Below are positions 1-64,000 of a stretch of 64,000 nt of DNA, piece by piece. The stretch's first letter is position 1. Each line of letters begins with the position of its first letter. This DNA is from Desulfurococcales archaeon. GTDB lineage: Archaea > Thermoproteota > Thermoprotei_A > Sulfolobales > Acidilobaceae. The position numbers and the translations under genes are program-made. The notes below the pieces were generated by a model. That model searched no databases. It saw only the letters and a list, made by a program, of their open reading frames with translations, and had not been told where the DNA came from. The DNA lies in contig WAOT01000001.1 of NCBI GenBank assembly GCA_015521115.1, forward strand, positions 1-64,000, written 5' to 3'.

Positions 1-1124
1 ACCTCTGCTACTTCTGGTCTCATCATTTCTGGTGGGGGGATTTTGCCTTGTTTTAGCATCATCCGTATTTTCGTTCCACTTATCTTTATACGGTATTCCG
101 GTGGGTGTGGGCAGGTCTTCTCGGTGGCCATCCCCCCGCATTTCTTGCAGTAGAATGCTTCTCTTATGAAGAAGGGTGTCACCCCGAGGTCTGGGAATTC
201 TTTGAAGATCTCCCATGCCTCGTAGGGGCCGTAGTAGTTTCCTACTCCTGCGTGGTCTCTTCCTACTATGAAGTGGGTTGCTCCGAAGTTCTTCCTGACT
301 ATTGCGTGGTGTACCGCCTCTCTTGGGCCGGCGTAGTTCATGTTCATTCTTAGGGCTGAGAGGACTACTACGTCCTTGGGGAAGTAGTGGCGTATTAGGG
401 CCTTGTAGGCCTCGAGTATTACCTCGTCCTTGTAGTCTCCGGGCTTCTTCCACCCTATGAGGGGGTGTACTAGGAGGCCGTCTACGAATGTGAGGGCCGC
501 CTTCTGTACGAACTCGTGGCCCCTGTGTGGGACGTTTCTGGTCTGGAACGCCACGATCCTCTTCCACCCCTTCTCCCTGAACAGCACCCTCGTCTCTGCT
601 GGCCAGAGGACGTAGTTGTCGAACTTGTCGCTATATGATCCTATATAGTCTATTGGGCCTCCTATTAGGAGCTCCTTCATCCCCATGACACGCCTAACCC
701 CTGGGTGTGCCGGGTCGTCTGTCTTGTAGACTTTCACTGCATACTCCCTCTTGTCCCACCCATAGATCTCCTCCACCCTCATGATGGCTAGGGGTTTTCC
801 TGCGTAGTAGAGTGCGATGTCGTCCCCTTCAGTCACGCCTGCTATCTCCTCGGGGGACACGTCTAGGACTATTGGGATCGTCCATGGTAGGTCGTTGCTG
901 AGCCTCATCAGGTCTAGGACTGTCGTATAGTCCTCCTGGATCATGAACCCTTCGAGCGGGCTGAAGGCTCCATACGCTATGTCCAGGACGTCTATGAGGC
1001 GGAGCCTGTTTACCTCCAGTTTCGGTAGCTCCTCCGCCTCTTTGAGGAGCAGCTCCCTCCTCCGCCCCTTCACGACCCTGTTTACGAGCTTGCCTCCATG
1101 TGGCCTTGAGACCACCCCGGTCAC
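1..1124 (-). CDS. sat: Sulfate adenylyltransferase (ATP sulfurylase), 3' end beyond window
   Basis: ATP sulfurylase forms adenylyl sulfate (APS) from sulfate and ATP in the cytoplasm, the activation step for sulfate assimilation or reduction. The reverse-strand reading frame holds the family hallmarks in order: an N-terminal PUA-like part with GAFSPLEGFM, the QTRNVPHRGHEF motif (QxRN plus HxGH, the nucleotide and sulfate site), GRDHAGVG, and near the window edge ISGTKIRMML. About 374 codons are visible, so only a short C-terminal piece is missing. I chose the GTG at 1124 (VTGVVSRPHGG); a second GTG lies three codons further in. It follows the ribbon-helix-helix gene by 16 bp and is presumably co-transcribed with it. 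No APS kinase or APS reductase gene is seen here. Family assignment is secure; the direction used in vivo is not known. Confidence 0.95.
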   Translation of the reverse strand, partial: MTGVVSRPHGGKLVNRVVKGRRRELLLKEAEELPKLEVNRLRLIDVLDIAYGAFSPLEGFMIQEDYTTVLDLMRLSNDLPWTIPIVLDVSPEEIAGVTEGDDIALYYAGKPLAIMRVEEIYGWDKREYAVKVYKTDDPAHPGVRRVMGMKELLIGGPIDYIGSYSDKFDNYVLWPAETRVLFREKGWKRIVAFQTRNVPHRGHEFVQKAALTFVDGLLVHPLIGWKKPGDYKDEVILEAYKALIRHYFPKDVVVLSALRMNMNYAGPREAVHHAIVRKNFGATHFIVGRDHAGVGNYYGPYEAWEIFKEFPDLGVTPFFIREAFYCKKCGGMATEKTCPHPPEYRIKISGTKIRMMLKQGKIPPPEMMRPEVAE

Positions 1125-1140
1125 CCCTGTATTGTGGCCG

Positions 1141-1374
1141 CTAGATGTATCCTAGGCGTCTCAGCTTCTCCAGTATCTCCTTCTTCTCCTCCTCCGTGAA
1201 GGGCTCCTCCTGGTGCTCCTTCTCGTAGCTCGCTACGACCTCTCTGAGGACGTATGTTACGAACTGGCTTACGCTGGTGAAGCCTGTCCCTTCGATCATC
1301 CTCTTGATCCGCTCGTAGAGTGTCACTGGTATGGAGACGGTCGTGTACTTTCCTCTCCTAGCCTTCTCCTCCAT
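1141..1374 (-). CDS. Ribbon-helix-helix (CopG/Arc-type) DNA-binding protein
   Basis: A 77-residue protein. The N-terminal part GKYTTVSIPVTLYERIKRMI is a typical RHH beta strand and first helix, followed by GFTSVSQFVTYVLREVV for the second helix; the charged tail (EEEKKEILEKLRRLGYI) is probably helical. RHH proteins bind operators as dimers of dimers and often repress their own operon. It lies directly upstream of sat in the same direction, and a perfect 8+8 bp inverted repeat (1412-1431) sits in its promoter. I infer an autoregulator of the sat operon, perhaps sensing a sulfur metabolite. That role is not demonstrated by sequence. Confidence 0.85.
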   Translation of the reverse strand: MEEKARRGKYTTVSIPVTLYERIKRMIEGTGFTSVSQFVTYVLREVVASYEKEHQEEPFTEEEKKEILEKLRRLGYI

Positions 1375-1411
1375 TAGGATGCACCGGGTGTGTTCAAGGG
1401 GGGAAATAGGG

Positions 1412-1431
1412 GGTAATTAAATGTAATTACC
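1412..1431. promoter_or_regulatory. Candidate operator: GGTAATTA-AATG-TAATTACC inverted repeat
   Basis: A perfect 8-bp inverted repeat with a 4-bp centre, lying in the 61-bp gap between the flavoprotein stop (1436) and the RHH gene start (1374). On the minus strand it contains a TATA-like TTTAATTA, so a bound dimer would cover the promoter of the RHH-sat pair. The regulatory reading is inference. Confidence 0.5.
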
Positions 1432-1435
1432 GGGG

Positions 1436-2497
1436 CTATTTGGACATGAGGTACTCGTGTATGTGTTTCGCCGCTTCCATACCGCTCTTGAGGGCGGGGC
1501 CTATTAGGCTGGGGCCATGCCTCACGTCGCCCGCCGCGAAAACCCCCTCTCTTGTTGTCATGTAGTTGTCGTCGGTCATTATAACGCCGCTGCTGTCCAC
1601 CTTAATCCCGCAGCACCCGTCCTCTATAGGTGGTGTTGGTAGGACTCCCACTGCTTTCAACACGTAGTCGAACTGCTCTACGAACTCGCTACCCTCTATT
1701 GGAACCGGTTTCGGCCTCTTCTCAGCGCTGACCCTCACAAGCCTCATTCTCACGAACTTCACATACCTCTTCCCGTTCTCCTCGTAGAACTCTACCGGCT
1801 GCGTGAGCTCCCAGTAGTGGGCCCCTGCAGTGATCAGATGGTCTATCTCCCTCGGGCCCATCGGGGCGTACTCCTTAGTCCTCCTATAGCTGAGCACTAC
1901 CTCCTTGACCTTGCCCTTGAGCTGCTCGTAGGTTAGGGGTACTAGTACTGCGTCCGCAGCGGTTAGGCCGCCTCCTATTACGAGGACTCTACCCTCAAGC
2001 TTGGGCACAGTGTCCCAGGGCTTGTAGCCGTAGAGGGCCATGTGTAGCGCTACGAGCCACTCAACGGCTGGGTACACCCATGGTAGATCCTCTCCGGGCA
2101 CCCTCATGCTCCTGGTCTTCCAGGTGCCTGTCGCTATGAGGACTGCGTCGCTCTCCTTTATGACGTCCTCCAGGTGTATGTGTTTTTGGGGTGAGACCAC
2201 ATCGTCCATTAGGCCTAGGTGCTTGGTCATGTCGACTTTAGTCCTTAGGACGAACTTCACTCCAGCGTCCATGAGCTGCTTTATCCCCTTCCTGACCGGC
2301 TCCTTGGGGATCCTTGTGACGGGTATGCCGAACATGATCATGCCTCCTGGCTCAGGGTTCATATCGTATACGACTACGTCGTGGCCTTTACAGATGAGTA
2401 TACCAGCGGCTCCCAAGCCGGCGGGGCCTGCCCCAATGATCGAAACCCTCTTACCCGTCTTCTCAGCCGGGGGCTGTTTGCATCTGAGGAACCTCAC
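1436..2497 (-). CDS. GltD-like NAD(P)H/FAD oxidoreductase
   Basis: A 353-residue flavoprotein of the glutamate-synthase small-chain type. Near the N-terminus is the FAD dinucleotide site VSIIGAGPAGLGAAG, in the middle a second fold VLVIGGGLTAADAV for NAD(P)H, and at the end FAAGDVRHGPSLIGPALKSG, the usual FAD-contacting segment. It lacks the N-terminal Fe-S domain of full GltD (about 450-480 residues) and carries only a short leader before the FAD site. Such stand-alone subunits pass electrons between NAD(P)H and an iron-sulfur partner. No large subunit is adjacent. The start is GTG at 2497, preceded by GGGAGGCGAT. It sits upstream of the sat pair in the same direction, so a link to sulfur metabolism is possible but unproven. 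Confidence 0.85.
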   Translation of the reverse strand: MRFLRCKQPPAEKTGKRVSIIGAGPAGLGAAGILICKGHDVVVYDMNPEPGGMIMFGIPVTRIPKEPVRKGIKQLMDAGVKFVLRTKVDMTKHLGLMDDVVSPQKHIHLEDVIKESDAVLIATGTWKTRSMRVPGEDLPWVYPAVEWLVALHMALYGYKPWDTVPKLEGRVLVIGGGLTAADAVLVPLTYEQLKGKVKEVVLSYRRTKEYAPMGPREIDHLITAGAHYWELTQPVEFYEENGKRYVKFVRMRLVRVSAEKRPKPVPIEGSEFVEQFDYVLKAVGVLPTPPIEDGCCGIKVDSSGVIMTDDNYMTTREGVFAAGDVRHGPSLIGPALKSGMEAAKHIHEYLMSK

Positions 2498-2861
2498 AGT
2501 CTATCGCCTCCCTCCTGCACCGGCATCAAACGGGTCTCACTATTATCATATAAAGAGCTAAGCACACCGCAGCATATACTTCCCTAATAATTCGTTGAAA
2601 ACTATTCGTGGAGTAGCTGGGCGAACACATATACCCCTCAGCCCCCTAGTGCCTCCCATACTGGGTGGGGCTATGAGAGGGTCGTGCAAGCCGAAATGTT
2701 AGGGGGATGTGGTTACACGAGCGTGGCGAGCCCCGCCCGCAGCCCAACACTCCTACAAGGCATCTAGTTAATAGCTGGTACCTACATATTCTTTAGTTGC
2801 ATCAAGCCCCCGATACCTACTAGGAACAAACAATGGGGCCCGCCACGCTAACCGGAGGGGT
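2498..2861. other. Intergenic region, 364 bp
   Basis: Divergent promoter region between the flavoprotein and the ClC channel. On the minus strand a TATA-like CTTTATATG lies at about 2548-2556, suited to the flavoprotein. The part from 2650 to 2760 is GC-rich. I see no convincing ORF, tRNA or repeat. Confidence 0.5.
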
Positions 2862-4745
2862 ATGGTGTTGGCCAGTGGACTGAGGGGGAGCAGGGCGTAC
2901 AGGCTGATCGCTAAACTGGCATACGCTGAGAAGTGGCTCGTGCTAGGTCTAATTGTTGGAGTCGTTAGTGGGCTGTTCGTCCTCGGGTTCTTCGTAATGC
3001 TCAAGTACGTGGTAATGTACGCTGCGCACTTCGTAGGCTCCACTACACCGCCAATAGGCCGTGCCGAGGTCGACCTCTCGGCGGCCGTAGCTGTGGGGGG
3101 CTTTGACAGGCTCCGCCTCTACATCGTACTACTCCTGGGGGCGGCTGCCAGCTCAGTAATAGTATACTCCCTCGCCCCCGAGGCCGAGGGGCACGGCACA
3201 GACGCTGCTGTTGCCGCCTTCCATAGGAGGGCTGCTATCATACCCTTCAAGGTCCCCATTGTGAAGCTGGTGGCTAGCGCTCTAGCTGTGGGCACGGGTA
3301 GTAGTGGAGGGGTGGAGGGGCCTAGTGTTCAGATGGGTGCCGGTACGGGGAGCACCCTAGCCCGCCTCCTACACCTCCCATTGAAGGAGAGGAGGATAAT
3401 GCTCGTCGCGGGGATAGCTGGAGCTTTGTCGGCAATGTTCAGGGCGCCCATCGGCTCCGCGTTCTTCGCAGTCGAGGTTCTCTATAAGAGGGACCTCGAG
3501 GTCGATGCATTCATGCCAAGCATTGTGAGCAGCATAGCCTCCTACAGCATCACGGCCTCCTACTTCGAGTACAGGCCCCTGCTCCCCCGCATCCCGGTCA
3601 GCAACGAGATCCTCTACAGCCCCGAGACCCTACTCCTACTCCTAGGCCTCGGAGTTTTCGTGGCCCCCTTCAGCTGGCTATACGTGAAGGCCTTCCGGAA
3701 CGCTAAGGACTTCTTCGACAGGCTAGTGGAGAGGACGGGCATCAGCGTCTACCTGAAGCCCATCCTAGGCGCACTAGCCGCGGGGGTGATCATCGTCTCG
3801 ATACCTGTCGTCGCAGGGAGCGGTAGGGGAGTGCTGGCTATGGCCATCGAGGGGAGCATAGTAGACTACATACCCCATCCAGGAGGCGTCCCACTATGGG
3901 TGATCTTGGTCGGGGTCGCCATCGCCAAGATCATAGCCACAAGCCTATCCATAGGGAGCGGCGCCAGTGGCGGTGTGTACGCTCCAGGCCTCCTCACGGG
4001 GGCCCTCCTCGGCCTCGCATTCTACCAGCTAGTCCACCCCTCAGGTCTGAGCCCACACCTCTTCAGCTATGTCGGGATGGCCGCATTCTTCGGTGCAGCC
4101 GCTAAAGTCCCGCTCGCCACGAGCGTCATGGTAGGGGAGATGGGCGGCAACTACCTCCTCATAGCGCCAACACTCATCTCATCATATATAGCTAGGGAGA
4201 TCGCGGGCGCTGAGAGCATCTATGAGAGCCAGATACCCAGGAGGCTCCACAGGGAGGCTGTCACTGCTGAGGGCCTTCTAGTACTGCTTAGGAGCTCCGG
4301 AGTCAGGCTTGACCTTAGGGCCATCGACGTGATAGACGTTACCTACAAGCCCCTCCCAGCGGAGGCCAAGCTGCGGGACGCGCTGCGCCTAATGGTTGAG
4401 GAGAGGGGCAAGGTCATCCCCGTGGTAGACAGTGAGGGGAGGATACTCGGCGTGCTCGACCCCGAAGACCTTGAGTCCATAATCGAGGAGCTAGGCGGCG
4501 ACCTCGACGTCCCAGTGGGGAGCCTTAGGCTCAAGATCCCGCCTATAATAGACAGGGAGACCGACCTCGAGAGGGCATTAGAGGCCATGGTAGAGCACGC
4601 CACAGACTATGCTGTAGTCGTGAGCCCAGACGGTAGGTATATAGGGGTTATAACGGTAGATGATGTGAGCGCAGCCATAGCTTACCTCATAGCTGAGAAG
4701 TGCCCCCGCAGGAGGAGGCTAAAGGGTTGTGCTAGGGAGGGGTAG
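2862..4745 (+). CDS. ClC-type chloride channel/transporter with C-terminal CBS pair
   Basis: A 627-residue integral membrane protein. Many hydrophobic helices precede the ClC selectivity motifs: GTGSSGGVEGPSVQMGAG (GxEGP, with the gating glutamate), GALSAMFRAPIGSAFFAVE, and GSGASGGVYAPGLLTGALLG (the GxFxP-like site with Tyr for Phe). About residue 475 onward are two CBS repeats (LRDALRLMVEERGKVIPVVD and LERALEAMVEHATDYAVVV), which usually bind adenine nucleotides and tune transport. The retained gating Glu is consistent with either exchanger or channel behaviour. The ATG at 2862 is only 1 bp after GGAGGGG, so the in-frame GTG 2865 or TTG 2868 may be the real start. Confidence 0.93.
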   Translation: MVLASGLRGSRAYRLIAKLAYAEKWLVLGLIVGVVSGLFVLGFFVMLKYVVMYAAHFVGSTTPPIGRAEVDLSAAVAVGGFDRLRLYIVLLLGAAASSVIVYSLAPEAEGHGTDAAVAAFHRRAAIIPFKVPIVKLVASALAVGTGSSGGVEGPSVQMGAGTGSTLARLLHLPLKERRIMLVAGIAGALSAMFRAPIGSAFFAVEVLYKRDLEVDAFMPSIVSSIASYSITASYFEYRPLLPRIPVSNEILYSPETLLLLLGLGVFVAPFSWLYVKAFRNAKDFFDRLVERTGISVYLKPILGALAAGVIIVSIPVVAGSGRGVLAMAIEGSIVDYIPHPGGVPLWVILVGVAIAKIIATSLSIGSGASGGVYAPGLLTGALLGLAFYQLVHPSGLSPHLFSYVGMAAFFGAAAKVPLATSVMVGEMGGNYLLIAPTLISSYIAREIAGAESIYESQIPRRLHREAVTAEGLLVLLRSSGVRLDLRAIDVIDVTYKPLPAEAKLRDALRLMVEERGKVIPVVDSEGRILGVLDPEDLESIIEELGGDLDVPVGSLRLKIPPIIDRETDLERALEAMVEHATDYAVVVSPDGRYIGVITVDDVSAAIAYLIAEKCPRRRRLKGCAREG

Positions 4746-4836
4746 AGGCTAGGCGGTGATACATGGCTAATACCGGCCGTACCCCCTGGTATCCCCCCTA
4801 CCACGCTATTATCAATACTGGGGGTGGCCAGGGGCT

Positions 4837-5130
4837 ATGGGTAAGGTCGTGTTCCGTGTTGTCGACATAGACGGCTACGGCCACAGAGTGTACCCCAGCG
4901 AGGGGGAGCCCTGGGATAAGAAGCTGGCCGAGGCGGTCGAGCTCCTCGCTAGGGCGAGCTATGCGTTGAGCAGGGAGCTGGGGAAGCCTATAGGCACCGT
5001 CAAGATCGACTGGGGGGACTCAACCGCTATAGTAAAGGTGGGGAGGGGGAAGGTGATCGGGGTGATAGTTGAGGAGCAGGCTGGGCCCCCGGCCTCGAAG
5101 GCCTCTTCCTATGGTCTCGCCGAGGCCTAG
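4837..5130 (+). CDS. Small conserved-type archaeal protein of unknown function
   Basis: 97 residues starting at ATG 4837. It opens with a strand-rich segment (KVVFRVVDIDGYGHRVYP), then an amphipathic helix (KLAEAVELLARASYALSREL) and two further strands (GTVKIDWGDSTAIVKVGRGKV). The alpha/beta pattern loosely recalls roadblock/longin-like folds, but I do not recognise a family. It ends convergently, overlapping the MDR reductase by 4 bp. No enzyme motif or membrane segment is visible. Confidence 0.7.
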   Translation: MGKVVFRVVDIDGYGHRVYPSEGEPWDKKLAEAVELLARASYALSRELGKPIGTVKIDWGDSTAIVKVGRGKVIGVIVEEQAGPPASKASSYGLAEA

Positions 5131-6092
5131 GGCTCTAGGACTATTCTCCCCACCCTCTCCCCTTTCAGGGCAGCCTCGTAGGCCTCGTTTATCTCGTCCA
5201 AGTCATACACTTTATAGAAGGGCTTGATTATGCCCCTCGAGATCACCTGTATAGCGCTCCTCCACTCCTTAGGTGTGAAGGCTGCTGTCCCGTGGAGGCT
5301 TATCTCCCTCATAACTAGGAGGGCGGGCCTCTCTATTATGACCTGCTCGCCCGTGACGTTCCCCACTAGCACAAGCCTACCCTTCTGGCGTAGGGCCCTC
5401 ATGCTCCAGTTAATAGTCCTTGCCCCGACGAGCTCAAGCACCGCATCCACGCGGCCCATCTCCCTGTAGAAGTCGGGCCTCGTCACAGCCCTCGCCCCCA
5501 GACCCTCAAGTATTCGGGCCTTCTCCTCGCTCCTCGTCAGTGCGATCACCTCGACGCCCAAGTTTATGAGGTACTGCAGGCCGTGCACGCCAACTCCTCC
5601 TGACGCTCCTGTTACCAGGACTCTCTCGCCCGGCCTTATCCCCGCTACTGATGAGGCGTGCATTATCGTTGCGACCCCACATGTCGCGGCGGCATACTTC
5701 CTGTAGTCCCTGTCGGGGAGGGGTATGAGGTTGCTGCGGGGCACGTATACTCTGTCAGCGTAGCCCCCCGGCACGTGTTCCCCCAGTATAGCGTAGCCGG
5801 GGCACTCGCCCCCAGCCCTCCTGCACTCCTCAACACTCAGCCCCGGGAAGACTGAGACCGGTACACCCTCATACTCTCCGAAGACCTCGTGGCCCAGTAT
5901 TAGCGGGGTTCGCAGGTTGGGGAAGCCTCCCTTCCAGACGACGAGATCCCTACCACACACCCCTACAGCCCTCACCCTAACCTCAACCCAGTCCTCCGGG
6001 ACTCTAACAGTGGTCTCAACAACCTTGAACGGGCTCCGGAAGGATTCTAGTACAGCCGCCCTAACCCTCCTCTCAACGAGCACAACAGGCAC
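5127..6092 (-). CDS. MDR-family zinc-type alcohol dehydrogenase / acryloyl-CoA reductase-like
   Basis: A 321-residue medium-chain dehydrogenase. The GroES-like N-terminal half has GVCGRDLVVWKG and LILGHEVFGEYEG. The Rossmann half begins at LVTGASGGVGVHGLQYL and ends with the typical DEINEAYEAALKGERVGRIVLEP. The overall pattern resembles crenarchaeal acryloyl-CoA reductases and quinone-reductase-like MDR proteins. The structural-zinc cysteine cluster is reduced to a short loop (CRRAGGECPG), so it may lack structural zinc. The substrate cannot be told from sequence. A crotonase gene at 57.5 kb would fit an acyl-CoA pathway, but the two are far apart. Confidence 0.82.
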   Translation of the reverse strand: MPVVLVERRVRAAVLESFRSPFKVVETTVRVPEDWVEVRVRAVGVCGRDLVVWKGGFPNLRTPLILGHEVFGEYEGVPVSVFPGLSVEECRRAGGECPGYAILGEHVPGGYADRVYVPRSNLIPLPDRDYRKYAAATCGVATIMHASSVAGIRPGERVLVTGASGGVGVHGLQYLINLGVEVIALTRSEEKARILEGLGARAVTRPDFYREMGRVDAVLELVGARTINWSMRALRQKGRLVLVGNVTGEQVIIERPALLVMREISLHGTAAFTPKEWRSAIQVISRGIIKPFYKVYDLDEINEAYEAALKGERVGRIVLEP

Positions 6093-6397
6093 CCAACTAG
6101 TCCTGGGCTGCAGTAATAGACTATTTAATGGTGGGCTCGGTAAAGGCCAATCCGGTCACCCCCACGGGGGTCGCCGATAGCTGGCTCCTCACCGCCCACC
6201 CTGGTAGGTACTGATATTGTCCCACGCTCTTAGCCTATAATGATCTGGCGGGGCCCGTGCGGGTGCCCCTACTCTCCGAGCCCGTTAGGGCGTTGAGGAG
6301 GTGGTTCTCCCCGTAGGCCCCGCCTACACAATCACAAATAATATAATAATCTTGGACTGCTACCGGCCCGGTTTAGAGTTGTGGAGGTCACCCGGGG
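6093..6397. other. Intergenic promoter region, 305 bp
   Basis: Divergent region. A TATA-like ACTATTTAATGG near 6121 reads on the minus strand for the reductase. An AT-rich AAATAATATAATAATC near 6337-6352 reads on the plus strand and lies about 50 bp before the next gene. A GC-rich block in between contains short GGCC/CCGG runs but no clear structure. Confidence 0.5.
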
Positions 6398-7504
6398 TTG
6401 GGCGGTGCTGGGGAGATCCTAGATGAGCTCGAGGCTCACGTCCGTGACTCCACGAGAGCGCTACAGGAGGCCTTATCGGGATCCGCATACCTATGGGATC
6501 TAGACCCTCTATTCACGGTCACAGCAATATGCCTCGAGAAGTATGGCCGCATGTTCTGCGGGAGCACTACACACCTGGATCTGGAACCGGCCGCCTATCA
6601 GAGCTTCATAGCCGCCCTCAAAGAGGCTGAGAAGATCGGGCTAGAGATCCAGACTGTAGAGGGGCCGAGGTTCCACTTCAAGTGGGAGCCCTTCGAAGTG
6701 GTACGTAAAACCGCGGTGAGACTAGCGAGAAAACTAGCTGGCGGGTTGAAGGATCCCGTCATAGTCGAAGTTAACATCCTCGGTGTGAGCAACGTGAGAG
6801 GGCACCTCGGCTTCTCAGTAGGGATAGGCACCTGCACACCGGCACGGTGGAGTGTTAACGCCCTCGTCGTGAGGTACACGAGGCTCCTCTCGCTGTTGGT
6901 AAGGGAGGGGATCGGCTTCACTGCTGATGCTTCGGGCTATTGCGAGTGCACTTCGCCGTTGAACATCTTCCGCAGCGAGATAAGGTGTGCTCAGGCCAGA
7001 GTCTTAAGCTACGAGCTAGAGCCCCCTAAGCCTAAACCTGTGGAGAGGAGTGAGAGCGTCTCAACATATATCGTTCTAGTTGACGAGGACTTCGACAAAT
7101 ACTACCCGGCGGATCTCGAGGGTGAGGCCTCGTTCAACCTACACGTCATACTCCCACACTTCGAACCGCCCTGGCCGTCCCCCGAGACTGCTAGGAAGGT
7201 ACTCGGCCGCCTCGGGGGACAGGTCATCCTCCAGTACAGTAATAGGGAGAGGGGAGGCGTTATTGCCAGGGTTAAAGGCTCCCTCCTACAACTTGAGTGG
7301 GGGCCCAAATTAGGGGACTGCCAGTTAAAGCTCCTCGAAGGCAGCAGGGAGCACTTGTTAGCGACCGCTAAGGAGCTAGCCCGAGCTTGGGCCATGGAGG
7401 AGCTAGGCCTTGAGGAGGGAGACCCCTACCTGAAGGCCGTGAAAGAGGCTGAGAGCTTAAACGAGCTTATGGAGTCAGCACTCGAGAAGGAGGACGAGGA
7501 CTAG
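6398..7504 (+). CDS. Protein of unknown function, 368 residues
   Basis: The start is TTG 6398, chosen because GGAGGTCACC lies at 6382-6391 with good spacing. The product is soluble and acidic at the C-terminus (EALEKEDED-like tail). It has an N-terminal helical part, a central mixed region containing two Cys pairs (GIGTCTPARW and GYCECTSPLN), a proline-rich linker (ELEPPKPKPVERSE) near residue 210, and a second alpha/beta domain. Two similar halves are possible: HFKWEPFEVVRKTAVRLARKL versus LQLEWGPKLGDCQLKLLEG. I recognise no family, no signal peptide and no membrane segment. The enolase-superfamily gene starts 48 bp later. Confidence 0.75.
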   Translation: MGGAGEILDELEAHVRDSTRALQEALSGSAYLWDLDPLFTVTAICLEKYGRMFCGSTTHLDLEPAAYQSFIAALKEAEKIGLEIQTVEGPRFHFKWEPFEVVRKTAVRLARKLAGGLKDPVIVEVNILGVSNVRGHLGFSVGIGTCTPARWSVNALVVRYTRLLSLLVREGIGFTADASGYCECTSPLNIFRSEIRCAQARVLSYELEPPKPKPVERSESVSTYIVLVDEDFDKYYPADLEGEASFNLHVILPHFEPPWPSPETARKVLGRLGGQVILQYSNRERGGVIARVKGSLLQLEWGPKLGDCQLKLLEGSREHLLATAKELARAWAMEELGLEEGDPYLKAVKEAESLNELMESALEKEDED

Positions 7505-7552
7505 ACGTCTTATCCCCCCACCACCTCCAAGCCCTCATAGCGGTGCAGTGCT

Positions 7553-8674
7553 GTGACCATTTCAGGCGTTGAGCTGTACGAGGTCTGGATGCCCCTCAAG
7601 TCCGAGTTCAGGACTAGCTTCGGCGCGACCAGGCTCAGGCCAGCGATACTAGTGCGGATCCTAGACAGTAGCGGGGAGGAGGGTTGGGGTGAGGTTGTAG
7701 CTGGTGAGGGGCCGTGGTATAGCTGTGAGACGGTGTACACGGCGTGGGAGGTTTTGAGGAGGGAGCTCATCCCCCTCCTACCCCCAGAGGCTGACCCCAA
7801 GGCCTTCATTGAGAGGGCCTCAAGGGTAAGGGGGCATAACATGGCTAAGGCCGGCGTCGAGATGGCACTATGGGACTTGAAGGCCCGCCTGGAGCGGAGG
7901 CCCCTATACGAGATGATAGGGGGTGAGCGGAGGCCTGTCAAGGTCGGGGTCAGTGTTGGGGTGAAGGATAGCGTCGAGGAGCTACTTAAGACCATCTCAT
8001 ACTACCTCGAGAAGGGTTACGGTAGGATAAAGCTCAAGATCATGCCAGGATGGGACTTGGAGGTCGTTGAGAGGGTCAGGAGGGAGTACCCTGACATACC
8101 CCTCCAGGTCGATGCGAACGCTGCATACAGGCTAAGCGACTGGCCGCACCTCAAAGGGCTCGACAAGTACGGTCTCCTAATGCTGGAGCAGCCACTCCAC
8201 TACGATGACCTAGTAGACCATGCAAGCCTGAAGCGCCTCCTAAACACGCCATTATGCCTGGACGAGAGCGTTAAGACACCCCTCCACGCGCGCTGGGCGC
8301 TCCAACTCGATAGTGCTGACATAGTGAACCTCAAACCTGGGAGGGTTGGGGGGATTATTGCGGGCCTCGAGATCCACAGGATATGGTATGAGGAGGCCCA
8401 CAGGCCCCTCTGGATCGGGGGGATGCTCGAGACCGGGGTCGGGAGGGCTTTTCTAGTGACCCTAGCGACCCTGCCGGGCGTAAGGTTCCCGAGCGACATT
8501 AGCGCCAGCGACAGGTACTATGAGGAGGACATAATAACGGAGCCGTGGACGCTCGAGAAGGGCTCAACACTATCGCCCCGAAAAGCCCCAGGGATAGGGG
8601 TCGAGGTGGACTGGAGCAGGCTAGAGAAGTACACCAGAAGGAGGTGGGGTAAGAGGCTAGAGGCCAGCCGCTGA
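7553..8674 (+). CDS. Enolase-superfamily enzyme (MenC / N-succinylamino-acid racemase / dipeptide epimerase type)
   Basis: 373 residues with the mandelate-racemase/muconate-lactonizing architecture: an N-terminal capping domain, then a TIM barrel. The barrel has the acid-base Lys pair in GRIKLKIMPG, the metal ligands in LQVDANAAY, LEQPL and LDESVKT, and the second lysine in NLKPGRVGG. These Lys positions mark the MLE subgroup that holds o-succinylbenzoate synthases and N-acylamino-acid racemases. The GPW and GMLETGVGR segments agree with it. No other menaquinone genes are nearby, so a racemase or epimerase role is more likely, perhaps with the MFS carrier 35 bp downstream. The start is GTG 7553. 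Confidence 0.85.
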   Translation: MTISGVELYEVWMPLKSEFRTSFGATRLRPAILVRILDSSGEEGWGEVVAGEGPWYSCETVYTAWEVLRRELIPLLPPEADPKAFIERASRVRGHNMAKAGVEMALWDLKARLERRPLYEMIGGERRPVKVGVSVGVKDSVEELLKTISYYLEKGYGRIKLKIMPGWDLEVVERVRREYPDIPLQVDANAAYRLSDWPHLKGLDKYGLLMLEQPLHYDDLVDHASLKRLLNTPLCLDESVKTPLHARWALQLDSADIVNLKPGRVGGIIAGLEIHRIWYEEAHRPLWIGGMLETGVGRAFLVTLATLPGVRFPSDISASDRYYEEDIITEPWTLEKGSTLSPRKAPGIGVEVDWSRLEKYTRRRWGKRLEASR

Positions 8675-8709
8675 CCCCTAGACAGTGTAATGGGAGAGTG
8701 CACCCCAAC

Positions 8710-9891
8710 ATGAGCGGGGACAGCCAAACAAGTGCTGGAGGGGAGATGTGGAGGTACACGCTCATACTAGCAGGGGTACTCATAGCCGGTGTCGGGGCAG
8801 GTGTGGCGAGGCCCGCCCTCACGTATTACCTGAGATACGATATAGGCTCCACAGTCCTCGCAGCGGCCAGCCTTACGAGCAGTTTCATGCTAGGCCGGAC
8901 TCTGGGGAGTATTATCTCGGGAGTCACCGGTGCACGGGCCCCGGGTCGGAGGCACCTGCTAGCGTCCCTACCCCTAGCGGGGGCCGCGTTGGTGATATAC
9001 TCGTTCCCCCAGCTACGCGCTCCCCCTCTGATACTAGGCTTCACAGGCGTGTGGGGCCTGATGGCGGGGGTTGCCTGGCCCACGGTGCAGGTTGGCGTCT
9101 CAGACGTCCAGCCCCGGAGGAGTACGACACTGTTGAGCATATACTTCGCCGTGGGAACCCTCGGGATAAGCGTGGGGAACGAGCTCTTCGGGGTGCTCGA
9201 GACCTCATATTCTAGCATGTTAAAGCTTGGATCACTCCTCATACTCTCGTCCACACCACTGTTCGCACTAAGCCTCTACAAGCTCCCACGCTCGGGCGAG
9301 CAGGGAAGGGCTAGAACCTCTCGGGGGTGGGGTGACGGTGTAATCCTCTACACATGGATCCTAGCGGCCGCGTTCGCCCTCGGCTTCCTCAGCGGGGTGT
9401 TGAGGGACTACTTCTACATCTACGCCCACGAGACGCTGGGCCTAAGCCGTGGGGCGCTAGGCCACACGCTCGCCGCCGCTGGCGTGCTGGGGGTCGCAGT
9501 CTCGATACCAATGGGTGTCTTAGCGGACAAGTACACGACGTGGAGAGTCCTACCCCCACTACTAGCCCTAGCCCTCCTAGGATCCCTACTACTCCTAACA
9601 CCCAGGGCCTCCATACCGGGCTACATACTAGCAGCACTCTCAGTAAGGGCAAGCCTGCCGCAGACGAGGAACGCAGCCCTAGCCCCTGGGGGGAGGGGGA
9701 GCCTCCTAGTAGGGGCCTCAAACAGCATGTCGAGCATAGGCATGACGCTAAGCCCAATAATAGCGGGCATAATACACGACAAGACCAGCCTACCACCCCA
9801 ACTACCATACCTCACAGCAGCGCTACTCATAGCAGCAACACTCCTTCCACCACTAGCAATAAGGAAGACAAGGAGACCCAAAACACCATGA
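8710..9891 (+). CDS. Major facilitator superfamily transporter
   Basis: About 393 residues with 12 predicted membrane helices. The cytoplasmic loop motifs of the MFS are recognisable: SFMLGRTLGSIISG after helix 2, and the second-half equivalent GVAVSIPMGVLADKYTTWR. A GPLL/PTVQ-type helix 4 (GVWGLMAGVAWPTVQ) and a hydrophilic central loop (LPRSGEQGRARTSRG) separate the halves. The ATG at 8710 is taken because GGGAGAG precedes it at a suitable distance; GTG 8698 is possible. It is probably co-transcribed with the enolase-superfamily enzyme. Substrate unknown. Confidence 0.88.
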   Translation: MSGDSQTSAGGEMWRYTLILAGVLIAGVGAGVARPALTYYLRYDIGSTVLAAASLTSSFMLGRTLGSIISGVTGARAPGRRHLLASLPLAGAALVIYSFPQLRAPPLILGFTGVWGLMAGVAWPTVQVGVSDVQPRRSTTLLSIYFAVGTLGISVGNELFGVLETSYSSMLKLGSLLILSSTPLFALSLYKLPRSGEQGRARTSRGWGDGVILYTWILAAAFALGFLSGVLRDYFYIYAHETLGLSRGALGHTLAAAGVLGVAVSIPMGVLADKYTTWRVLPPLLALALLGSLLLLTPRASIPGYILAALSVRASLPQTRNAALAPGGRGSLLVGASNSMSSIGMTLSPIIAGIIHDKTSLPPQLPYLTAALLIAATLLPPLAIRKTRRPKTP

Positions 9892-9966
9892 AAAAGAAGG
9901 CGACACCAATAAATAACCTCCCCCACAAACACTACAAGAGGCAACCAAACAGGGCCCCCACGCACC

Positions 9967-10043
9967 GGGCCGGTAGCTCAGCCTGGAAGAGCGCTCGGCT
10001 TGCACCCGAGAGGCCCCGGGTTCAAATCCCGGCCGGTCCACCA
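9967..10043 (+). tRNA. tRNA-Ala (anticodon UGC), CCA encoded
   Basis: The cloverleaf closes fully: acceptor GGGCCGG with CCGGTCC, D-arm GCTC..GAGC, anticodon stem CTCGG/CCGAG around CTTGCAC (anticodon TGC), T-arm CCGGG TTCAAAT CCCGG. The third acceptor pair is G3-U70, the alanyl-tRNA synthetase identity element. The discriminator is A 10040 and CCA follows in the DNA at 10041-10043. No intron. A TATA-like AATAAATAA lies at about 9908-9916. Confidence 0.97.
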
Positions 10044-10506
10044 CCAGGGGGCCCTGACCCCACTACCCTCCTAACATACTAATCCACAGACCTGTTGCAT
10101 AAACAACCCAACAGAATAACCCTGCCATAGCACATAGACCCCGCCCAGGCCCGCCGTCCCACACCGCAAAGCTTATATATTTCCTTTCTCAAGAGGGAAA
10201 ACATAAATATACAAACAATAGGGGACACACCCCACCCCTAGGATTGCAACTTGGTTCGGGGTCGGATCCAATTTGGCCCTTCCTCTGGAGACCATCGAGG
10301 AAACATTTGAGACCGTCATTGACGGGACGGCTTTTCCCAGATTTCCTGGGAGTACGTGTTTTCCTCCATTGTAAACTATTTTAACGCTGCCTGTGACCCC
10401 CTTCATGCGGCATGGTTTGACCCGGGGCGCACGGGATCTACCCATAGAGGCTGAATAGAAAGAAGTCCCGGGTAGAACACTACGAGACAAACAAAAGACC
10501 AGTGCA
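10044..10506. other. Non-coding stretch before the mini-CRISPR array
   Basis: About 460 bp without a believable gene. It holds a strong archaeal promoter (10168-10181) directed toward the array, followed by roughly 300 bp of mixed composition that runs up to the first repeat. This may be the array leader plus degraded sequence. A reverse-strand ORF here has no recognisable protein character. Confidence 0.5.
10168..10181 (+). promoter_or_regulatory. Archaeal BRE/TATA promoter AAAGCTTATATATT
   Basis: Purine-rich BRE (AAAG) followed directly by a near-consensus TATA box. The predicted transcript would start near 10205 and run rightward into the mini-CRISPR array, whose first repeat begins at 10507. 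That distance is longer than usual for a CRISPR leader promoter, so it could instead drive a lost gene. Confidence 0.5.
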
Positions 10507-10738
10507 GAATCTAACACATAGAATTGCAAGTTCTCTGGTGTTTATACGTTTGGTGTGGTCTTGTTTTTATACTGTTTTGTTTAGAATCTAACACATAGAA
10601 TTGCAAGGGGTGGCATACTGGAACTTTGAAAGATTAAAGGATACATGGAATCTAACACATAGAATTGCAAGCATGCACGCCACGCCCGCGTGTTACACTC
10701 TACACAATCCACCAGAATCTAACACATAGAATTGCAAA
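10507..10738 (+). CRISPR. Four-repeat CRISPR mini-array, GAATCT...ATTGCAAG repeat family
   Basis: Four 24-bp repeats at 10507-10530, 10584-10607, 10648-10671 and 10715-10738. They begin GAATCTAACACA and end TAGAATTGCAAG. The first three are identical; the last ends in A instead of G, as a terminal repeat often does. Spacers are 53, 40 and 43 bp and unrelated to each other. The 3' end ATTGCAAG resembles the crRNA handle ATTGAAAG of crenarchaeal type I-A repeats, which gives a rightward direction and agrees with the upstream promoter. The repeat is unrelated to the large array at 40.2 kb. No cas genes lie nearby, so processing would need an enzyme encoded elsewhere. Confidence 0.85.
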
Positions 10739-11425
10739 GAAGGACGAGGCCCGCCTGGTCAAGATATTCAAGAGGGATAGCCGAACACTCTGGAGAATCC
10801 TCGGAGTCATAGGCCTCGTCCTGCCGCTTCTTCCGGGTGTCCCGCCGGGGATCGTGTGGGTGGTGGCGGGCTTCAAGTTGGGGGTGGCCGTTGTGTATGC
10901 TTTCTGCCTCCGGGGCGAGATAGCTGTCTAGGCGTGCCAGAAGGGCTCTCGCCGGGGTCTACGAGTGGGACAGTGTTGAGGGCTAGTGCTCAACGCATCT
11001 TCCGGGGCTGGTGGCAGGTTACTCCATCTACAACGTCTCAGTCGCTCGCCGTTGAACTGGTGCCGCCCTTGCTCGAGGCGCTAGGCTGGATGCTGGGGCT
11101 AGCCGCTATGAGGAGGAGGCTGTGAGCGAGGACTGGCGGCCCTCTGCGGGGCACTGTCCCGGGAGTATTATGGGGAGCCGGCCTCTCTGGCCGCCTACGC
11201 TGTCCTCCACGTCATCAGGGCGGAGGCAACTGCCGTCCACGACTCGCCGGGGGTTTTGGGCGGGAGGTTGAGGGTGTTCCTATACTCAATACCAGGATAT
11301 ATGGGTCTGACCCCCTTCCCCAGGCGGGCGACTTCAAGGTCGCCGCCTCGACGGTGCGGGTGGCGCTCTCGCTCGTGGCCGATGAGGCCTACTCGGCTTC
11401 ATCCGAACCGGGTAAGCCTCAACAG
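10739..11425 (+). pseudogene. Decayed coding region, frames broken
   Basis: No intact gene spans this stretch, but fragments with normal-looking protein composition appear in different plus-strand frames: a hydrophobic piece LWRILGVIGLVLPLLPGVPP (about 10780-10840), then GLVAGYSIYNVSVAR (about 11010), ALSREYYGEPASLAAYAVLH (about 11145-11210) and KVAASTVRVALSLVADEAYS (about 11335-11400), separated by stops and frame changes. I read it as one or two disrupted genes next to the mini-array. The original function is not recognisable. Confidence 0.4.
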
Positions 11426-12784
11426 TCAGCCCTGCCCCTGGGCATAGTAGCGGCCGTAGACCCTCCTCAGCGACCAGGGATAAGCGGTGCGGGGCGTGTA
11501 GGGCCAGACGAACACGAGGGGGATGTAGACGGCGAGGTAGTCGGCCCTGCCTCTGTAACGTTCCAGGGCCGGTGGGGCCCATTTCCAGTTTATTCTCTTG
11601 ACTATTACTGCTGAGACCGGGGACACCCCGACCCTGAGACCGCCGGGGAGAGTGAGAGTGATCTGGGAGAGTGTGTCACGGGGCTCGCCCCCCTTGGTGT
11701 AGAACGCCTTTGAGACGTAGTGGAAGAGCGCCGCCTCACCCATACCCGGAACGGTAGTCACAACGTAGGTGGAGCCATGCTCGGGGGTCTCCAGGCCCAG
11801 GCTCCCTCTTAGTCTGTGTACTGCCACTCCCGGCGGCGCCTTCACCCGGAGGGGCGTGATGGGGGGCTTGGCTGCGCCCTCGACCACCTTCACCAGTAGC
11901 CCTGTGGAGGGGTACTTGGCCGCCCAGCCCGGCATGTAGTAGAGTGCCACAGACTGAAGGGCCCAGTAAACAGTGTATGAGGTGATGACCGTTGTGACCC
12001 TTCCGCTGTGGTGGACTGTCTTCCTCATGTAAAGGCGCCGGTGTATCGGGTAGTAGCGCACTAGCCTCTCGGCCTCCCACGCCTGGGCTGGTGCGAGGGA
12101 GACAGCGAGGATCCTATGGCCCCACTCCTCGACGATCACCTCCGATGCGATAGTGACTGGGGGGTCAGCCTCCCACTCCACCCCGATCCGCCTGAGGGCA
12201 CGCTGAAGCTCGGCCCAGGCCTGGCGGGGGCTGAGTTTGGCGGCCCTGGCGGAGGCCTCCTCAAGGAGCTTGACATCGGTGGACAGCCTAGCCGCACGCT
12301 CTAGGCCGCAGAAAATAACGGCCCGGACTGGGCCGTGGAGGCCGTAGGAGTAGTACTTGGCAAGCGGGAGTGCTGCGAGCGTAACGCCTGCACTGTTGAG
12401 AGAGGGGTCAACGGCGAGGGTGAGGCACACCCGCCCTCCGCTCCCGGGGACGACCTCTTCCACAGCGGCGTCGGCGAACTTATGGGCCTCCCCGCCGTCT
12501 GCGTCCACGGCCCTAACGGCTGCCACCGGCTCTCCGCCCCTGATCACCTCGAAATAGGGCTCTGCTAAGGCGAAGAGGGTAGGGCGGTAGAGCGTTGAGG
12601 GGCTCACAGCCCTTATAGCCCGGGAGACGGCCGCCAGGGCCCTCGCCAGGTTCGACTTGTACCTGCCGGCCACGTCCACCACCGCATTCACAAGGAGCTG
12701 TGCCACACTAATAGGGGCGGGCCTCCCCCTAGACCCCCTATAACCATTGCGCGCACAATACCGGGGTACCGGGAGGGTGCTCAA
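11426..12784 (-). CDS. Orphan protein of unknown function, 452 residues
   Basis: A long open frame on the minus strand in an otherwise decayed region. The product is rich in Ala, Val, Tyr and Arg, with no clear transmembrane helix or signal peptide. Possible segments are an N-terminal helical part (about 30-70), an alpha/beta part with LTLAVDPSLNSAGVTLAAL (about 140-160), and a strand-rich C-terminal half ending in YLAVYIPLVFVWPYTPRTAY. I recognise no family. The AT-rich 12825-12850 region upstream offers a promoter. The length and consistent composition argue that it is a real gene; its setting suggests an element-derived protein. Confidence 0.6.
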   Translation of the reverse strand: MSTLPVPRYCARNGYRGSRGRPAPISVAQLLVNAVVDVAGRYKSNLARALAAVSRAIRAVSPSTLYRPTLFALAEPYFEVIRGGEPVAAVRAVDADGGEAHKFADAAVEEVVPGSGGRVCLTLAVDPSLNSAGVTLAALPLAKYYSYGLHGPVRAVIFCGLERAARLSTDVKLLEEASARAAKLSPRQAWAELQRALRRIGVEWEADPPVTIASEVIVEEWGHRILAVSLAPAQAWEAERLVRYYPIHRRLYMRKTVHHSGRVTTVITSYTVYWALQSVALYYMPGWAAKYPSTGLLVKVVEGAAKPPITPLRVKAPPGVAVHRLRGSLGLETPEHGSTYVVTTVPGMGEAALFHYVSKAFYTKGGEPRDTLSQITLTLPGGLRVGVSPVSAVIVKRINWKWAPPALERYRGRADYLAVYIPLVFVWPYTPRTAYPWSLRRVYGRYYAQGQG

Positions 12785-12850
12785 CCTAAGGCTTGCGCTC
12801 AGGAGCCCCGGGCCTGGCTGGAGAATATAAAATTAAAAATTTCGAAAAAT

Positions 12851-13162
12851 TTACCTTTCTGTATGACTTGCACTTGTTTTCCTTATAGTCTCTTCTAGGT
12901 ATTTAGTTAATTCTTTATAGGCTTTTAGGCCTGTGGACGTTAGGGTCACTAGCGTCCTTGGCCCTTTTTTTGTTATTATTTTCTTTGTTTTTACTATTTT
13001 ATATTTTTCTAGCTGTTTTATGTTGCTGTTCAGATCTCCCCACGTAAGCCCTGTCGCTTCTTTAAGCTGTTTCATGGTCATTTTTTCTAATACTATTAGT
13101 AATGTTACTATTTCAAAGCGTTTTGGGTTGAATATTGTTCTCGCCTCTTTGGATAGTTTCAT
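12851..13162 (-). CDS. Winged-helix transcriptional regulator
   Basis: 103 residues of the compact ArsR/MarR-like winged-helix type: RFEIVTLLIVLEKMTMKQLKEATGLTWGDLNSNIKQLEKYKIVK is helix-turn-helix, and TKKIITKKGPRTLVTLTSTG is the wing, followed by a helix likely to dimerise. Noticeably AT-richer and lysine-rich compared with its neighbours. The membrane-protein gene ends 24 bp upstream in the same direction, so the two form a regulator plus membrane protein pair. A perfect palindrome at 13855-13871 in the promoter of this pair is a candidate binding site. Confidence 0.85.
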   Translation of the reverse strand: MKLSKEARTIFNPKRFEIVTLLIVLEKMTMKQLKEATGLTWGDLNSNIKQLEKYKIVKTKKIITKKGPRTLVTLTSTGLKAYKELTKYLEETIRKTSASHTER

Positions 13163-13186
13163 TATGTAATCCCCCTTTTCCGGGGG

Positions 13187-13813
13187 CTATTCGCTCCGGA
13201 TCTCTATCTCGTTGAGGCCTAAGTGGGCTGCGTATGCCCCTGCGATCAGGTAGGAGAGGCCCATGAGGCCTACTGTTAGTTTAGTTGACATCGCGTATAG
13301 TGCCGGGGGCGATGTCAGTATTATTATGGTGCCCGCGAGGAGGTGTGGTCTCATGTGGGGCTGGCGCCCGCTTTGTATGTAGAGTGCCACTAGGAAGAGC
13401 CCTAGTGCGGGGTACCATGAGTGAGCTGCTGCTGGGGGGTATATGAAGCCCACTAGGAACGCTGCTAGAACGGGTGCTACTACTAGAAGAAGTGTAGCCT
13501 TTATTGCTCCTCTAGCCCCGCTTGTCTGGACTGCCTCTTCCCCGACTGCCCTAGCAACCTTTCTTAGGATCCATATGAAAAGAGTGGAGGCTAGGAGTAA
13601 CCCTATTACGGAAAAGGTGGAGGTGTACACTCCTGTTCTGCCTGTCTTCTCGTCTATGTATGCCCCTATGAGTGCTAGTGATATGACTGATAGGGCGTAG
13701 ACGAAGAATGCGTACGAGCTCGCCGTGTAGTAGAGGAACATTCTCACCCTGAGTGCTAGCTTGGCGACCCGGAGCATTTCCTCCCTCTCGTCCTCCAAGT
13801 CCCCGTTCACCAC
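13187..13813 (-). CDS. Predicted multi-pass membrane protein
   Basis: 208 residues with about six hydrophobic helices (for example SYAFFVYALSVISLALIGAY, FSVIGLLLASTLFIWIL, LLLVVAPVLAAFLVGFIYPP). The N-terminus is acidic (NGDLEDEREEMLRVAK) and the C-terminus is short and charged. No transporter signature is visible. It sits upstream of the winged-helix gene, and such pairs often form sensor or homeostasis modules; that role is inference. The start is GTG-like at 13813 and the promoter is shared divergently with the ABC exporter. Confidence 0.7.
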   Translation of the reverse strand: MVNGDLEDEREEMLRVAKLALRVRMFLYYTASSYAFFVYALSVISLALIGAYIDEKTGRTGVYTSTFSVIGLLLASTLFIWILRKVARAVGEEAVQTSGARGAIKATLLLVVAPVLAAFLVGFIYPPAAAHSWYPALGLFLVALYIQSGRQPHMRPHLLAGTIIILTSPPALYAMSTKLTVGLMGLSYLIAGAYAAHLGLNEIEIRSE

Positions 13814-13854
13814 CCCTCCTACCGTGTTATCGAATGGGTGTATTTCTTCATGTT

Positions 13855-13871
13855 ACTCTGAAATTCAGAGT
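13855..13871. promoter_or_regulatory. Candidate operator: ACTCTGAAATTCAGAGT palindrome
   Basis: A perfect 8+1+8 bp palindrome in the 104-bp gap between the membrane protein/winged-helix pair (leftward) and the ABC exporter (rightward). Its position would let one dimer control both directions. The winged-helix protein at 12851-13162 is the obvious candidate ligand; this is inference. Confidence 0.5.
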
Positions 13872-13917
13872 TTCATCTTCTCTTATTGACCTTGCAGTAC
13901 TATAGGTTTACCGTTGG

Positions 13918-14844
13918 GTGCTGCTTTTGGGGGAGGTAGTGGTTGAGGATCTCGTGAAGGTCTACCGTGACGGTGTTGAGGCTGTCAAGGGCGTGAGCTT
14001 TAGTGCAAGTAGGGGGATAACGATGCTCATGGGCCCGAACGGTAGTGGGAAGACGACAACGCTCTCTATGATAGCGGGGAGCCTTAAGCCCACCAGGGGG
14101 AAGGTCTACGTCATGGGGTTTGATGTCTGGGGGGATGGCTGGGTCGAGGCTAGGAAGAGGATAGGCTTCGCCCCCCAGGACATGCCCTTCCGGGCTAAGC
14201 TGACCGTGCTCGAGAACCTTGTATGGTATGGGCTGATAAGGGGGATGGGCCTCGGGGTTGCCAGGAGAAGGGCCTCGGAGCTACTACGGGAGGTCGGCCT
14301 GTATGAGCATAGGCGTAAGAGAGTGGAGGAGCTTAGCGGGGGGATGAGGAGGAGGCTGACAATAGCTGCGGCCCTCATCGGAGACCCCGAAGTCCTCATA
14401 CTTGACGAGCCCACGAGCGGCTTAGACCCGGGGGCTAGGAGGGGTTTCTGGGAGCTTGTTGAGAGGCTCGCAAGGGACAAGGTGGTGATAGCTAGCACCC
14501 ATATCGCTGAGGAGGCGGAGAAACACGCGGACAAGGTCATCATATTCCACCGTGGGAGGATAGTGGCTGAGGGGCGACCTGACGAGTTGATCGAGAGGCA
14601 TGCCCCCCTCGCGAGGATCGTCGTGAAAGGCGACCTACGGGCCCCAGTTGAGGTGGAGGGCGCTACTCTGCTATCCTCAAGCCCGGAGGAGCAGGCATAC
14701 ACGACTAGGAGCCCGGAGACAGTCCTCCCCCGGCTCATTGAGAAGCTGATCGAGGGGGGCTCGAGGATTGAGAGTGTCGAGGTGAGGAAGCCCGGCCTGG
14801 AGGAGGTCTACCTCCGCCTCACAGGTGAGAGGCTCGAGGGGTGA
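13918..14844 (+). CDS. ABC transporter ATP-binding protein
   Basis: 308-residue ATPase subunit. In order: Walker A GPNGSGKTTT, Q-loop GFAPQDMPF, signature LSGGMRRRL, Walker B VLILDEPTSGLD and the H-loop ASTHIAEEAE. The C-terminal 70 residues (RIVVKGDLRAPVEVEGATLL onward) form the DrrA/CcmA-type extension. It couples ATP hydrolysis to export through the permease encoded immediately downstream (8 bp gap to its ATG). The start is GTG 13918; a GTG seven codons in is possible. Confidence 0.93.
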   Translation: MLLLGEVVVEDLVKVYRDGVEAVKGVSFSASRGITMLMGPNGSGKTTTLSMIAGSLKPTRGKVYVMGFDVWGDGWVEARKRIGFAPQDMPFRAKLTVLENLVWYGLIRGMGLGVARRRASELLREVGLYEHRRKRVEELSGGMRRRLTIAAALIGDPEVLILDEPTSGLDPGARRGFWELVERLARDKVVIASTHIAEEAEKHADKVIIFHRGRIVAEGRPDELIERHAPLARIVVKGDLRAPVEVEGATLLSSSPEEQAYTTRSPETVLPRLIEKLIEGGSRIESVEVRKPGLEEVYLRLTGERLEG

Positions 14845-14851
14845 TAGTGGT

Positions 14852-16117
14852 ATGAAGTGGGGCGTGCTCAGCGAGGTCTATGTCGCAGTTAAGAGCCTTA
14901 CGAGGCAGAAGGGGATACTGTTCTGGGTCATAGTGTTCCCCCTCCTATTCTACGGGCTGGAGGTCGCCATATGGGGTAACCCGCAGCCCGAGACTATCAC
15001 TGTGGGAGTGGTTAACCTGGACAGGCCCGTAGACGTGGGGAACGGGACACTATGCCTCGGAGACACCTTTGTCGGGGCTATGCGGGAGAGCGGCCTCTTT
15101 AAGGTCGTACAGTTCAACAGTATCGACCAGCTCAAGAATGCGGTGAAGCTTGGGAGAGTTGACATCGGGGTTGTCGTACCCGAGGATTTCACCTCACAGA
15201 TAATGAACACTTCCCACGCCCTGATAGAGATTGTAAGTCTTAAGACGCCGTGGGCGTCTTACTATGAGTCGGTCACCCAGGGGTTCGTTAAGGCCTACTC
15301 TGATGAGGTCAGGAACAGAACCATCAACGTGGCCCTCACCTATATAACTGGGAGCATAGCCAACAACACTGCGAACTCTAGCTGGAGTATCCCTCCCGAG
15401 TACGTGTCCTATATTGAGAGGTTCTACGACTTCATTAAGCAGCCGATCCGTGTTAGCGAGGAGAAGCTGGAGCCGCCCCTGGTAGGCTCGGTCGGGGGGA
15501 TAAGGGCCTATTACGCCATAGGCCTTATGGGGATCGAGACCCTCTTCATAGGCCTCTCAATGGGGATCTTCGCTGTGATCGACATGAAGAGGGAGGGCAC
15601 CCTGAAGGTGCTCCTCAGCTCACCCCTGAAGAGCTATGAGACGCTAGCGTCTCTAACGCTAGCAACCCTCTTCTATGTGGGCGTCTCATGCCTGGCGATA
15701 TACCTCTTCAGCCTCCCACTAGGAGCAGACTACAATATGAGTGCTGGGACGGCCTTAGCGACGGTAGCCCTCATACTTGTAGGTGCCCTGTTCATAATAG
15801 GCTTCGGCCTCCTACTGGCCCCGGCAGCGAGGACTCCTGAGGCGGCTACTGCCATAATGAACATGATAGCCTTCCCCATAATGTTCCTCGGCGGGTTCAC
15901 AGTACCCACGTTCCTGCTCCCCGAGTGGATCCAGAAGTTCGCCACGGCATACCCCCTCTCCAGGACTATAGAGGCTGTGAGGCAGATGCTCACCTATGGT
16001 AAGGGCCCATTGTGGGCGCTCCAATACTCCATGCCCGCAATAATAGCGACAGTCGTGGTATACGCTGTGGGGGTGATAATCTACAATAAGCTAGTGGCCC
16101 TGGCCATGGAGGGCTAG
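14852..16117 (+). CDS. ABC-2 type exporter permease
   Basis: About 421 residues. One N-terminal helix (GILFWVIVFPLLFYGLEVAIW) is followed by a large extracytoplasmic domain with several NxT/S sequons, then five C-terminal helices (IGLMGIETLFIGLSMGIFAV through AIIATVVVYAVGVIIY). This is the YhgE/DrrB-like layout of ABC-2 permeases. ATG 14852 has GAGGGGTGAT at a proper distance, better than an upstream in-frame codon. It pairs with the preceding ATPase to form an exporter of unknown substrate. Confidence 0.9.
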   Translation: MKWGVLSEVYVAVKSLTRQKGILFWVIVFPLLFYGLEVAIWGNPQPETITVGVVNLDRPVDVGNGTLCLGDTFVGAMRESGLFKVVQFNSIDQLKNAVKLGRVDIGVVVPEDFTSQIMNTSHALIEIVSLKTPWASYYESVTQGFVKAYSDEVRNRTINVALTYITGSIANNTANSSWSIPPEYVSYIERFYDFIKQPIRVSEEKLEPPLVGSVGGIRAYYAIGLMGIETLFIGLSMGIFAVIDMKREGTLKVLLSSPLKSYETLASLTLATLFYVGVSCLAIYLFSLPLGADYNMSAGTALATVALILVGALFIIGFGLLLAPAARTPEAATAIMNMIAFPIMFLGGFTVPTFLLPEWIQKFATAYPLSRTIEAVRQMLTYGKGPLWALQYSMPAIIATVVVYAVGVIIYNKLVALAMEG

Positions 16118-16806
16118 GGGGCACACCCTATTATCAGGGCTGCGAGGGTGAGGAGGACTGCAAGGCTACGGAACGTCTCGATGAAACCGTAGGTCTTCAG
16201 CCCCAGTTTACCATCGAAACCCGACCACGACTCCATAACCCTTAGAAGCGAGTCACCCGTGAGGAGCACCGCACAAGCCGTGCACCCCTTAGGTATACAG
16301 GCTATCAGAGACGCTCCGGCAATGACGGCTGCCGCTGCTGTGAAGACGTGCTTATAGACGTCCTCTCCAGTCACCCTAACTGCCGCCTTCGAAACTGTCA
16401 TAAGGTGGTAGGTGAGGGGGGCGAGTGCCGCTAGATATGAGCCTGTTGCTATAGCGGCTAAATACCCCCCAACACCCCCGACGAGCGTGCCGCCCGCCAC
16501 TATTAGCCTAGTGCCCGTGGCCCTCCATACGACCGATAGGAGTGCGGCGTGCACTACTATTAGGGGGGCGGTGGCGGGGAGCCCCCATAGGGCTGGCGGG
16601 ATCATTAGTGCTGCCCCTATAGACATGTAGAGGGTTCTCATGGGCCTAGTCCATGCGAGGTATGAGAGGGGGAATACGAGTATTGACGCTATGATGGTAT
16701 ATGCTATGGCTGGTGTGAACGGGTCTAGCTTCAGGGCTAGGACTGTCCCGTAGAGTATGCTTGACAGCCATACACCCAGTAGCCCGCCCATGAGGCCCTT
16801 GCTCAA
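16114..16806 (-). CDS. Predicted membrane protein, about seven helices
   Basis: 230 residues, almost entirely hydrophobic helices with short loops. A small polar loop contains two Cys pairs (IACIPKGCTACAVLLTG), and the last loop reads SWSGFDGKLGLKTYGFIETF. No family recognised. It overlaps the ABC permease convergently by 4 bp, so it is a separate unit. The region upstream (16807-16946) is a divergent promoter shared with the APC permease. Confidence 0.65.
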   Translation of the reverse strand: MSKGLMGGLLGVWLSSILYGTVLALKLDPFTPAIAYTIIASILVFPLSYLAWTRPMRTLYMSIGAALMIPPALWGLPATAPLIVVHAALLSVVWRATGTRLIVAGGTLVGGVGGYLAAIATGSYLAALAPLTYHLMTVSKAAVRVTGEDVYKHVFTAAAAVIAGASLIACIPKGCTACAVLLTGDSLLRVMESWSGFDGKLGLKTYGFIETFRSLAVLLTLAALIIGCAP

Positions 16807-16946
16807 CCCGTCCGGGCACCCTTCGGTGGACGTTACGGTAGTGGGATAATGTGGGTTAGTACTGACCGGGCCTTACAGATACTGATATATTCGTACGCCT
16901 CCAACACTGTAGTACAATCAGTATACCGCGGACATGGTGCTCGAGT

Positions 16947-18554
16947 GTGCCCCGCGAGCATGTAGGCTTCCGTGAGGCCTTCAGTATTGGAGTTGGGGGG
17001 ATGATAGGGGGCGGTATATTCGCTGTCCTAGGCCTAAGCCTGCAGTTGGCAGGTGCGGGTGCCCCGGCCGCATTCCTCCTCGCAGGCCTTGTGGCCCTCT
17101 CAACGGCGTACTCGTACATGAAGCTGACTAGGAGGTACCCGAGCCGTGGCGGTACGGTGGAGTTCCTTGTACGGGCCTATGGTTCGGGGCTCGTCTCAGG
17201 GGGTCTTAACGTGCTCCTCATCCTGGCCTACACTGTTATGATAGCCTTATACGCCTACGCATTCGGCGAGTACGCTGCGAGCTCCTTCGGCGGTGGGTGG
17301 GCGTGGGCCAGGAGCCTCTCAGTCGCTGTGATCGGGGCTTTCGCTTTCGTCAACGCCCTAGGCGCTGTCGTTAGCGGGAGGGTTGAGGACGCCCTCGTAT
17401 TCTTCAAGTTGGGGGTTCTACTCTTAGTAGCCTCTGCTGTCATCCCATTCGTGGACTGGAATAGGCTATCGCCTAGCAACTGGCCCCCTCCCACTATGAT
17501 AGTGGCGGGGGGTATGATCATATTCCTAGCATATGAGGGGTTCGAGCTGATCGCTAACGCCTCTGCTGACGCGGAGCGTGTTGAGGACGTCGTTAAGGCG
17601 TACCCCGCCGCTGTCTTAACTGTCGTGGGTGTGTACGTCCTTATAGCGGCGATAGCGGCTGGAGCAATGAGCCCTGAGGTGGTTGAGAGGGCGAGGGACT
17701 ACGCCCTAGCACAGCTCGCCAGCATCCCCCTTGGCAGGCCCGGCTTCCTCCTTGTCGTGGCGGCAGCACTCGCGTCCACAGCCTCAGCGATAAACGCAAC
17801 CCTCTACGGGACTGCGGGTATAAGCTATATCGTGGCAAGGTATGGGCAGCTGCCTAAGAGTGTTGGGAGGAGGATCTGGGGGCACGCTCCAGAGGGCCTT
17901 GTCATAATATCACTGTTATCCTCCATACTGGTTCTGGGCTCGGGCCTGGAGGCGATAAGCTTCGCAGGCAGTGCCAGCTTCCTACTGATCTTCTCCGCCG
18001 TGAACCTAGCAGCCTACAGGCTGAGGAGGGAGGCTAAGACTAGCCCCCTAGTAACGCTCGGTGGACTGGCTTTGACCCTGGTCAGCCTCTCCATACTCAC
18101 GTACCATACCTTAACCGTCTCCCCAGACCAGGTGGGGCTCTTCGCCCTCACGGCTGCAGGGGCTTTCGGTGTTGAGGGGCTGTATAAGTCACTGACTGGT
18201 AGGAGGCTCGGGGAGTATATGGATCCCCTACTTGAGGAGAGGGAGAGGCTTAAGAGGGAGTGGGACAAGTGGATCCCCGGAGTCCTCCACGCTATTGGGA
18301 GGAGTGTCGGCGAGTTCGAGGCCTACCTGATCGGTGGTGTGGCCCGTGGTGAGCACCACTCCTCGCACGATGTAGACATACTCGTGGTCGTCAAAAAGCC
18401 TACCATGACCTCTAGGGAGCTCGAAAAGAGGGTGAGGAGGAGCGCGGGGCTGCCCCGACACCACCCACTCCACATACACCTCGTATCCCAGGAGGAGAGG
18501 GACGAGTACCTCAAGAGATCCCGGAAGTACAGGAAGCTCCACCCCAAAGAATAG
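16947..18554 (+). CDS. APC-family amino-acid permease with C-terminal nucleotidyltransferase domain
   Basis: 535 residues. The first ~420 form an APC-superfamily carrier: SIGVGGMIGGGIFAVLGLSL in helix 1 (the GxG(I)F substrate site), about 12 helices, and YEGFELIANASADAE in helix 6. After a charged linker (PLLEERERLKREWDKW) comes a minimal nucleotidyltransferase fold: LIGGVARGEHHSSHDVDILV, residues 461-480, with the GG, the SxxDxD metal aspartates (D475, D477), and a third strand HPLHIHLVS. The reading frame is continuous. The fusion implies that carrier activity may be modified, or that the domain senses nucleotides; both are inference. GTG 16947 starts the protein. Confidence 0.85.
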   Translation: MPREHVGFREAFSIGVGGMIGGGIFAVLGLSLQLAGAGAPAAFLLAGLVALSTAYSYMKLTRRYPSRGGTVEFLVRAYGSGLVSGGLNVLLILAYTVMIALYAYAFGEYAASSFGGGWAWARSLSVAVIGAFAFVNALGAVVSGRVEDALVFFKLGVLLLVASAVIPFVDWNRLSPSNWPPPTMIVAGGMIIFLAYEGFELIANASADAERVEDVVKAYPAAVLTVVGVYVLIAAIAAGAMSPEVVERARDYALAQLASIPLGRPGFLLVVAAALASTASAINATLYGTAGISYIVARYGQLPKSVGRRIWGHAPEGLVIISLLSSILVLGSGLEAISFAGSASFLLIFSAVNLAAYRLRREAKTSPLVTLGGLALTLVSLSILTYHTLTVSPDQVGLFALTAAGAFGVEGLYKSLTGRRLGEYMDPLLEERERLKREWDKWIPGVLHAIGRSVGEFEAYLIGGVARGEHHSSHDVDILVVVKKPTMTSRELEKRVRRSAGLPRHHPLHIHLVSQEERDEYLKRSRKYRKLHPKE

Positions 18555-18597
18555 TATAGTGTTACTGCACGATCTGGGACGTGAGGGTGGAGCGGCT

Positions 18598-19569
18598 GTG
18601 CCTGCTAGACCACTAGTCCTCGTGCATGGAGGGGCCGGTAGGTGGAGCCTGGTCTTCGAGGCGGCGCGTGAGGCGGGGGTCGAGATCACTGAGGAGAGGG
18701 TTATGAGGGCTGTTGAGGCGGCTGCACATAGGGGTCTCAAGACCCTCCTATCCACGGGCGACCCTGTCAGTGCCGTTGTGGAGGCGGTAGCTTACATGGA
18801 GGACTCGGGCCTCTTCAACGCAGGGGTGGGGAGCAGTCTTGACGCCTCGGGAGGGCTGAGCATGGACGCAGGCGTCATGAGGGACACCCCTCTAGCAGCT
18901 GGAGGTGTCGCCTGCGTTAGGATCCCGCGCAACCCTGTCAGGCTCGCTAGGTACGTTATGGAGGAGACAGGGCACGTGATAATGTGCGGTGAGCCCGCTG
19001 ACAGGCTCGCCGCCAGGATAGGCCTCCCACCGCACCCGGGCCCGAGCCCGAGGGCTAAGGCTCTCCACAGGCTCCTGGTCGGGAAGGCTAGGAAGTGGGA
19101 GGAGGGGTTCGAATACTATAGGCAAGCTCTGAACCGGGCTGAGAAGCTCGGCTTCCTCACAGGCGACACTGTTGGAGCTGTTGCCGTGGCCCCCGATGGC
19201 AGAACCGCGGCCGCGGTAAGCACTGGGGGGACAGCCCTCAAACTCCCCGGTAGGGTGGGTGACTCACCCCTCCCAGGCGCAGGCTACTACGCACTCCCAA
19301 ACGCTGGAGCTGCGGCCGCTACTGGGAGGGGCGAGAGTATCATGCTAGCCCAGCTCACAGGCACAGCCGTCTCCCTCCTACGTGAGGGGCTGAGGCCTGG
19401 TGACGCTGCGTGGGAGGCCCTCTCAAGGATGAGGAGACTAACCGGTGAGAGGGGCGGGCTAATACTGGTCTCTAAGGGTGGAGAGTACGCGGCAGCGTTC
19501 AACACTGAGGCGATGCCATGGGCTGTCGCCACGCCCGAGAGGAGCGGGAGCGGGCTGTGGGGGAGATGA
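18598..19569 (+). CDS. Type 2 L-asparaginase / isoaspartyl peptidase (Ntn-hydrolase)
   Basis: About 323 residues. Opens with LVLVHGGAGRWS, typical of the family, then AVAYMEDSGLFNAGVGSSLD and SMDAGVMRD. The autoprocessing site is GDTVGAVAVAPDG: cleavage before the Thr exposes the nucleophile of the beta chain, and GGTALKLPGRVGDSPLPGAG supplies the substrate pocket. These enzymes hydrolyse L-asparagine and isoaspartyl dipeptides, useful for repairing thermally damaged peptides. GTG 18598 has GGGTGGAG at 18585-18592; the upstream in-frame GTG 18559 lacks such a site. Confidence 0.93.
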   Translation: MPARPLVLVHGGAGRWSLVFEAAREAGVEITEERVMRAVEAAAHRGLKTLLSTGDPVSAVVEAVAYMEDSGLFNAGVGSSLDASGGLSMDAGVMRDTPLAAGGVACVRIPRNPVRLARYVMEETGHVIMCGEPADRLAARIGLPPHPGPSPRAKALHRLLVGKARKWEEGFEYYRQALNRAEKLGFLTGDTVGAVAVAPDGRTAAAVSTGGTALKLPGRVGDSPLPGAGYYALPNAGAAAATGRGESIMLAQLTGTAVSLLREGLRPGDAAWEALSRMRRLTGERGGLILVSKGGEYAAAFNTEAMPWAVATPERSGSGLWGR

Positions 19570-19573
19570 TAAC

Positions 19574-20791
19574 TTGAAGAGCGGGAGGGGAGATTGCGTC
19601 CTCGTCCTCGCCAGTAGGAGGCACAGTGAGCCCTACATATCCCGCATCCTATCGTGGGTCAAGGGGGTTCTGGGTAGGGCTAGGCTCGTCGTGGAGGGCC
19701 AGGAGAACCTGGACATATCCGGGTGCAGGTCTATAGTCGCAGTCCTCGCCACAGGCGGGACGGAGCAGTTGGCCCTTGAACTGGTGGAGAGAGCCGCCAT
19801 GGCCGGCACAGCTGTGGGCCTGGTAGGAGTCCCCCTAGCTAATAGTACGAGCAGTCTCGCCGAGGTCTCGCCTCTCGTTAGGGGTAAGGCGACTGTGGAA
19901 GTGCTACCAGGCCTCAACGAGGCGGGTGCTGAGACCCTCGCGGACTTGGCCCGTGGTGTGAGGGCTGCGGGGAGGCTCCGGGGGGCCAGGTTGCTGGTCA
20001 TTGGAGGGGTGAGCCCTTGGATCCCCGGCGGCCCTCAAGGCTTATTGGAGAAGCTCGGTGTGAGGGTCGATTTCATGGGTGTGGACGAGTTTATCGACGT
20101 GTTCCGAAGGGTCGAGGGAGGTTGGCCCGAGGCTGAGAGGCTCCTATCTAGAGCGGTAAGGGCCGAATATGTCGAGGGCGAGCCACGGAGGAGCCTGAGG
20201 GTTGCACGGGCAGTCTTCGAGGCGGCAGGGGGTTACGACGGTGTCAGCCCAGGATGTATACACTTCCTTGAGAAGACGGGGGCTAACGCTTGCCTGGCAC
20301 ATTTCCTCCAGGAGCTGGGGGGCGTGACGGTCGGGTGCGAGGGCGACTTGACCGGGCTCCTATCCCTGATGTTAGTGGCAGAAGCTCAGGGGGCTCCCGC
20401 TTGGCAGGCCAACATCGCGGGTGTTGGGGAGGACTGGATCCTGTTAAGCCACTGTGCCCCTCCTGCATGGTATGCCGCCAAGTTCTCCCTCGGCCCCCAC
20501 TTCATAACCGGTGGTAGTGTGACGGTGAGGGCGGAGCTGTGGCTTAGGAGGGCGACACTCCTCCGCCTAAGCCCGGGTGGCGATAGGGCATTGATCCTTG
20601 AGGCACCCGTTATAAGCGGTTCCCCGGGGTGGGAGATGCAGTGTGAGACCCAGCTCCTCCTCGAGTCGAGGGCTGGGAGGAGCCTCGTGGTCGACGGGCT
20701 CGGCAACCACCAGGCCGTAGCTGCTGGGGGCATGGCCGGGAGGCTCTGGCATGCAGTTAGAGCTTTGGGCATGGAGCCGGTCATCCTATAG
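19574..20791 (+). CDS. L-fucose isomerase-like superfamily protein
   Basis: About 405 residues beginning at TTG 19574, preceded by GGGAGATGAT and only 4 bp after the asparaginase stop. The N-terminal half has repeating beta-alpha units (CRSIVAVLATGGTEQLALEL, ARLLVIGGVSPWIPGG) like the substrate-binding domains of fucose/arabinose isomerases. The C-terminal half has GCEGDLTGLLSLMLVAEAQG and LLSHCAPPAWYA, resembling the metal-site strands. In crenarchaea such proteins are annotated as sugar isomerase-like with no proven reaction. The assignment is at fold level. Confidence 0.65.
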   Translation: MKSGRGDCVLVLASRRHSEPYISRILSWVKGVLGRARLVVEGQENLDISGCRSIVAVLATGGTEQLALELVERAAMAGTAVGLVGVPLANSTSSLAEVSPLVRGKATVEVLPGLNEAGAETLADLARGVRAAGRLRGARLLVIGGVSPWIPGGPQGLLEKLGVRVDFMGVDEFIDVFRRVEGGWPEAERLLSRAVRAEYVEGEPRRSLRVARAVFEAAGGYDGVSPGCIHFLEKTGANACLAHFLQELGGVTVGCEGDLTGLLSLMLVAEAQGAPAWQANIAGVGEDWILLSHCAPPAWYAAKFSLGPHFITGGSVTVRAELWLRRATLLRLSPGGDRALILEAPVISGSPGWEMQCETQLLLESRAGRSLVVDGLGNHQAVAAGGMAGRLWHAVRALGMEPVIL

Positions 20792-20806
20792 CTAGGGTGA
20801 TGGGGG

Positions 20807-21406
20807 ATGAGGATACTGCACGTTTCAGACATGCACTGCAGGACAGACCTTCTACTGAAAGTCCTAGAAGAGGAAGAGTATGACATAGCCATAGCTAGCG
20901 GGGACTTCGAGTGCGTCGACACAGCGCAGGCATTCGCCAGGGCCGTTAAGGGGCGGGGCTACGCTGTAACAGGCAACCTAGACGACCCAAGCGTGGCCAG
21001 AACCCTTAGGGAGCACGGGGTTCTGATCGACGGTACGCTAGTAGAGTTTGAGGGGCTGAAGATCGGGGGGGTTGGGGGCATAGATGTTGCCGGGAGCCTT
21101 GAGGCCCTGGAGAGGAGGCTGAAGGAGAGGAAGGTGGACGTGCTCGTCTCCCACCACCCCCCTAAGGGGATATTGGATAGGACATTCTTCCGCCTGAGGA
21201 TCGGGCTCCGCGAGATCGGGTGGCTTGTGGAGAAGCTCAACCCGAGGGTGCACCTCTTCGGCCATGTGCATGAGTCCCGTGGTGTGGAGGAGAGGGGTGG
21301 GGTGCTGTTTGTTAACGCGGGCCCCCTCAAGAGCGGTCACTACGCAGTCATAGAGTGCGATAGTGGCCTCGAAAACTGTAGGGCTGAGCTGAGGAGGCTC
21401 TCCTAG
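20807..21406 (+). CDS. YfcE/MJ0936-type metallophosphoesterase
   Basis: 199 residues. The calcineurin-like metal ligands appear in order: HVSDMH, ASGDFE, TGNLDD, SHHPP and FGHVHESRG, ending with NAGPL. Two divalent metals are expected. The size matches archaeal phosphodiesterases with broad activity in vitro. ATG 20807 follows GGGTGATGGGGG. It ends 4 bp into the convergent RFC large-subunit gene. Confidence 0.9.
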   Translation: MRILHVSDMHCRTDLLLKVLEEEEYDIAIASGDFECVDTAQAFARAVKGRGYAVTGNLDDPSVARTLREHGVLIDGTLVEFEGLKIGGVGGIDVAGSLEALERRLKERKVDVLVSHHPPKGILDRTFFRLRIGLREIGWLVEKLNPRVHLFGHVHESRGVEERGGVLFVNAGPLKSGHYAVIECDSGLENCRAELRRLS

Positions 21407-22836
21407 CCGAAGAACATGTCTAGGGTCTTGCCCTTCTCCCCCTCCTCCTTCTTACGCCTCCTACCCCTCCTCCTAGTCCTGGGCTTCTCCTCCGCCTCTA
21501 CGACAGCTTCGGCCTCAGCCTTAACCTCCTTCGGCCTGGCCCTCCTGATCTTCTCCGCGAGCTCTAGTATCTCGTTGGCCCTGGCCTGGGCTAGGAACTT
21601 GACCTCCTCCCTCGTGAGCCCGTATCCAAGGGTCAACCTTGCGGCTACGACTGGGCTGTTCCTGAATATTATGAAGAGGTAGGGGAGAACCTCTGCCTTG
21701 AAGGCCCTCTTAGACACCCCCAGCCTAGGCGCAATCCTCTCCGCTATCCGCTCCCTTATCTGCCTCACTTCTTTGAGGCTGGCCATCAGCCTTATCCTCT
21801 CGGGGAAGGCGTAGCGGCCCTTAAGCACCTGCCCTTCCCGCCGGGCGAAGGCCACGCCTGGGCCTATTAGGTCGAAGACGTAGCTCAGTAGTGACCAGCT
21901 CCCCCCGTACTTGGCGCGGGAGAGGAACACTGTGGCCCTTGAGAGCGCGTCATACGCCCTGAAGAGGTCTCCTGGTTCCCCGTATTTTTTGGGTATGTTA
22001 TCGTTGATCCATGCTATGAGGGTCTCGTAGTCCTCTTCGCTCTGGGTGACCGCCTTTTTAGCCATCCAAGACGCCTTGGCGTAGAACACCATGTTGAGGG
22101 TTCTCCATATGTCCACGCTCTTCTCCCTACCCCTCAGCACGGCCCTTGCGAGCTCGTATGTTACCTTGCCGTAGCCCTCAGCTATGGCTTGGAGGTCGTT
22201 TATCGCGGCCCTCACATCTCCCTGGCTCAGGTCTGCTATGAGGCTGAGGGCCTCCCTCTCACAGTACAGCCTCTCGGCCTCACATATCCTAGAGAGGAGC
22301 CTCATTATGAGCGTCTTGGTCAGGGGTTTGAACTGCACTAGTATGCAGTGCTCCCTTAGGGGTCTGAGCTGATCCTTCCAGGGGTCGTTAGCGGTCATGA
22401 CTATGGGGTTCCTCGTCTGGGGTATGATGCGGAGCAGCTCGTGAAGCCCCCCGGCATCCTCCCTTGGGGCTATGCCGTCGATCTCGTCTAGGAGGATTAT
22501 GACCCCCTTACCGAAGAGGGGCCTCTTCATGGCTGCCGTGCCTACAACCCTCCTTATGGCTTGGGCTGTCCTGTAGTCGCTCGCGTTTAACTCTATTACT
22601 TCGAAGCCGTGCTCGTTCGCGTACGCCTCAATGAGGCTAGTCTTCCCCACCCCCGGGGGCCCGTAGAGGAGGGCCGCCCTCTTGCTAGGGGGCTTCCCAC
22701 GGGCCCAGGCCGCGAACCATGCACCCAGGATCCTCTTGGCCTCGTCCTGGTTTAGTACCTCGTCTACCCTCTTCGGCCTGTACTTTATGATCCAGGGCAG
22801 CTTCCTCCTGCCCTGATAGCGGCGGGCTAGGCTCAT
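21403..22836 (-). CDS. rfcL: Replication factor C large subunit
   Basis: 477 residues. The clamp-loader ATPase loads PCNA at primer-template junctions. Walker A is LLYGPPGVGKTSL, Walker B ILLDEIDGI, followed by the sensor and lid regions typical of RfcL, and a long charged tail (RRRGRRRKKEEGEKG) ending in KTLDMFFG, a PCNA-interacting (PIP-like) peptide. The ATG at 22836 overlaps the rfcS stop as TGATG, which marks translational coupling; this is a better start than the longer in-frame extension into rfcS. Confidence 0.96.
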   Translation of the reverse strand: MSLARRYQGRRKLPWIIKYRPKRVDEVLNQDEAKRILGAWFAAWARGKPPSKRAALLYGPPGVGKTSLIEAYANEHGFEVIELNASDYRTAQAIRRVVGTAAMKRPLFGKGVIILLDEIDGIAPREDAGGLHELLRIIPQTRNPIVMTANDPWKDQLRPLREHCILVQFKPLTKTLIMRLLSRICEAERLYCEREALSLIADLSQGDVRAAINDLQAIAEGYGKVTYELARAVLRGREKSVDIWRTLNMVFYAKASWMAKKAVTQSEEDYETLIAWINDNIPKKYGEPGDLFRAYDALSRATVFLSRAKYGGSWSLLSYVFDLIGPGVAFARREGQVLKGRYAFPERIRLMASLKEVRQIRERIAERIAPRLGVSKRAFKAEVLPYLFIIFRNSPVVAARLTLGYGLTREEVKFLAQARANEILELAEKIRRARPKEVKAEAEAVVEAEEKPRTRRRGRRRKKEEGEKGKTLDMFFG

Positions 22837-23816
22837 CACGTTACACCCAGCTTCCTGCCCAGCATTGACAGCCATGCTATGAAAGCGGTGAGCTGTATGT
22901 CGTCGTCGCTCCCCTCGACTAGCCTGAAGTGGATCTCCCCGAGGTAGTCGGCCACAAGAACCCTGGCCTCTTCCGGCATGTTCACCTCCTTGCTGAAGAT
23001 CTCCCTATGGATCTGCTTCACAAGATCCTCACCGCTGAGGCCGTACTCTATCATGAGCCTCCTCATGAGCGTCCTGGCCTCGTCGAAGTCCCCCTTGAGG
23101 GCCGCGTTTATCATCTGCCTGACCTCCTTAGGCTTGGCCATACCAACGACCCTATAGACGGCCTCTACTGTGACCTTCCCTAGGGCGGCCGCCGCCTGGA
23201 GGATGTTTATCGCCTTCCTCATGTCTCCCGCGCTTATCTCGTAGATCGTCTCCAGCGCCTCCTCAGTGTACTCTACGCCCTCGTTCTCCGCGATGTACTT
23301 CAGCCTGCCTACTACGTCCTCCTTCTTTAGGGGCTGGAAGCGGAAGAACGCGCACCTACTCTGTATCGGGTCTATGATCTTGGAGGGGTAGTTTGCTATC
23401 AGTATGAACCTTGTCTGCGCGCTGTAGAGCTCCATAAGCCTCCTGAGGGCCTGCTGGGCGTCGCTTGTCATATTGTCTGCCTCATCCAATATTATGATCT
23501 TGAACGGTATTTCGGGCGGTGTCCTGCTCCTAGCGAACTCCTTCACCTTCTCCCTGATAACACTAATACCCCTCTCATCGCTGGCGTTGAGCTCAAGTAC
23601 GTAGAGCCTGTAGTCCTCTCCGTATAGGTCGTGGGCTAGCGCGTGCGCCGCCGTTGTCTTCCCCGTCCCTGCTGGGCCCGCGAAGAGCAGGTGGGGCATG
23701 TTCTTTGATTTCACGAACATCTTAAGCCTGCGGACAACCTCCTCCTGGTTTATGATCTCGTCCAGGGTCTTGGGCCTATACTTCTCTACCCAAAGTAGTT
23801 CTAGGGCCGAGCTCAA
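22836..23816 (-). CDS. rfcS: Replication factor C small subunit
   Basis: 326 residues; four copies with one large subunit form the archaeal clamp loader. Motifs: WVEKYRPKTLDEIINQEEVV, Walker A FAGPAGTGKTTAAH, Walker B IIILDEADNMT, the SRC arginine finger in PIQSRCAFFRF, and GDMRKAINILQAAAAL in the sensor-2 region. No intein is present. It is the first gene of the rfcS-rfcL pair; a TATA-like CTTATTTAG on the minus strand near 23861 could drive it. Confidence 0.97.
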   Translation of the reverse strand: MSSALELLWVEKYRPKTLDEIINQEEVVRRLKMFVKSKNMPHLLFAGPAGTGKTTAAHALAHDLYGEDYRLYVLELNASDERGISVIREKVKEFARSRTPPEIPFKIIILDEADNMTSDAQQALRRLMELYSAQTRFILIANYPSKIIDPIQSRCAFFRFQPLKKEDVVGRLKYIAENEGVEYTEEALETIYEISAGDMRKAINILQAAAALGKVTVEAVYRVVGMAKPKEVRQMINAALKGDFDEARTLMRRLMIEYGLSGEDLVKQIHREIFSKEVNMPEEARVLVADYLGEIHFRLVEGSDDDIQLTAFIAWLSMLGRKLGVT

Positions 23817-23978
23817 GTTTTACACCCACACCTTCCCGGGGGTTACTAGGGGTCTTACCTTCTAAATAAGGGAGTCCTCCCGGGCAATGGCGCGGTACTC
23901 TAATATAGTAGTACCTGGCGTGATCAATTCCGGGATGCTAGAGTACGGTGTTACATAGCTGGGTGGAAGTGATCGGCC
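23817..23978. promoter_or_regulatory. Divergent rfcS / orc promoter region with inverted repeat
   Basis: A 162-bp gap. It holds GGTACT (23894-23899) and its reverse complement AGTACC (23910-23915) flanking CTAATATAGT, a TATA-like core for the Orc1/Cdc6-like gene, plus three CCCGGG or CCGGG elements. It lies beside an Orc1-type gene, so it is a place to look for an origin, but I find no clear ORB sequence. Confidence 0.4.
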
Positions 23979-25211
23979 TTGCTGGAGGTCAACATAATAA
24001 GGGACATGAGGGTCTTCGAGGACAGCTACATACCGCCCACACTACCGGTCAGGCAGGACATCGCAGACATGCTGGCGATGAGGTTCTATAGGAGGATTAT
24101 GAGGGGCGCCTCCTCAGCCGACCTAACACTAGTCTACGGCAACCTGGGTAGGGTCGGGATCGGTAAGACCACCATAGTTAGGTATGCCGCCCGGAAGGCG
24201 GTGGAGGTGGCCAGGAGGAAGGGATATAATACTGATTATGTGTACGTGAACCTCTTCGACGGCCCCACAATACATGAGGTCATTAACAGGATACTCACCC
24301 AGCTCAACCCCAAGATAGCCTGGAGGGGTGTGAGCTTAAGCGATAAGATCCAGGCCCTAGCAGACACCCTCTACATGAACAATATGAGGCTCATAGTGAT
24401 CCTAGACGAGATCCAGACCCTCTTCAAGAGGCCGGGCTCAGACGCGGACAAGCTCTACACCCTCATACGCCTCCACGAGCTAGCCCCCCACAGGGTGGAG
24501 AGCGGGGTGGGGGCCGACTACGTGCTGATAGCGAGTAACGAGATGATCCTCTCATACCTGAGGGAGAGGCTCCCCATGATCGAGAGCCAGATAAGCTACA
24601 TACTACGCCTCGACCCCTACCGTAGCGCGGAGCTCTACAAGATACTCCTCCAGAGGGCGGAGCTAGGGTTATACCCCGGCACATGGGATGACTCGCTGCT
24701 AGCGACGATCGCAGACTTCTACGGCATAGACAGCCCGGTAGCGAAGAGGCCTGAGGGCAGCGCTAGGATGGCCATAGTTGCCCTAAGGACGGCGGCCGAG
24801 ATAGCGGAGTCCGAGGGCCAGCATAGGATAACGGGGAGGCACGTTAGCATGGCCCTAGGGATGGCCACCCCAGCCTCCCTGGACAGGAGGATCCTGGAGA
24901 ACCTGAGCAAGCACGAGCTCCTACTCCTACTAGCCATAGCGCAGCTGACAATGGAGAAGGACGACTTCTCCACGACGGGAGAGGTCAGGAAGCTCTACGA
25001 GGAGCTAGCGAAAGAGCACGGGGAGAAGCCCCGGGGACATAGCCAGTTTAACGAGTACATCAAGAAGCTCAGCGCCCTAGACCTAATAATAGCGCGGCCT
25101 AGCAGCAAGGGCGTTAGGGGGAGGACGACCCTGATGCGCATAGCCCCCGAGATCCCGGCAGACCTACTGCGGAGCGAGATAATGCTCATACTCGAGGGGG
25201 CTAGGGGTTGA
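23979..25211 (+). CDS. Orc1/Cdc6-like AAA+ ATPase
   Basis: 410 residues. N-terminal FEDSYIPPTLPVRQDIADML matches the segment before the ATPase core in archaeal Orc1/Cdc6. The P-loop is NLGRVGIGKTTIVR, Walker B LIVILDEIQTLF, sensor LIASNEM, and RMAIVALRTAAEIAE is the sensor-2 helix. A C-terminal winged-helix domain follows (LSKHELLLLLAIAQ, TTGEVRKLYEEL). Such proteins mark and open replication origins; crenarchaea have several paralogues, and this looks like a divergent one. TTG 23979 follows GGTGGAAGTGATC. The next small regulator overlaps its stop. Confidence 0.82.
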   Translation: MLEVNIIRDMRVFEDSYIPPTLPVRQDIADMLAMRFYRRIMRGASSADLTLVYGNLGRVGIGKTTIVRYAARKAVEVARRKGYNTDYVYVNLFDGPTIHEVINRILTQLNPKIAWRGVSLSDKIQALADTLYMNNMRLIVILDEIQTLFKRPGSDADKLYTLIRLHELAPHRVESGVGADYVLIASNEMILSYLRERLPMIESQISYILRLDPYRSAELYKILLQRAELGLYPGTWDDSLLATIADFYGIDSPVAKRPEGSARMAIVALRTAAEIAESEGQHRITGRHVSMALGMATPASLDRRILENLSKHELLLLLAIAQLTMEKDDFSTTGEVRKLYEELAKEHGEKPRGHSQFNEYIKKLSALDLIIARPSSKGVRGRTTLMRIAPEIPADLLRSEIMLILEGARG

Positions 25212-25495
25212 GGGTTGAGGAATTCTGCGACCCAGTAACAGTCAGGATTCTCCTCTACATCCTAAGAGAGGGGCAGTCGAACATAACTAGGATCTCAAGG
25301 GAGCTCGAGATCCACCACAGGGTCGTGAAGAGGCATATGGACAAGCTGAAGGCGATGGGAGTAGTCGATGAGAGGACGTATAAGAGGATGAGGGTGTACG
25401 TGGCCAACCTTAAAGACTCCCGAGTAGCCGCACTCAAAGACCTGCTAGAGGAGCTAGCGGGACTCCTACAACTATTCCCCGAGGTGAGAGGATGA
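25208..25495 (+). CDS. Small winged-helix DNA-binding protein
   Basis: 95 residues: VTVRILLYILREGQSNITRI, then SRELEIHHRVVKRHMDKLKAMG as helix-turn-helix, and a short wing (DERTYKRMRVYVA). The TTG start overlaps the TGA stop of the Orc1/Cdc6-like gene, and its own stop overlaps moaC, so all three are one transcription unit. It may regulate that unit; not shown. Confidence 0.78.
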   Translation: MRVEEFCDPVTVRILLYILREGQSNITRISRELEIHHRVVKRHMDKLKAMGVVDERTYKRMRVYVANLKDSRVAALKDLLEELAGLLQLFPEVRG

Positions 25496-25950
25496 GCCAT
25501 ACCCCCCACATGGTGGACATATCACAAAAACCGCCCGTCCACCGGGAAGCCACAGCGGCCGGGAGGATTAGGCTGCGTAGGGAGACCATAGAGAGGATAA
25601 AGCGTGGTGAGGTGGAGAAGGGAGACCCCCTCCAGATAGCAACGGTAGCGGCGATTATGGCCGTAAAAAACACGCCCCAAATAGTCCCACTATGCCACCC
25701 AATACCAATACATGCCGTGAAAGTGGACTACGAGATCGGGGAGACGTGGATCGAGGCCAGAGTAACAGTCAAGACAAAGGCCGAGACGGGGGTCGAGATG
25801 GAAGCCCTAACAGGGGTGACAGCAGCCCTACTAGCGATATGGGACGTCGTCAAAAAATACGAGAAGGACGAGGGAGGCCAATACCCATACACTAAAATAG
25901 ATAATATTAAAGTCATTAGAAAAGAAAAACACGGGCCCACTACAAACTAG
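25492..25950 (+). CDS. moaC: Cyclic pyranopterin monophosphate synthase (MoaC)
   Basis: 152 residues. MoaC converts the MoaA product to cyclic pyranopterin monophosphate, the first dedicated step of molybdenum/tungsten cofactor synthesis. Signature segments: MVDISQKPPVHREATAAG, TPQIVPLCHPIPIHAVKVDY (active-site loop), TGVEMEALTGVTAALLAIWD and the C-terminal YPYTKIDNIKV. Length equals the family. No other moa genes are in the window. It overlaps the upstream regulator by 4 bp. Confidence 0.97.
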   Translation: MSHTPHMVDISQKPPVHREATAAGRIRLRRETIERIKRGEVEKGDPLQIATVAAIMAVKNTPQIVPLCHPIPIHAVKVDYEIGETWIEARVTVKTKAETGVEMEALTGVTAALLAIWDVVKKYEKDEGGQYPYTKIDNIKVIRKEKHGPTTN

Positions 25951-25997
25951 TGGGGCTCCCAGACCATGCGAGGACGGCTCGGGAACGTATTCAAGGA

Positions 25998-26072
25998 TGG
26001 TGCCGCCGGGGGGATTCGAACCCCCGACCGCCCGGTCTTCAGCCGGGCGCTCTCCCGCTGAGCTACGGCGGC
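25998..26072 (-). tRNA. tRNA-Phe (anticodon GAA), CCA encoded
   Basis: Reading the minus strand: acceptor GCCGCCG pairs with CGGCGGC, D-arm GCTC..GAGC, anticodon loop CTGAAGA between GCCCGG and CCGGGC, T-arm GGGGG TTCGAAT CCCCC. The anticodon is GAA. Discriminator A and an encoded CCA follow (25998-26000). No intron. A TATA-like GAAATAAAAC lies upstream near 26102-26112. Confidence 0.97.
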
Positions 26073-26148
26073 TCCCTCTTGTTAGGTCTTAGGGGCTGTT
26101 GTTTTATTTCTTTCGGGGTCTTCCCGTTGGCCTCATTGGGGGTTGGAT

Positions 26149-26691
26149 GTGGGTGTTAGGGTTCTCCTAGTCGCTGTGGGGGCCATTAGCGTTGAGATGT
26201 TGTCGTGGGTTGCTAGGCAGGCTGAGGAGAGGTTTCCAGGGCTAGATGTCAGGTTTCTCGTCCCGGTCTGGAAGGAGGAGCTACCCCTAAGCTTCTACGA
26301 CCCCGCTAGGATGCAATATAATGCTACGCTCGTGAACGGGTTCTTGTATGATAGGTATAGGCCTCTCATAGAGCCCCGTAGGAGGCTCCTTGTCGGTGTT
26401 GTCGGGGCTGACGGCTTCGTTAGTGGGTTGAACTTCGTCTTCGGCCTTGCAAGCCCCGAGATCGGTGTTGCCAGCGTCTACACTGCGAGGATGAGGGGGC
26501 CGAGGCTGTGGGAGAGGGTTTTGAAGGTGGTTGTGCACGAGACAGGCCACCTACTGGGGCTCGGCCACTGTAGTGATCCTAGGTGTGTTATGCGCTTCAG
26601 TAACAGTCTAATGGAGCTTGACGAGAAGGGGAGCCGGTTCTGCCCCAGGTGCTTGGCCCGTCTACGCAGGGTTGTTCTGGGGGAGGGTTAG
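26149..26691 (+). CDS. amzA: Archaemetzincin (zinc metalloprotease)
   Basis: About 180 residues. The metzincin zinc site is VVHETGHLLGLGHCSDPRC, i.e. HExxHxxGxxH followed by the archaemetzincin-specific cysteines, then VMRFSNSL (the Met-turn) and FCPRC, the last two cysteines of the second zinc site. Cytoplasmic; natural substrates are unknown. GTG 26149 fits the GGGGG at 26138-26142 and the usual short N-terminus (VRVLLVAVG); TTG 26143 is the alternative. It converges on archease with a 4 bp overlap. Confidence 0.94.
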   Translation: MGVRVLLVAVGAISVEMLSWVARQAEERFPGLDVRFLVPVWKEELPLSFYDPARMQYNATLVNGFLYDRYRPLIEPRRRLLVGVVGADGFVSGLNFVFGLASPEIGVASVYTARMRGPRLWERVLKVVVHETGHLLGLGHCSDPRCVMRFSNSLMELDEKGSRFCPRCLARLRRVVLGEG

Positions 26692-27131
26692 ATGTCGACT
26701 ACGAACTGAACCCTCCAGCAGGAGTCCTCCCTTTTTATCTCCATCTGTGCGTAGGTCATGGCCTTCACTATTGTCCTGTGCTCATGCCTCTCAGGGTCGA
26801 AGGGCTCCCCCCAGGCGCTGCCGACTAGCTTGTATCCGTCCCCTGTCTCGTCTATCCTGCACACCTTAGCTATGCTGAAGACTAGGCCTTCCGCGTCGGT
26901 CGCTATTAGGAGCTCCTCTATCCACCTGTATAGGAGGTTCTCCAGATCCATGCCCTCGACCTCGATGTCCACCCTCCTCTCCGGTCTCACCTTTGCGGTG
27001 TCTGTCATGACCTCATACACTCCTATGGCAGCCATCTCAAAGGCCTCCTCGAGAGTCCTGCCCCTACCTACAACGAGCTCGTCCGCTGTGTGCTCCATGT
27101 GCTCGTAACCAGGGCACTCCATATAACCCAC
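26688..27131 (-). CDS. Archease, RtcB tRNA-ligase cofactor
   Basis: 147 residues. Archease helps RtcB form its guanylate intermediate during tRNA splicing and RNA repair. Diagnostic residues: YEHMEHTADELVVGRG with the metal-binding HTAD at the N-terminus, and GEPFDPERHEHRTIVKAMTY with the C-terminal acidic/His site. ATG 27131 or the internal ATG three codons in can start it. RtcB itself is not here, but the intron-containing tRNA-Pro at 55.1 kb shows that splicing is needed. Confidence 0.95.
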   Translation of the reverse strand: MGYMECPGYEHMEHTADELVVGRGRTLEEAFEMAAIGVYEVMTDTAKVRPERRVDIEVEGMDLENLLYRWIEELLIATDAEGLVFSIAKVCRIDETGDGYKLVGSAWGEPFDPERHEHRTIVKAMTYAQMEIKREDSCWRVQFVVDI

Positions 27132-27202
27132 CCGAGTATAGTATTCTGGGTTCGCAGTCTAGGGATAATAGTGTCGAGCCGCCTCCGGATCGCAGGTCTT
27201 AG

Positions 27203-27952
27203 ATGGTAGGGTGTGGGGGTGTGGGTGGGGCTAGGATATGCTATAGTGGCAGGAGGCTTATGGAGAGGCTCGAGTCCGCCGTTGAGGTCGACCCTAGCGA
27301 GTACGTAGTACACGTCGCCGACGGGATCGGGGGGCCGTTCCTCGTGCTCGTCGGGATCATACTGAGCCAGAACACGAGCGATAAGAACAGTATAGCGGCC
27401 CTAAAGGAGTACGTAGAGAAGATCGGCCCACGACCCGAAGACGCCCTAAGGGCCGGGCCTGAGAGGATAATGGGGGCGATAAGGAGGGCTGGAGGGTACA
27501 GGAGGAAGGCTGAGGCTATTGTTGAGTCTGCTAAGAAAATAGTTGAGAGGGGCGGGGAGGAGTGGCTCCTGAAGGCTGACCCCAGTGAGGTGAGGGAGGT
27601 ACTCTCCAAGGTCAGGGGGGTCGGGCCTAAGACGATAGACGTCTTCATGGCCTTCACGGGCAGGGAGAGGGTCTTCCCCGTAGACACCCACGCAATGAGG
27701 ATAGCGTGGAGGTGGGGGCTCACACGATCCCCCAAGGCACAATACCGTGAGGCCAGCAGGGCCCTAGCAGAGCTGTTCGAGGGCGAAGACTATGAGAGGG
27801 CGCACAAGCTCCTAATAGCCTTCGGCAGGAGGTACTGCACCGCCCGGAACCCGAGGTGCGAGGAGTGCCCGCTGAGAGACTGCTGCCCCTATGCCCGAGG
27901 GTTATTGCGACCTCCAAGCCGGGGAAGGGGGCGTGGGCGAGGGAGGAGCTAG
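27203..27952 (+). CDS. nth: Endonuclease III-like DNA glycosylase/AP lyase
   Basis: 249 residues of the HhH-GPD family. ILSQNTSDKNSI opens the core, the helix-hairpin-helix LSKVRGVGPKTIDVF carries the catalytic lysine (GPKT), FPVDTHAMRIA carries the catalytic aspartate, and the 4Fe-4S loop is CTARNPRCEECPLRDCC (C-x6-C-x2-C-x5-C). It removes oxidised pyrimidines. The Arg/Gly-rich tail (RGRGRGRGRS) is unusual and overlaps the next gene by about 97 bp, so it may owe its composition to the overlap. Confidence 0.93.
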   Translation: MVGCGGVGGARICYSGRRLMERLESAVEVDPSEYVVHVADGIGGPFLVLVGIILSQNTSDKNSIAALKEYVEKIGPRPEDALRAGPERIMGAIRRAGGYRRKAEAIVESAKKIVERGGEEWLLKADPSEVREVLSKVRGVGPKTIDVFMAFTGRERVFPVDTHAMRIAWRWGLTRSPKAQYREASRALAELFEGEDYERAHKLLIAFGRRYCTARNPRCEECPLRDCCPYARGLLRPPSRGRGRGRGRS

Positions 27953-28419
27953 AGGACGCCCTAGCAGGGCTCCCCCACTATGAGGTCAGGCCCGCAGGCT
28001 ACCCAGGGGTTCTTGTAGCGTATACCAGAGAGCCACCCGGTAGGGTGGCAGAGGAGATCTTATCCTGGGAGTACGCATACATCTCCTCCATCATCATAGC
28101 TGGAGAATGCACCCGGCCAGATGAGGTAGTCGGGGTGGTCAGGGTAGAGATAGAGAGGTGCCCAAGGAGGAGTATAGACTTGAGGCTCAAACTCAGGGGG
28201 CCCTGCAGGGGGTTGAAGGCTGAGATCGAGTCCCTCCTCAGGGGGAGGGTTAGGAGGTCTAGAAGATCCCCGTACGGACTCGTAGTCGAATGCCTCCAAG
28301 ACCTAGCCGTGGCGGGCTGTGGGAGGGCTGTGACAAGGCCCTACGGGGTCAGGGTATACATGTTGTACTCCCCGGTCAGTGGAGCCCCACCACGACCGTC
28401 CCGAACCCGTTCGCCCTAG
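27856..28419 (+). CDS. THUMP-domain protein (Tan1-like)
   Basis: Up to 187 residues. After the start region the sequence VIATSKPGKGAWAREELEDAL and YPGVLVAYTREPPGRVAEEI gives the ferredoxin-like half, and SIDLRLKLRGPCRGLKAEIE plus GLVVECLQDLAVAG the THUMP half seen in Tan1 and other tRNA-binding proteins. A catalytic domain is absent, so it probably presents tRNA to a partner such as an acetyltransferase. The start is uncertain: GTG 27856 or GTG 27865, both inside nth. Its end converges on cas6 with a 44 bp overlap. Confidence 0.72.
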   Translation: MRGVPAERLLPLCPRVIATSKPGKGAWAREELEDALAGLPHYEVRPAGYPGVLVAYTREPPGRVAEEILSWEYAYISSIIIAGECTRPDEVVGVVRVEIERCPRRSIDLRLKLRGPCRGLKAEIESLLRGRVRRSRRSPYGLVVECLQDLAVAGCGRAVTRPYGVRVYMLYSPVSGAPPRPSRTRSP

Positions 28420-29245
28420 ACTCGCCTACGCCGGCGATCTCAGCTGTGAGGAGCACGTTCTTGACCATCTCGTCAACACCCCTCCTACCCCGCCTCGGGG
28501 GGTCGTAGATGTATGTGGCCTTCCCCATGAGGGCTGCTTCCCTCTTACCCTTGAAGGGGATCATGACGGGCCTCAGAGTTCTGAGGGTGTACCAGGTCTC
28601 AACGAGCCATCCCAGGCTGAGTGAGGCGGATAGCAGCGAGTCCTTTGTCAGGCTAAGACCACCCCTCACTAGCAGGTATGGGGCCATTAAGACCTCCACT
28701 GCTGACGGGGAGAACTTTGGGAGCCTTGTCGGCGCGAAAACATTAGATATGAGGGTGGGGGCCTTGAAGTATATTGTGACCCTGCTGAACCCGTCCCCAA
28801 ACTTCTCCCTCACACTCCCCGTTATGTCCCAGATGTTCTCGAGCTTCACCTTCACGTTTCTGTCAGCGAAGCGGAACATTAGGGGGGTTCTGAGCTCTTC
28901 CAGCCCCCGGGCGACCGCCCCGACAACCTGGGCTTCCCCACCGACGTGGAATACGTATTCGCCTCCAAGCTCTATAGACTCTAGGATCCACCTCTCCCCC
29001 TCCCTGTCATAGGTGTACATGGGGGAGGCGACGGTGCCGAGATCGTTCTCTCTAGGGCCTGGCTTGAAGAGTGGTGAGATGTGGAGCGGGTGGACTATGC
29101 CCCTCACACCGTGGAGGAGCCTGAGTTCACGGGCCATGGCGTAGACGATGGTCTTCGTTAGCCTCCCCGTATACTCGCTCAGCGGCCCGTCGGCCTCAAC
29201 TGATACTAGAACCCTTAGGGCTCTAAGCCTCTCTAGTGGATCCAA
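28376..29245 (-). CDS. cas6: Cas6 pre-crRNA endoribonuclease
   Basis: 289 residues. Cas6 cuts the CRISPR transcript within repeats to release crRNAs. The C-terminal glycine-rich loop GVGESRANGFGTVVVG is the family signature, preceded by a tandem ferredoxin-like layout; a histidine-containing first domain (IVHPLHISPLF, residues 50-60) may supply catalysis. It follows the CARF-HTH gene with a 23 bp overlap, so the two are co-expressed, divergent from the interference genes. It would be expected to process the 40.2 kb array. Whether it also handles the mini-array repeat is unknown. Confidence 0.88.
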   Translation of the reverse strand: MDPLERLRALRVLVSVEADGPLSEYTGRLTKTIVYAMARELRLLHGVRGIVHPLHISPLFKPGPRENDLGTVASPMYTYDREGERWILESIELGGEYVFHVGGEAQVVGAVARGLEELRTPLMFRFADRNVKVKLENIWDITGSVREKFGDGFSRVTIYFKAPTLISNVFAPTRLPKFSPSAVEVLMAPYLLVRGGLSLTKDSLLSASLSLGWLVETWYTLRTLRPVMIPFKGKREAALMGKATYIYDPPRRGRRGVDEMVKNVLLTAEIAGVGESRANGFGTVVVGLH

Positions 29246-29933
29246 TCTTCTCCACCATTATCCCATATAATATCTTCCCAGGGAAGGTTTTTATCACTTT
29301 ATTCCTCCTATGGACTATCAAGCCCTTCAACTCCAACTCCTTGAGGGCCTTATAGACCGACCTGCCAAGCCCCAGACCCTCCAGTAGGCCACCCCTGAGG
29401 GGCACCTCATCACTGGGCCAGCTATAGATCCTCAGGAAGAGCTCCCTCTGCCTCCTGGGCAGCCTGACACTCAAATAGCCCATTAGTGGGACAAGCCTCC
29501 ACTCCTCCCCCTCAACGCCCTGGACAAGGTAGACCTTGACCCTCCTCTCAGCCCATAACGCGAGCAGCACCTGGAACATGAGGGGAAGGAGGTAGCGGCT
29601 CCCCGTCACTCCGGAGACTACGACCCTACTACACCCCTTGGAGGCCTCCCGTAGCACCTTGTAGAGGCGTATGGAGGAGGCCACATCCCACGGCTCAACA
29701 ACGACCTCACGATAATCCGCGCCCAAGACCTCGGCGAGGGCCCTGAGGTATCCGAAGATCTCCCTCTTCACCTCAAACAGGCCGCTCACAGTGACCGAGA
29801 CAACACACGAAATGGGGCTGACAAGTGGGTGGGCTACGACGCCCCTCACAGTCTCGGCAGTAACGCCGACGGGCATAATAAGACAGCTACCCCCGGGCAC
29901 CCCGACACCCCAACCTAATACTTTGATGTTCAC
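29223..29933 (-). CDS. CARF-HTH transcriptional regulator (Csa3-like)
   Basis: 236 residues. The N-terminal Rossmann-like CARF domain includes VVVSGVTGSRYLLPLMFQVL, the ligand-loop region, after strands CVVSVTVSG and YREVVVEPWD. The C-terminal part RQRELFLRIYSWPSD, LGLGRSVYKALKELELKGLIVHRR is a winged helix. Csa3 proteins control adaptation or interference genes, some in response to cyclic oligoadenylates. The GTG start at 29933 lies inside a perfect inverted repeat (29928-29949), which suggests autoregulation and control of the divergent cas10d operon. Such regulators are better known from type I-A loci. Confidence 0.82.
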   Translation of the reverse strand: MNIKVLGWGVGVPGGSCLIMPVGVTAETVRGVVAHPLVSPISCVVSVTVSGLFEVKREIFGYLRALAEVLGADYREVVVEPWDVASSIRLYKVLREASKGCSRVVVSGVTGSRYLLPLMFQVLLALWAERRVKVYLVQGVEGEEWRLVPLMGYLSVRLPRRQRELFLRIYSWPSDEVPLRGGLLEGLGLGRSVYKALKELELKGLIVHRRNKVIKTFPGKILYGIMVEKIGSTREA

Positions 29934-29949
29934 CGTTTAAAAGGTGAAC
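29928..29949. promoter_or_regulatory. Candidate operator: GTTCACC-N8-GGTGAAC
   Basis: A perfect 7-bp inverted repeat with an 8-bp AT-rich centre (GTTTAAAA). It covers the GTG start of the CARF-HTH gene and lies about 27 bp before the TATA box of cas10d. Placement between the divergent regulator/cas6 and interference operons makes it a likely binding site for the regulator; this is inference. Confidence 0.55.
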
Positions 29950-29975
29950 TGGACGATAATGGATGTCAGAATAAC

Positions 29976-29985
29976 AAATAAATAG
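29976..29985 (+). promoter_or_regulatory. TATA box of the cas10d operon
   Basis: AAATAAATAG centred about 25 bp before ATG 30004, which predicts a leaderless cas10d transcript. The other interference genes follow without room for further strong promoters. Confidence 0.55.
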
Positions 29986-30003
29986 TAATTCCTACCTAGA
30001 GAT

Positions 30004-31875
30004 ATGGTGGGATGCGTATTGACACCCGAGGAGAAGCTGAAGATCGCCTACACACTACTCCCACCACCACTATCAGCACTACCAGCAAAATACTGGGCGA
30101 GCATAAGCCTCCTACTCCACAGTTACAGCGTGGCGAGTACATTCGAAATATTCGTTAAAGGGTATGAGACATATACTAACTATGTCCCCTCGAGCACAGA
30201 GGCGTTTATAGTCGGTTTCCTCCACGATCTAGGGCAGAAGCTCAAGATCCGGGGCAAACACTCGGACGAGGCAGTCATATCCTGGGCTGAGGAGAGGCTC
30301 CAGCACTACGGGTTTACCCCGGGGGAGGCCCGGATCTACGCCAAATACCTCTACACAAACCCTGCAGAGACAAGATCAGATCCTCTATTCTCTAGAGAGG
30401 TGTGGACACTCTTATGGCTAGCCGATAGAATCCAAGGGGTGTCTAACCCAATTGATCTTGTATCGCTCCTCCATCAGGCAAGAAGGGATCTTAGCCTAGG
30501 ACTGAATCTCAAACTCATCAACATAACCCTGCCCCAACCGTTCCTAAGGACTTTGATAAGCAAGATGATATACGAAGAGCTCGTCGACTATGCTACCTCC
30601 AACCCAGTAATCCTCCTCCCAGTATCATCACCCATGGGTGTAGCAATCATAACAGATGACCCAACACTTAAGGTCACACTCTCATGGGACGACCTCAGAA
30701 AGGGCTTCCGCGGGAAAGGCCTCCTCACAGACACGGATGAGGTGAAGCTCGAGTGGAATATGCATTGCTGTGAGGACAAGAAGTGTGCTGAGAGGTGTGG
30801 AAAGAAGTCTAAGCCTGAGGAGTGTAAGAGGTATGGTTTCAGGAAGAGGGACTGCGAGAAGGGCTTCTACCCAGGCCAGAGGGGGAACTCTTACAAGATA
30901 ATCCTCAGATACTATGGGTTCAATAGGAAGGTCGAGGGCGATATTGTCCTCCCCAAAGATGTGGGGGGCATGTTCCAGGGCGTCGAGCTTGTGGGGGTAA
31001 AGTTCTTAGCCGGAAATAGTGTGTGCCCGATCTGTGGTGTCAAGACGCCTGTCGGCATGCCTGTGAACATACTGGGGTTCTTCAAAGATCTGACTATACA
31101 GCAGTGGGCGAGACGCCTCTATCCGGGGAACGTGAATAGGCTCATGCAGGAGGCTAAGACGTACGCTGTCGACCCCTTATGCCTTGGCGACGTGATAGTG
31201 AGGAGGACTCTGGGGACTGACGTGCTCCTCAGCCTCAGCCTCAGAACACTCGTCCCAGCACCGGTGCTGGAGGAGATCGGCTTCCTCTCCTGGGTCATAC
31301 TGAACAAGCTGGAGAGGGGAATACCGAGGTCTAGTAGTGTGAGCCGCCTGTTCTATGGTGAGGGCTGGGATAGGAGTCTGGGTGACGTGGTTAGGGGGTT
31401 CTCAACTTATAGCCGGGACGCGTTCTTCGTCTACGACATGTTCTCCACGAGCGTATACCTCCCCTATAGGAACCCTCTGAGAAGGCACCTAGACGAGTGG
31501 GTCAAAGATATCGTTACAGCAGGCGTCCTGACAGGTTGGGGTATATACCCGTTAACAGTCTCACACCTAGCTCCCAGCGTTCCACCCAACACCCTGCTCA
31601 CCTACTATAAGGGGAGGAAGCCTCTCTATGACATGCAGCCCTCCGACCCTAAGCTGGGCGTGTATACGCCCTACGTCTCAATGGTTATGGCGTCACTTGC
31701 CGAGTTGAACAGGAGGAAGGGAGAGGGGCAGCAGCTGCCTGCCTTCCTCGAGGTTCTAGATTACCCGCCTGAGCACTCCCCCGTCCTCTTGGAGTATTCT
31801 TCCCCGTCTCTTTACTCCGTCCTAGAATCCCTCAGGCTCCGTCTGTGGGGTGAGGTGGTTAGTGTTGGAGGATAA
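30004..31875 (+). CDS. cas10d: Cas10d (Csc3), type I-D large subunit with HD nuclease
   Basis: 623 residues. In type I-D the HD nuclease is on the large subunit instead of Cas3. Here FLHDLGQ (H74-D75) with a second His in GKHSDEA (H86) forms the HD site. A Cys cluster (C255-C284) and CPICG (341-345) are likely zinc-binding. I see no GGDD cyclase motif, as expected for Cas10d. The protein is shorter than the full-length Cas10d I know from cyanobacteria (about 970 residues), because the helical C-terminal portion appears as a separate gene directly after it. It works with Csc2, Csc1, Cas3' and Cas6-made crRNA. Confidence 0.87.
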   Translation: MVGCVLTPEEKLKIAYTLLPPPLSALPAKYWASISLLLHSYSVASTFEIFVKGYETYTNYVPSSTEAFIVGFLHDLGQKLKIRGKHSDEAVISWAEERLQHYGFTPGEARIYAKYLYTNPAETRSDPLFSREVWTLLWLADRIQGVSNPIDLVSLLHQARRDLSLGLNLKLINITLPQPFLRTLISKMIYEELVDYATSNPVILLPVSSPMGVAIITDDPTLKVTLSWDDLRKGFRGKGLLTDTDEVKLEWNMHCCEDKKCAERCGKKSKPEECKRYGFRKRDCEKGFYPGQRGNSYKIILRYYGFNRKVEGDIVLPKDVGGMFQGVELVGVKFLAGNSVCPICGVKTPVGMPVNILGFFKDLTIQQWARRLYPGNVNRLMQEAKTYAVDPLCLGDVIVRRTLGTDVLLSLSLRTLVPAPVLEEIGFLSWVILNKLERGIPRSSSVSRLFYGEGWDRSLGDVVRGFSTYSRDAFFVYDMFSTSVYLPYRNPLRRHLDEWVKDIVTAGVLTGWGIYPLTVSHLAPSVPPNTLLTYYKGRKPLYDMQPSDPKLGVYTPYVSMVMASLAELNRRKGEGQQLPAFLEVLDYPPEHSPVLLEYSSPSLYSVLESLRLRLWGEVVSVGG

Positions 31876-32320
31876 GGAAGATCCCTGTAAGTATAGCCCG
31901 GAGAGGGGAGTAGACTATTACGCAGCAGGCCTGGCCGGTCTGCTGCGTGTTATCGTGGGATCGGGACAGAGGTCTACGCATGCCTATGTTAAGGATGTTA
32001 GGAAGGCTCTGGAGACCCTTGTCTTCACAGTGTGGGACAAGTATGAGGAGTATCTGGACGTCATAGCTGAGAGCAACATACCCGACTCCCTCAGGAGTCC
32101 TAAGGCGAGAGAGTGCTTCCGCGACCTTCTCGTGGGCCTGCTGAGGAGGTTCCGGGAGACTGCTGATAGCGTGCCTATAGGTGCTCGGATCAGGCTGATG
32201 AACATGGTTATATCCGCTATAGCTGAGATGGCCCGCTATAATCTTCCTCCTACGGGTGTTATGATTAAAAATTATGTTTTTTCCCGTAAGGATGAGTCTG
32301 AGGGTGGAGGTGGTAAGTAG
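31862..32320 (+). CDS. cas11d: Small helical protein, candidate stand-alone Cas11d
   Basis: About 152 residues, all predicted alpha-helical (YYAAGLAGLLRVIVGSG, AYVKDVRKALETLVFTVWDK, FRDLLVGLLRRFRETADS, RIRLMNMVISAIAEMARYN). It sits exactly where the C-terminal domain of Cas10d would continue, in the +1 frame, overlapping cas10d by a few codons. In other type I-D systems the small subunit Cas11d is made by internal initiation within cas10d; here it has its own ribosome binding site, GAGGTGGTT at 31852-31860, before GTG 31862 and TTG 31865. A frameshifted split of cas10d is the alternative. Function inferred from position and helicity. Confidence 0.68.
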   Translation: MLEDKEDPCKYSPERGVDYYAAGLAGLLRVIVGSGQRSTHAYVKDVRKALETLVFTVWDKYEEYLDVIAESNIPDSLRSPKARECFRDLLVGLLRRFRETADSVPIGARIRLMNMVISAIAEMARYNLPPTGVMIKNYVFSRKDESEGGGGK

Positions 32321-33384
32321 TGGGTGTGGAGTCCCTCTTAGAGGCGGTTAAGCCCTGCCTCCGTAGGGTTGGAGAGGAGGGCAGGCTCTTCCCTACGGGG
32401 AAGAGGATCGAGGTAGTGTTCACCGTCACAGCAGCTAACTTCTTGCTCCTAAGAACCGAGGGGCCGGGGGACATAAACGAGGCGCTACTCCCGGAGTCAG
32501 GACTTAACGTGCCCGTGATACAGCCCCAGAAGCTGATGGCGGTGGTGAGGAGGAGACTACTCCACGCGCTGAGAATGCACAGGGACTCAGGGGCTGACCT
32601 AACCGAGTTCATCAGACAGGCGGCTGAGCTAGGATTCACAAAGGCCGAGGAGCACCTCCGGTCAAGGTGGAACTGTACTATCCAGCCACCTCTGGCCGAT
32701 ACTGGGGAGAAGACGACCGACATAGGAATGGACGGCTACTGCCCCGCATGTACGATCTTCGGCGTAGCCCTCACACAAGCACAGTACAAGAAGGCTAGCG
32801 GGGACATGAGTGTGGGTGTAAAGACGAGGGTTCACTTCGACCCCGCCTTCGCAACCACACGAGCTGTGCAACCTGAGACCCATAACAAGGTAACAGAGGG
32901 TGTAGTGTCGACGACTGGTGGAGCCCTCTTCAGCGACATCCATGTTATGCCCGGCACCGTGTTCATTGGCAGGGTGGTGCTACACGACGTCACATACCCT
33001 GAGCTACTAGCCGTCCTCTACTCGCTGGCTAGCATCGAGGCTGTAGGCGGTAGGAGCGGGGTCTACGGGACCGTGAAAGTAGAGCTACTAGGTGCCCGCT
33101 GCGGCGACTACTCCACCACTACAGCCCTAGAGCTGGCCGATGAGGCCGCGGGTAAGGGGCTTACAAAGCCTTCAAGCGTTAAAGGGTTCCTACTGGAGAA
33201 ACTCAGTAAACTGGGCTTCACTGCTGTCAGCAATGAGGAGATCCTCGATGCCGTAAGGCCGGAGGAGGCTGACGGGCTATTCATGGATCTCTGGAGGAGC
33301 AGCATAGACTTCGTAAAACAGCTGGACAAGCTGATCGCAGAGCTGAGAGGTGGTGGGAAGGGTAGACGTGGGAAGAAGAAGTAG
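32320..33384 (+). CDS. csc2: Csc2 (Cas7d), type I-D backbone subunit
   Basis: 354 residues. Cas7-family proteins coat the crRNA spacer. Features: TGKRIEVVFTVTAANFLLLR near the start, the Cys motif GYCPACTIFGVAL, VKTRVHFDPAFATTR, and PGTVFIGRVVLHDVTYPELL followed by the conserved GGRSGVYGTVKVEL. A Lys/Arg-rich tail (GGGKGRRGKKK) ends it. GTG 32320 shares a base with the previous stop and follows GGTGGAGGTGG. Confidence 0.92.
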   Translation: MGVESLLEAVKPCLRRVGEEGRLFPTGKRIEVVFTVTAANFLLLRTEGPGDINEALLPESGLNVPVIQPQKLMAVVRRRLLHALRMHRDSGADLTEFIRQAAELGFTKAEEHLRSRWNCTIQPPLADTGEKTTDIGMDGYCPACTIFGVALTQAQYKKASGDMSVGVKTRVHFDPAFATTRAVQPETHNKVTEGVVSTTGGALFSDIHVMPGTVFIGRVVLHDVTYPELLAVLYSLASIEAVGGRSGVYGTVKVELLGARCGDYSTTTALELADEAAGKGLTKPSSVKGFLLEKLSKLGFTAVSNEEILDAVRPEEADGLFMDLWRSSIDFVKQLDKLIAELRGGGKGRRGKKK

Positions 33385-33412
33385 CGGGGGCTTCCTCGGA
33401 GGGCTGGCAGAA

Positions 33413-34117
33413 ATGCCCTATTTCTATCACGCCGATATCAGGGTTGACGGGCTCTTATGGTATCACACGCGAGCCCTACCATCAACCCAGTTCTACATCA
33501 GCCAGCCCTACCCAGTAATCCACAACTACGGCCTAACCCTAGCCCTCGCAGGCTTCATAGTAGACCCGGACATGGGCTACGCTTCCCTCTTCAACCTGAC
33601 ACGCTACAAGAGGCCCTTAGAGCTCTACTACCGCTATGGCGTCTACGCTTACCCTCCCCTAGTCGTTAAGGCCCTGCTGGGAGAGGTCTTAATGGCTGCG
33701 ATGAATGAGGGTATAGCCACTCTTCGAGGCAGGTCTAGGCTTGCATACCCCCTATTCACGAAGAACACGATACTCATGCCAGGCTCCCAGCTTAGGACGC
33801 TCATCATAGTATCAGAGGATCGAGCAGAAGACGTGGGGCTCCCCAGGAAACTGGTCGTCAGGATCGGTGCTAAAAGGGGCGGCGTGCTACGTCTCCGGCT
33901 GCAACGCGTCGAGCCGGAATTCGTTGAAAACGCAGTGGTCAGCCATCCCTTTAACCTTCTCGACAGTGTCAGGGTCGACGAGTACACAGTGATACTGCCA
34001 CACCCCGCCGGCGACATCGGGGTGTTTGGTAGAGCCTCAGAGGCTCTTGAGTATGAGATAAGAGTTGGTCGTACAAGGAGAGTCAAGGTGACCGTGCCTG
34101 TTCTCGAGGGAATGTAA
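33413..34117 (+). CDS. csc1: Csc1 (Cas5d), type I-D crRNA-handle subunit
   Basis: About 234 residues. MPYFYHADIRVDGLLWYHTR opens a Cas5-type ferredoxin fold; then LPSTQFYISQPYPVIHNYGL, a middle region LYYRYGVYAYPP, and VVSHPFNLLDSVRVDEYTVI near the end match Csc1. It binds the 5' handle of the crRNA. ATG 33413 has GGAGGG at 33398-33403; longer in-frame versions would overlap csc2. The cas3 ATG follows its stop directly. Confidence 0.88.
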   Translation: MPYFYHADIRVDGLLWYHTRALPSTQFYISQPYPVIHNYGLTLALAGFIVDPDMGYASLFNLTRYKRPLELYYRYGVYAYPPLVVKALLGEVLMAAMNEGIATLRGRSRLAYPLFTKNTILMPGSQLRTLIIVSEDRAEDVGLPRKLVVRIGAKRGGVLRLRLQRVEPEFVENAVVSHPFNLLDSVRVDEYTVILPHPAGDIGVFGRASEALEYEIRVGRTRRVKVTVPVLEGM

Positions 34118-36244
34118 ATGGGGGGAGAGTGGAAGACATTCCATGTACCCGCCTTTTCCATACCCTACTCCAACCTTTATCTTACAGGTACCCTGAGGCT
34201 GAACAGTTTCCAGGCTAGGATCTACCACTCCCTGAAGAAGTCCGAAAACATAATCCTCACAGCTCCGACCGGTTCAGGGAAGACTCTAACGTTACTCCTC
34301 AACACAGAGCACAGCATATATCCGGGTAAAGGAGCCCTCGGCTTTGTCGCCCTCTACCCCAATAACGTTCTATTGGCCAACCAGATGAACACGGTTGAAG
34401 ACCTGGTCATGAACCATTTCGGCGGCGAGCTCGTATCAAGCACAAGCCTGTGCGACGGGAATATTTCAGAGAGTAATAGGAGATCTGTCAGGTGCATTGA
34501 GCCGCTCCGGGTCTACAAGGTCAATAAGGACATGGTTAGGGGGGCATCAAACCCCGTATGGCCTGACATTAACTATATCGCTTTGCTAGCACTATCCGGT
34601 AGGAGCATAATCTCGCCTGACGGCACCCCCAAAGGGGAAGTTGTCTACCGGCTAGCGGAGCACGTCTTAAATTTCCGGAGAGAGGGCGTGTATGTGATAG
34701 TATTCGCAACACCTGACACGTATCTTCTAATTAAGAGCGGTGCATACAGGAATCTAGAGGTTGTGGGTAAAGCGTTACATAATATCCTCCTAGCCCGTGC
34801 GAGGGGGGAGAAGTCTAAGGGCCTAGAGAATATCCTGAGGGTCACTGGCGTAGTGGCGAGGGAGAGGGTTAGCAGGCTGGTGGGCGTCTCCGAGAGGCTC
34901 CTCTCCCTCCCCCTCTTCGTAGACGAGTTCCACCTCTATAACCCTTACGAGGTTGACGCCCTCTATGCCGCCTTAGAACTGTTCAAGAGCCTACCAGACA
35001 CTGAGAACTACCCGGTAGTCTTCTCCTCCGCAACTCCGGCCGATGATATTCTAGAAGACCTCGGTTTTAAGGGCAGGTACGAGCGCGTGGACGCACAGAC
35101 TGTCAGAGGGTTGAAGGGTTTCGAGGTCAGGGGTGACACACTCATAACTGTGATCCCGGTTAACGTAAGAGGCAGAGGATTAGCAGCCTACTACGCCGCG
35201 GCCTCTCATCTACCAGACATAGTCCTTGAGGATCTCCTGGCAGAGATTAAGAGCGTCAAGAGAGGGCGCGCCCTTATAATACTTGAGAGGCTCTGGATGG
35301 TGGCCTATCTTGTCCAGAAGCTTGTGGATGAGGATATCAATGTTGAATGTATAGCTTCGATAGTGCCTGAAGGGGTCTGCAGGGAGGGAGCCCCTATCAT
35401 AGTAGGGAGCGAAGCCACGACCCAGGGGGTAAACTTGGGGAGGGTGATCTTAGGCGTTACTGCTGGAGTGTCTAGTGAGGACGTAGTGCAAAGAATTGGG
35501 AGGGTTGGGAGGAGGGGTGTTGACTCGCACATCTACCTAGTCCTCCCTGAGAGGGCGCTCGAGGGCGCTCCATCACCTGAGGAGACAGACTACACGGGAC
35601 TTGTGGAGTGGGTCAGGAGAGCATACCTCAATTATCCTAAGAGGAGGAGGGACATCTCACATCTTCTCCCAGAGAGGTATAGGGACGCCCGGAGGAAACT
35701 GATCACCACACTAGGCATTGTATCTACCGCTAGAGTCTCTGGCATGACGGGGTTACTCTCGAAGATCAAGCTGTCAGCTGACGAGGCGAGAAACCTATTA
35801 GAGTCTGTAGTGGGCCCCGCAGGTACAATGTCTAGGCTGATCCTCTTTAGGAGAACTGGCTTCCAGGTAAACTATGTTGTAGAGGGCTCTGGGGTCGAGG
35901 GTAGTACTAGCATAGGCCTGATCACGAGAAACTTCAGGGTAGCTGGTAGGGATAGCATGGGCCGCTTGGTAATAAGGCTTGAGAGGGACAGGAAGGAGAT
36001 CAATATTGTTGTCCACGGAGACCCCGAGACTTTTAGGTGGAGGTTCGTGGATCTCAAGATCCTCCTAGAACTCCTACAAGGCACAATGTTCGTGGGAGAG
36101 AATGTCGAGGTCAACCCTCCGGGCGGCTCGTTAGCATATGTGGTAAAAGCTGACGAAAAGCTCGCCGACTATCTGTCCCTGAGCGGAGAGGGTGCTAAGA
36201 TCGTCTCAGGGGGTGGCGAAACATATGTCGCCCTCTTTATATGA
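34118..36244 (+). CDS. cas3: Cas3' helicase of the type I-D system
   Basis: 708 residues. Superfamily 2 helicase motifs: TAPTGSGKT (48-56), motif II DEFH (269-272), SSATPAD (303-309), TTQGVNLGRVILG (444-456) and QRIGRVGRRG (458-467). There is no HD nuclease domain, which fits subtype I-D where the HD is in Cas10d. It unwinds target DNA after recognition by the effector complex. ATG 34118 abuts the csc1 stop. Confidence 0.92.
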   Translation: MGGEWKTFHVPAFSIPYSNLYLTGTLRLNSFQARIYHSLKKSENIILTAPTGSGKTLTLLLNTEHSIYPGKGALGFVALYPNNVLLANQMNTVEDLVMNHFGGELVSSTSLCDGNISESNRRSVRCIEPLRVYKVNKDMVRGASNPVWPDINYIALLALSGRSIISPDGTPKGEVVYRLAEHVLNFRREGVYVIVFATPDTYLLIKSGAYRNLEVVGKALHNILLARARGEKSKGLENILRVTGVVARERVSRLVGVSERLLSLPLFVDEFHLYNPYEVDALYAALELFKSLPDTENYPVVFSSATPADDILEDLGFKGRYERVDAQTVRGLKGFEVRGDTLITVIPVNVRGRGLAAYYAAASHLPDIVLEDLLAEIKSVKRGRALIILERLWMVAYLVQKLVDEDINVECIASIVPEGVCREGAPIIVGSEATTQGVNLGRVILGVTAGVSSEDVVQRIGRVGRRGVDSHIYLVLPERALEGAPSPEETDYTGLVEWVRRAYLNYPKRRRDISHLLPERYRDARRKLITTLGIVSTARVSGMTGLLSKIKLSADEARNLLESVVGPAGTMSRLILFRRTGFQVNYVVEGSGVEGSTSIGLITRNFRVAGRDSMGRLVIRLERDRKEINIVVHGDPETFRWRFVDLKILLELLQGTMFVGENVEVNPPGGSLAYVVKADEKLADYLSLSGEGAKIVSGGGETYVALFI

Positions 36245-36306
36245 GTCTCCCCTTTTCCACGCTATACGAGTTTCGTCGCATGCCCAGCCCGTGAGGTGTT
36301 CGAGGG

Positions 36307-36588
36307 GTGATTGTGATTGTCGCCTATGATATCGGGGAGGAGGAGCGGAGAGGTAAATTGCGGCGCTACCTCAGACGGCTGGGGCTGGCTATGGTTAACC
36401 GCTCCGTCTACGCAGGCCCCGGGACGTCGAGTACTGCTAAGCTCATCGCCGAGCGTGCCAGAGACCTTGTTAAGGACGGCGATTCGGTGTTCATTATCGT
36501 TGTTAGAGAGGACGAGTACCAGCGGGCACTCGTATTTGACGGCACGGATTTCTACGTCGTGCAGGAGAGAAGGTTCGAGGTACTCTAG
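36307..36588 (+). CDS. cas2: Cas2 adaptation protein
   Basis: 93 residues with the ferredoxin-like Cas2 fold: MIVIVAYDIGEEERRGKLRR contains the first-strand aspartate (D8), followed by YLRRLGLAMVNRSVYAGPG and SVFIIVVREDEYQRALVFDG. It pairs with Cas1 to integrate spacers. GTG 36307 follows GAGGTG at 36293-36298. The order cas2-cas4-cas1 is less common than cas4-cas1-cas2. Confidence 0.93.
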   Translation: MIVIVAYDIGEEERRGKLRRYLRRLGLAMVNRSVYAGPGTSSTAKLIAERARDLVKDGDSVFIIVVREDEYQRALVFDGTDFYVVQERRFEVL

Positions 36589-36589
36589 G

Positions 36590-37213
36590 ATGAACCTCCT
36601 AGGGTGGGCCATGCTCTGCCCAGCCGCCTCCCACCTCCTCTGGCACGGCTCGACCCCGAGGGAGACCCCTGAGTACCCCACCGCCCGGGAGCTCTCAGAG
36701 GCCCACAGCAAGCTCCTAGACCGTGTGGAGGAAGTGTTCTTTAATATACGTGGATGCTTGGACGTGAAGGCTAGGTTTAGAGAGGATCGGGATGCCGAGC
36801 AGACTATGCTTACAATATCGATAGCTAAGCGTGTGGACGATAATAAGACCGTTAATAAGACCGTGAGCCTCTGCGCCCGGGGCAGGGGAGACCTGATAGT
36901 GGTAGCTAGGGCTCGGCTGAGGGGGGAGTGGAGGCCTATAGTGTTCTATGTTGAAGCCGCTACCCGAGTTCACATTGCTAAGCCCCCTCAGACCCTGCTC
37001 AAAATGATAGCTGTCTACCAAAAGTATAGGCTCCCCACGGCCGGGCTCATCGTCTCCCCCGAGAAGATCGGGTATAGAGCCCTAAGACCCGACGATATCC
37101 TACAGGTAGAGAAGCTCCTCCTAAGGGAGAAGATCCCACCCGGCTTTAAAGGGCACCCAAACATGTGTAGCCTGTGCGAGCTCTCCCACGACTGTCCATG
37201 GCGTGGAATATAA
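36590..37213 (+). CDS. cas4: Cas4-family protein with a degenerate nuclease motif
   Basis: 207 residues starting at ATG 36590, one base after the cas2 stop; a longer frame overlapping cas2 is not needed. The iron-sulfur cysteines are all there: C10 near the N-terminus and C193, C196, C202 (MCSLCELSHDCPW). Of the RecB-like nuclease core, GRGD (98-101) and Q134 are visible, but the expected E-x-K reads VEAAT (E122, A124), so the catalytic lysine is missing at its usual place. Cas4 normally trims prespacers and helps choose the PAM. Activity of this one is doubtful or uses another lysine. Confidence 0.85.
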   Translation: MNLLGWAMLCPAASHLLWHGSTPRETPEYPTARELSEAHSKLLDRVEEVFFNIRGCLDVKARFREDRDAEQTMLTISIAKRVDDNKTVNKTVSLCARGRGDLIVVARARLRGEWRPIVFYVEAATRVHIAKPPQTLLKMIAVYQKYRLPTAGLIVSPEKIGYRALRPDDILQVEKLLLREKIPPGFKGHPNMCSLCELSHDCPWRGI

Positions 37214-37240
37214 CAAGCACCCCCCGAGGGTGACGGGGCG

Positions 37241-38206
37241 TTGAGAATACTCTTAGTCAGGGGCCCGGCAGTCCTAGGCCTTAAGGGGAGGAGCACGATT
37301 GTCGTCGAGACTAGGAGTGGGAGGTTTGAGAGGGCCATACGTGACGTCGAGGCGGTACTCATCGTGGGAAGGAGAGTCACTGTGAGCTCCGCTCTCCTAC
37401 CCGTTCTCGCACAACACAATGTACCCGTCGCCTTCCACTCTATGGACACTATAGCAATAGTTATGAACCCCGTGAGAATGCAGTACAACAACTACCGCAA
37501 ACTCCAGTACACCCTACCAAAGGTGAAGGCTCTAGAAATAGCTGCGATCTATATAGATGCGAAGCTCCAGGGCATGCATAATGTAGCTAAATACTACGGC
37601 GTGAACACGCCCCCGCCGAGACCTCCTCCGCCACCACTAGACGAGGAGGAGTATGAAAACCTCATAAGGACGTGGGAAGCGGCGGAGTCACAGCGCCTGT
37701 GGGGCTCAATAATAAGTGCCCTAAAGCCAGGGGTGCTCAGAGAGCTAAACAGCAGATACGGCTTCCACGGCCGAAGGCCAAGAAGTCCGGATCCCTTCAA
37801 CAAGACTCTAAGCCTAATGTACGCAGTCCTCTACTCCCTAGCGACTAGGGCTCTCATATCAGCAGGGCTAGACCCCACATACGGGTTCCTCCACAGGACA
37901 AGATACAGTACACCCCTAACATTCGATTACGTAGAGATGTTCAAACCTGTAGCAATCCACGCCACCATAAACATGATCAACAGTGACGGCCTACCCCACA
38001 TAGACAAAACAGGAAACCTGACAAGAACAGACACACAGAGAGCCTTCAAACACCTCTACAGCCTCCTAACACTGAGGAACAGGAGGACAGGGAAAACACC
38101 ATACCACCAGATAACAACAAAAGCGTTCTGCCTGGCAAGACACCTAGAAGGAAGGTGTACAAGGAGAAAACTAATAATAATATGGAACAGGAAGAACTAC
38201 AAGTGA
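37241..38206 (+). CDS. cas1: Cas1 integrase
   Basis: 321 residues. The metal-binding residues are in place: a glutamate in RTWEAAESQRLW (E146 or E149), His in TYGFLHRTRY (H218) and Glu in TFDYVEMFKP (E232). N-terminal beta domain ARNDs aside, the linker between domains carries an unusual proline run (PPPRPPPPPL, about 124-133). Cas1 with Cas2 inserts new spacers. TTG 37241 starts it, 27 bp after cas4. Immediately after its TGA the same frame stays open for another 55 codons with a TnpB-tail-like sequence. Confidence 0.94.
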   Translation: MRILLVRGPAVLGLKGRSTIVVETRSGRFERAIRDVEAVLIVGRRVTVSSALLPVLAQHNVPVAFHSMDTIAIVMNPVRMQYNNYRKLQYTLPKVKALEIAAIYIDAKLQGMHNVAKYYGVNTPPPRPPPPPLDEEEYENLIRTWEAAESQRLWGSIISALKPGVLRELNSRYGFHGRRPRSPDPFNKTLSLMYAVLYSLATRALISAGLDPTYGFLHRTRYSTPLTFDYVEMFKPVAIHATINMINSDGLPHIDKTGNLTRTDTQRAFKHLYSLLTLRNRRTGKTPYHQITTKAFCLARHLEGRCTRRKLIIIWNRKNYK

Positions 38207-38236
38207 CATGCAGCGAATAACACGGCAAAGAGTGAA

Positions 38237-38374
38237 ATGAGTCCCGTGGGGCTGGGGCTAAACGCGGGCCCAGAAAAGGATCCTAGAGGAGCCCAGGAAG
38301 TGCTTGAAGCCTTTACTGGGGTGATCGGTGAGCCCGCGGGGTCTGAGGTGCCAGCTCAGACCCAACCGTCATAA
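38237..38374 (+). pseudogene. Short remnant resembling a TnpB C-terminal tail
   Basis: From ATG 38237 a 45-codon frame runs MSPVGLGLNAGPEKDPRGAQ and ends near GSEVPAQTQPS at a TAA (38372-38374). Gly/Pro-rich low-complexity tails of this style are common at the ends of archaeal IS200/IS605 TnpB proteins, and the stop lies directly before a perfect hairpin (38375-38405), as at the right end of such elements. The frame is in phase with cas1, separated by its TGA. No zinc-ribbon or RuvC motif remains. Identification from pattern only. Confidence 0.4.
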
Positions 38375-38405
38375 GCACCCAGTCTTTTGATGCACTCCTG
38401 GGTGC
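38375..38405. repeat. Inverted repeat GCACCCAG-N15-CTGGGTGC
   Basis: Perfect 8-bp stem with a 15-base loop between the TnpB-like remnant and the surface-protein ATG (38413). It could be the right-end hairpin of an IS200/IS605-type relic, a terminator-like structure after cas1, or an operator for the next gene. Confidence 0.5.
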
Positions 38406-38412
38406 CTGTGTA

Positions 38413-40146
38413 ATGAGGCCTGTAGTTACCCTTATACTCTTATCCATTATAGCAGTCTCGGCTCTGACTGTGATAGTAAAGCCCTCTTACGGGTACAGCG
38501 GGGAGGACACCCTCTTCCTGAGCGCCCCTACCAACAGGACTAACACTCCGCCCATCGTGAAGGTCATATATCCAGTTTCAAACGTGTGGAGTGAAGACCC
38601 GATCACAGTGATCGTTAAGGTCTATGACCCCGACGGTGTCGCCAACGTGTCAGTCGGCCTACCAGGCCAGTATATGGAGCGCCTATTCCCCTGGGAGCCC
38701 CAGGAGAACCTGGGAGTGCTGGGGCCATGGATCAGTGGCTCCTGGAATACCACGCTGTATGAAGGTTCTATCTATGGGAGCGCTCTCTTCGAGATAGTTA
38801 ACCAGGGATTCAACCTGAGCTATGGGATAAAGATTGACACGGTTACGGCTAAACTAGTGGCTGAGGACTCCCAAGGCGCTACAACATCCATTAACCTCAC
38901 AATTAGATACCCAGATCATTCAAACCCCCCCGTCCTAATCTATTTTCCATTGAATGGGTCTCACCTCATACGGGGAGAAGGCTTCCAGTTCCATGGCGGT
39001 ATGCCCATCTACTACTGGCCATGCCCCATACTACGCCTGCCGCAGCTTGACGTGTACCCCTTCAACATGTCGTCATGCGGGATTCCCACAGTCTGGAACT
39101 CGACTATAACGGTGACCCTTGACGGGCGACCGCTGTTCCAGGATAGCGCCGATGACGGCCCTAAGGGTTGGATAATCATGCCAGGGCGTATATGGGTGGA
39201 GACACAAGACCTCGGAGCGGGTGCCCATAAGATCACGTTCACGAAGACCATTGAAACCCTAGGACTCACCTTCAGCGAGACATCGACGTTCTACATAGAA
39301 GACCCTGGAGATCCCGCTGTATATAAGGTCGCGAACAGTAGTGACGCTAGCGTTAAGGTAGCCCTAGAGAAGCCGAACGTGACAATCATAGGCTCCAAGA
39401 CGCGGGGTGAGGCGAAGATATGGGTATACAATAACACGCAGCCTCCAGGCAGCCCCCCACCCTATTATATAGTAGAGGGGCCCATACTCGTGGTGACTAA
39501 CAACTCCAACAGGCTCGGAGTCTTCCACCTGATCTTCCACCTAGACCCCGGCGAGCTCCAACAGCTCGGGATAAGGGTTCAGGATCTAGTGCCTCTAGCA
39601 TGGGACAGAGACCTAAACATATGGTACCCCAAGGGCAAATACAAGGTACACCCCGAGAATAACACGGTGGAGATGTGGACAAGCTACCCCTTCCTAGGGG
39701 GAGGCCTCTACATAGCTCTAACTTCAAAGACAACACCAGCAGTGCCCCCAACCGTGACAATACTAGCCCCAGAGCCTGGAGCAGTCCTCGAGAGCGGGAG
39801 CGTAACCCTGAAATGGGAGGCACATAAGGGGACAGCAGATATCACAGGGATAACCCTAACCATTGACGGCTCCCAGACAATAAACCTACCGCCGACCGCG
39901 ACGAGCTACAGTCTAAACCTACCGCCCGGAACCCACGAGATAACAATCCAAGTCGAAGACTCAGCAGGCCACAAAGACACCGCAACAACCACATTCACAA
40001 TAAAGAGCACAAGCCAAGAGGGGGGCACCAAAGAAAGAGTACACAACTGGAAAACCATAACCGCAGCTGCTGGAGGGCTAGCAGCGGCCGCAGCAGCAAT
40101 ATATATAGTACTACTAAAAACTGGAATCACTACAAGTACAAAATAA
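38413..40146 (+). CDS. Secreted, membrane-anchored surface protein with Ig-like domain
   Basis: 577 residues. N-terminal signal peptide MRPVVTLILLSIIAVSALTV, a long extracellular part with many N-x-S/T sequons (NRTN, NVS, NTT, NLS, NLT, NGS, NMS, NST, NSS, NVT, NNT), and a C-terminal helix AAGGLAAAAAAIYIVLL followed by a short tail. About residues 445-530 read as an Ig/PKD-type beta sandwich (TVTILAPEPGAVLESGSVTL, HEITIQVEDSAGHKDT). Probably a glycosylated cell-surface protein. It lies between cas1 and the CRISPR array; whether it belongs to the defence locus or is a bystander is open. Confidence 0.75.
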   Translation: MRPVVTLILLSIIAVSALTVIVKPSYGYSGEDTLFLSAPTNRTNTPPIVKVIYPVSNVWSEDPITVIVKVYDPDGVANVSVGLPGQYMERLFPWEPQENLGVLGPWISGSWNTTLYEGSIYGSALFEIVNQGFNLSYGIKIDTVTAKLVAEDSQGATTSINLTIRYPDHSNPPVLIYFPLNGSHLIRGEGFQFHGGMPIYYWPCPILRLPQLDVYPFNMSSCGIPTVWNSTITVTLDGRPLFQDSADDGPKGWIIMPGRIWVETQDLGAGAHKITFTKTIETLGLTFSETSTFYIEDPGDPAVYKVANSSDASVKVALEKPNVTIIGSKTRGEAKIWVYNNTQPPGSPPPYYIVEGPILVVTNNSNRLGVFHLIFHLDPGELQQLGIRVQDLVPLAWDRDLNIWYPKGKYKVHPENNTVEMWTSYPFLGGGLYIALTSKTTPAVPPTVTILAPEPGAVLESGSVTLKWEAHKGTADITGITLTIDGSQTINLPPTATSYSLNLPPGTHEITIQVEDSAGHKDTATTTFTIKSTSQEGGTKERVHNWKTITAAAGGLAAAAAAIYIVLLKTGITTSTK

Positions 40147-40180
40147 AACAGTGGTATACACAAGCCACCCACATCCGCTA

Positions 40181-42581
40181 TTCTAAGTTTTGCTTGTTTC
40201 AAACCTGCTACGCCCAAGTCTATACTCCATCTAACGCTCTTAGTTTTGCTTGTTTTAAACCTATTTATATTAATGCGTTCAGTATATAAGTTAATCCTCT
40301 TAGTTTTGCTTGTTTTGAACACCAAAGTGTATAACGCAACAACACACACATGGGACTCTTAGTTTTGCTTGTTTTGAACCGTCCATCGGTCACGTGTTAG
40401 CCGTGCTATCTTGTACCGGCTTAGCACCCACTCTTAGTTTTGCTTGTTTTGAACTGCCGGCCCCTGGCACGTCGGCCGTCTTAGTGCCGGTCTCCCCTCT
40501 TAGTTTTGCTTGTTTTGAACCACTATATGACCGACTTGGGCACCCATCTCCTCTTCCTCTTAGTTTTGCTTGTTTTGAACTTACAACATTAGCTGGCAGA
40601 GGATAGACAGCCTCTCTTAGTTTTGCTTGTTTTGAACTGAATGCTAAGTCTAAAACTCCCAACGGCTCTTCCTCTTAGTTTTGCTTGTTTTGAACCTAGG
40701 CTACTCGAGGCGTGTAGGGGTAGGGGGTGCTCTTAGTTTTGCTTGTTTTGAACGGACTAGCAAGAGCGAGCTGATACGGGCGGCGTTGCTCTTAGTTTTG
40801 CTTGTTTTGAACACGAAGGTGGTCTTCCCACTCTGCATATAGCCTCTTAGTTTTGCTTGTTTTAAACCGGGAAAATCCGGAACACTATTGACCCTGTCTC
40901 TTAGTTTTGCTTGTTTTGAACGGCCACTACTTGGCGTTGCCTTCGGCATTCTCCTATCTCTTAGTTTTGCTTGTTTTGAACGGGCCCTTGCATAATGAGC
41001 ACACGATAAAGCGGCTCTTAGTTTTGCTTGTTTTGAACTTGGTAATGACAATGTAACACTCAGGCTAATAGTCTCTTAGTTTTGCTTGTTTTGAACCCAA
41101 TCCTTGATGTATCGGTCATAAATCCAAGGCTCTCTTAGTTTTGCTTGTTTTGAACTTTCTGGTGGGATGAGGAGGAATCTGAGGACTCTTAGTTTTGCTT
41201 GTTTTGAACTTATTGTCTAGCTGCTTAACACCAACGTAATATACTCTCTTAGTTTTGCTTGTTTTGAACCTCTCGCTATCGTCTTTTATCTCATGATGAG
41301 CTCTTAGTTTTGCTTGTTTTGAACCAAGCAAGTATGCGTTAGTTTACAAGAGTGCTAACTCTTAGTTTTGCTTGTTTTGAACACCTGAGATTCAACCGGG
41401 CTGTGGTTGAGGACATACTTGCCAATGCCTCTTAGTTTTGCTTGTTTTGAACAGGGGGATTAAGCGGGTGGTGCAGGTCGAGCTCGACTCTTAGTTTTGC
41501 TTGTTTTGAACACAACAGCTCCCAGTTAGAGAACACATGGGCCACGCCTCTTAGTTTTGCTTGTTTTGAACATGGAGGAGGCTGACGGGTCTAAGACCGC
41601 GAAGGCTCTTAGTTTTGCTTGTTTTGAACTGTTTCCCCCACGAGAACACTCTCATTAAATTTACTCTTAGTTTTGCTTGTTTTGAACGGGAACCCTCTAC
41701 TTCGCGAGCGATGCCGACGCCATAAGCTCTTAGTTTTGCTTGTTTTGAACATGGAACCGTAGAGATAACGAAGACCGATGCTAACTCTTAGTTTTGCTTG
41801 TTTTGAACCGGTTCGTTAAGCGTGGACTAGCCCGTATATGCGCTCTTAGTTTTGCTTGTTTTGAACTTATCTTGTATCCGTGTATCGTGTAGGTGGCACT
41901 TGCTCTTAGTTTTGCTTGTTTTGAACTTCGGCCGGTTCATGGTATACGATAGCGGAGATAGGCTCTTAGTTTTGCTTGTTTTGAACCTTTACTATAGCAA
42001 TAGATTATATGGCCCAGTTGCTCTTAGTTTTGCTTGTTTTGAACTAGCACTACTATACCTAATGCATCGTTATCAATGTGATATCAACTCTTAGTTTTGC
42101 TTGTTTTGAACTAGTATAGTCTCTATACCTGCGTGTATCAGTTCTCCTCTTAGTTTTGCTTGTTTTGAACCTAGACTACCCGCCGTAGACGCCAACGAGC
42201 TTAAGACTCTTAGTTTTGCTTGTTTTGAACCTGAATTCGGCTTCACTCCCGGGGGAGCACTTGTACTCTTAGTTTTGCTTGTTTTGAACTTTGGCTAACG
42301 TTTTAAGCGGTTGGTTTAAAGGTCTCTTAGTTTTGCTTGTTTTGAACCAAGACGTGAGGAGGTACTGTCTCGATGTCAGAAGCTCTTAGTTTTGCTTGTT
42401 TTGAACCCGCCCGAAGAGTGGCCACCCAACCCGCCCCCAGGCTCTTAGTTTTGCTTGTTTTGAACTCACTAAACATTGAGACCGAGCCTATACCCCTTGA
42501 CTCTTAGTTTTGCTTGTTTTGAACAGGAAAAGAAGAGATGGGGGGAAGCTAAGCAGACTCTTAGTTTTGCTTGTTTTGAAC
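40181..42581 (-). CRISPR. CRISPR array, 41 repeats, 40 spacers
   Basis: Repeats are 24 bp; in plus orientation they begin CTCTTAGTTTTG and end CTTGTTTTGAAC. I count 41 copies from 40181-40204 to 42558-42581, with spacers mostly 30-45 bp (one about 51). The leftmost copy has four differences and the second one (TTTTAAAC); a copy at 40844 also ends TTTTAAAC; all copies on the right are identical. Degeneration at the left and the AT-rich promoter-bearing flank on the right put the leader at the right, so transcription should run leftward with repeat GTTCAAAACAAG...CTAAGAG. Against this, the plus-strand end GAAC resembles common handle sequences. It belongs to the type I-D cas genes 2 kb away. 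Confidence 0.97.
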
Positions 42582-42820
42582 TGCCTGGTTCTGTGTGTTT
42601 CTATGTCTTCGCCTGGCTTATAAACCCTTAGATCCCAGTACGAACACTATGGTAGGCAATTGTTTGCACCACCACCCGGTTTCGTACAAAAACATAAATA
42701 CCCCAAACACCCCCCATCAGCAACAACGGAAAAGAACACCACAAAACAACAACCCAATTCGTACAAAAACATATAAGGAACCCCTAATTTAAAAACGTTT
42801 CGGTTGCGGTTTGGTTCAAT
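42582..42820 (-). promoter_or_regulatory. Probable CRISPR leader with duplicated motif
   Basis: An AT-rich, A-run-rich region without a gene next to the uniform end of the array. The 16-bp sequence TTCGTACAAAAACATA occurs twice, at 42681-42696 and 42758-42773. On the minus strand each copy joins a TATA-like element (CCTTATATG and TATTTATG) to TTTTTGTACGAA, so the leader may carry a duplicated promoter or integration-anchoring site. Confidence 0.6.
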
Positions 42821-42830
42821 CCTTTATATT
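42821..42830 (+). promoter_or_regulatory. TATA box for the nucleotidyltransferase gene
   Basis: CCTTTATATT, predicting a transcript start near 42850. That excludes the upstream in-frame GTG 42833 as start and supports GTG 42866. Confidence 0.5.
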
Positions 42831-42865
42831 GTGTGTGTCTACTTTCTTGTCTGGGGTGTGGGAGT

Positions 42866-43597
42866 GTGTCGCTTGCGATGATCTTGGCTGGGGGTTATGG
42901 TAAGAGGCTGCGTCCCCTGACGCTTGAGGTTCCTAAGCCTCTGGTTAAGGTGGCGGGTAAGCCTGTGCTGTTCTACCAGTTGGAGTGGCTTAAGTTCTAC
43001 GGGTTTGATGAGGTCGTGATCCTGGCAGGGTATCTTAAGGAGAAGATCATTGAGGCTGTGGGGAGCGGGCAGAGGTTTGGTTTGAGTGTCTCCTATGTCG
43101 TCGAGGACGAGCCTATGGGGACTGGCGGCGCCCTCTATAACGCTAGGCACCTCCTCGCTAAGAGTGATGTGGTTGTCGTTATCAACGGTGATATCCTGAC
43201 TAATATTGACCCTAGGAAGCTTATTGATAGGCTTAAGAGGGATGAGAGGCTCGTAGCAGCTATAGGGGCAGTCCCCCTGAGGAGCCCCTACGGGATCCTG
43301 AACATAGACCATGAGAGGGAGCTTATACTAGGGTTCAGGGAGAAGCCTATCCTGAGGGAGTACTGGATCAACGCTGGGGTATACGCTATGAGGCCGAAGA
43401 TCGTAGACTACCTCCCCGACAGGGGAGATATTGAGAAGACGACGTTCCCAGCCCTAGCTGAGAGGATGCTCCTCGGGACTGTAAAGTATGAGACCCCACC
43501 ATATTATTGGAGGAGTATTGACACGCACAAGGATCTCGAGGAGGCGGCGAAAGAGTTAGAGGCTATCGGGGGCCTGCTACCCGAGGCCCCCTCTTGA
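42866..43597 (+). CDS. NDP-sugar nucleotidyltransferase
   Basis: About 243 residues. Starts SLAMILAGGYGKRLRPLTLE, the pyrophosphorylase signature, with VPKPLVKVAGKPVLFYQLEWL next. GTGGALYNA binds the nucleobase, VVINGDIL the metal, and EKPILREYWINAGVYAM the sugar phosphate. It joins a hexose-1-phosphate to NTP to supply activated sugars for glycans; the exact sugar and nucleotide cannot be told (glucose/TTP or mannose/GTP types are likely). No C-terminal hexapeptide-repeat domain. It may feed surface glycosylation together with the hexomutase at 60.3 kb. Confidence 0.9.
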   Translation: MSLAMILAGGYGKRLRPLTLEVPKPLVKVAGKPVLFYQLEWLKFYGFDEVVILAGYLKEKIIEAVGSGQRFGLSVSYVVEDEPMGTGGALYNARHLLAKSDVVVVINGDILTNIDPRKLIDRLKRDERLVAAIGAVPLRSPYGILNIDHERELILGFREKPILREYWINAGVYAMRPKIVDYLPDRGDIEKTTFPALAERMLLGTVKYETPPYYWRSIDTHKDLEEAAKELEAIGGLLPEAPS

Positions 43598-43613
43598 TGT
43601 TATAGTGGAGGCT

Positions 43614-45218
43614 CTATCCTCCTCTTACAGGCCCAAGTGCTTCCAGCTTACGGAAGTACTCTAGAACCCTCCTCTCCGCATAGTCTATGAACTTCCTTAT
43701 AGCCGCCCTGACTGGAGCGTATTGTGGGCCTCTCAGGTAGCCCTTTTCGAGGATCCTTTTCGCCCAGTAGAAGCTGTGCTCTGCTGAGACCCTGAACGCC
43801 TCGAGGTGGTATGGTTTTAGGTGCTCCTTCTTGAACCCGTCCATGTCCTTGAGCATCCCCATGGGGACGAAGAACATTGGCACTATTAGGCTCGGGTAGG
43901 GCCTGAGCCTCTCTAAGAGCTCGATTGTCCTGAGCACGTCGTCCTCCGTCTCTCCGGGTAGGCCGAGGATGAATGTGGCGGCCGGTATGATGCTGTTCTC
44001 CGCCATGATTGAGAAGGCCTTCTCAACAGTGTCAGGGTACTCCTCCACCCTGTATGGCGCGGCCTTGGCGGGCATATGGATCCTTGCGAGCCTCACACTC
44101 CCCGTCTCAATCCCGACCTCGACCCCGAAGAACCGTCTCCTGTCCCCGTCAATGACCATCTCCGATATCCTACTCACGATATGGCCGTGCTCCTCAGCGT
44201 AGCGTACCGCCGCGAGGCTCGCATGGCTCCACGAGAAGCCCGCCCCATACGCTTCAAGGTACTTCGCCGCCAGGCGGTGGAGTTTGAGGAGGGGCTCGGC
44301 CCGTGGCCTCACACCGTCCGCACCGTATAGGAGTACGTCCTCACTGTGGAGGAGGACGTTCCTGACTCCCCCATTAATGTTGACCTGTATCTCCCTCTCG
44401 ATCTTCTCTAGGGGCATGTAGCGTAGCCTCCGTAGGGTCACACTGCAGAACCTGCACCCCCTGGGGCACCCCCTCATGATCTCGACGAGCCCGCAGACGC
44501 TCGGTGCCTTGATGTCTGGGATCTCATCTATACCCGGCTCCTTCCCTAGGGGTACTGTGACCTTCTCCGGCAGGGGGCTCCCCTCTAAAACCATGCGTGC
44601 GAGCTCGACCACTACCTTTTCAGCCTCACCCTCCACCAGCGTGTCTACAGGCCACCTCCTCCTAGCCTCACCCCACACCTCCCACTGCCAGACTGCTGGG
44701 CCTCCAACGATTATCTTGAGCCCCCTCTCCTTGGCACGCCATATCTCTGGCCTGCTTATGAACTGTATGAAGCTCCTCCTGTTAACAGGCTCCTTCCCTA
44801 GGAGCATCCACCACTCATTGCTTGGTGGGCCCATTGCGAAGTAGTCGTGGTGGCCTATTAGGAGTGCTTTAGCCGTGTCGAGATACATGTCTACGTAGTC
44901 GGGGTCTATAACCGCCGCTTTAAACCCCGCCTCCTGCAGCGCCGCCTCAATCTTGCGGAGGCCGTATGGTGCGACCTGTGGGCGGCCGTATTTGTCGGTC
45001 TTCGGCTTAGGGCAGCATATCCACTTCCAAACATTCTCCGGTATGCCTATTGCGGGCCCTGTAGCCATGAACCCGAGGAATATGTGGCCCCTATGGTCAC
45101 TCATTAGGCAGCGGTCGGTCGTTATTATGAAGTCTATGTCGAGTTTCTCCTTCCCTACGAGCCTCACTTCCGACCCCAGGTAGGTTTGTTCCAAGGGGAA
45201 AACCTTAAATTTTATCAC
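43614..45218 (-). CDS. B12-binding-type radical SAM protein
   Basis: 534 residues. The N-terminal part (KIEAALQEAGFKAAVIDP, LLIGHHDYFAMGP, LKIIVGGPAVWQWE) has the alternating layout of B12-binding radical SAM proteins. The radical SAM cluster is CPRGCRFC, followed by VLLHSEDVLLYG, FFGVEVGIETGSVRLAR and AATFILGLPGETEDDV. An archaeal group of unknown reaction. GTG 45218 lies about 26 bp after a BRE/TATA, so it is read from a leaderless mRNA. Confidence 0.87.
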   Translation of the reverse strand: MIKFKVFPLEQTYLGSEVRLVGKEKLDIDFIITTDRCLMSDHRGHIFLGFMATGPAIGIPENVWKWICCPKPKTDKYGRPQVAPYGLRKIEAALQEAGFKAAVIDPDYVDMYLDTAKALLIGHHDYFAMGPPSNEWWMLLGKEPVNRRSFIQFISRPEIWRAKERGLKIIVGGPAVWQWEVWGEARRRWPVDTLVEGEAEKVVVELARMVLEGSPLPEKVTVPLGKEPGIDEIPDIKAPSVCGLVEIMRGCPRGCRFCSVTLRRLRYMPLEKIEREIQVNINGGVRNVLLHSEDVLLYGADGVRPRAEPLLKLHRLAAKYLEAYGAGFSWSHASLAAVRYAEEHGHIVSRISEMVIDGDRRRFFGVEVGIETGSVRLARIHMPAKAAPYRVEEYPDTVEKAFSIMAENSIIPAATFILGLPGETEDDVLRTIELLERLRPYPSLIVPMFFVPMGMLKDMDGFKKEHLKPYHLEAFRVSAEHSFYWAKRILEKGYLRGPQYAPVRAAIRKFIDYAERRVLEYFRKLEALGPVRGG

Positions 45219-45240
45219 TGTTAATGATGCAATTAATAAT

Positions 45241-45252
45241 ATATATAACTTT
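45241..45252 (-). promoter_or_regulatory. BRE/TATA box AAAGTTATATAT (minus strand)
   Basis: Consensus-like promoter centred 26-27 bp before GTG 45218, which predicts a leaderless transcript for the radical SAM gene. The surrounding 45220-45270 is very AT-rich. Confidence 0.6.
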
Positions 45253-45406
45253 ATATATTAATGTGCATATAAAGGCTATATCGAATGATAAAAGAGGTGA
45301 ACCCAGTCTTTGAGGCGATACCGCTATTTATATCACATAGTTGTGGGAGGCGGGTCTCCGCCTCCGTGGGAGGAAACATGCCTGTGGGGCTTTGACTTGG
45401 ATTGGT

Positions 45407-45697
45407 CTACTCCCCGTACTCCCCCATCTGCTCGAGGACGAACTCGTAGTACTCTTCCTTAGCCTGCTCGAGCATCTCCCTGTCGAGCTCGCTCTGCTGG
45501 GGCTTAGAGATCACCTTGGTAGTCACTACCTTCTCCTTACTGTGTGGTCTGGCCACATGCTTGTACCTCTTTATCACGTCGGGTGGAGCGGGCATCTCGT
45601 AGCCGCACTTAGTACACCTTAGCACTATCTTGTCGCCCTTCTTCACGGGTACCATGGGGCCTCCACACTTTGGACAGAACTTCAACCCGTATAGCAC
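45407..45697 (-). CDS. Single zinc-ribbon TFS/RpoM-like protein
   Basis: 96 residues. The N-terminal ribbon FCPKCGGPMVPVKKGDKIVL with CTKCGYEM matches archaeal TFS (the TFIIS/Rpb9-like transcript-cleavage factor). The second ribbon with the catalytic acidic pair is absent; instead there is a basic stretch (HVARPHSKEKVVTTKVI) and an acidic helical tail (QAKEEYYEFVLEQMGEYGE). It may bind RNA polymerase without stimulating cleavage; unproven. No frameshift is seen. Confidence 0.78.
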   Translation of the reverse strand: MLYGLKFCPKCGGPMVPVKKGDKIVLRCTKCGYEMPAPPDVIKRYKHVARPHSKEKVVTTKVISKPQQSELDREMLEQAKEEYYEFVLEQMGEYGE

Positions 45698-45819
45698 CTC
45701 CCGGTTTGTATGCTGCCCTCCTTTCCGTTCCCCTTACCGGCCACAGGCTCTCCTTGCATTCCAGGGTTAATATAGTTGCCTTTGTCCTCGCAGGGCTTTA
45801 GCCCTTATTAGTTTCCCGG

Positions 45820-46926
45820 TTATATGATTAAGAACCTCCTTCTCCCCTTGAACGTCCCGCGTATATTGAGCTTGTAGCCGCACTTTGGGCAACGGTTGTC
45901 CTCCGAGAGGTTGTACCTCGTTATCCACACGCTATACCTCTCTATCACCTTATAACCGCACCTAGGGCAGTATGTGTGTTCGAGGGGGTGGCCGGGGACG
46001 TTCCCTATGTATACGTGGACTAGTCCCTCCTCCCTAGCAACCTCCGCAAGCCTCTCTAGGGTTTCGACGGGTGTCGGTGGTAGGTGTGTCATTCGGTAGT
46101 GTGGGTAGAAGCGGAGGAGGTGGAATGGTGTCTCGGGGCCGAGGTTCTCCACTATCCACTTGGCCAGCCTCCTTATGTCCTCCTCCTTATCTCCCACCTT
46201 GGGGACTACGAGGTTTGTGATCTCGATCCACATCCCCTTCTCCTTCATTGCAAGTATTGTGTTGAAGATCTTGTCTGGATCCAGTACCCCGATGTAACGC
46301 TTGTAGAACTCCTTGTTCCCCCCTCCCTTGAAGTCTACTGTGGCCGCATCCATGTATGGGGCCATCTCGTCGACAGCCTCCGGCGTTGCGTAGCCGTTTG
46401 TGACCATCATGTTTATCAGGTCATACTTCTTCGCCAGTTTTGCGACGTCCAGGATGTACTCTAGGAATATTGTGGGCTCGTTATAGGTATACGCTATACC
46501 GTCGGCCCCCGCCTCCAGGGCGGCCCTCACTACGTCCTCTGGCGGGTGGTACTCGCCGTAGAGGCCCTTCTCCAGCCTGCTCTGGCTTATCACCCAGTTC
46601 TGGCAGAACTGGCAGAAGAAGTTGCAGCCCACAGTGGATATGCTGAGAACCTCGGCCCCTGGGTAGAAGTGGAAGAGGGGCTTCTTCTCGATAGGGTCGA
46701 CATTCATAGCAGTGAGGAGGCCGTAGACGAGGGTGTAGAGCTTGCCGCCAATGTTCTTCCTCACACCACAAGCCCCATACCGGCCTGGAGCTATGAGGCA
46801 CCTCCTCTCGCACAGGTTACACTTGACCCAGCCCTTCCTACTCTCGACGGGCTCCCATAGTATTGCGGGCCTCACGTAAGGCCTAGTAAGGAGCCTGTCC
46901 TTTTCACTAGTAGTGGGTGAAGCCAT
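45820..46926 (-). CDS. AmrS-type (AmmeMemoRadiSam) radical SAM enzyme
   Basis: About 368 residues. CNLCERRCLIAPGRYGACGV is the extra N-terminal Cys motif, VGCNFFCQFCQNW the SAM cluster (CxxxCxxC), then YTYNEPTIFLEY, VTNGYATPEAVDEM and DAATVDFKGG in the barrel. The C-terminus carries two CxxC ribbons (TYCPRCGYKVI and NRCPKCGYKL). It belongs to the PflA-like AmrS group, often accompanied by AmmeMemo partner genes. ATG 46926 is preferred. It overlaps the upstream paralogue by 55 bp. Confidence 0.9.
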   Translation of the reverse strand: MASPTTSEKDRLLTRPYVRPAILWEPVESRKGWVKCNLCERRCLIAPGRYGACGVRKNIGGKLYTLVYGLLTAMNVDPIEKKPLFHFYPGAEVLSISTVGCNFFCQFCQNWVISQSRLEKGLYGEYHPPEDVVRAALEAGADGIAYTYNEPTIFLEYILDVAKLAKKYDLINMMVTNGYATPEAVDEMAPYMDAATVDFKGGGNKEFYKRYIGVLDPDKIFNTILAMKEKGMWIEITNLVVPKVGDKEEDIRRLAKWIVENLGPETPFHLLRFYPHYRMTHLPPTPVETLERLAEVAREEGLVHVYIGNVPGHPLEHTYCPRCGYKVIERYSVWITRYNLSEDNRCPKCGYKLNIRGTFKGRRRFLII

Positions 46927-47777
46927 CTCACACCACCCGTAACTACCAGCACCCTTGGGGGTGTCCGTTTCATTATCTTCCCGTGGAAGGGTATTATCCC
47001 CCCGCACCTCCAGCACCGGCCGTCCTTTGACTCGAGGCTTGAGAGGGCCATGTTGTCTCTGACCGCCACGGGCGCACCACAGTGGGGGCAGTAGGTGTCT
47101 AGGTGGGGGTAGAGGTAGTTATGCACGTAGACGTGGGGCACCCTCTTCCTCGCCGACTCGTAGAGCCTCGTTATAGCGGCACCGCCCATGTGGTGCCTCA
47201 CGTGTACGTGTAGCGGGTTCAGCCTCCCATGCATCGTCTCTATCACTGGGGCGATCTTATCGCGCTCAGGTGTCTCGAGGTAGACGCTGACCTCCACCCA
47301 GGGGCCCAGCTTGAGGATCGAGTCCAGGTTCTCCAGTATGTCGATACTGGTGGAGGGGTCTACTAGGTAGTCCCTCATGTAATCGACGACCACCACGTCT
47401 GCCGCCCGTATGGCGTCAAAGTCTACCCTGTCAGCGAACGTCCTATAAGCAACGCTCACACCAGACCTCTTCAACTCCTCAACTAGGGCCTGGGGGACTA
47501 GGGTCTCAACCCCACGGCCTTCAAACACTACCAAGTCAACCCTAGCCTGCATAGCAGCACCCAGCAGAGCCCTCTCCCCCAGCTCTACCGGCTCAAAGAC
47601 CCCCATCCTACCGTAGAGGCACAGGTCGAAGACTTCCTCAACACCGTCCCCACATTTGAAGACGTCACCGGCATACCCGTCTAGCCTAACCCTTAGTGCT
47701 AGGCCACCAGGACTGTAGTGGAAGATGGGCACACTCTCAACAGTACCCAGCCCTAGCATAGCCACTCGGAGGCCCAT
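46872..47777 (-). CDS. AmrS paralogue lacking the radical SAM cluster
   Basis: About 301 residues. The C-terminal half mirrors the neighbouring AmrS: LNPLHVHVRHHMGGAAITRL parallels FHLLRFYPHYRMTHL, VYVHNYLYPHLDTYCPHCG parallels VYIGNVPGHPLEHTYCPRCG, and a second CxxC ribbon follows (GRCWRCGG). But no CxxxCxxC motif exists anywhere, so it cannot bind the SAM cluster. It looks like a duplicated, catalytically dead partner, maybe forming a heterodimer with AmrS. ATG 47777 is used because longer versions run into the divergent prs gene. Confidence 0.72.
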   Translation of the reverse strand: MGLRVAMLGLGTVESVPIFHYSPGGLALRVRLDGYAGDVFKCGDGVEEVFDLCLYGRMGVFEPVELGERALLGAAMQARVDLVVFEGRGVETLVPQALVEELKRSGVSVAYRTFADRVDFDAIRAADVVVVDYMRDYLVDPSTSIDILENLDSILKLGPWVEVSVYLETPERDKIAPVIETMHGRLNPLHVHVRHHMGGAAITRLYESARKRVPHVYVHNYLYPHLDTYCPHCGAPVAVRDNMALSSLESKDGRCWRCGGIIPFHGKIMKRTPPRVLVVTGGVRWLHPLLVKRTGSLLGLT

Positions 47778-47864
47778 ACCCTGTCGAACCCCTCCCCCGA
47801 ATAGGCCGCCGGGGAACCCTAATTTTCTTGGCCTACAGACCGTCCTTGAATGGGGGGAGTGAGG

Positions 47865-48767
47865 ATGGCCGTCATAGTGCAAGGGCCGAGCCCGGGGAGC
47901 AGGGATTTCGCCCTAGGGCTCTCGAAGGCCTTGGACTATAACCTGGTGGAGGCCTACCACAAGACCTTCCCAGACGGTGAGGCGTATGTCAGGGTCGAAG
48001 CCGGGCCGCAAGAGGTTGCGGTCGTCGTCCAGACCTTTAGCCGCCCTCAGGACACGAGCTTCGTGCAAGCCCTACTACTTGCAGACGCCCTCAGGGGGTT
48101 AGGCTTCCAGAGGGTAGTACTAGTGGCACCCTATCTTGCATATGCGAGGCAGGATAAGAGGTTCCTCCCGGGGGAGCCTGTCAGCATTGCAGTCGTGTTG
48201 AGGAGCCTCTCCACAGCGGGCTATACGGACTTAATGACTATTGAGATACATAAGGAGGAGGCCCTCACAGCATTCAAGGGGAATGGCGTCTCAATATCGC
48301 CCTACGAGTACATGGCCCGCCAGATAGGGCTAGACGGCTCCTACATATACCTGGCGCCGGACGTTGGGGCCCTGAAGAGGGTCGAGAGGCTGGCGAGAGC
48401 ATTGGGTGCGAGATACGACTACCTTGTCAAGAAGAGGGACAGGATCACGGGCGAGGTCACAATCGAAACTAAGCACCTAGACGTGAGGGGGGAGAAGGTT
48501 GTGATCGTGGACGACATTATCAGCACTGGCGGAACCGTGAGCAGGGCCGCACAGCTCCTCCTAGAACAGGGTGCCAGGCAGGTGGAGGTTCTCGTGGCAC
48601 ACGCCATACTGGCGGGTAACGCGCTCGAGAAGCTAATCTCCGCCGGTGTTAAGAGGGTCTACGCTGCGAACACGTTACCACCACATAGCTCAGACCTCCT
48701 CCAGTACATAGACGTGTCCCCGCTCGTGGCCGAAAGGGTCAAATCAATACTCTCCGGGGTAGAGTAG
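47865..48767 (+). CDS. prs: Ribose-phosphate pyrophosphokinase (PRPP synthetase)
   Basis: About 300 residues. Transfers pyrophosphate from ATP to ribose 5-phosphate. TFPDGEAYVRVE, APYLAYARQDKRFLPGEPVS (flexible catalytic loop), LMTIEIHKEEALTAF, and the PRPP-binding loop VVIVDDIISTGGTVSRAAQL are all present. ATG 47865 has GGGGAGTGA before it. PRPP feeds nucleotide and NAD synthesis (see the nicotinate phosphoribosyltransferase at 58.4 kb). Confidence 0.95.
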   Translation: MAVIVQGPSPGSRDFALGLSKALDYNLVEAYHKTFPDGEAYVRVEAGPQEVAVVVQTFSRPQDTSFVQALLLADALRGLGFQRVVLVAPYLAYARQDKRFLPGEPVSIAVVLRSLSTAGYTDLMTIEIHKEEALTAFKGNGVSISPYEYMARQIGLDGSYIYLAPDVGALKRVERLARALGARYDYLVKKRDRITGEVTIETKHLDVRGEKVVIVDDIISTGGTVSRAAQLLLEQGARQVEVLVAHAILAGNALEKLISAGVKRVYAANTLPPHSSDLLQYIDVSPLVAERVKSILSGVE

Positions 48768-49783
48768 TGGGGTACAAGACATACTATGCCATACTATCCG
48801 GTCAGCACCCTACACTCCCCCATGGTGAGCTAGTCGGAATACTAGATGCTGAGGCGATGAGCTACAGGATAATAGCCCGCCTGACCGGGGCCACTGTCTT
48901 CGAAGCAGACCTACCCAGCGGCCCACATATAATAACGGAAAGGGCGGGGTGGGTGAAGGAGGTAGGCCTCCTCTGGGCCCTTGTCGAGGCCGAGGAGGAG
49001 CAAATCCTCGGCTCCGCCAGTAGCCTAGTCGAGGCCAGGGGCCCGCCCAGGAGGGTGGCTTATAAGAGGTTCAAGAGGATGTCCCAGCACATAGACGATG
49101 CACGCCTCAAGCACACCCTCAAAACACTGGCACACACAAATGGGACGTATGAGCTCAGAGTCTTCATATCAGAAGGGGCAGCTATTATCGGGATAGTAAT
49201 GGCGAGGCTCGACACGAGAGCCCTATACTATAGGAGCCCGGGGAGGAGGCCCTTCTTCCGCCCCGGCCCTCTAAGCCCGAACCTAACACGGGCCATGATA
49301 AACCTCTCAAGGCTGAGAAGGGGTGACACGTACCTAGACCCCTTCTGCGGGACAGGTGGCTTCGCCCTAGAGGCCTGCCTTATAGGGGCGGGGAGATGCT
49401 ATTGTGGTGATATAAGCGGGGACATGGTGAGGGGGAGCAGGATAAACCTTGCACACTACAAGGTGTACAGTAGGTGTCTAGTAATGGCGGCAACAGCCAC
49501 TAGCATACCACTCAGGGACGAGACCATAGGGGCGCTAGCAACAGACCCCCCATATGGGAGGTCGACGACAACCAAGGGCCGAGACTATAGAGTCCTTGTC
49601 AGGAGGTTCTTAGAGGAGGCGGCACGGGTTGTGAGGAGGGGGTCTTACATTGTCTATGCAGGCCCCCTAAGTGGGAGGCCCTCAGAGTTAGCGGAGGACG
49701 CAGGCCTCCAAGTTGTTGACAGGTACCACATGCACGTCCACGGCTCGCTCACCCGGGAGGTAGTGGTTGCGATTAGGAGGTAG
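48767..49783 (+). CDS. tRNA guanine-N2 methyltransferase, Trm11/TrmG10 type
   Basis: 338 residues. An N-terminal THUMP-like region (YYAILSGQHPTLPHGELVGI, RVAYKRFKRMSQHI) precedes a Rossmann methyltransferase with DTYLDPFCGTGGFALEACLI (SAM site) and ATDPPYGRSTTTKG (DPPY catalytic motif for an exocyclic amine). In archaea this family modifies G10 of tRNA to m2G/m22G. GTG 48767 overlaps the prs stop, and RNase Z follows closely, forming a nucleotide/RNA operon. Confidence 0.9.
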   Translation: MGYKTYYAILSGQHPTLPHGELVGILDAEAMSYRIIARLTGATVFEADLPSGPHIITERAGWVKEVGLLWALVEAEEEQILGSASSLVEARGPPRRVAYKRFKRMSQHIDDARLKHTLKTLAHTNGTYELRVFISEGAAIIGIVMARLDTRALYYRSPGRRPFFRPGPLSPNLTRAMINLSRLRRGDTYLDPFCGTGGFALEACLIGAGRCYCGDISGDMVRGSRINLAHYKVYSRCLVMAATATSIPLRDETIGALATDPPYGRSTTTKGRDYRVLVRRFLEEAARVVRRGSYIVYAGPLSGRPSELAEDAGLQVVDRYHMHVHGSLTREVVVAIRR

Positions 49784-49789
49784 CAGGCT

Positions 49790-50722
49790 ATGCCTATGAA
49801 GGGTAGAGTGATAAGGGTGACCTTCCTGGGGACGGGTGGTGCAGTGCCAAGCGTTGAGAGGTATGCAAGCTCGATACTGGTGACCGACTGGAACGGGGCT
49901 AAGATCATGCTGGACGCCGGAGAGGGGGCACAGCTACGCCTACAACAGGCCGGATACTCGACCCCACAGATAGACCTCATAGCAATAACGCACGCACACG
50001 GGGATCACGTGAATGGCCTCGCAGGCCTCCTTCAGAGTATGGCCGTCAACAAGAGGAAGAGGGCTCTCAATCTGGTGGCACCGAGGAGTGTCATAGAGTT
50101 CACCCTCGAGACCCTGGAGGCGACGGAGGCGAGGCTAGGGTTCCCGGTCGAGACAACGGTAATAGAGGAGGCCGAGGCCCCCATGAGGATCTACTCTAAA
50201 GGTGGGGACACGCTCGAGATCGGCTGGTTCAAGACATGCCACACCCTGGACTCCTACGGTTTCACGCTCAAATGGAGTCTTAGGCCCAGGATAAGGGTCG
50301 ACACCTCCCACCAGCCCCCTAGACACGTATGGGGCAGGATCGGGGAGCTCTTAGGCGGCCCGACAGGGGTCACCATAGCGTATACCGGTGACACTGCACC
50401 TTGTAAGACCGTCCTGGAAGCAGTCAGAGGGGTGGATGTGCTGGTTCATGACTCAACATTTGACCCCTCAATGGGTGAGGAGGCCATAGAGAAGCTACAC
50501 AGCACATCACTCCATGCAGCCCTGATAGCCAGGGAGGCTGGTGCGAGGGTGCTCGTTCTAACCCACATTAGCGCTAGGTATAGGGGTTATGAGGCTAGGG
50601 TTCTGCTCGAGGAAGCCCGGAAGGTCTTCCCCAACACTGTACTGGCATACGACCTGATGAGGCTAGAGGTAAGAGCCCCTATTCGGGAGGTTCCCTTATC
50701 TCGAATATTGGCCTCCCTCTAA
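49790..50722 (+). CDS. rnz: Ribonuclease Z
   Basis: 310 residues of the metallo-beta-lactamase fold. VTFLGTGGAVPSVERYASS at the start, ITHAHGDHVNGLAGLLQ with the zinc motif HxHxDH, HTLDSYGFTL, AYTGDTAPCKTVLEAV, VHDSTFDPSM and VLTHISARY follow the RNase Z order. It cuts pre-tRNA 3' ends. All three tRNAs in this window encode CCA, so it would have to cut after CCA or act on others. Confidence 0.94.
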   Translation: MPMKGRVIRVTFLGTGGAVPSVERYASSILVTDWNGAKIMLDAGEGAQLRLQQAGYSTPQIDLIAITHAHGDHVNGLAGLLQSMAVNKRKRALNLVAPRSVIEFTLETLEATEARLGFPVETTVIEEAEAPMRIYSKGGDTLEIGWFKTCHTLDSYGFTLKWSLRPRIRVDTSHQPPRHVWGRIGELLGGPTGVTIAYTGDTAPCKTVLEAVRGVDVLVHDSTFDPSMGEEAIEKLHSTSLHAALIAREAGARVLVLTHISARYRGYEARVLLEEARKVFPNTVLAYDLMRLEVRAPIREVPLSRILASL

Positions 50723-51119
50723 CAGTTGGCGGTGCTAGCCAGTCTATAACCCTCTTAGGGTCGGGGTGCTCTACGGTGACCCTCACAGCCCCCATGGGGG
50801 ATTCAGCGTCGCCGCCGACGAAGCTAAGCCTTCCCACGTATAGTGCCTGTTTGTGGAGGTAGAAGACGAGCCTATCACCCTGCACCCCCCTCCTCATAGC
50901 TTTCCTCGCCGCGTCGAGTATCCTCTCAGCCCTCAGCATGTAACGGAGCTTCTCCAAGCTCCTTAGGGTGCTAGAAGTCATGACGATCCTCCTTATACCC
51001 GACTCTCCCTCGATAGAGACTGTCTCGGGGTCAATTATGTTCAGGAGAGCCTTCTTGACCTTCTCCTCACTCTCCGTAGGCCTGATATCCGCCTCCACTA
51101 CAACCCTTACCTTCCCCAT
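50679..51119 (-). CDS. UPF0201-family archaeal protein
   Basis: 146 residues. The start VRVVVEADIRPTESEEKVKK and the segment LRYMLRAERILDAARKAMRR, VFYLHKQALYVGRLSFVG, ESPMGAVRVTVEHPDP are typical of this archaeal family with an RRM/ferredoxin-like fold, thought to bind RNA. Overlaps RNase Z convergently by 44 bp and UPF0200 by 53 bp. Pairing of UPF0200 and UPF0201 recurs in archaea. Confidence 0.82.
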   Translation of the reverse strand: MGKVRVVVEADIRPTESEEKVKKALLNIIDPETVSIEGESGIRRIVMTSSTLRSLEKLRYMLRAERILDAARKAMRRGVQGDRLVFYLHKQALYVGRLSFVGGDAESPMGAVRVTVEHPDPKRVIDWLAPPTVRGRPIFEIREPPE

Positions 51120-51672
51120 GGGCTATCGACCTCGCAACCCTCCTAGCCTCAGCCCTCACCTCCACCGGGCCCCCCTCGTTCACTATCATGAAGTCTGCTA
51201 GGGCTATTAGGCCTCCTATCCCTAGGCGTATATTGTTTAAGTCCCTCTCCCTGAACTCCTCCCAGCTGACCGCATCCCCCCTCCTAGCCCTCCTCAAGAT
51301 CCTCTCAAACCTAGTCCGAGGGCTGGCATGGACTGCAACTATACACAGCCTGCCCAGGCCTGAGATGATCTCTGCCTCCGCTAGACTCCTCATACCGTCA
51401 ACCACAATAGCACCCCTCGATGAGGACTCACGGATCCTCCTGACAAGGAGTACCGCGACCGCCGCCTCACCCATCTCCTCCCTCAGTATCCGGGCGACCC
51501 TCTCTATGTTCGAAGAGTTGAGGGGGAGCCCCCTGCGGACGACCTCCTCCCTGACTATGTCACCCATACTGTACACTGGCGCTGATAGCACCGCAGCGAT
51601 CTCCCCCGCGACCAGGCTCTTACCTGAGCCCGGCATGCCCGTGACTCCGACCACGATCAAACCCGACTCCAC
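51067..51672 (-). CDS. UPF0200-family P-loop nucleotide kinase-like protein
   Basis: 201 residues. VVGVTGMPGSGKSLVAGEIA is the P-loop; YSMGDIVREEVVRRGLPLNS, GAIVVDGMRSLAEAEI and the RRGDAVSWEEFRERD lid match dephospho-CoA/adenylate-kinase-like UPF0200 proteins. Its true substrate is not established from sequence. Transcribed with UPF0201, divergent from thpR. Confidence 0.85.
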   Translation of the reverse strand: MESGLIVVGVTGMPGSGKSLVAGEIAAVLSAPVYSMGDIVREEVVRRGLPLNSSNIERVARILREEMGEAAVAVLLVRRIRESSSRGAIVVDGMRSLAEAEIISGLGRLCIVAVHASPRTRFERILRRARRGDAVSWEEFRERDLNNIRLGIGGLIALADFMIVNEGGPVEVRAEARRVARSIAHGEGKGCSGGGYQAYGE

Positions 51673-51756
51673 CCCAGCATACTCCCCGGGCTTGAGGGTT
51701 ACCTCATAAAACCCTTAAGAGAGCGCGGTCTGTGCACGGGGGATGGGGGGTACCAT

Positions 51757-52326
51757 ATGTATGGGGAGAGGCTCAGGATATTCATAGCTGTCGACGTCGA
51801 AGACCCACTCCTAGTCTCACGGATAGAGAGGATCAAGGAAGCAATTATCGCCACCGGCGTACCCATGAAGCCTGTAGAGACCCAGAACCTGCACCTAACA
51901 CTCAGGTTCATCGGGGAAGTACCCAGGGCTACAGTGGAGGAGGTCGTAAGACTCCTCCAGGAGATCAAGTTCCAACCATTCAAGATCGTATTCAAAGGCC
52001 TGGGAGCCTTCCCCTCACCAACCCGGCCACGGGTAGTATGGATAGGAGTAGACGCCGGGGGAGAGGAGCTTGCGAGGATAAGAGAGCAGATCGACGAGGG
52101 GCTCAGAAGGATAGGGCTGCCGCCTGAGAGGCAGAAGTTCCACCCCCACCTAACCCTGGCCAGGATCAAGGGATCACGGAACATTCACAGCCTCATAAAG
52201 CTCATCCAGGAGATGTCTGATATCGAAGTCTGGGAGATGACAGTCTCGAGTGTCAGGCTTAAAAAGAGCACGCTGACGAGGCACGGCCCAATCTATGAGA
52301 CGCTGGCGGAGGTCAGGGCAGCTTGA
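51757..52326 (+). CDS. thpR: RNA 2',3'-cyclic phosphodiesterase (ThpR/LigT family)
   Basis: 189 residues. The two HxT motifs are HLTLRF and HLTLAR (in NLHLTLRFIG and FHPHLTLARIK), the catalytic core of 2H phosphoesterases. It opens 2',3'-cyclic phosphates left by RNA cleavage. The CCA-adding enzyme starts inside its stop codon, tying RNA-end healing to tRNA maturation. Confidence 0.94.
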   Translation: MYGERLRIFIAVDVEDPLLVSRIERIKEAIIATGVPMKPVETQNLHLTLRFIGEVPRATVEEVVRLLQEIKFQPFKIVFKGLGAFPSPTRPRVVWIGVDAGGEELARIREQIDEGLRRIGLPPERQKFHPHLTLARIKGSRNIHSLIKLIQEMSDIEVWEMTVSSVRLKKSTLTRHGPIYETLAEVRAA

Positions 52327-53693
52327 ACAAATGCCCGGAAACGACAGATAATGTAGAGGAGGTAGTTCTAAACGTTATCAGGCCGACGAGGCGGCAGCTA
52401 ACGATACTCAGCAGTTTCTTCCGACACGTTAAGCGAACCTACGAGGCATGCCTGAACCGGCTAGGACTGAAGGGCGAGGTAACTGTCCAGGGGAGCTATG
52501 CAAAGGGGACGATCCTGTCCGATAAGTGGGAGATAGACATCTTCATAATACTAGAAGGGGTCGACAAGGAGTGGATTAAAAGGGAGGGTGAGGCCTTCCT
52601 CAGAGAGTGTGCCTCGCGGCACCTACCATACACTATAAGGTACAGCGAGCACCCCTACATTACAGTCAGCATGATGGGCCTCGAGGCCGATATAGTCCCA
52701 GTCGCCAGGCCCGAGCCCTCAAGGCTCGAGGGCCTGGGCGTTGAGAGAACCCCGCTCCACACCGAGTATGTGAGGTCGAAGATGGACAGGGAGCTCGCAG
52801 ACCAGGCCCGGCTGCTCAAGTCATTCCTCCGGGGAGTGGGGGTGTACGGGGCGGAGGTGAGGACGAGGGGCTTCAGCGGGTATCTAGCTGAGCTCCTAAC
52901 CATAACGTACGGCAGTTTCAGGGACGTGTTGAGGGCCGCATCGGGGTGGAGACCGGGAGTTTACATTGACCCGGAGGGCGTCGGCGATGAGAAGGTTCTC
53001 AGGAGGAGGTATAGGGACTCAGTCATGATAGTCGTAGACCCGGTAGACCCTAAGAGGAATACTGCGGCAGCTGTATCGGTGCAGAGTCTTGCAACGTTCG
53101 TGGCCGCCGCCAAACTATACCTCGAACACCCGCACACCTGGTTCTTCCACGCATGCCAGCCCAGCAGGCCCCCACTCCCAGGGCTGGACATGTACAGGCT
53201 AAACGTAGACTGTAGAGGCCCACTCTACAACCACCCACCAGATGCGGTATGGGGGAAGGCCTTGAGGGCCCTAGAATCCCTCACAAACAGGCTGCGGAGA
53301 ACCGGGTTCAAAATAGCCCACCACACAGTGGCAACCGACGAATACCATACTCTAACCTTCTCGATAATCTTAGAGGAGTGCGGCCTATCCTCTATGGAGG
53401 TAGTCCAAGGCCCATACGCCTGGAGCCCTACCGAGAGGTTAACCAAGTTCGTCCTAAAACGCCTATCAGAGGGGGGTGGAGCATGGATCAGTATTGACAG
53501 GATGATCGGGTCGAGGCCGAGGAGGTTCAAAGACGCTGCCGAGGCAGCCAGGCACTGGCTCGCCAGCGAGGAGTCCGCCAGCCTACACGACCTCGGGGTT
53601 AGCTGCAGGGTGGTGTGCGAGAAGTGTGGACATGGGGAGTGCAACCCCACTCCTGCATGGATCGCGAGCCTCCTACGGGGCCGAGGGCGGTAG
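52323..53693 (+). CDS. cca: CCA-adding enzyme (archaeal class I tRNA nucleotidyltransferase)
   Basis: 456 residues. VTVQGSYAKGTILSDKWEID is the class I nucleotidyltransferase motif with metal aspartates at the end (EIDIFIIL); GLEADIVPVAR gives the third carboxylate. Middle and C-terminal tRNA-binding regions include TRGFSGYLAELLTITYGSF and VVDPVDPKRNTAAAVS, as in archaeal Cca. It adds or repairs CCA. TTG 52323 overlaps the thpR stop. Confidence 0.95.
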   Translation: MNKCPETTDNVEEVVLNVIRPTRRQLTILSSFFRHVKRTYEACLNRLGLKGEVTVQGSYAKGTILSDKWEIDIFIILEGVDKEWIKREGEAFLRECASRHLPYTIRYSEHPYITVSMMGLEADIVPVARPEPSRLEGLGVERTPLHTEYVRSKMDRELADQARLLKSFLRGVGVYGAEVRTRGFSGYLAELLTITYGSFRDVLRAASGWRPGVYIDPEGVGDEKVLRRRYRDSVMIVVDPVDPKRNTAAAVSVQSLATFVAAAKLYLEHPHTWFFHACQPSRPPLPGLDMYRLNVDCRGPLYNHPPDAVWGKALRALESLTNRLRRTGFKIAHHTVATDEYHTLTFSIILEECGLSSMEVVQGPYAWSPTERLTKFVLKRLSEGGGAWISIDRMIGSRPRRFKDAAEAARHWLASEESASLHDLGVSCRVVCEKCGHGECNPTPAWIASLLRGRGR

Positions 53694-54400
53694 CGGCGCT
53701 CTGCTACCCAAGATACCATAGCGGCTGTCTAGCCAGGGCAGTCCGGCTCGAGGCTGCAGGTGTAGAGGAGATCCTCTTCTGCGGTTCCTCACATGTGCTC
53801 GTCCGGCCAGGCGTCATCGTAGAGGTCTTGGGTAAGGGCCATGCGAGCACTGTCGTGGCCGCGACAAGCAGGTACGGGCTGGTAGCCGTGAAGGCTAGAA
53901 GAACTGATAGTAAGAGGGAGAGCCTGGCACGGGAGGCTGGTATACTGAGGAGGGCATGTAGGGTTGGGGCTACACCATGCCCCTACTATGCCGACGACGA
54001 CCTCATAGTGATGGATCTCGTAGCCGGGCCCCCGCTAGGAGAAGCGTTACACGAACACACGGCAAATGGCCTCATACACGTGGTCGAGGAGGCGGTCGAA
54101 GCCGCCTACGCTCTAGACACAGCAATGGTACTACACAAGGAGCTGGGGAGGCCATGGAAGCACATCCTCTTCACAGGCCCTCCACACCTCTCAAAAGCGT
54201 TGGTTATCGACTTAGAGAGTGCCTCAACCGAGAAGTGCGGGAATGTCCCAAAAGTAGTGGGAGCCATACTTGCCAAGTTAGACATAGACCCGGGCCCTCT
54301 AAGGGGCACCCTAAGGAGATACAAGGATAACGGCTGCCCCTCCTCCCTCTATGGGGAGATACTCAATATGGTAAGGGCTATACTGCTAGACGTTGGCTAG
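53657..54400 (+). CDS. COG2112-type predicted Ser/Thr protein kinase
   Basis: About 247 residues. The kinase-like lobe has EVLGKGHASTVVAATSRYGL (glycine loop), LVAVKARRTDS (lysine), LIVMDLVAGPPLGEAL (hinge), then HKELGRPWKHILF and ALVIDLESAST in place of the usual HRD and DFG loops, as in archaeal COG2112 proteins. Whether it phosphorylates proteins is not shown here. ATG 53657 reduces the overlap with cca to 37 bp. Confidence 0.75.
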   Translation: MDREPPTGPRAVAALCYPRYHSGCLARAVRLEAAGVEEILFCGSSHVLVRPGVIVEVLGKGHASTVVAATSRYGLVAVKARRTDSKRESLAREAGILRRACRVGATPCPYYADDDLIVMDLVAGPPLGEALHEHTANGLIHVVEEAVEAAYALDTAMVLHKELGRPWKHILFTGPPHLSKALVIDLESASTEKCGNVPKVVGAILAKLDIDPGPLRGTLRRYKDNGCPSSLYGEILNMVRAILLDVG

Positions 54401-54810
54401 CTATCGGTAGACTCTCCATGCTCCTCGAGCGAGACGTCTGCTTCTGCGATCGACGTTGGGACTCCAGTCACATTACTGAACACTTCAGGGAACATCTTCG
54501 CTATTACGTCCTTATAGAATATGACCGTCCGGGACTCCCTGTCAATGTATGCGATCTCCTTGAACTTCTTTATAGGCATGACCAGGAACTTCCTCGGCCT
54601 TATGCTGAGGGGGGCACCACAGAAGGGGCACTTGACGATGCCGTCCTCCGAGATCCTTACATCGTACTGGGAGAGGTGCTTCCGTGGGAGGGGGGAGCCG
54701 CTGTACTTTTCCCGATCATGTTTAGAGCTCAGATCATAGAGGGAGAAATATTTTCGGCAATATGGGCACAGTACTACGATCAGCCCCTGCCCACTAGGTT
54801 TTCTGGGCAT
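54397..54810 (-). CDS. Zinc-ribbon protein of unknown function
   Basis: 137 residues. Two Cys pairs, VVLCPYCRKYFS and VKCPFCGAPLS, probably bind one zinc. A middle basic part (SSKHDREKYSGSPLPRKHL) and a C-terminal FYKDVIAKMFPEVFSNV follow. No family recognised. Convergent 4 bp overlap with the kinase-like gene. Confidence 0.7.
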   Translation of the reverse strand: MPRKPSGQGLIVVLCPYCRKYFSLYDLSSKHDREKYSGSPLPRKHLSQYDVRISEDGIVKCPFCGAPLSIRPRKFLVMPIKKFKEIAYIDRESRTVIFYKDVIAKMFPEVFSNVTGVPTSIAEADVSLEEHGESTDS

Positions 54811-55096
54811 TTTAGGATACCTCCGATAAGTGTTCTAGTATTACCGGCTACCCCCCTCCACATATAGATATTAGCTTATTTCATTTAAGATCCAAGAAGA
54901 CTATGAAACCGGCGGTTAATCCCGGAGTATGAGGGCCGTCTTCCACTATACAACCAGAGGTTGTAGGCAAATACACCGTATTAAGCCCGCCATTTATACT
55001 GGCCGAACTACTATAAAAGGTAAAAATTATCACACACTTTTCATCTAACCTTTTTAAGGGTCGATGTAGTTATATGACGTGGGACTCCAGGGGAGA
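54811..55096. other. Intergenic AT-rich region before tRNA-Pro
   Basis: 286 bp without a gene. It holds TATA-like elements for the zinc-ribbon gene (minus strand, about 54870-54890) and for the tRNA (55051-55058), plus a short GCCA/TGGC repeat around TTTATAC near 54989. Confidence 0.45.
55051..55058 (+). promoter_or_regulatory. TATA box for tRNA-Pro
   Basis: TTTTTAAG, about 45 bp before the tRNA 5' end, in an AT-rich setting. Confidence 0.45.
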
Positions 55097-55210
<114 letters not shown>

Positions 55211-55294
55211 TACTCCCATACTCCTCGGGCCGACGAGATACTGTTTTAAGGCTGGAAGGACTGCGGTATTCTCTGTCTCGGGGTGTAGGTAGAG

Positions 55295-55564
55295 TTGAGC
55301 GAGGGAGCAGTGTTCAAGGTTAAAGCGGGTGAAAAGGAGATCGAGCTTGACGAGCACGTCCTCTCGGTGCTACAGAGGTATGTTAAGACCGAGATGACGC
55401 TCGAGGAGCTGGCCGCTGAGCTGGGGCTCAAGGACTGGGAGGAGGCGTATGAGTTCGTAAAGAACATACCGGCATGGATACTCTGGATACAGCCAACACT
55501 CTGGAAGACCCTCAAGGCAATGAAGAGTGTCAAGGAGGAGTACGTGAAACCAGGCAAGAAGTGA
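55295..55564 (+). CDS. Small protein of unknown function
   Basis: 89 residues starting TTG 55295. Charged N-terminus (AGEKEIELDEHVLSVLQ), a TLEELAAELGLKDWEEAYEF helix pair resembling a small DNA- or protein-binding fold, then a tryptophan-rich hydrophobic stretch (IPAWILWIQPTLWKTL). The DMT carrier follows after 13 bp. No family recognised. Confidence 0.65.
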   Translation: MSEGAVFKVKAGEKEIELDEHVLSVLQRYVKTEMTLEELAAELGLKDWEEAYEFVKNIPAWILWIQPTLWKTLKAMKSVKEEYVKPGKK

Positions 55565-55577
55565 GGGCTGCATCCCT

Positions 55578-56471
55578 TTGGATAGGGAGAGGGAGCTCTG
55601 GCTCTACCTCCTAATAGTGTTTGCCGTCGTCAACGTTTCAACCGCTAGCATCCTCGTCCGACTCGCGGGCGTTCACGGGTTCGTGGCCGCAACGTGGAGG
55701 CTCATAATAGGGTCAGCCCTCACACTCGTACTCGCAATACTATCAGGCCAGATCCCCCACTCATGGGATCGCACTGAGCTCCTATTAGCCTCAGCGTCGG
55801 GGGTAGCGTTAGCCCTCCACTTCGGCCTCTGGATGATGAGCCTCAAGCATCTCCCCGTCGGGATCAGCGTTACTATAGTCGACAGCTACCCAGCACTACT
55901 AGCCATCGTGGGGAGCAGGCTCTTCAATGAGACATACACGGGGGTCCAACTCGTGGGGGCTGGGCTAGCGATGCTGGGTGTGGCGGCGCTAGCGATGCAC
56001 TCCAGCTCTAGCGGCCTCGCACCGGCGGGGGGTAACCCGCTGTTAGGGTCTGTGCTCAGCTTCTCGGGGATGATAGCAGTAGCAGTCTACTTCATCATCG
56101 GGAAGAGGCTTAGAAGGTCTAGAGGCACCTTCGAGTACACTCTGATAGCCTACACGGTCGCCGCCCTAGCCGGAGCCCTGATATGCGGGGCCTCCGGGCT
56201 CAGCCTGACAGGATATACTCGCACTACATACGTATACCTACTCCTACTAGGGCTCCTGCCCATGCTCGGGGGGCATACAGTAATAAACTACGTGTTGAAG
56301 AGGCTGAGCCTCCTCTCGGCAACGATCCCAGTTCTAGGAGAGCCAGTGGGGGCGTCGATACTAGCCTATATCATACTGCACGAGCCACTCGATAAGGCGA
56401 GCATCCTTCTCATGGCGCTAACGCTGACCGGCATAGCACTAACACTACTCGGAGAGCAGAGAAAAGGATAA
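55578..56471 (+). CDS. EamA-family (DMT superfamily) transporter
   Basis: 297 residues with ten predicted helices in two EamA repeats: the first contains VNVSTASILVRLAGVHGFVA, the second GSVLSFSGMIAVAVYFIIG, and both end in the typical GEP-like segment (VLGEPVGASILAYIILHEPL). Exports or imports small metabolites; substrate unknown. TTG 55578. Confidence 0.87.
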   Translation: MDRERELWLYLLIVFAVVNVSTASILVRLAGVHGFVAATWRLIIGSALTLVLAILSGQIPHSWDRTELLLASASGVALALHFGLWMMSLKHLPVGISVTIVDSYPALLAIVGSRLFNETYTGVQLVGAGLAMLGVAALAMHSSSSGLAPAGGNPLLGSVLSFSGMIAVAVYFIIGKRLRRSRGTFEYTLIAYTVAALAGALICGASGLSLTGYTRTTYVYLLLLGLLPMLGGHTVINYVLKRLSLLSATIPVLGEPVGASILAYIILHEPLDKASILLMALTLTGIALTLLGEQRKG

Positions 56472-56765
56472 CCCCCACCGGGCAAATGATAAAAATGAGG
56501 CGATGACTGCGCGTTCCAGCCCAGACCCGAAGGGAACCCCTGAGAGGTTCCCGTAGGGGGTGAAGAATTCTCGCCCCTTAGCGAGCCCACACATTTAAGA
56601 CCTGCAGAGGCCCATCTCCAGAGTCTGGAGTAGACCCCGGTCCCGTGCGAATCGACCCCGCAGTCTCGGGGCTAGGTGTGCACGGGGCGGGTCACTCCCG
56701 GCCTCCTTATCACACACGTCATTAACCCCGGTCGGGGTACCTGCTGGTAGTGGGTGTGTTGTGGC
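56472..56765. other. Non-coding region with hairpin potential
   Basis: 294 bp. GGGAACC (56532-56538) and GGTTCCC (56546-56552) form a perfect 7-bp hairpin, and further GGGG/CCCC runs could extend structure to about 56575. A weak C-box-like CGATGA (56501) and a CTGA (56540) could mark a C/D-box sRNA, but I could not assemble all boxes. It might also be the terminator of the carrier gene. Confidence 0.35.
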
Positions 56766-57542
56766 GTGGTTGAGGAGAGATACATTATACTCACCGGCAC
56801 GGCGGGGGCTGGGAAGAGTGTTCTGACGGGCGTGCTCAAGGAGGAGATTGAAAGGCACGGCTTCTCCGCTATAACCGTGAACCTCGACCCAGCGGTGAAA
56901 GTGCTCCCCTACGAGGCTAACGTTGATGTGAGGGATATAGTCTCGTATGACGAGTACCTCAGGCAGGGGCTGGGGCCTAATGGTGCATTAATAGTGGCTG
57001 TCGACTCCCTCGTGCTCCACGCTGACGTCATAAAATCCAGGATTGAGGAGTACAAGGCCGACTACGTCATCCTAGACACCCCAGGGCAGATGGAGGTCTT
57101 CGTCTACCGTGTTGGAGGCCCCCTTCTCATAAGGGCGATCACAGGTGGTGCCCCAGCTGTCAACGTCTACCTCATGGACGCACTATTCTTCGAGGAACCC
57201 CTCTCCATAGCCTCAGCCCTCAACCTGGCGAGCAGCGTGTACTTGAGGCTCATGTTACCCCAGATCAACACGGTGAGCAAGGCAGACCTCCTCCAGCCCG
57301 AGGTCATAGAGAAGATCATACCTAGGCTAGGCGAGGAGGGGTTCCTAGAGGGCCTGATAGAGGCTATCCCCGACGTCTCAGAGCAGGCTAAGTACATCGC
57401 CCTGAAAACACTGGAAGGCCTCCGGAGTGCCGGGTTTATCGGGGAGGTCTACCATGTGAGCACCCTCCAGCCTGAGACGGTTGCGACACTCTTCGGCGGC
57501 ATCCAGGCCATACTATCTGGTGGGGAGACTGAGAGGGGCTAA
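56766..57542 (+). CDS. GPN-loop GTPase family protein
   Basis: About 258 residues. P-loop LTGTAGAGKSVLTGVL, then NLDPAVKVLPYEANVDVRDI, the GPN insert LGPNGALIVAVDS, DTPGQMEVFVYR, and NTVSKADLLQ as the guanine-specificity motif. In eukaryotes GPN proteins assist RNA polymerase assembly; archaeal ones form dimers. GTG 56766 is preferred to GTG 56754. Confidence 0.92.
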   Translation: MVEERYIILTGTAGAGKSVLTGVLKEEIERHGFSAITVNLDPAVKVLPYEANVDVRDIVSYDEYLRQGLGPNGALIVAVDSLVLHADVIKSRIEEYKADYVILDTPGQMEVFVYRVGGPLLIRAITGGAPAVNVYLMDALFFEEPLSIASALNLASSVYLRLMLPQINTVSKADLLQPEVIEKIIPRLGEEGFLEGLIEAIPDVSEQAKYIALKTLEGLRSAGFIGEVYHVSTLQPETVATLFGGIQAILSGGETERG

Positions 57543-58297
57543 CGCTTCCTCTCCAGGAACCCGCGAGCCCTCTCAGCCGCCTCAGGCCTTGCAGTTGAGA
57601 GTATGAGAGATCTAAGCCCAATCTCAGTGAGGTGATGCATTCGCGACGCTCTCATAACCCTCACAGCTTCCCGGACTGCCCACCTACTGTTCCCCGCTAT
57701 CTTTGCGGCTACACCCTCAACCATGGATACGAGTTCTTCCACACTATCTACGAGCCCGTTTAGGAGCCCCATCCTATATAGTTCATCAGACGGTAGGAGC
57801 TCCCCGGTCAGTACAATGTAGGCTGCACTCTTCTGCCCCATAATATACTGTCCTATTGTGGTGGACGCGGGGGGCACCATCCCCCACTTCACCGCGGGGC
57901 TCCCCATCTTGACCCCACGCACCGCGAAAGCCAAGTCGCTAGCCACTACCATCTCGAACCCTATCCCAACAGCATGTCCATTGACCGCTGCAATGAAGGG
58001 CTTAGAGCACCCGGTTATAGCCTTACACACTCCTCCGAGGCCCTCGCCCATTAACCTCATCGCATCCTCTGCACCCCTAACGTTAGCAACACTCTCAAGG
58101 TCAACTCCAGTACTAAAGAAGCGGCTACCCGCCCCCCGGAGGGCAACTACAGCCGTCGAGGGCTCCTCACACTCTCTCCTTATAATGTCTGCAAGCTGCC
58201 TTGCATGCTCATAGTCTAGACTGTTCCCCTTATCCTCCCTATCGATTATGACCCAAGAGACGTGCTCCCACCTCTCAACCCTAATAGGCACGGCCAA
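57539..58297 (-). CDS. Enoyl-CoA hydratase/isomerase (crotonase) family protein
   Basis: 252 residues. The oxyanion-hole segments RFFSTGVDLESVANV and PFIAAVNGHAVGIGFEMVVASDL are clear, as is VKWGMVPPASTTIGQYIMG. Of the two catalytic glutamates of hydratases, one position reads GIGFEM and the second (GMVPP) is not Glu, so it may be an isomerase or other crotonase. Overlaps the GPN gene convergently by 4 bp. Confidence 0.88.
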   Translation of the reverse strand: MAVPIRVERWEHVSWVIIDREDKGNSLDYEHARQLADIIRRECEEPSTAVVALRGAGSRFFSTGVDLESVANVRGAEDAMRLMGEGLGGVCKAITGCSKPFIAAVNGHAVGIGFEMVVASDLAFAVRGVKMGSPAVKWGMVPPASTTIGQYIMGQKSAAYIVLTGELLPSDELYRMGLLNGLVDSVEELVSMVEGVAAKIAGNSRWAVREAVRVMRASRMHHLTEIGLRSLILSTARPEAAERARGFLERKR

Positions 58298-58401
58298 ACA
58301 CCTCCTAAGGGACTGTTGTGGAGTCCTACAGTAATTTCACCATTATGGCCCTGTAACCTTTTAGTATAAGGCGATGAGAGGGTTCTGGAAAGTGATGGGA
58401 T

Positions 58402-59595
58402 TTAGAGAGGCTCAGGCTCTGGTAGGTGTTTGAGCTGTTCAAGCACGTATTGCCTTACCTCGTCGAGGCTTGGTAGCTCCCTCACTAGTTTACCATTCTC
58501 TATGTATTTGACTAGGAGTGGTTCCGCCTTTGAGCCGTCCTCGCAGGTGGGTGGCTCCGCCTCCCATAGGGTCACAATGTTCTTGAGTGGCGGGCACCTG
58601 TAGAGTTTCTTCGCGCCTGGCAGCTTACCCCTCTTCGATATGGGTTTCCACCCGTCGCCCCTGTCAACCTCTACTATGTCCATGCTTATGTCTATGCTCG
58701 GGGCCATGCTTATTGACGTCCCTACTCCGAACCCGTCTGCCACATCTCTTAACTGGGCTACCTGCTTCTCCCCTATCCCCCCACTGACGAAGATCTTGAC
58801 ATGCTTATATCCGTGTATGTCCAGCGTCCACCTCACCTCCTCTACGATCTCCCTCATCTTACCCCTCCTGCTACTCGGAGTGTCGAGCCTCACTCCGTAG
58901 AGCTTCTCCCCGAGGAGCTCGGCCGCCATCAGGCTCTCGATCCTCTCATCATAGAACGTGTCTACAAGCGCTATTACCGGGGCCTCACCGTAGTATAGCT
59001 TGGCGAACCACTTCCAAGCCTCCCTCTGGTCTCCGAACGTCACAATTAGAGCGTGAGGCATTGTACCCTTAGGGGTCACCCCAAGGTATTTGCCAGCGAG
59101 GACGCCGCTGACACCGTCAGCACCGCCTATGTATGCAGCCCTGTCCGCAGAGGGGAATACTGCTGGGTGTAGTGCTCTGAGGCCGAAGTACAGTACTGCC
59201 TTGTCCCCCGCAAGCTTCTTGACCCTTGCAGTCTTAGTCGCTATGCTGCTGGCGAACCTGAGCGCTCCCAGCACTGGTGTCTCGTACTCGGCGAAGTCTG
59301 CGTAGCGGCCTTCTATCACCATGATGGGCTCTTTGAGGCCGAAGACTGTGCCTTCCGGGATTGCGTACACATCTACAGGGACGCCCTCCAGGATCTTTAG
59401 GGCCTCCTCTAGGCCTGCAAGAACAGCCCACTCATAACCCTTCGGCAGCGAGTATGCGTGGGCCTCCATCCTCACCCTGACGTCTGAGAGGCCCGCCTCT
59501 GTCACTATCCTCTTAGTCCTAACGAAGTAGATGTCAGTCGCCTGCCCAGAGAGTATGTCCTCTAGGGTGGCCATGTAGATCTTAGGCTCTCTCAA
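58402..59595 (-). CDS. Nicotinate phosphoribosyltransferase
   Basis: 397 residues. Salvages nicotinate with PRPP into NAD synthesis. Typical segments: GQATDIYFVRTKRIV at the N-terminus, LYFGLRALHPAVFPSADRAA, PKGTMPHALIVTFGDQREAW, LDTPSSRRGKMREI, and KIFVSGGIGEKQVAQLRDVA for the phosphate end. A C-terminal extension with two Cys (YRCPPLKN, PPTCEDGS) may bind a metal. Confidence 0.92.
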   Translation of the reverse strand: MREPKIYMATLEDILSGQATDIYFVRTKRIVTEAGLSDVRVRMEAHAYSLPKGYEWAVLAGLEEALKILEGVPVDVYAIPEGTVFGLKEPIMVIEGRYADFAEYETPVLGALRFASSIATKTARVKKLAGDKAVLYFGLRALHPAVFPSADRAAYIGGADGVSGVLAGKYLGVTPKGTMPHALIVTFGDQREAWKWFAKLYYGEAPVIALVDTFYDERIESLMAAELLGEKLYGVRLDTPSSRRGKMREIVEEVRWTLDIHGYKHVKIFVSGGIGEKQVAQLRDVADGFGVGTSISMAPSIDISMDIVEVDRGDGWKPISKRGKLPGAKKLYRCPPLKNIVTLWEAEPPTCEDGSKAEPLLVKYIENGKLVRELPSLDEVRQYVLEQLKHLPEPEPL

Positions 59596-59680
59596 CAGGT
59601 AGACACCCCACGGGAGGCCGTGTACCTCTAGCCAATGTTAATTTTTCCCCGTGGACGGTGGAGGACTCTTAATAGGCCAA

Positions 59681-59690
59681 TCTTATTTAA
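59681..59690 (+). promoter_or_regulatory. TATA box TCTTATTTAA
   Basis: Predicts transcription from about 59713, which favours GTG 59723 as the start of the next gene and excludes the in-frame ATG-like start at 59651. Confidence 0.5.
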
Positions 59691-59722
59691 GTAGCCCGGG
59701 GCATCCACGCCCTTCACCACTG

Positions 59723-60274
59723 GTGAGCACTGTGGAAAAGAAGAAGGAGCTGATGGCACCGTTCAACCTAATAGTCACACACCTGCCAGGTTATCCGAAC
59801 AAGAGGGATGCTATGCGCCAGCTCTCATGGCTCCTTGACGATGTCGAGATCGTTGACTCTAGGCCGAACATAATCCTTGCAAAAGTGCCAGACCCGGATG
59901 ATGCCGTTAGGAGGCTTAAGAGGAGTCTCCCGATCGACAGCACCCCCATACTTAGGGTAATCCCCGTTCACGCTGTGACCTACCCGAAGGTTGACAGTGT
60001 GAGGGAGGTCGTCCACAGGCTACTTAGAGAGGCTGGGCCAGGCTCGTTTGCAGTGAGACTCGACGGGTACCTCTATTCTGACGGGGAGAGGCTCCACAGG
60101 GTCGACGCTGCTAAGATCATCGCTGATGGGGTGGAGAGGCCCGTAAACCTCTCGAGCCCCGACATACTGGTCTATGTCAAGGTTGTACGCTTCAGGAGGT
60201 CTTACCTCGCAGCGATATACGTGGGGCCGCCCGACGGCATCTTGAGGGTAGTCAGGCTGAGGGAGCAGCAATGA
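59723..60274 (+). CDS. THUMP-like RNA-binding protein
   Basis: About 183 residues. FNLIVTHLPGYPNKRDAMRQ, RPNIILAKVPDPDDAVRRLK, ILRVIPVHAVTYPKVDSVRE and PDILVYVKVVRFRRSYLAAI give the alternating pattern of the THUMP domain used for tRNA recognition. No catalytic domain is attached. GTG 59723 chosen from the TATA position; ATG 59753 is possible. Its stop overlaps the hexomutase start. Confidence 0.72.
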   Translation: MSTVEKKKELMAPFNLIVTHLPGYPNKRDAMRQLSWLLDDVEIVDSRPNIILAKVPDPDDAVRRLKRSLPIDSTPILRVIPVHAVTYPKVDSVREVVHRLLREAGPGSFAVRLDGYLYSDGERLHRVDAAKIIADGVERPVNLSSPDILVYVKVVRFRRSYLAAIYVGPPDGILRVVRLREQQ

Positions 60275-61716
60275 TGCAGGGCCGCCGCCTCTTCGGGACA
60301 GCGGGTGTTAGGGGGCCTTACCTCGATAAGGTGACCCCCGAGCTCGCCTATAGGATCGGCCTTGCGGTCGCCTACTATGTCGGTGGAGAGGGCAACGCTG
60401 CGATGGCCCACGACACCAGGACGACTAGCCCCCTCCTCGCCCAGGTCGCAGCCGCAGGGATGATGGCTGGGGGGTTGAACGCTATATTCCTAGGGCTCGC
60501 CCCCACCCCGGTTCTAGCATTCAGCGTGCCCTACACGGAGTCCAAGGCGGGCATAATGATAACAGCGAGCCACAACCCGCCCCCAGATAATGGGATAAAA
60601 CTCTTCGACTCCTCGGGTATGGAGTACACTGTCCCCATGGAGAAGGACATCGAGGATCTCGTTTTCAACGGTGACACTAGGCGGATGCACGCGACATGGG
60701 ACAGGGTCGGGAGGCTGACCCTGGGACAGGAGGTCATTGAGGAGTATAAGAGGAAACTCGTCGACATGCTCCACGTGAAGAAGCCTAAGATAAAGCTCGC
60801 AGTCGCGGTCGACTGCGCTAATGGGGCGTCCTCTGGTGTGACTCCAGAGGTCATCAGGAAGATTGGGGTACCAAAGGTCATGAGCCTAAACTGCCACCCC
60901 GACGGCCTCTTCCCTGGGAGGTATCCCGAGCCGAGGAAGGACGTGGTGGAGCCTATCGCCCGCTATGCAGGCGAGCTGGGCGCACACATACTTTTCGCGC
61001 ATGACGGGGATGCTGACAGGCTGGCAGCAGCGATCCCGGGGCTAGGCTTCATAAAGCAGGATCTCCTAATAGCCCTCTTCTCGTGGTGGAAACTGAGGGA
61101 TAGGAGGGGCACGATAATAATATCTGTGGACGTGGGCAACGAGGTGGAGGACATCGTAGAGAGGATGGGAGGGAGGATCGTTAGAGCAAAACTGGGGAAG
61201 CTGCACGAGAGGCTCAAAGAAACGCCCGGCGCGCTCCTAGCGGCTGAGCCCTGGAAGCTTATAGACCCTCAGTGGGGGCCGTGGGTGGACGGAATATACC
61301 AGGCGGCACTCCTAGTAAGAATAAGCCTTGAGGAGGGTGAAACGCCGGAGCGACTCATTAGGAGGTTACCCTTCTACCCGAGTGCCAGGATAAGTTTCAA
61401 GCTGAGGAACGACGATGACAAAGACAAGGTCTATCCCTTCATAGAGGAGGAGGTGAAGACCACCCTCACAAAGAACGCAGTAAAGATCCTAACAATAGAC
61501 GGTATAAGGATAGACTACGACGACAGGAGCTGGATACTCCTCAGGACTAGCGGGACAGAGCCTAAGATAAGACTCTACGCCCAGGGTAGCAGTAGGGAGA
61601 GGCTCATGGAGCTAATTGAAGCCGCCAAGGGGATAGTTAAAAAGAACGCTGACAGGGTCGGGGTCAGAATAATAGGCGTGGAGGAACACCTAGACGTAGA
61701 CCCCCTCGGGCGCTAG
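60271..61716 (+). CDS. Phosphohexomutase (phosphomannomutase/phosphoglucomutase family)
   Basis: 481 residues. The phosphoserine loop is ITASHNPPPDNGIKLF, the metal loop HDGDADRLAAA, the sugar loop AAEPWKL, and the phosphate site LLRTSGTEPKIRLYAQ. LFGTAGVRGPY opens the protein as usual. The sugar loop reads EPWK instead of GEESG-type, so the substrate may be glucosamine-6-P, mannose-6-P or glucose-6-P. ATG 60271 overlaps the THUMP stop. Confidence 0.93.
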   Translation: MMQGRRLFGTAGVRGPYLDKVTPELAYRIGLAVAYYVGGEGNAAMAHDTRTTSPLLAQVAAAGMMAGGLNAIFLGLAPTPVLAFSVPYTESKAGIMITASHNPPPDNGIKLFDSSGMEYTVPMEKDIEDLVFNGDTRRMHATWDRVGRLTLGQEVIEEYKRKLVDMLHVKKPKIKLAVAVDCANGASSGVTPEVIRKIGVPKVMSLNCHPDGLFPGRYPEPRKDVVEPIARYAGELGAHILFAHDGDADRLAAAIPGLGFIKQDLLIALFSWWKLRDRRGTIIISVDVGNEVEDIVERMGGRIVRAKLGKLHERLKETPGALLAAEPWKLIDPQWGPWVDGIYQAALLVRISLEEGETPERLIRRLPFYPSARISFKLRNDDDKDKVYPFIEEEVKTTLTKNAVKILTIDGIRIDYDDRSWILLRTSGTEPKIRLYAQGSSRERLMELIEAAKGIVKKNADRVGVRIIGVEEHLDVDPLGR

Positions 61717-61791
61717 CGCTAGGAGCCCAGCTTTACAACGGATCCTCTAATATCCCCTCGGAAAATACAATGCGGGTCTGGTGTAGGTAGA

Positions 61792-62556
61792 GTGTCATAC
61801 GTAGAGGACATGAGGCAGAGGGTGCTGGTCGGCCAGGCCAGCATGATACTCTACAGCGCTTTAGCCACAATTCTTGGGAAGACCGCCAAGACGTTCATAT
61901 TAGCGTTCATACTCATAATACTAATACAGGTTCTCATAAACAGGAGGGGTAAGAACCCCCTCGGGCAGGCAAAGGTAAAGCCGGAGGAGATCCTGCACGG
62001 CACTAAACTGTTCGAGGAGAAGAGTGTGAGGAGCCTCCAAATGGAGGACAAGGGCCTCCTAGCCGACATGCAGGAGCAGTCGAAGTTCACTATGTACACG
62101 AGCGTGGGGATGTTCGTCACACTCTTCTACTTCATAATATTCTGGAAGTACATAGACCCCCTACACGCACTCTTCGCACAATGGGTAGCAGACAAGCTCG
62201 CACTCTTCCTAGCGTTCCTCATATACTTCGAGGGCGTCTTCATACTCAACCAACTATTCATGATCTGGGGGCTAAAAAAGGTGGGCAAAGTACCCATAGT
62301 ACAGGTGGCACAGTCCTACACGGTGACAGATAAGGGCATCGTCATAGGCGGGCTAGTGGGGAAGAACACCATACTATTCCCCCTACCCGAGGACACCTAC
62401 GTGGTTAAGAATGAGAGGAGGAAGTTCGTCGAGCTCATAAGACACGGTAAGAGGTCAATCGTTAGAATACGCTTCTACACTAGAAGGGTCAAGAGGCTAG
62501 AGGAGATACTCAGAAAGTACGGTAAAGCGAGACCCATCGAGCAGAAGCCAAGCTAA
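61792..62556 (+). CDS. Predicted membrane protein (DUF2208-like)
   Basis: 254 residues with helices at about 30-48 (TFILAFILIILIQVLIN), 100-118 (GMFVTLFYFIIFWKY) and 135-158 (LALFLAFLIYFEGVFILNQL), a cytoplasmic middle loop, and a basic C-terminal strand-rich domain (SYTVTDKGIVIGGLVGKNTI, RFYTRRVKRLEEILRKYG). The pattern agrees with a crenarchaeal membrane family I recall as DUF2208; function unknown. Family naming from memory only. Confidence 0.65.
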   Translation: MSYVEDMRQRVLVGQASMILYSALATILGKTAKTFILAFILIILIQVLINRRGKNPLGQAKVKPEEILHGTKLFEEKSVRSLQMEDKGLLADMQEQSKFTMYTSVGMFVTLFYFIIFWKYIDPLHALFAQWVADKLALFLAFLIYFEGVFILNQLFMIWGLKKVGKVPIVQVAQSYTVTDKGIVIGGLVGKNTILFPLPEDTYVVKNERRKFVELIRHGKRSIVRIRFYTRRVKRLEEILRKYGKARPIEQKPS

Positions 62557-62628
62557 GCAACAAACCACCAAGCCTGACTGGCACCAAACGGGGGATACAA
62601 GGGAAAGCCTCGCTACGGGGGTAGCCGG

Positions 62629-63744
62629 TTGGAGAAGGCTATCAGATTCGGAGCAGCCCTAACGGGTGAGAGCCTAGAGCTGAAGGGCCCGGGATGCCTC
62701 TGGCTTGACTCGGGGCGTATATCCTCTATCACCTCCACAGGCAGCTGCCCCCAAAATGCTCTAGGCGGGGACAGGCTTCTCATCCTCCCCCAGCCCGGCC
62801 TGGCCCACGCACACAGTGCCGACTACGCCTTCACAGAATATGGGGCCAAGAAGCCGATATCAGCCCTAGTCAGCTACCCTGGGGGTGAGAAGCACAAGAG
62901 GCTCATCAGACTTTCTCGGTCAAAGCTTGTCGAGGCCACAAGACGCTACTACCTTGAAGCCCTAAGGCTCGGCGTAGGGGTGATACTCGACTTCAGAGAG
63001 ATGGGCGGGTACGGGTGTGAGACCGCCAGACAAGCCCTTGCCGGGGTTGAGGGGCTCGACGTTGTACTTCTTGGGCGTCCAGGCCCAGGATGGCCCGGAG
63101 CATGCGATGGGCTCGGCATATCTTCACCTTTAGACTACCCATTGGAGGATCTCAAGAGCCTTGTCAAGATATACAGGCCCTCAGCAGCACATGTGGCTGA
63201 GACCCCCGCAACACTAGAGGCCGGGGACTTCGACCTCGCCGTGGAATTAGGCTTCGACTTCATAATACACGGTACCTTCCTCCGCAGGGAACACTTGGGG
63301 GAGCTGGCCAAGCGTGGGATAGGGCTAGTTTTTAGCGTCAGGAGCAATATGTGGCACGGCCTTGGGCTCCCGCCTGTACTCGAAGCGCTGGGCGAGGAGG
63401 GCCTGCTAGTGGCTTTAGGGTCGGATAATGCGGCATGGATCCCCCCAGACCCTTGGGGAGAGCTATCAGGCGCCCTCTACGCTGCTAGGCTGCAGGGGTT
63501 CGTTGCTGAGGAGGAAGCCCGTAAACTCCTGTCCGCGGCCTTCATAGCCCCCTACGTACTAGCAGGCCTCAAACCCAGGCTGGTCGCTGAGGGTTCAGAT
63601 GCCCACCTCGTAGGTCTCTACGTTGACGTTGACAGCCTGCTAGACTCCGAGTCTCCGATGCTTTGGATTGCTAAAAGGGTGGGAGCAGGGCTTATTGTGA
63701 TAAGGGTTGATGGGGAAAGAGTCTCGAAGCCCTTTATAGGTTAG
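62629..63744 (+). CDS. Amidohydrolase-superfamily protein
   Basis: 371 residues. The metal residues: PGLAHAHSADYAF (HxH), AAHVAETPATLEAG, FIIHGTFLRREHL, and LGSDNAAWIPPD (the last Asp). The arrangement resembles chlorohydrolase/cytosine-deaminase-like members, with SNMWHGLGLPPVLEAL before the last metal ligand. Substrate unknown. TTG 62629. Overlaps the SCP2 gene convergently by 4 bp. Confidence 0.85.
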   Translation: MEKAIRFGAALTGESLELKGPGCLWLDSGRISSITSTGSCPQNALGGDRLLILPQPGLAHAHSADYAFTEYGAKKPISALVSYPGGEKHKRLIRLSRSKLVEATRRYYLEALRLGVGVILDFREMGGYGCETARQALAGVEGLDVVLLGRPGPGWPGACDGLGISSPLDYPLEDLKSLVKIYRPSAAHVAETPATLEAGDFDLAVELGFDFIIHGTFLRREHLGELAKRGIGLVFSVRSNMWHGLGLPPVLEALGEEGLLVALGSDNAAWIPPDPWGELSGALYAARLQGFVAEEEARKLLSAAFIAPYVLAGLKPRLVAEGSDAHLVGLYVDVDSLLDSESPMLWIAKRVGAGLIVIRVDGERVSKPFIG

Positions 63745-64000
63745 ACTTTGCCTGTCCCGAGGTCTATGAGCTTCTTCAAGTTCATAGTGTCTAGCACATT
63801 CCCCGTTATGGCGATCTTCCTCATCATGAACGCCTTCATAGCGTCCAGCTCCCCACTGAGCACTTTCTTCAGCGTGTCACTATCAGTTGTCAGAGTTGCG
63901 ATGGGCCTGGGGTGCTTGCCCTCCACTACCTTTAGCTCCCCATCCTTTATTTCGATGTAGAATTCCCCGTTATCCTTAACAACGAACTGGTAGACCTTGC
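63741..64000 (-). CDS. SCP2 (sterol carrier) domain protein, 5' end beyond window
   Basis: About 86 C-terminal codons are visible and the frame continues past the window edge. KVYQFVVKDNGEFYIEIKDG, HPRPIATLTTDSDTLKKVLSG, and MRKIAITGNVLDTMNLKKLI match the SCP2 fold, a hydrophobic-ligand carrier that is common as a short archaeal protein. The ligand is unknown. Confidence 0.85.
   Translation of the reverse strand, partial: KVYQFVVKDNGEFYIEIKDGELKVVEGKHPRPIATLTTDSDTLKKVLSGELDAMKAFMMRKIAITGNVLDTMNLKKLIDLGTGKV

Follow-up and report, generated by a model that had tools for sequence, protein, structure and literature searches.

How the small subunit of a type I-D CRISPR effector is encoded is the question raised by a 64,000-nt stretch of a Desulfurococcales archaeon contig (WAOT01000001.1, positions 1–64,000; the window). 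Type I-D has been stated to have no cas11 gene, Cas11d being an internal product (PMC7689449), and its internal expression appears, by a published account, to be broadly conserved in all of its groups (PMC10212523). A sequence-only reading of the window had proposed an early end to Cas10d followed by a distinct small-subunit cistron, either hard-wired or a natural split of cas10d. The genes and features of the locus are the following:

28376–29245, − strand: cas6 (PADLOC Cas6, 1.1e-23)
29223–29933, − strand: divergent CARF/Csa3-like regulator gene (PADLOC CARF3, 2.1e-07; Csa3, 4.2e-04)
30004–31875, + strand: cas10d, short form, 623 aa, with HD nuclease, zinc finger, palm and thumb and without a C-terminal Cas11 domain
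31852–31857, + strand: Shine-Dalgarno GAGGTG, within the cas10d 3′ end, assigned from sequence to the small subunit; 4-nt spacing to GTG 31862
31862–32320, + strand: cas11d, separate small-subunit gene, 152 aa, assignment supported by homologues, AF2 model, fold match and profile match
32320–33384, + strand: csc2 (cas7d), backbone subunit (Pfam Csc2, 2.9e-51)
33413–34117, + strand: csc1 (cas5d; PADLOC Cas5d, 9.8e-57), open from GTG 33350 with a likely start at ATG 33413
34118–36244, + strand: cas3′ helicase (PADLOC Cas3d, 1.7e-26)
36307–36588, + strand: cas2 (PADLOC Cas2, 1e-34)
36590–37213, + strand: cas4, likely start ATG 36590 in the longer ORF 36317–37213, identified by a homologous frame at the same position in relatives
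37241–38206, + strand: cas1 (PADLOC Cas1, 5.3e-40)
40167–42600 (end approximate), strand not assigned: CRISPR array, 41-copy repeat family, repeat on the + strand CTCTTAGTTTTGCTTGTTTTGAAC

This gene set is that of subtype I-D. Cas10d carries an N-terminal HD domain in non-permuted order and matches PADLOC Cas10_Id over residues 10–607 (3.8e-106); its HD residues H39, H74-D75 and D141 are invariant, in that order, across 13 members. Both csc1 and csc2 accompany a separate cas3′ helicase, and cas1, cas2 and cas4 (assigned only through its counterpart in relatives, with no family-library match behind it) are joined by a CRISPR array downstream of the operon. The regulator and cas6 run divergently on the − strand relative to the + strand operon, whose frames are intact throughout. 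Departure from the literature description is seen in a trait that is not a classification criterion, namely that the small subunit here has its own frame, start and stop. From gene content, structural models and profile comparison, we consider this very probably to be a type I-D Cascade operon that looks intact and encodes its large and small subunits as two distinct cistrons, which run in one orientation and are probably coupled in translation.

The boundary between the two genes is as the sequence-only reading had described it. Cas10d ends at 623 residues with the stop codon TAA 31873–31875, and the small gene lies in the +1 frame relative to cas10d, overlapping it by 14 nt. The small frame is open from GTG 31850, with GTG 31862 as its best start, and its stop, TAG 32318–32320, overlaps the csc2 start by 1 nt. 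The ribosome binding site of its own that had been claimed for the small gene is also present, at GAGGTG.

The AF2 model of the window Cas10d (pLDDT 87) matches the type I-D structures 6thh (Foldseek, 1.3e-07) and 7sba (I-D Cascade, 1.4e-04). In this model the last palm strand is followed by ~88 residues of short helices, a thumb-sized stretch, and then by the stop. S. islandicus Cas10d is 847 aa long, with its thumb at 624–719 and its Cas11 domain at 720–847 (PMC7689449). By this modeling, the window Cas10d stops where the Cas11 domain would begin, and the PADLOC Cas10_Id profile (616 positions) fits the short form. Two cysteine features of the protein were also observed. Its zinc finger (window 31024–31185) reads CPIC...DPLC in the window and nearest relatives as compared to CPIC...CPLC elsewhere, a change of one Cys to Asp, and a Cys-rich insert (window 30765–30860; CCEDKKCAERC...C...C), found in most close relatives, is a possible extra metal site.

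The small protein was modeled by AlphaFold as an all-helical, six-helix bundle of 152 aa (pLDDT 89), in agreement with the all-helical protein that had been proposed and with the small, all-helical character of Cas11. Its top Foldseek match in the PDB is the type I-D Cas10d crystal structure 6yes (probability 1.00, TMq 0.61 over 126 columns), with E = 0.22 despite that probability and with no position on 6yes given in the Foldseek output; the second match is Cmr5, the type III-B Cas11 (probability 0.21). Profiles were compared with hhalign, in local mode for small-subunit versus fused comparisons and in global mode for small versus small and Halococcus comparisons. A profile of 18 separate small subunits aligned with one of 14 fused Cas10d proteins at P = 6.8e-5 over columns 819–921 of 951, which is the C-terminal Cas11 region, and the pooled profile scored 42.4 as compared to a maximum of 15.2 among 100 column-shuffled profiles. 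Against single fused Cas10d subgroups the small subunits matched more weakly (P 0.005–0.2), and against Sulfolobaceae fused Cas10d alone the match was placed elsewhere than the Cas11 region, so it is the pooled profiles that carry the homology claim. When the large and small proteins were joined for analysis, their alignment extended along the greater part of the fused archaeal profile (99.2% probability, 700 columns). At the residue level, the window motif STHAYVKDVRKALETL aligns with STHAILLPLSKALEQIL of Synechocystis Cas10d, and a STHA....KALE motif is common to both proteins.

Could the small protein be some other CRISPR accessory, such as a regulator or an unrelated helical protein? Single-sequence searches of Pfam, NCBIfam, PADLOC and the PDB returned no meaningful family, PADLOC gave no small-subunit profile matching it, and the fold and profile statistics are modest. 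Yet its two best fold matches are Cas10d and Cmr5, its profile match at the Cas10d C-terminus outscores all shuffles, its gene keeps a constant position between cas10d and csc2, and the short Cas10d is without exactly that domain, which makes an unrelated accessory quite unlikely. Matches of the small-protein profile to Sec23 and CEP104 were weak and unrelated in context, and were rejected. Identification of the gene product as the Cas11d small subunit, with the function this would imply, is supported by the top fold match and by pooled-profile homology to the C-terminal Cas11 domain of the large subunit, the outcome sought when alignment and structure prediction were suggested as checks.

The Cas10d sequence retrieved no related loci from the genome contigs. 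A profile from a nine-sequence Csc2 alignment found eight archaeal loci and none in viral contigs; tblastn of the L028 Csc2 against plasmids gave no matches, and Synechocystis Csc2 replaced L028 Csc2 as query. In 14 other loci, csc2 is immediately preceded by a homologue of the small gene. Twelve of these have the order cas10d–small gene–csc2 (13 loci counting the window), with cas10d of 589–669 aa where complete; cas10d is cut by the contig end in L054 and L011, and the latter, very close to L010, was left out of alignments and tree. In the other two (L012 and L072), the small gene adjoins csc2 upstream and cas10d falls beyond the contig end. Loci with the separate gene span families f1, f5, f8, f19 and f33, and named records among them include Acidilobaceae, Desulfurococcales, Fervidicoccus and Thermofilum. 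The two-gene layout is conserved across a clade, and the distinct cistron that had been read from the window alone holds for its relatives.

The junctions between cas10d and the small gene range from a 29-nt overlap to a 13-nt gap, occur in relative frames 0, 1 and 2, and mostly carry a Shine-Dalgarno-like motif. In the locus from the genus Thermofilum (L028:6405-8732), the large-subunit TAG and the small-subunit GTG adjoin directly in one frame, with a single stop codon separating the two genes. This variation bears on two explanations that would leave the system a fused one. In the first, a sequencing or assembly error, or decay, has broken a normal fused cas10d by one frameshift, as might be suspected in a 59-contig draft genome whose two frames differ by +1. 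The layout recurs, however, in 12 other loci that were assembled independently and differ in overlap, gap and frame, and the small gene has its own Shine-Dalgarno and start within an operon of intact frames; such an artefact is vanishingly improbable. In the second, programmed frameshifting or readthrough still yields some fused Cas10d-Cas11d, giving a complex like that of fused systems. Overlaps of 1–29 nt in many members and the in-phase frames of L028, one TAG apart, would suit this explanation, but the gaps in L010 and L053 (13 and 4 nt) are out of frame and the relative frame varies among members, so that, on the junction data, we hold it to be very unlikely. Because the junctions vary across relatives of the same layout, sequencing error and a conserved programmed frameshift were both rejected, and separate cistrons are retained as the preferred explanation. 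Decayed type I-D remnants were seen as well (L056:5929-6261, L077 and L081), comprising a 110-aa cas10d fragment in G042 and a broken csc2 in G531 and G298.

Outside this clade both layouts occur. Fused Cas10d proteins of 817–1158 aa, without a separate small gene, are found in the Sulfolobaceae-type family (f11, named on the basis of the Sulfolobus acidocaldarius control and published work), in two further Thermoproteota, and in cyanobacteria, Chlorohelix and several haloarchaea. A second Thermoproteota lineage has its own small gene (148–215 aa, motif SKHSxMGPVGK) before csc2, at L069:2619-3065, L071:666-1127 and L073:8640-9287, and its large subunit, complete in two of these loci, has 838 or 914 aa. 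Its small subunits are related to the window family (hhalign P = 3.3e-05; 1.9e-04 in a separate comparison). Halococcus dombrowskii (NZ_CP095009; L095:1485-4420) resembles the window in having separate large and small genes, of 833 and 145 aa with an ATGA overlap and both annotated cas10d. Its small gene starts where the fused Halorussus and Halorubrum proteins carry an internal Met, and its product aligns with the fused haloarchaeal genes (P = 1.5e-43); hhalign detected no alignment of it with the window family. Unlike the window gene, the Halococcus split is nested inside a fused haloarchaeal group.

On a tree of Csc2 and Cas3′, which is unrooted and has some long branches, the 14 loci of the window clade group together with support of 100/100 and are sister to a fused clade containing Sulfolobaceae. 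At least three layout changes are needed on this tree. An AU test rejected a single clade of the two separate-gene Thermoproteota lineages, a grouping named post hoc on a tree with some long branches. The proposal of a natural split is well supported by sequence comparison for Halococcus only, which is nested among fused relatives. For the window clade, with the tree unrooted and some branches long, either a split or a later fusion in the sister clade would fit. A converse history is that the separate gene is older in Thermoproteota I-D, as in type III, and that the Sulfolobaceae clade fused it later and kept the internal start. Two Thermoproteota lineages with separate genes and similar small subunits (P = 3.3e-05, as above) flank the fused clade, in line with this order; yet the cyanobacterial and most examined haloarchaeal systems are fused, Halococcus demonstrates that splitting does occur, and on an unrooted tree either order takes three changes. 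We consider an older separate gene plausible but on balance improbable.

In each of the four fused Sulfolobaceae-type genes, an internal ATG lies 127–130 codons before the stop. The motif in front of it is GAGGTGA in two of the genes, AGGTG in a third and GGTG in the fourth; in L070 and L075, GGAGGTG precedes a start, at 146 and 152 codons. As the scan required a Shine-Dalgarno-like motif and covered the last 110–185 codons only, it is a consistency check and not a measured enrichment. In carrying a ribosome-binding motif where the Cas11 domain begins, the fused Sulfolobaceae-type genes resemble the window, whose small gene has a site of its own. Since they keep an internal ATG with such a motif, the same ribosome entry point appears, from these sequences, to serve both fused and separate layouts, with the upstream stop as the sole difference.

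In the mechanism we propose, termination of cas10d would be coupled to fresh initiation at GTG 31862, and ribosomes starting there would make free Cas11d; the stop codon ending the Cas10d frame near the common entry point would be what sets this layout apart from the fused genes. Free Cas11d copies would line the belly of the crRNA–Cas7d filament and hold the displaced DNA strand. As the window Cas10d is without a Cas11 domain, free Cas11d would also have to fill the first belly position, on the Cas10d thumb, and would then occupy all minor-filament positions, including the one taken by the Cas10d C-terminus in fused systems. The Synechocystis I-D complex is Cas10d1:Cas7d7:Cas5d1:Cas11d2 (PMC9123187). 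Here we predict three or more Cas11d copies for each Cas10d, all of them free, which would resemble type III complexes. A fully modular, type III-like minor filament, with the Sulfolobaceae gene having been fused later and having retained its internal ribosome site, is a tentative and rather doubtful extension of this mechanism. If that later fusion did take place, the “gene within a gene” would be a relic of an old gene boundary.

The type I-D Cascades of Synechocystis PCC 6803 (7SBA) and Saccharolobus islandicus (6THH/6YES) share with the window an HD-domain cas10d, csc2, csc1, cas3′ and a small subunit related to the Cas10d C-terminus. In both, however, Cas11d comes from an internal start and Cas10d has a Cas11 domain (PMC7689449, PMC9123187), and the window has neither. 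A separate gene for a small helical subunit is found, as here, for type III Cmr5/Csm2 and in types I-A and I-E, though these belong to another subtype and gene set and the fold similarity to Cmr5 is weak. The available portion of the 2025 classification makes no mention of a separate I-D small subunit (PMC12669027). Across the literature surveyed, a body that excluded the primary internal-Cas11d survey, Cas11d is described as an internal product only, and the archaeal gene may have been noticed before. Against the published “no cas11 gene” stands an archaeal clade with a separate I-D small-subunit gene.

With at least three layout changes and apparently one conserved entry point, the origin of nested small-subunit genes becomes testable by comparison. 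Transfer of I-D, I-B and I-C systems to new hosts is hampered in practice by the internal start. Because cas11d is a gene of its own, the large and small subunits can be altered and measured independently, and this natural I-D complex would allow either subunit to be deleted, titrated or expressed on its own with no need to mutate an internal start. Elsewhere in the window, positions 55097–55207 gave an Rfam tRNA match with no ARAGORN call and are probably an intron-containing tRNA gene.
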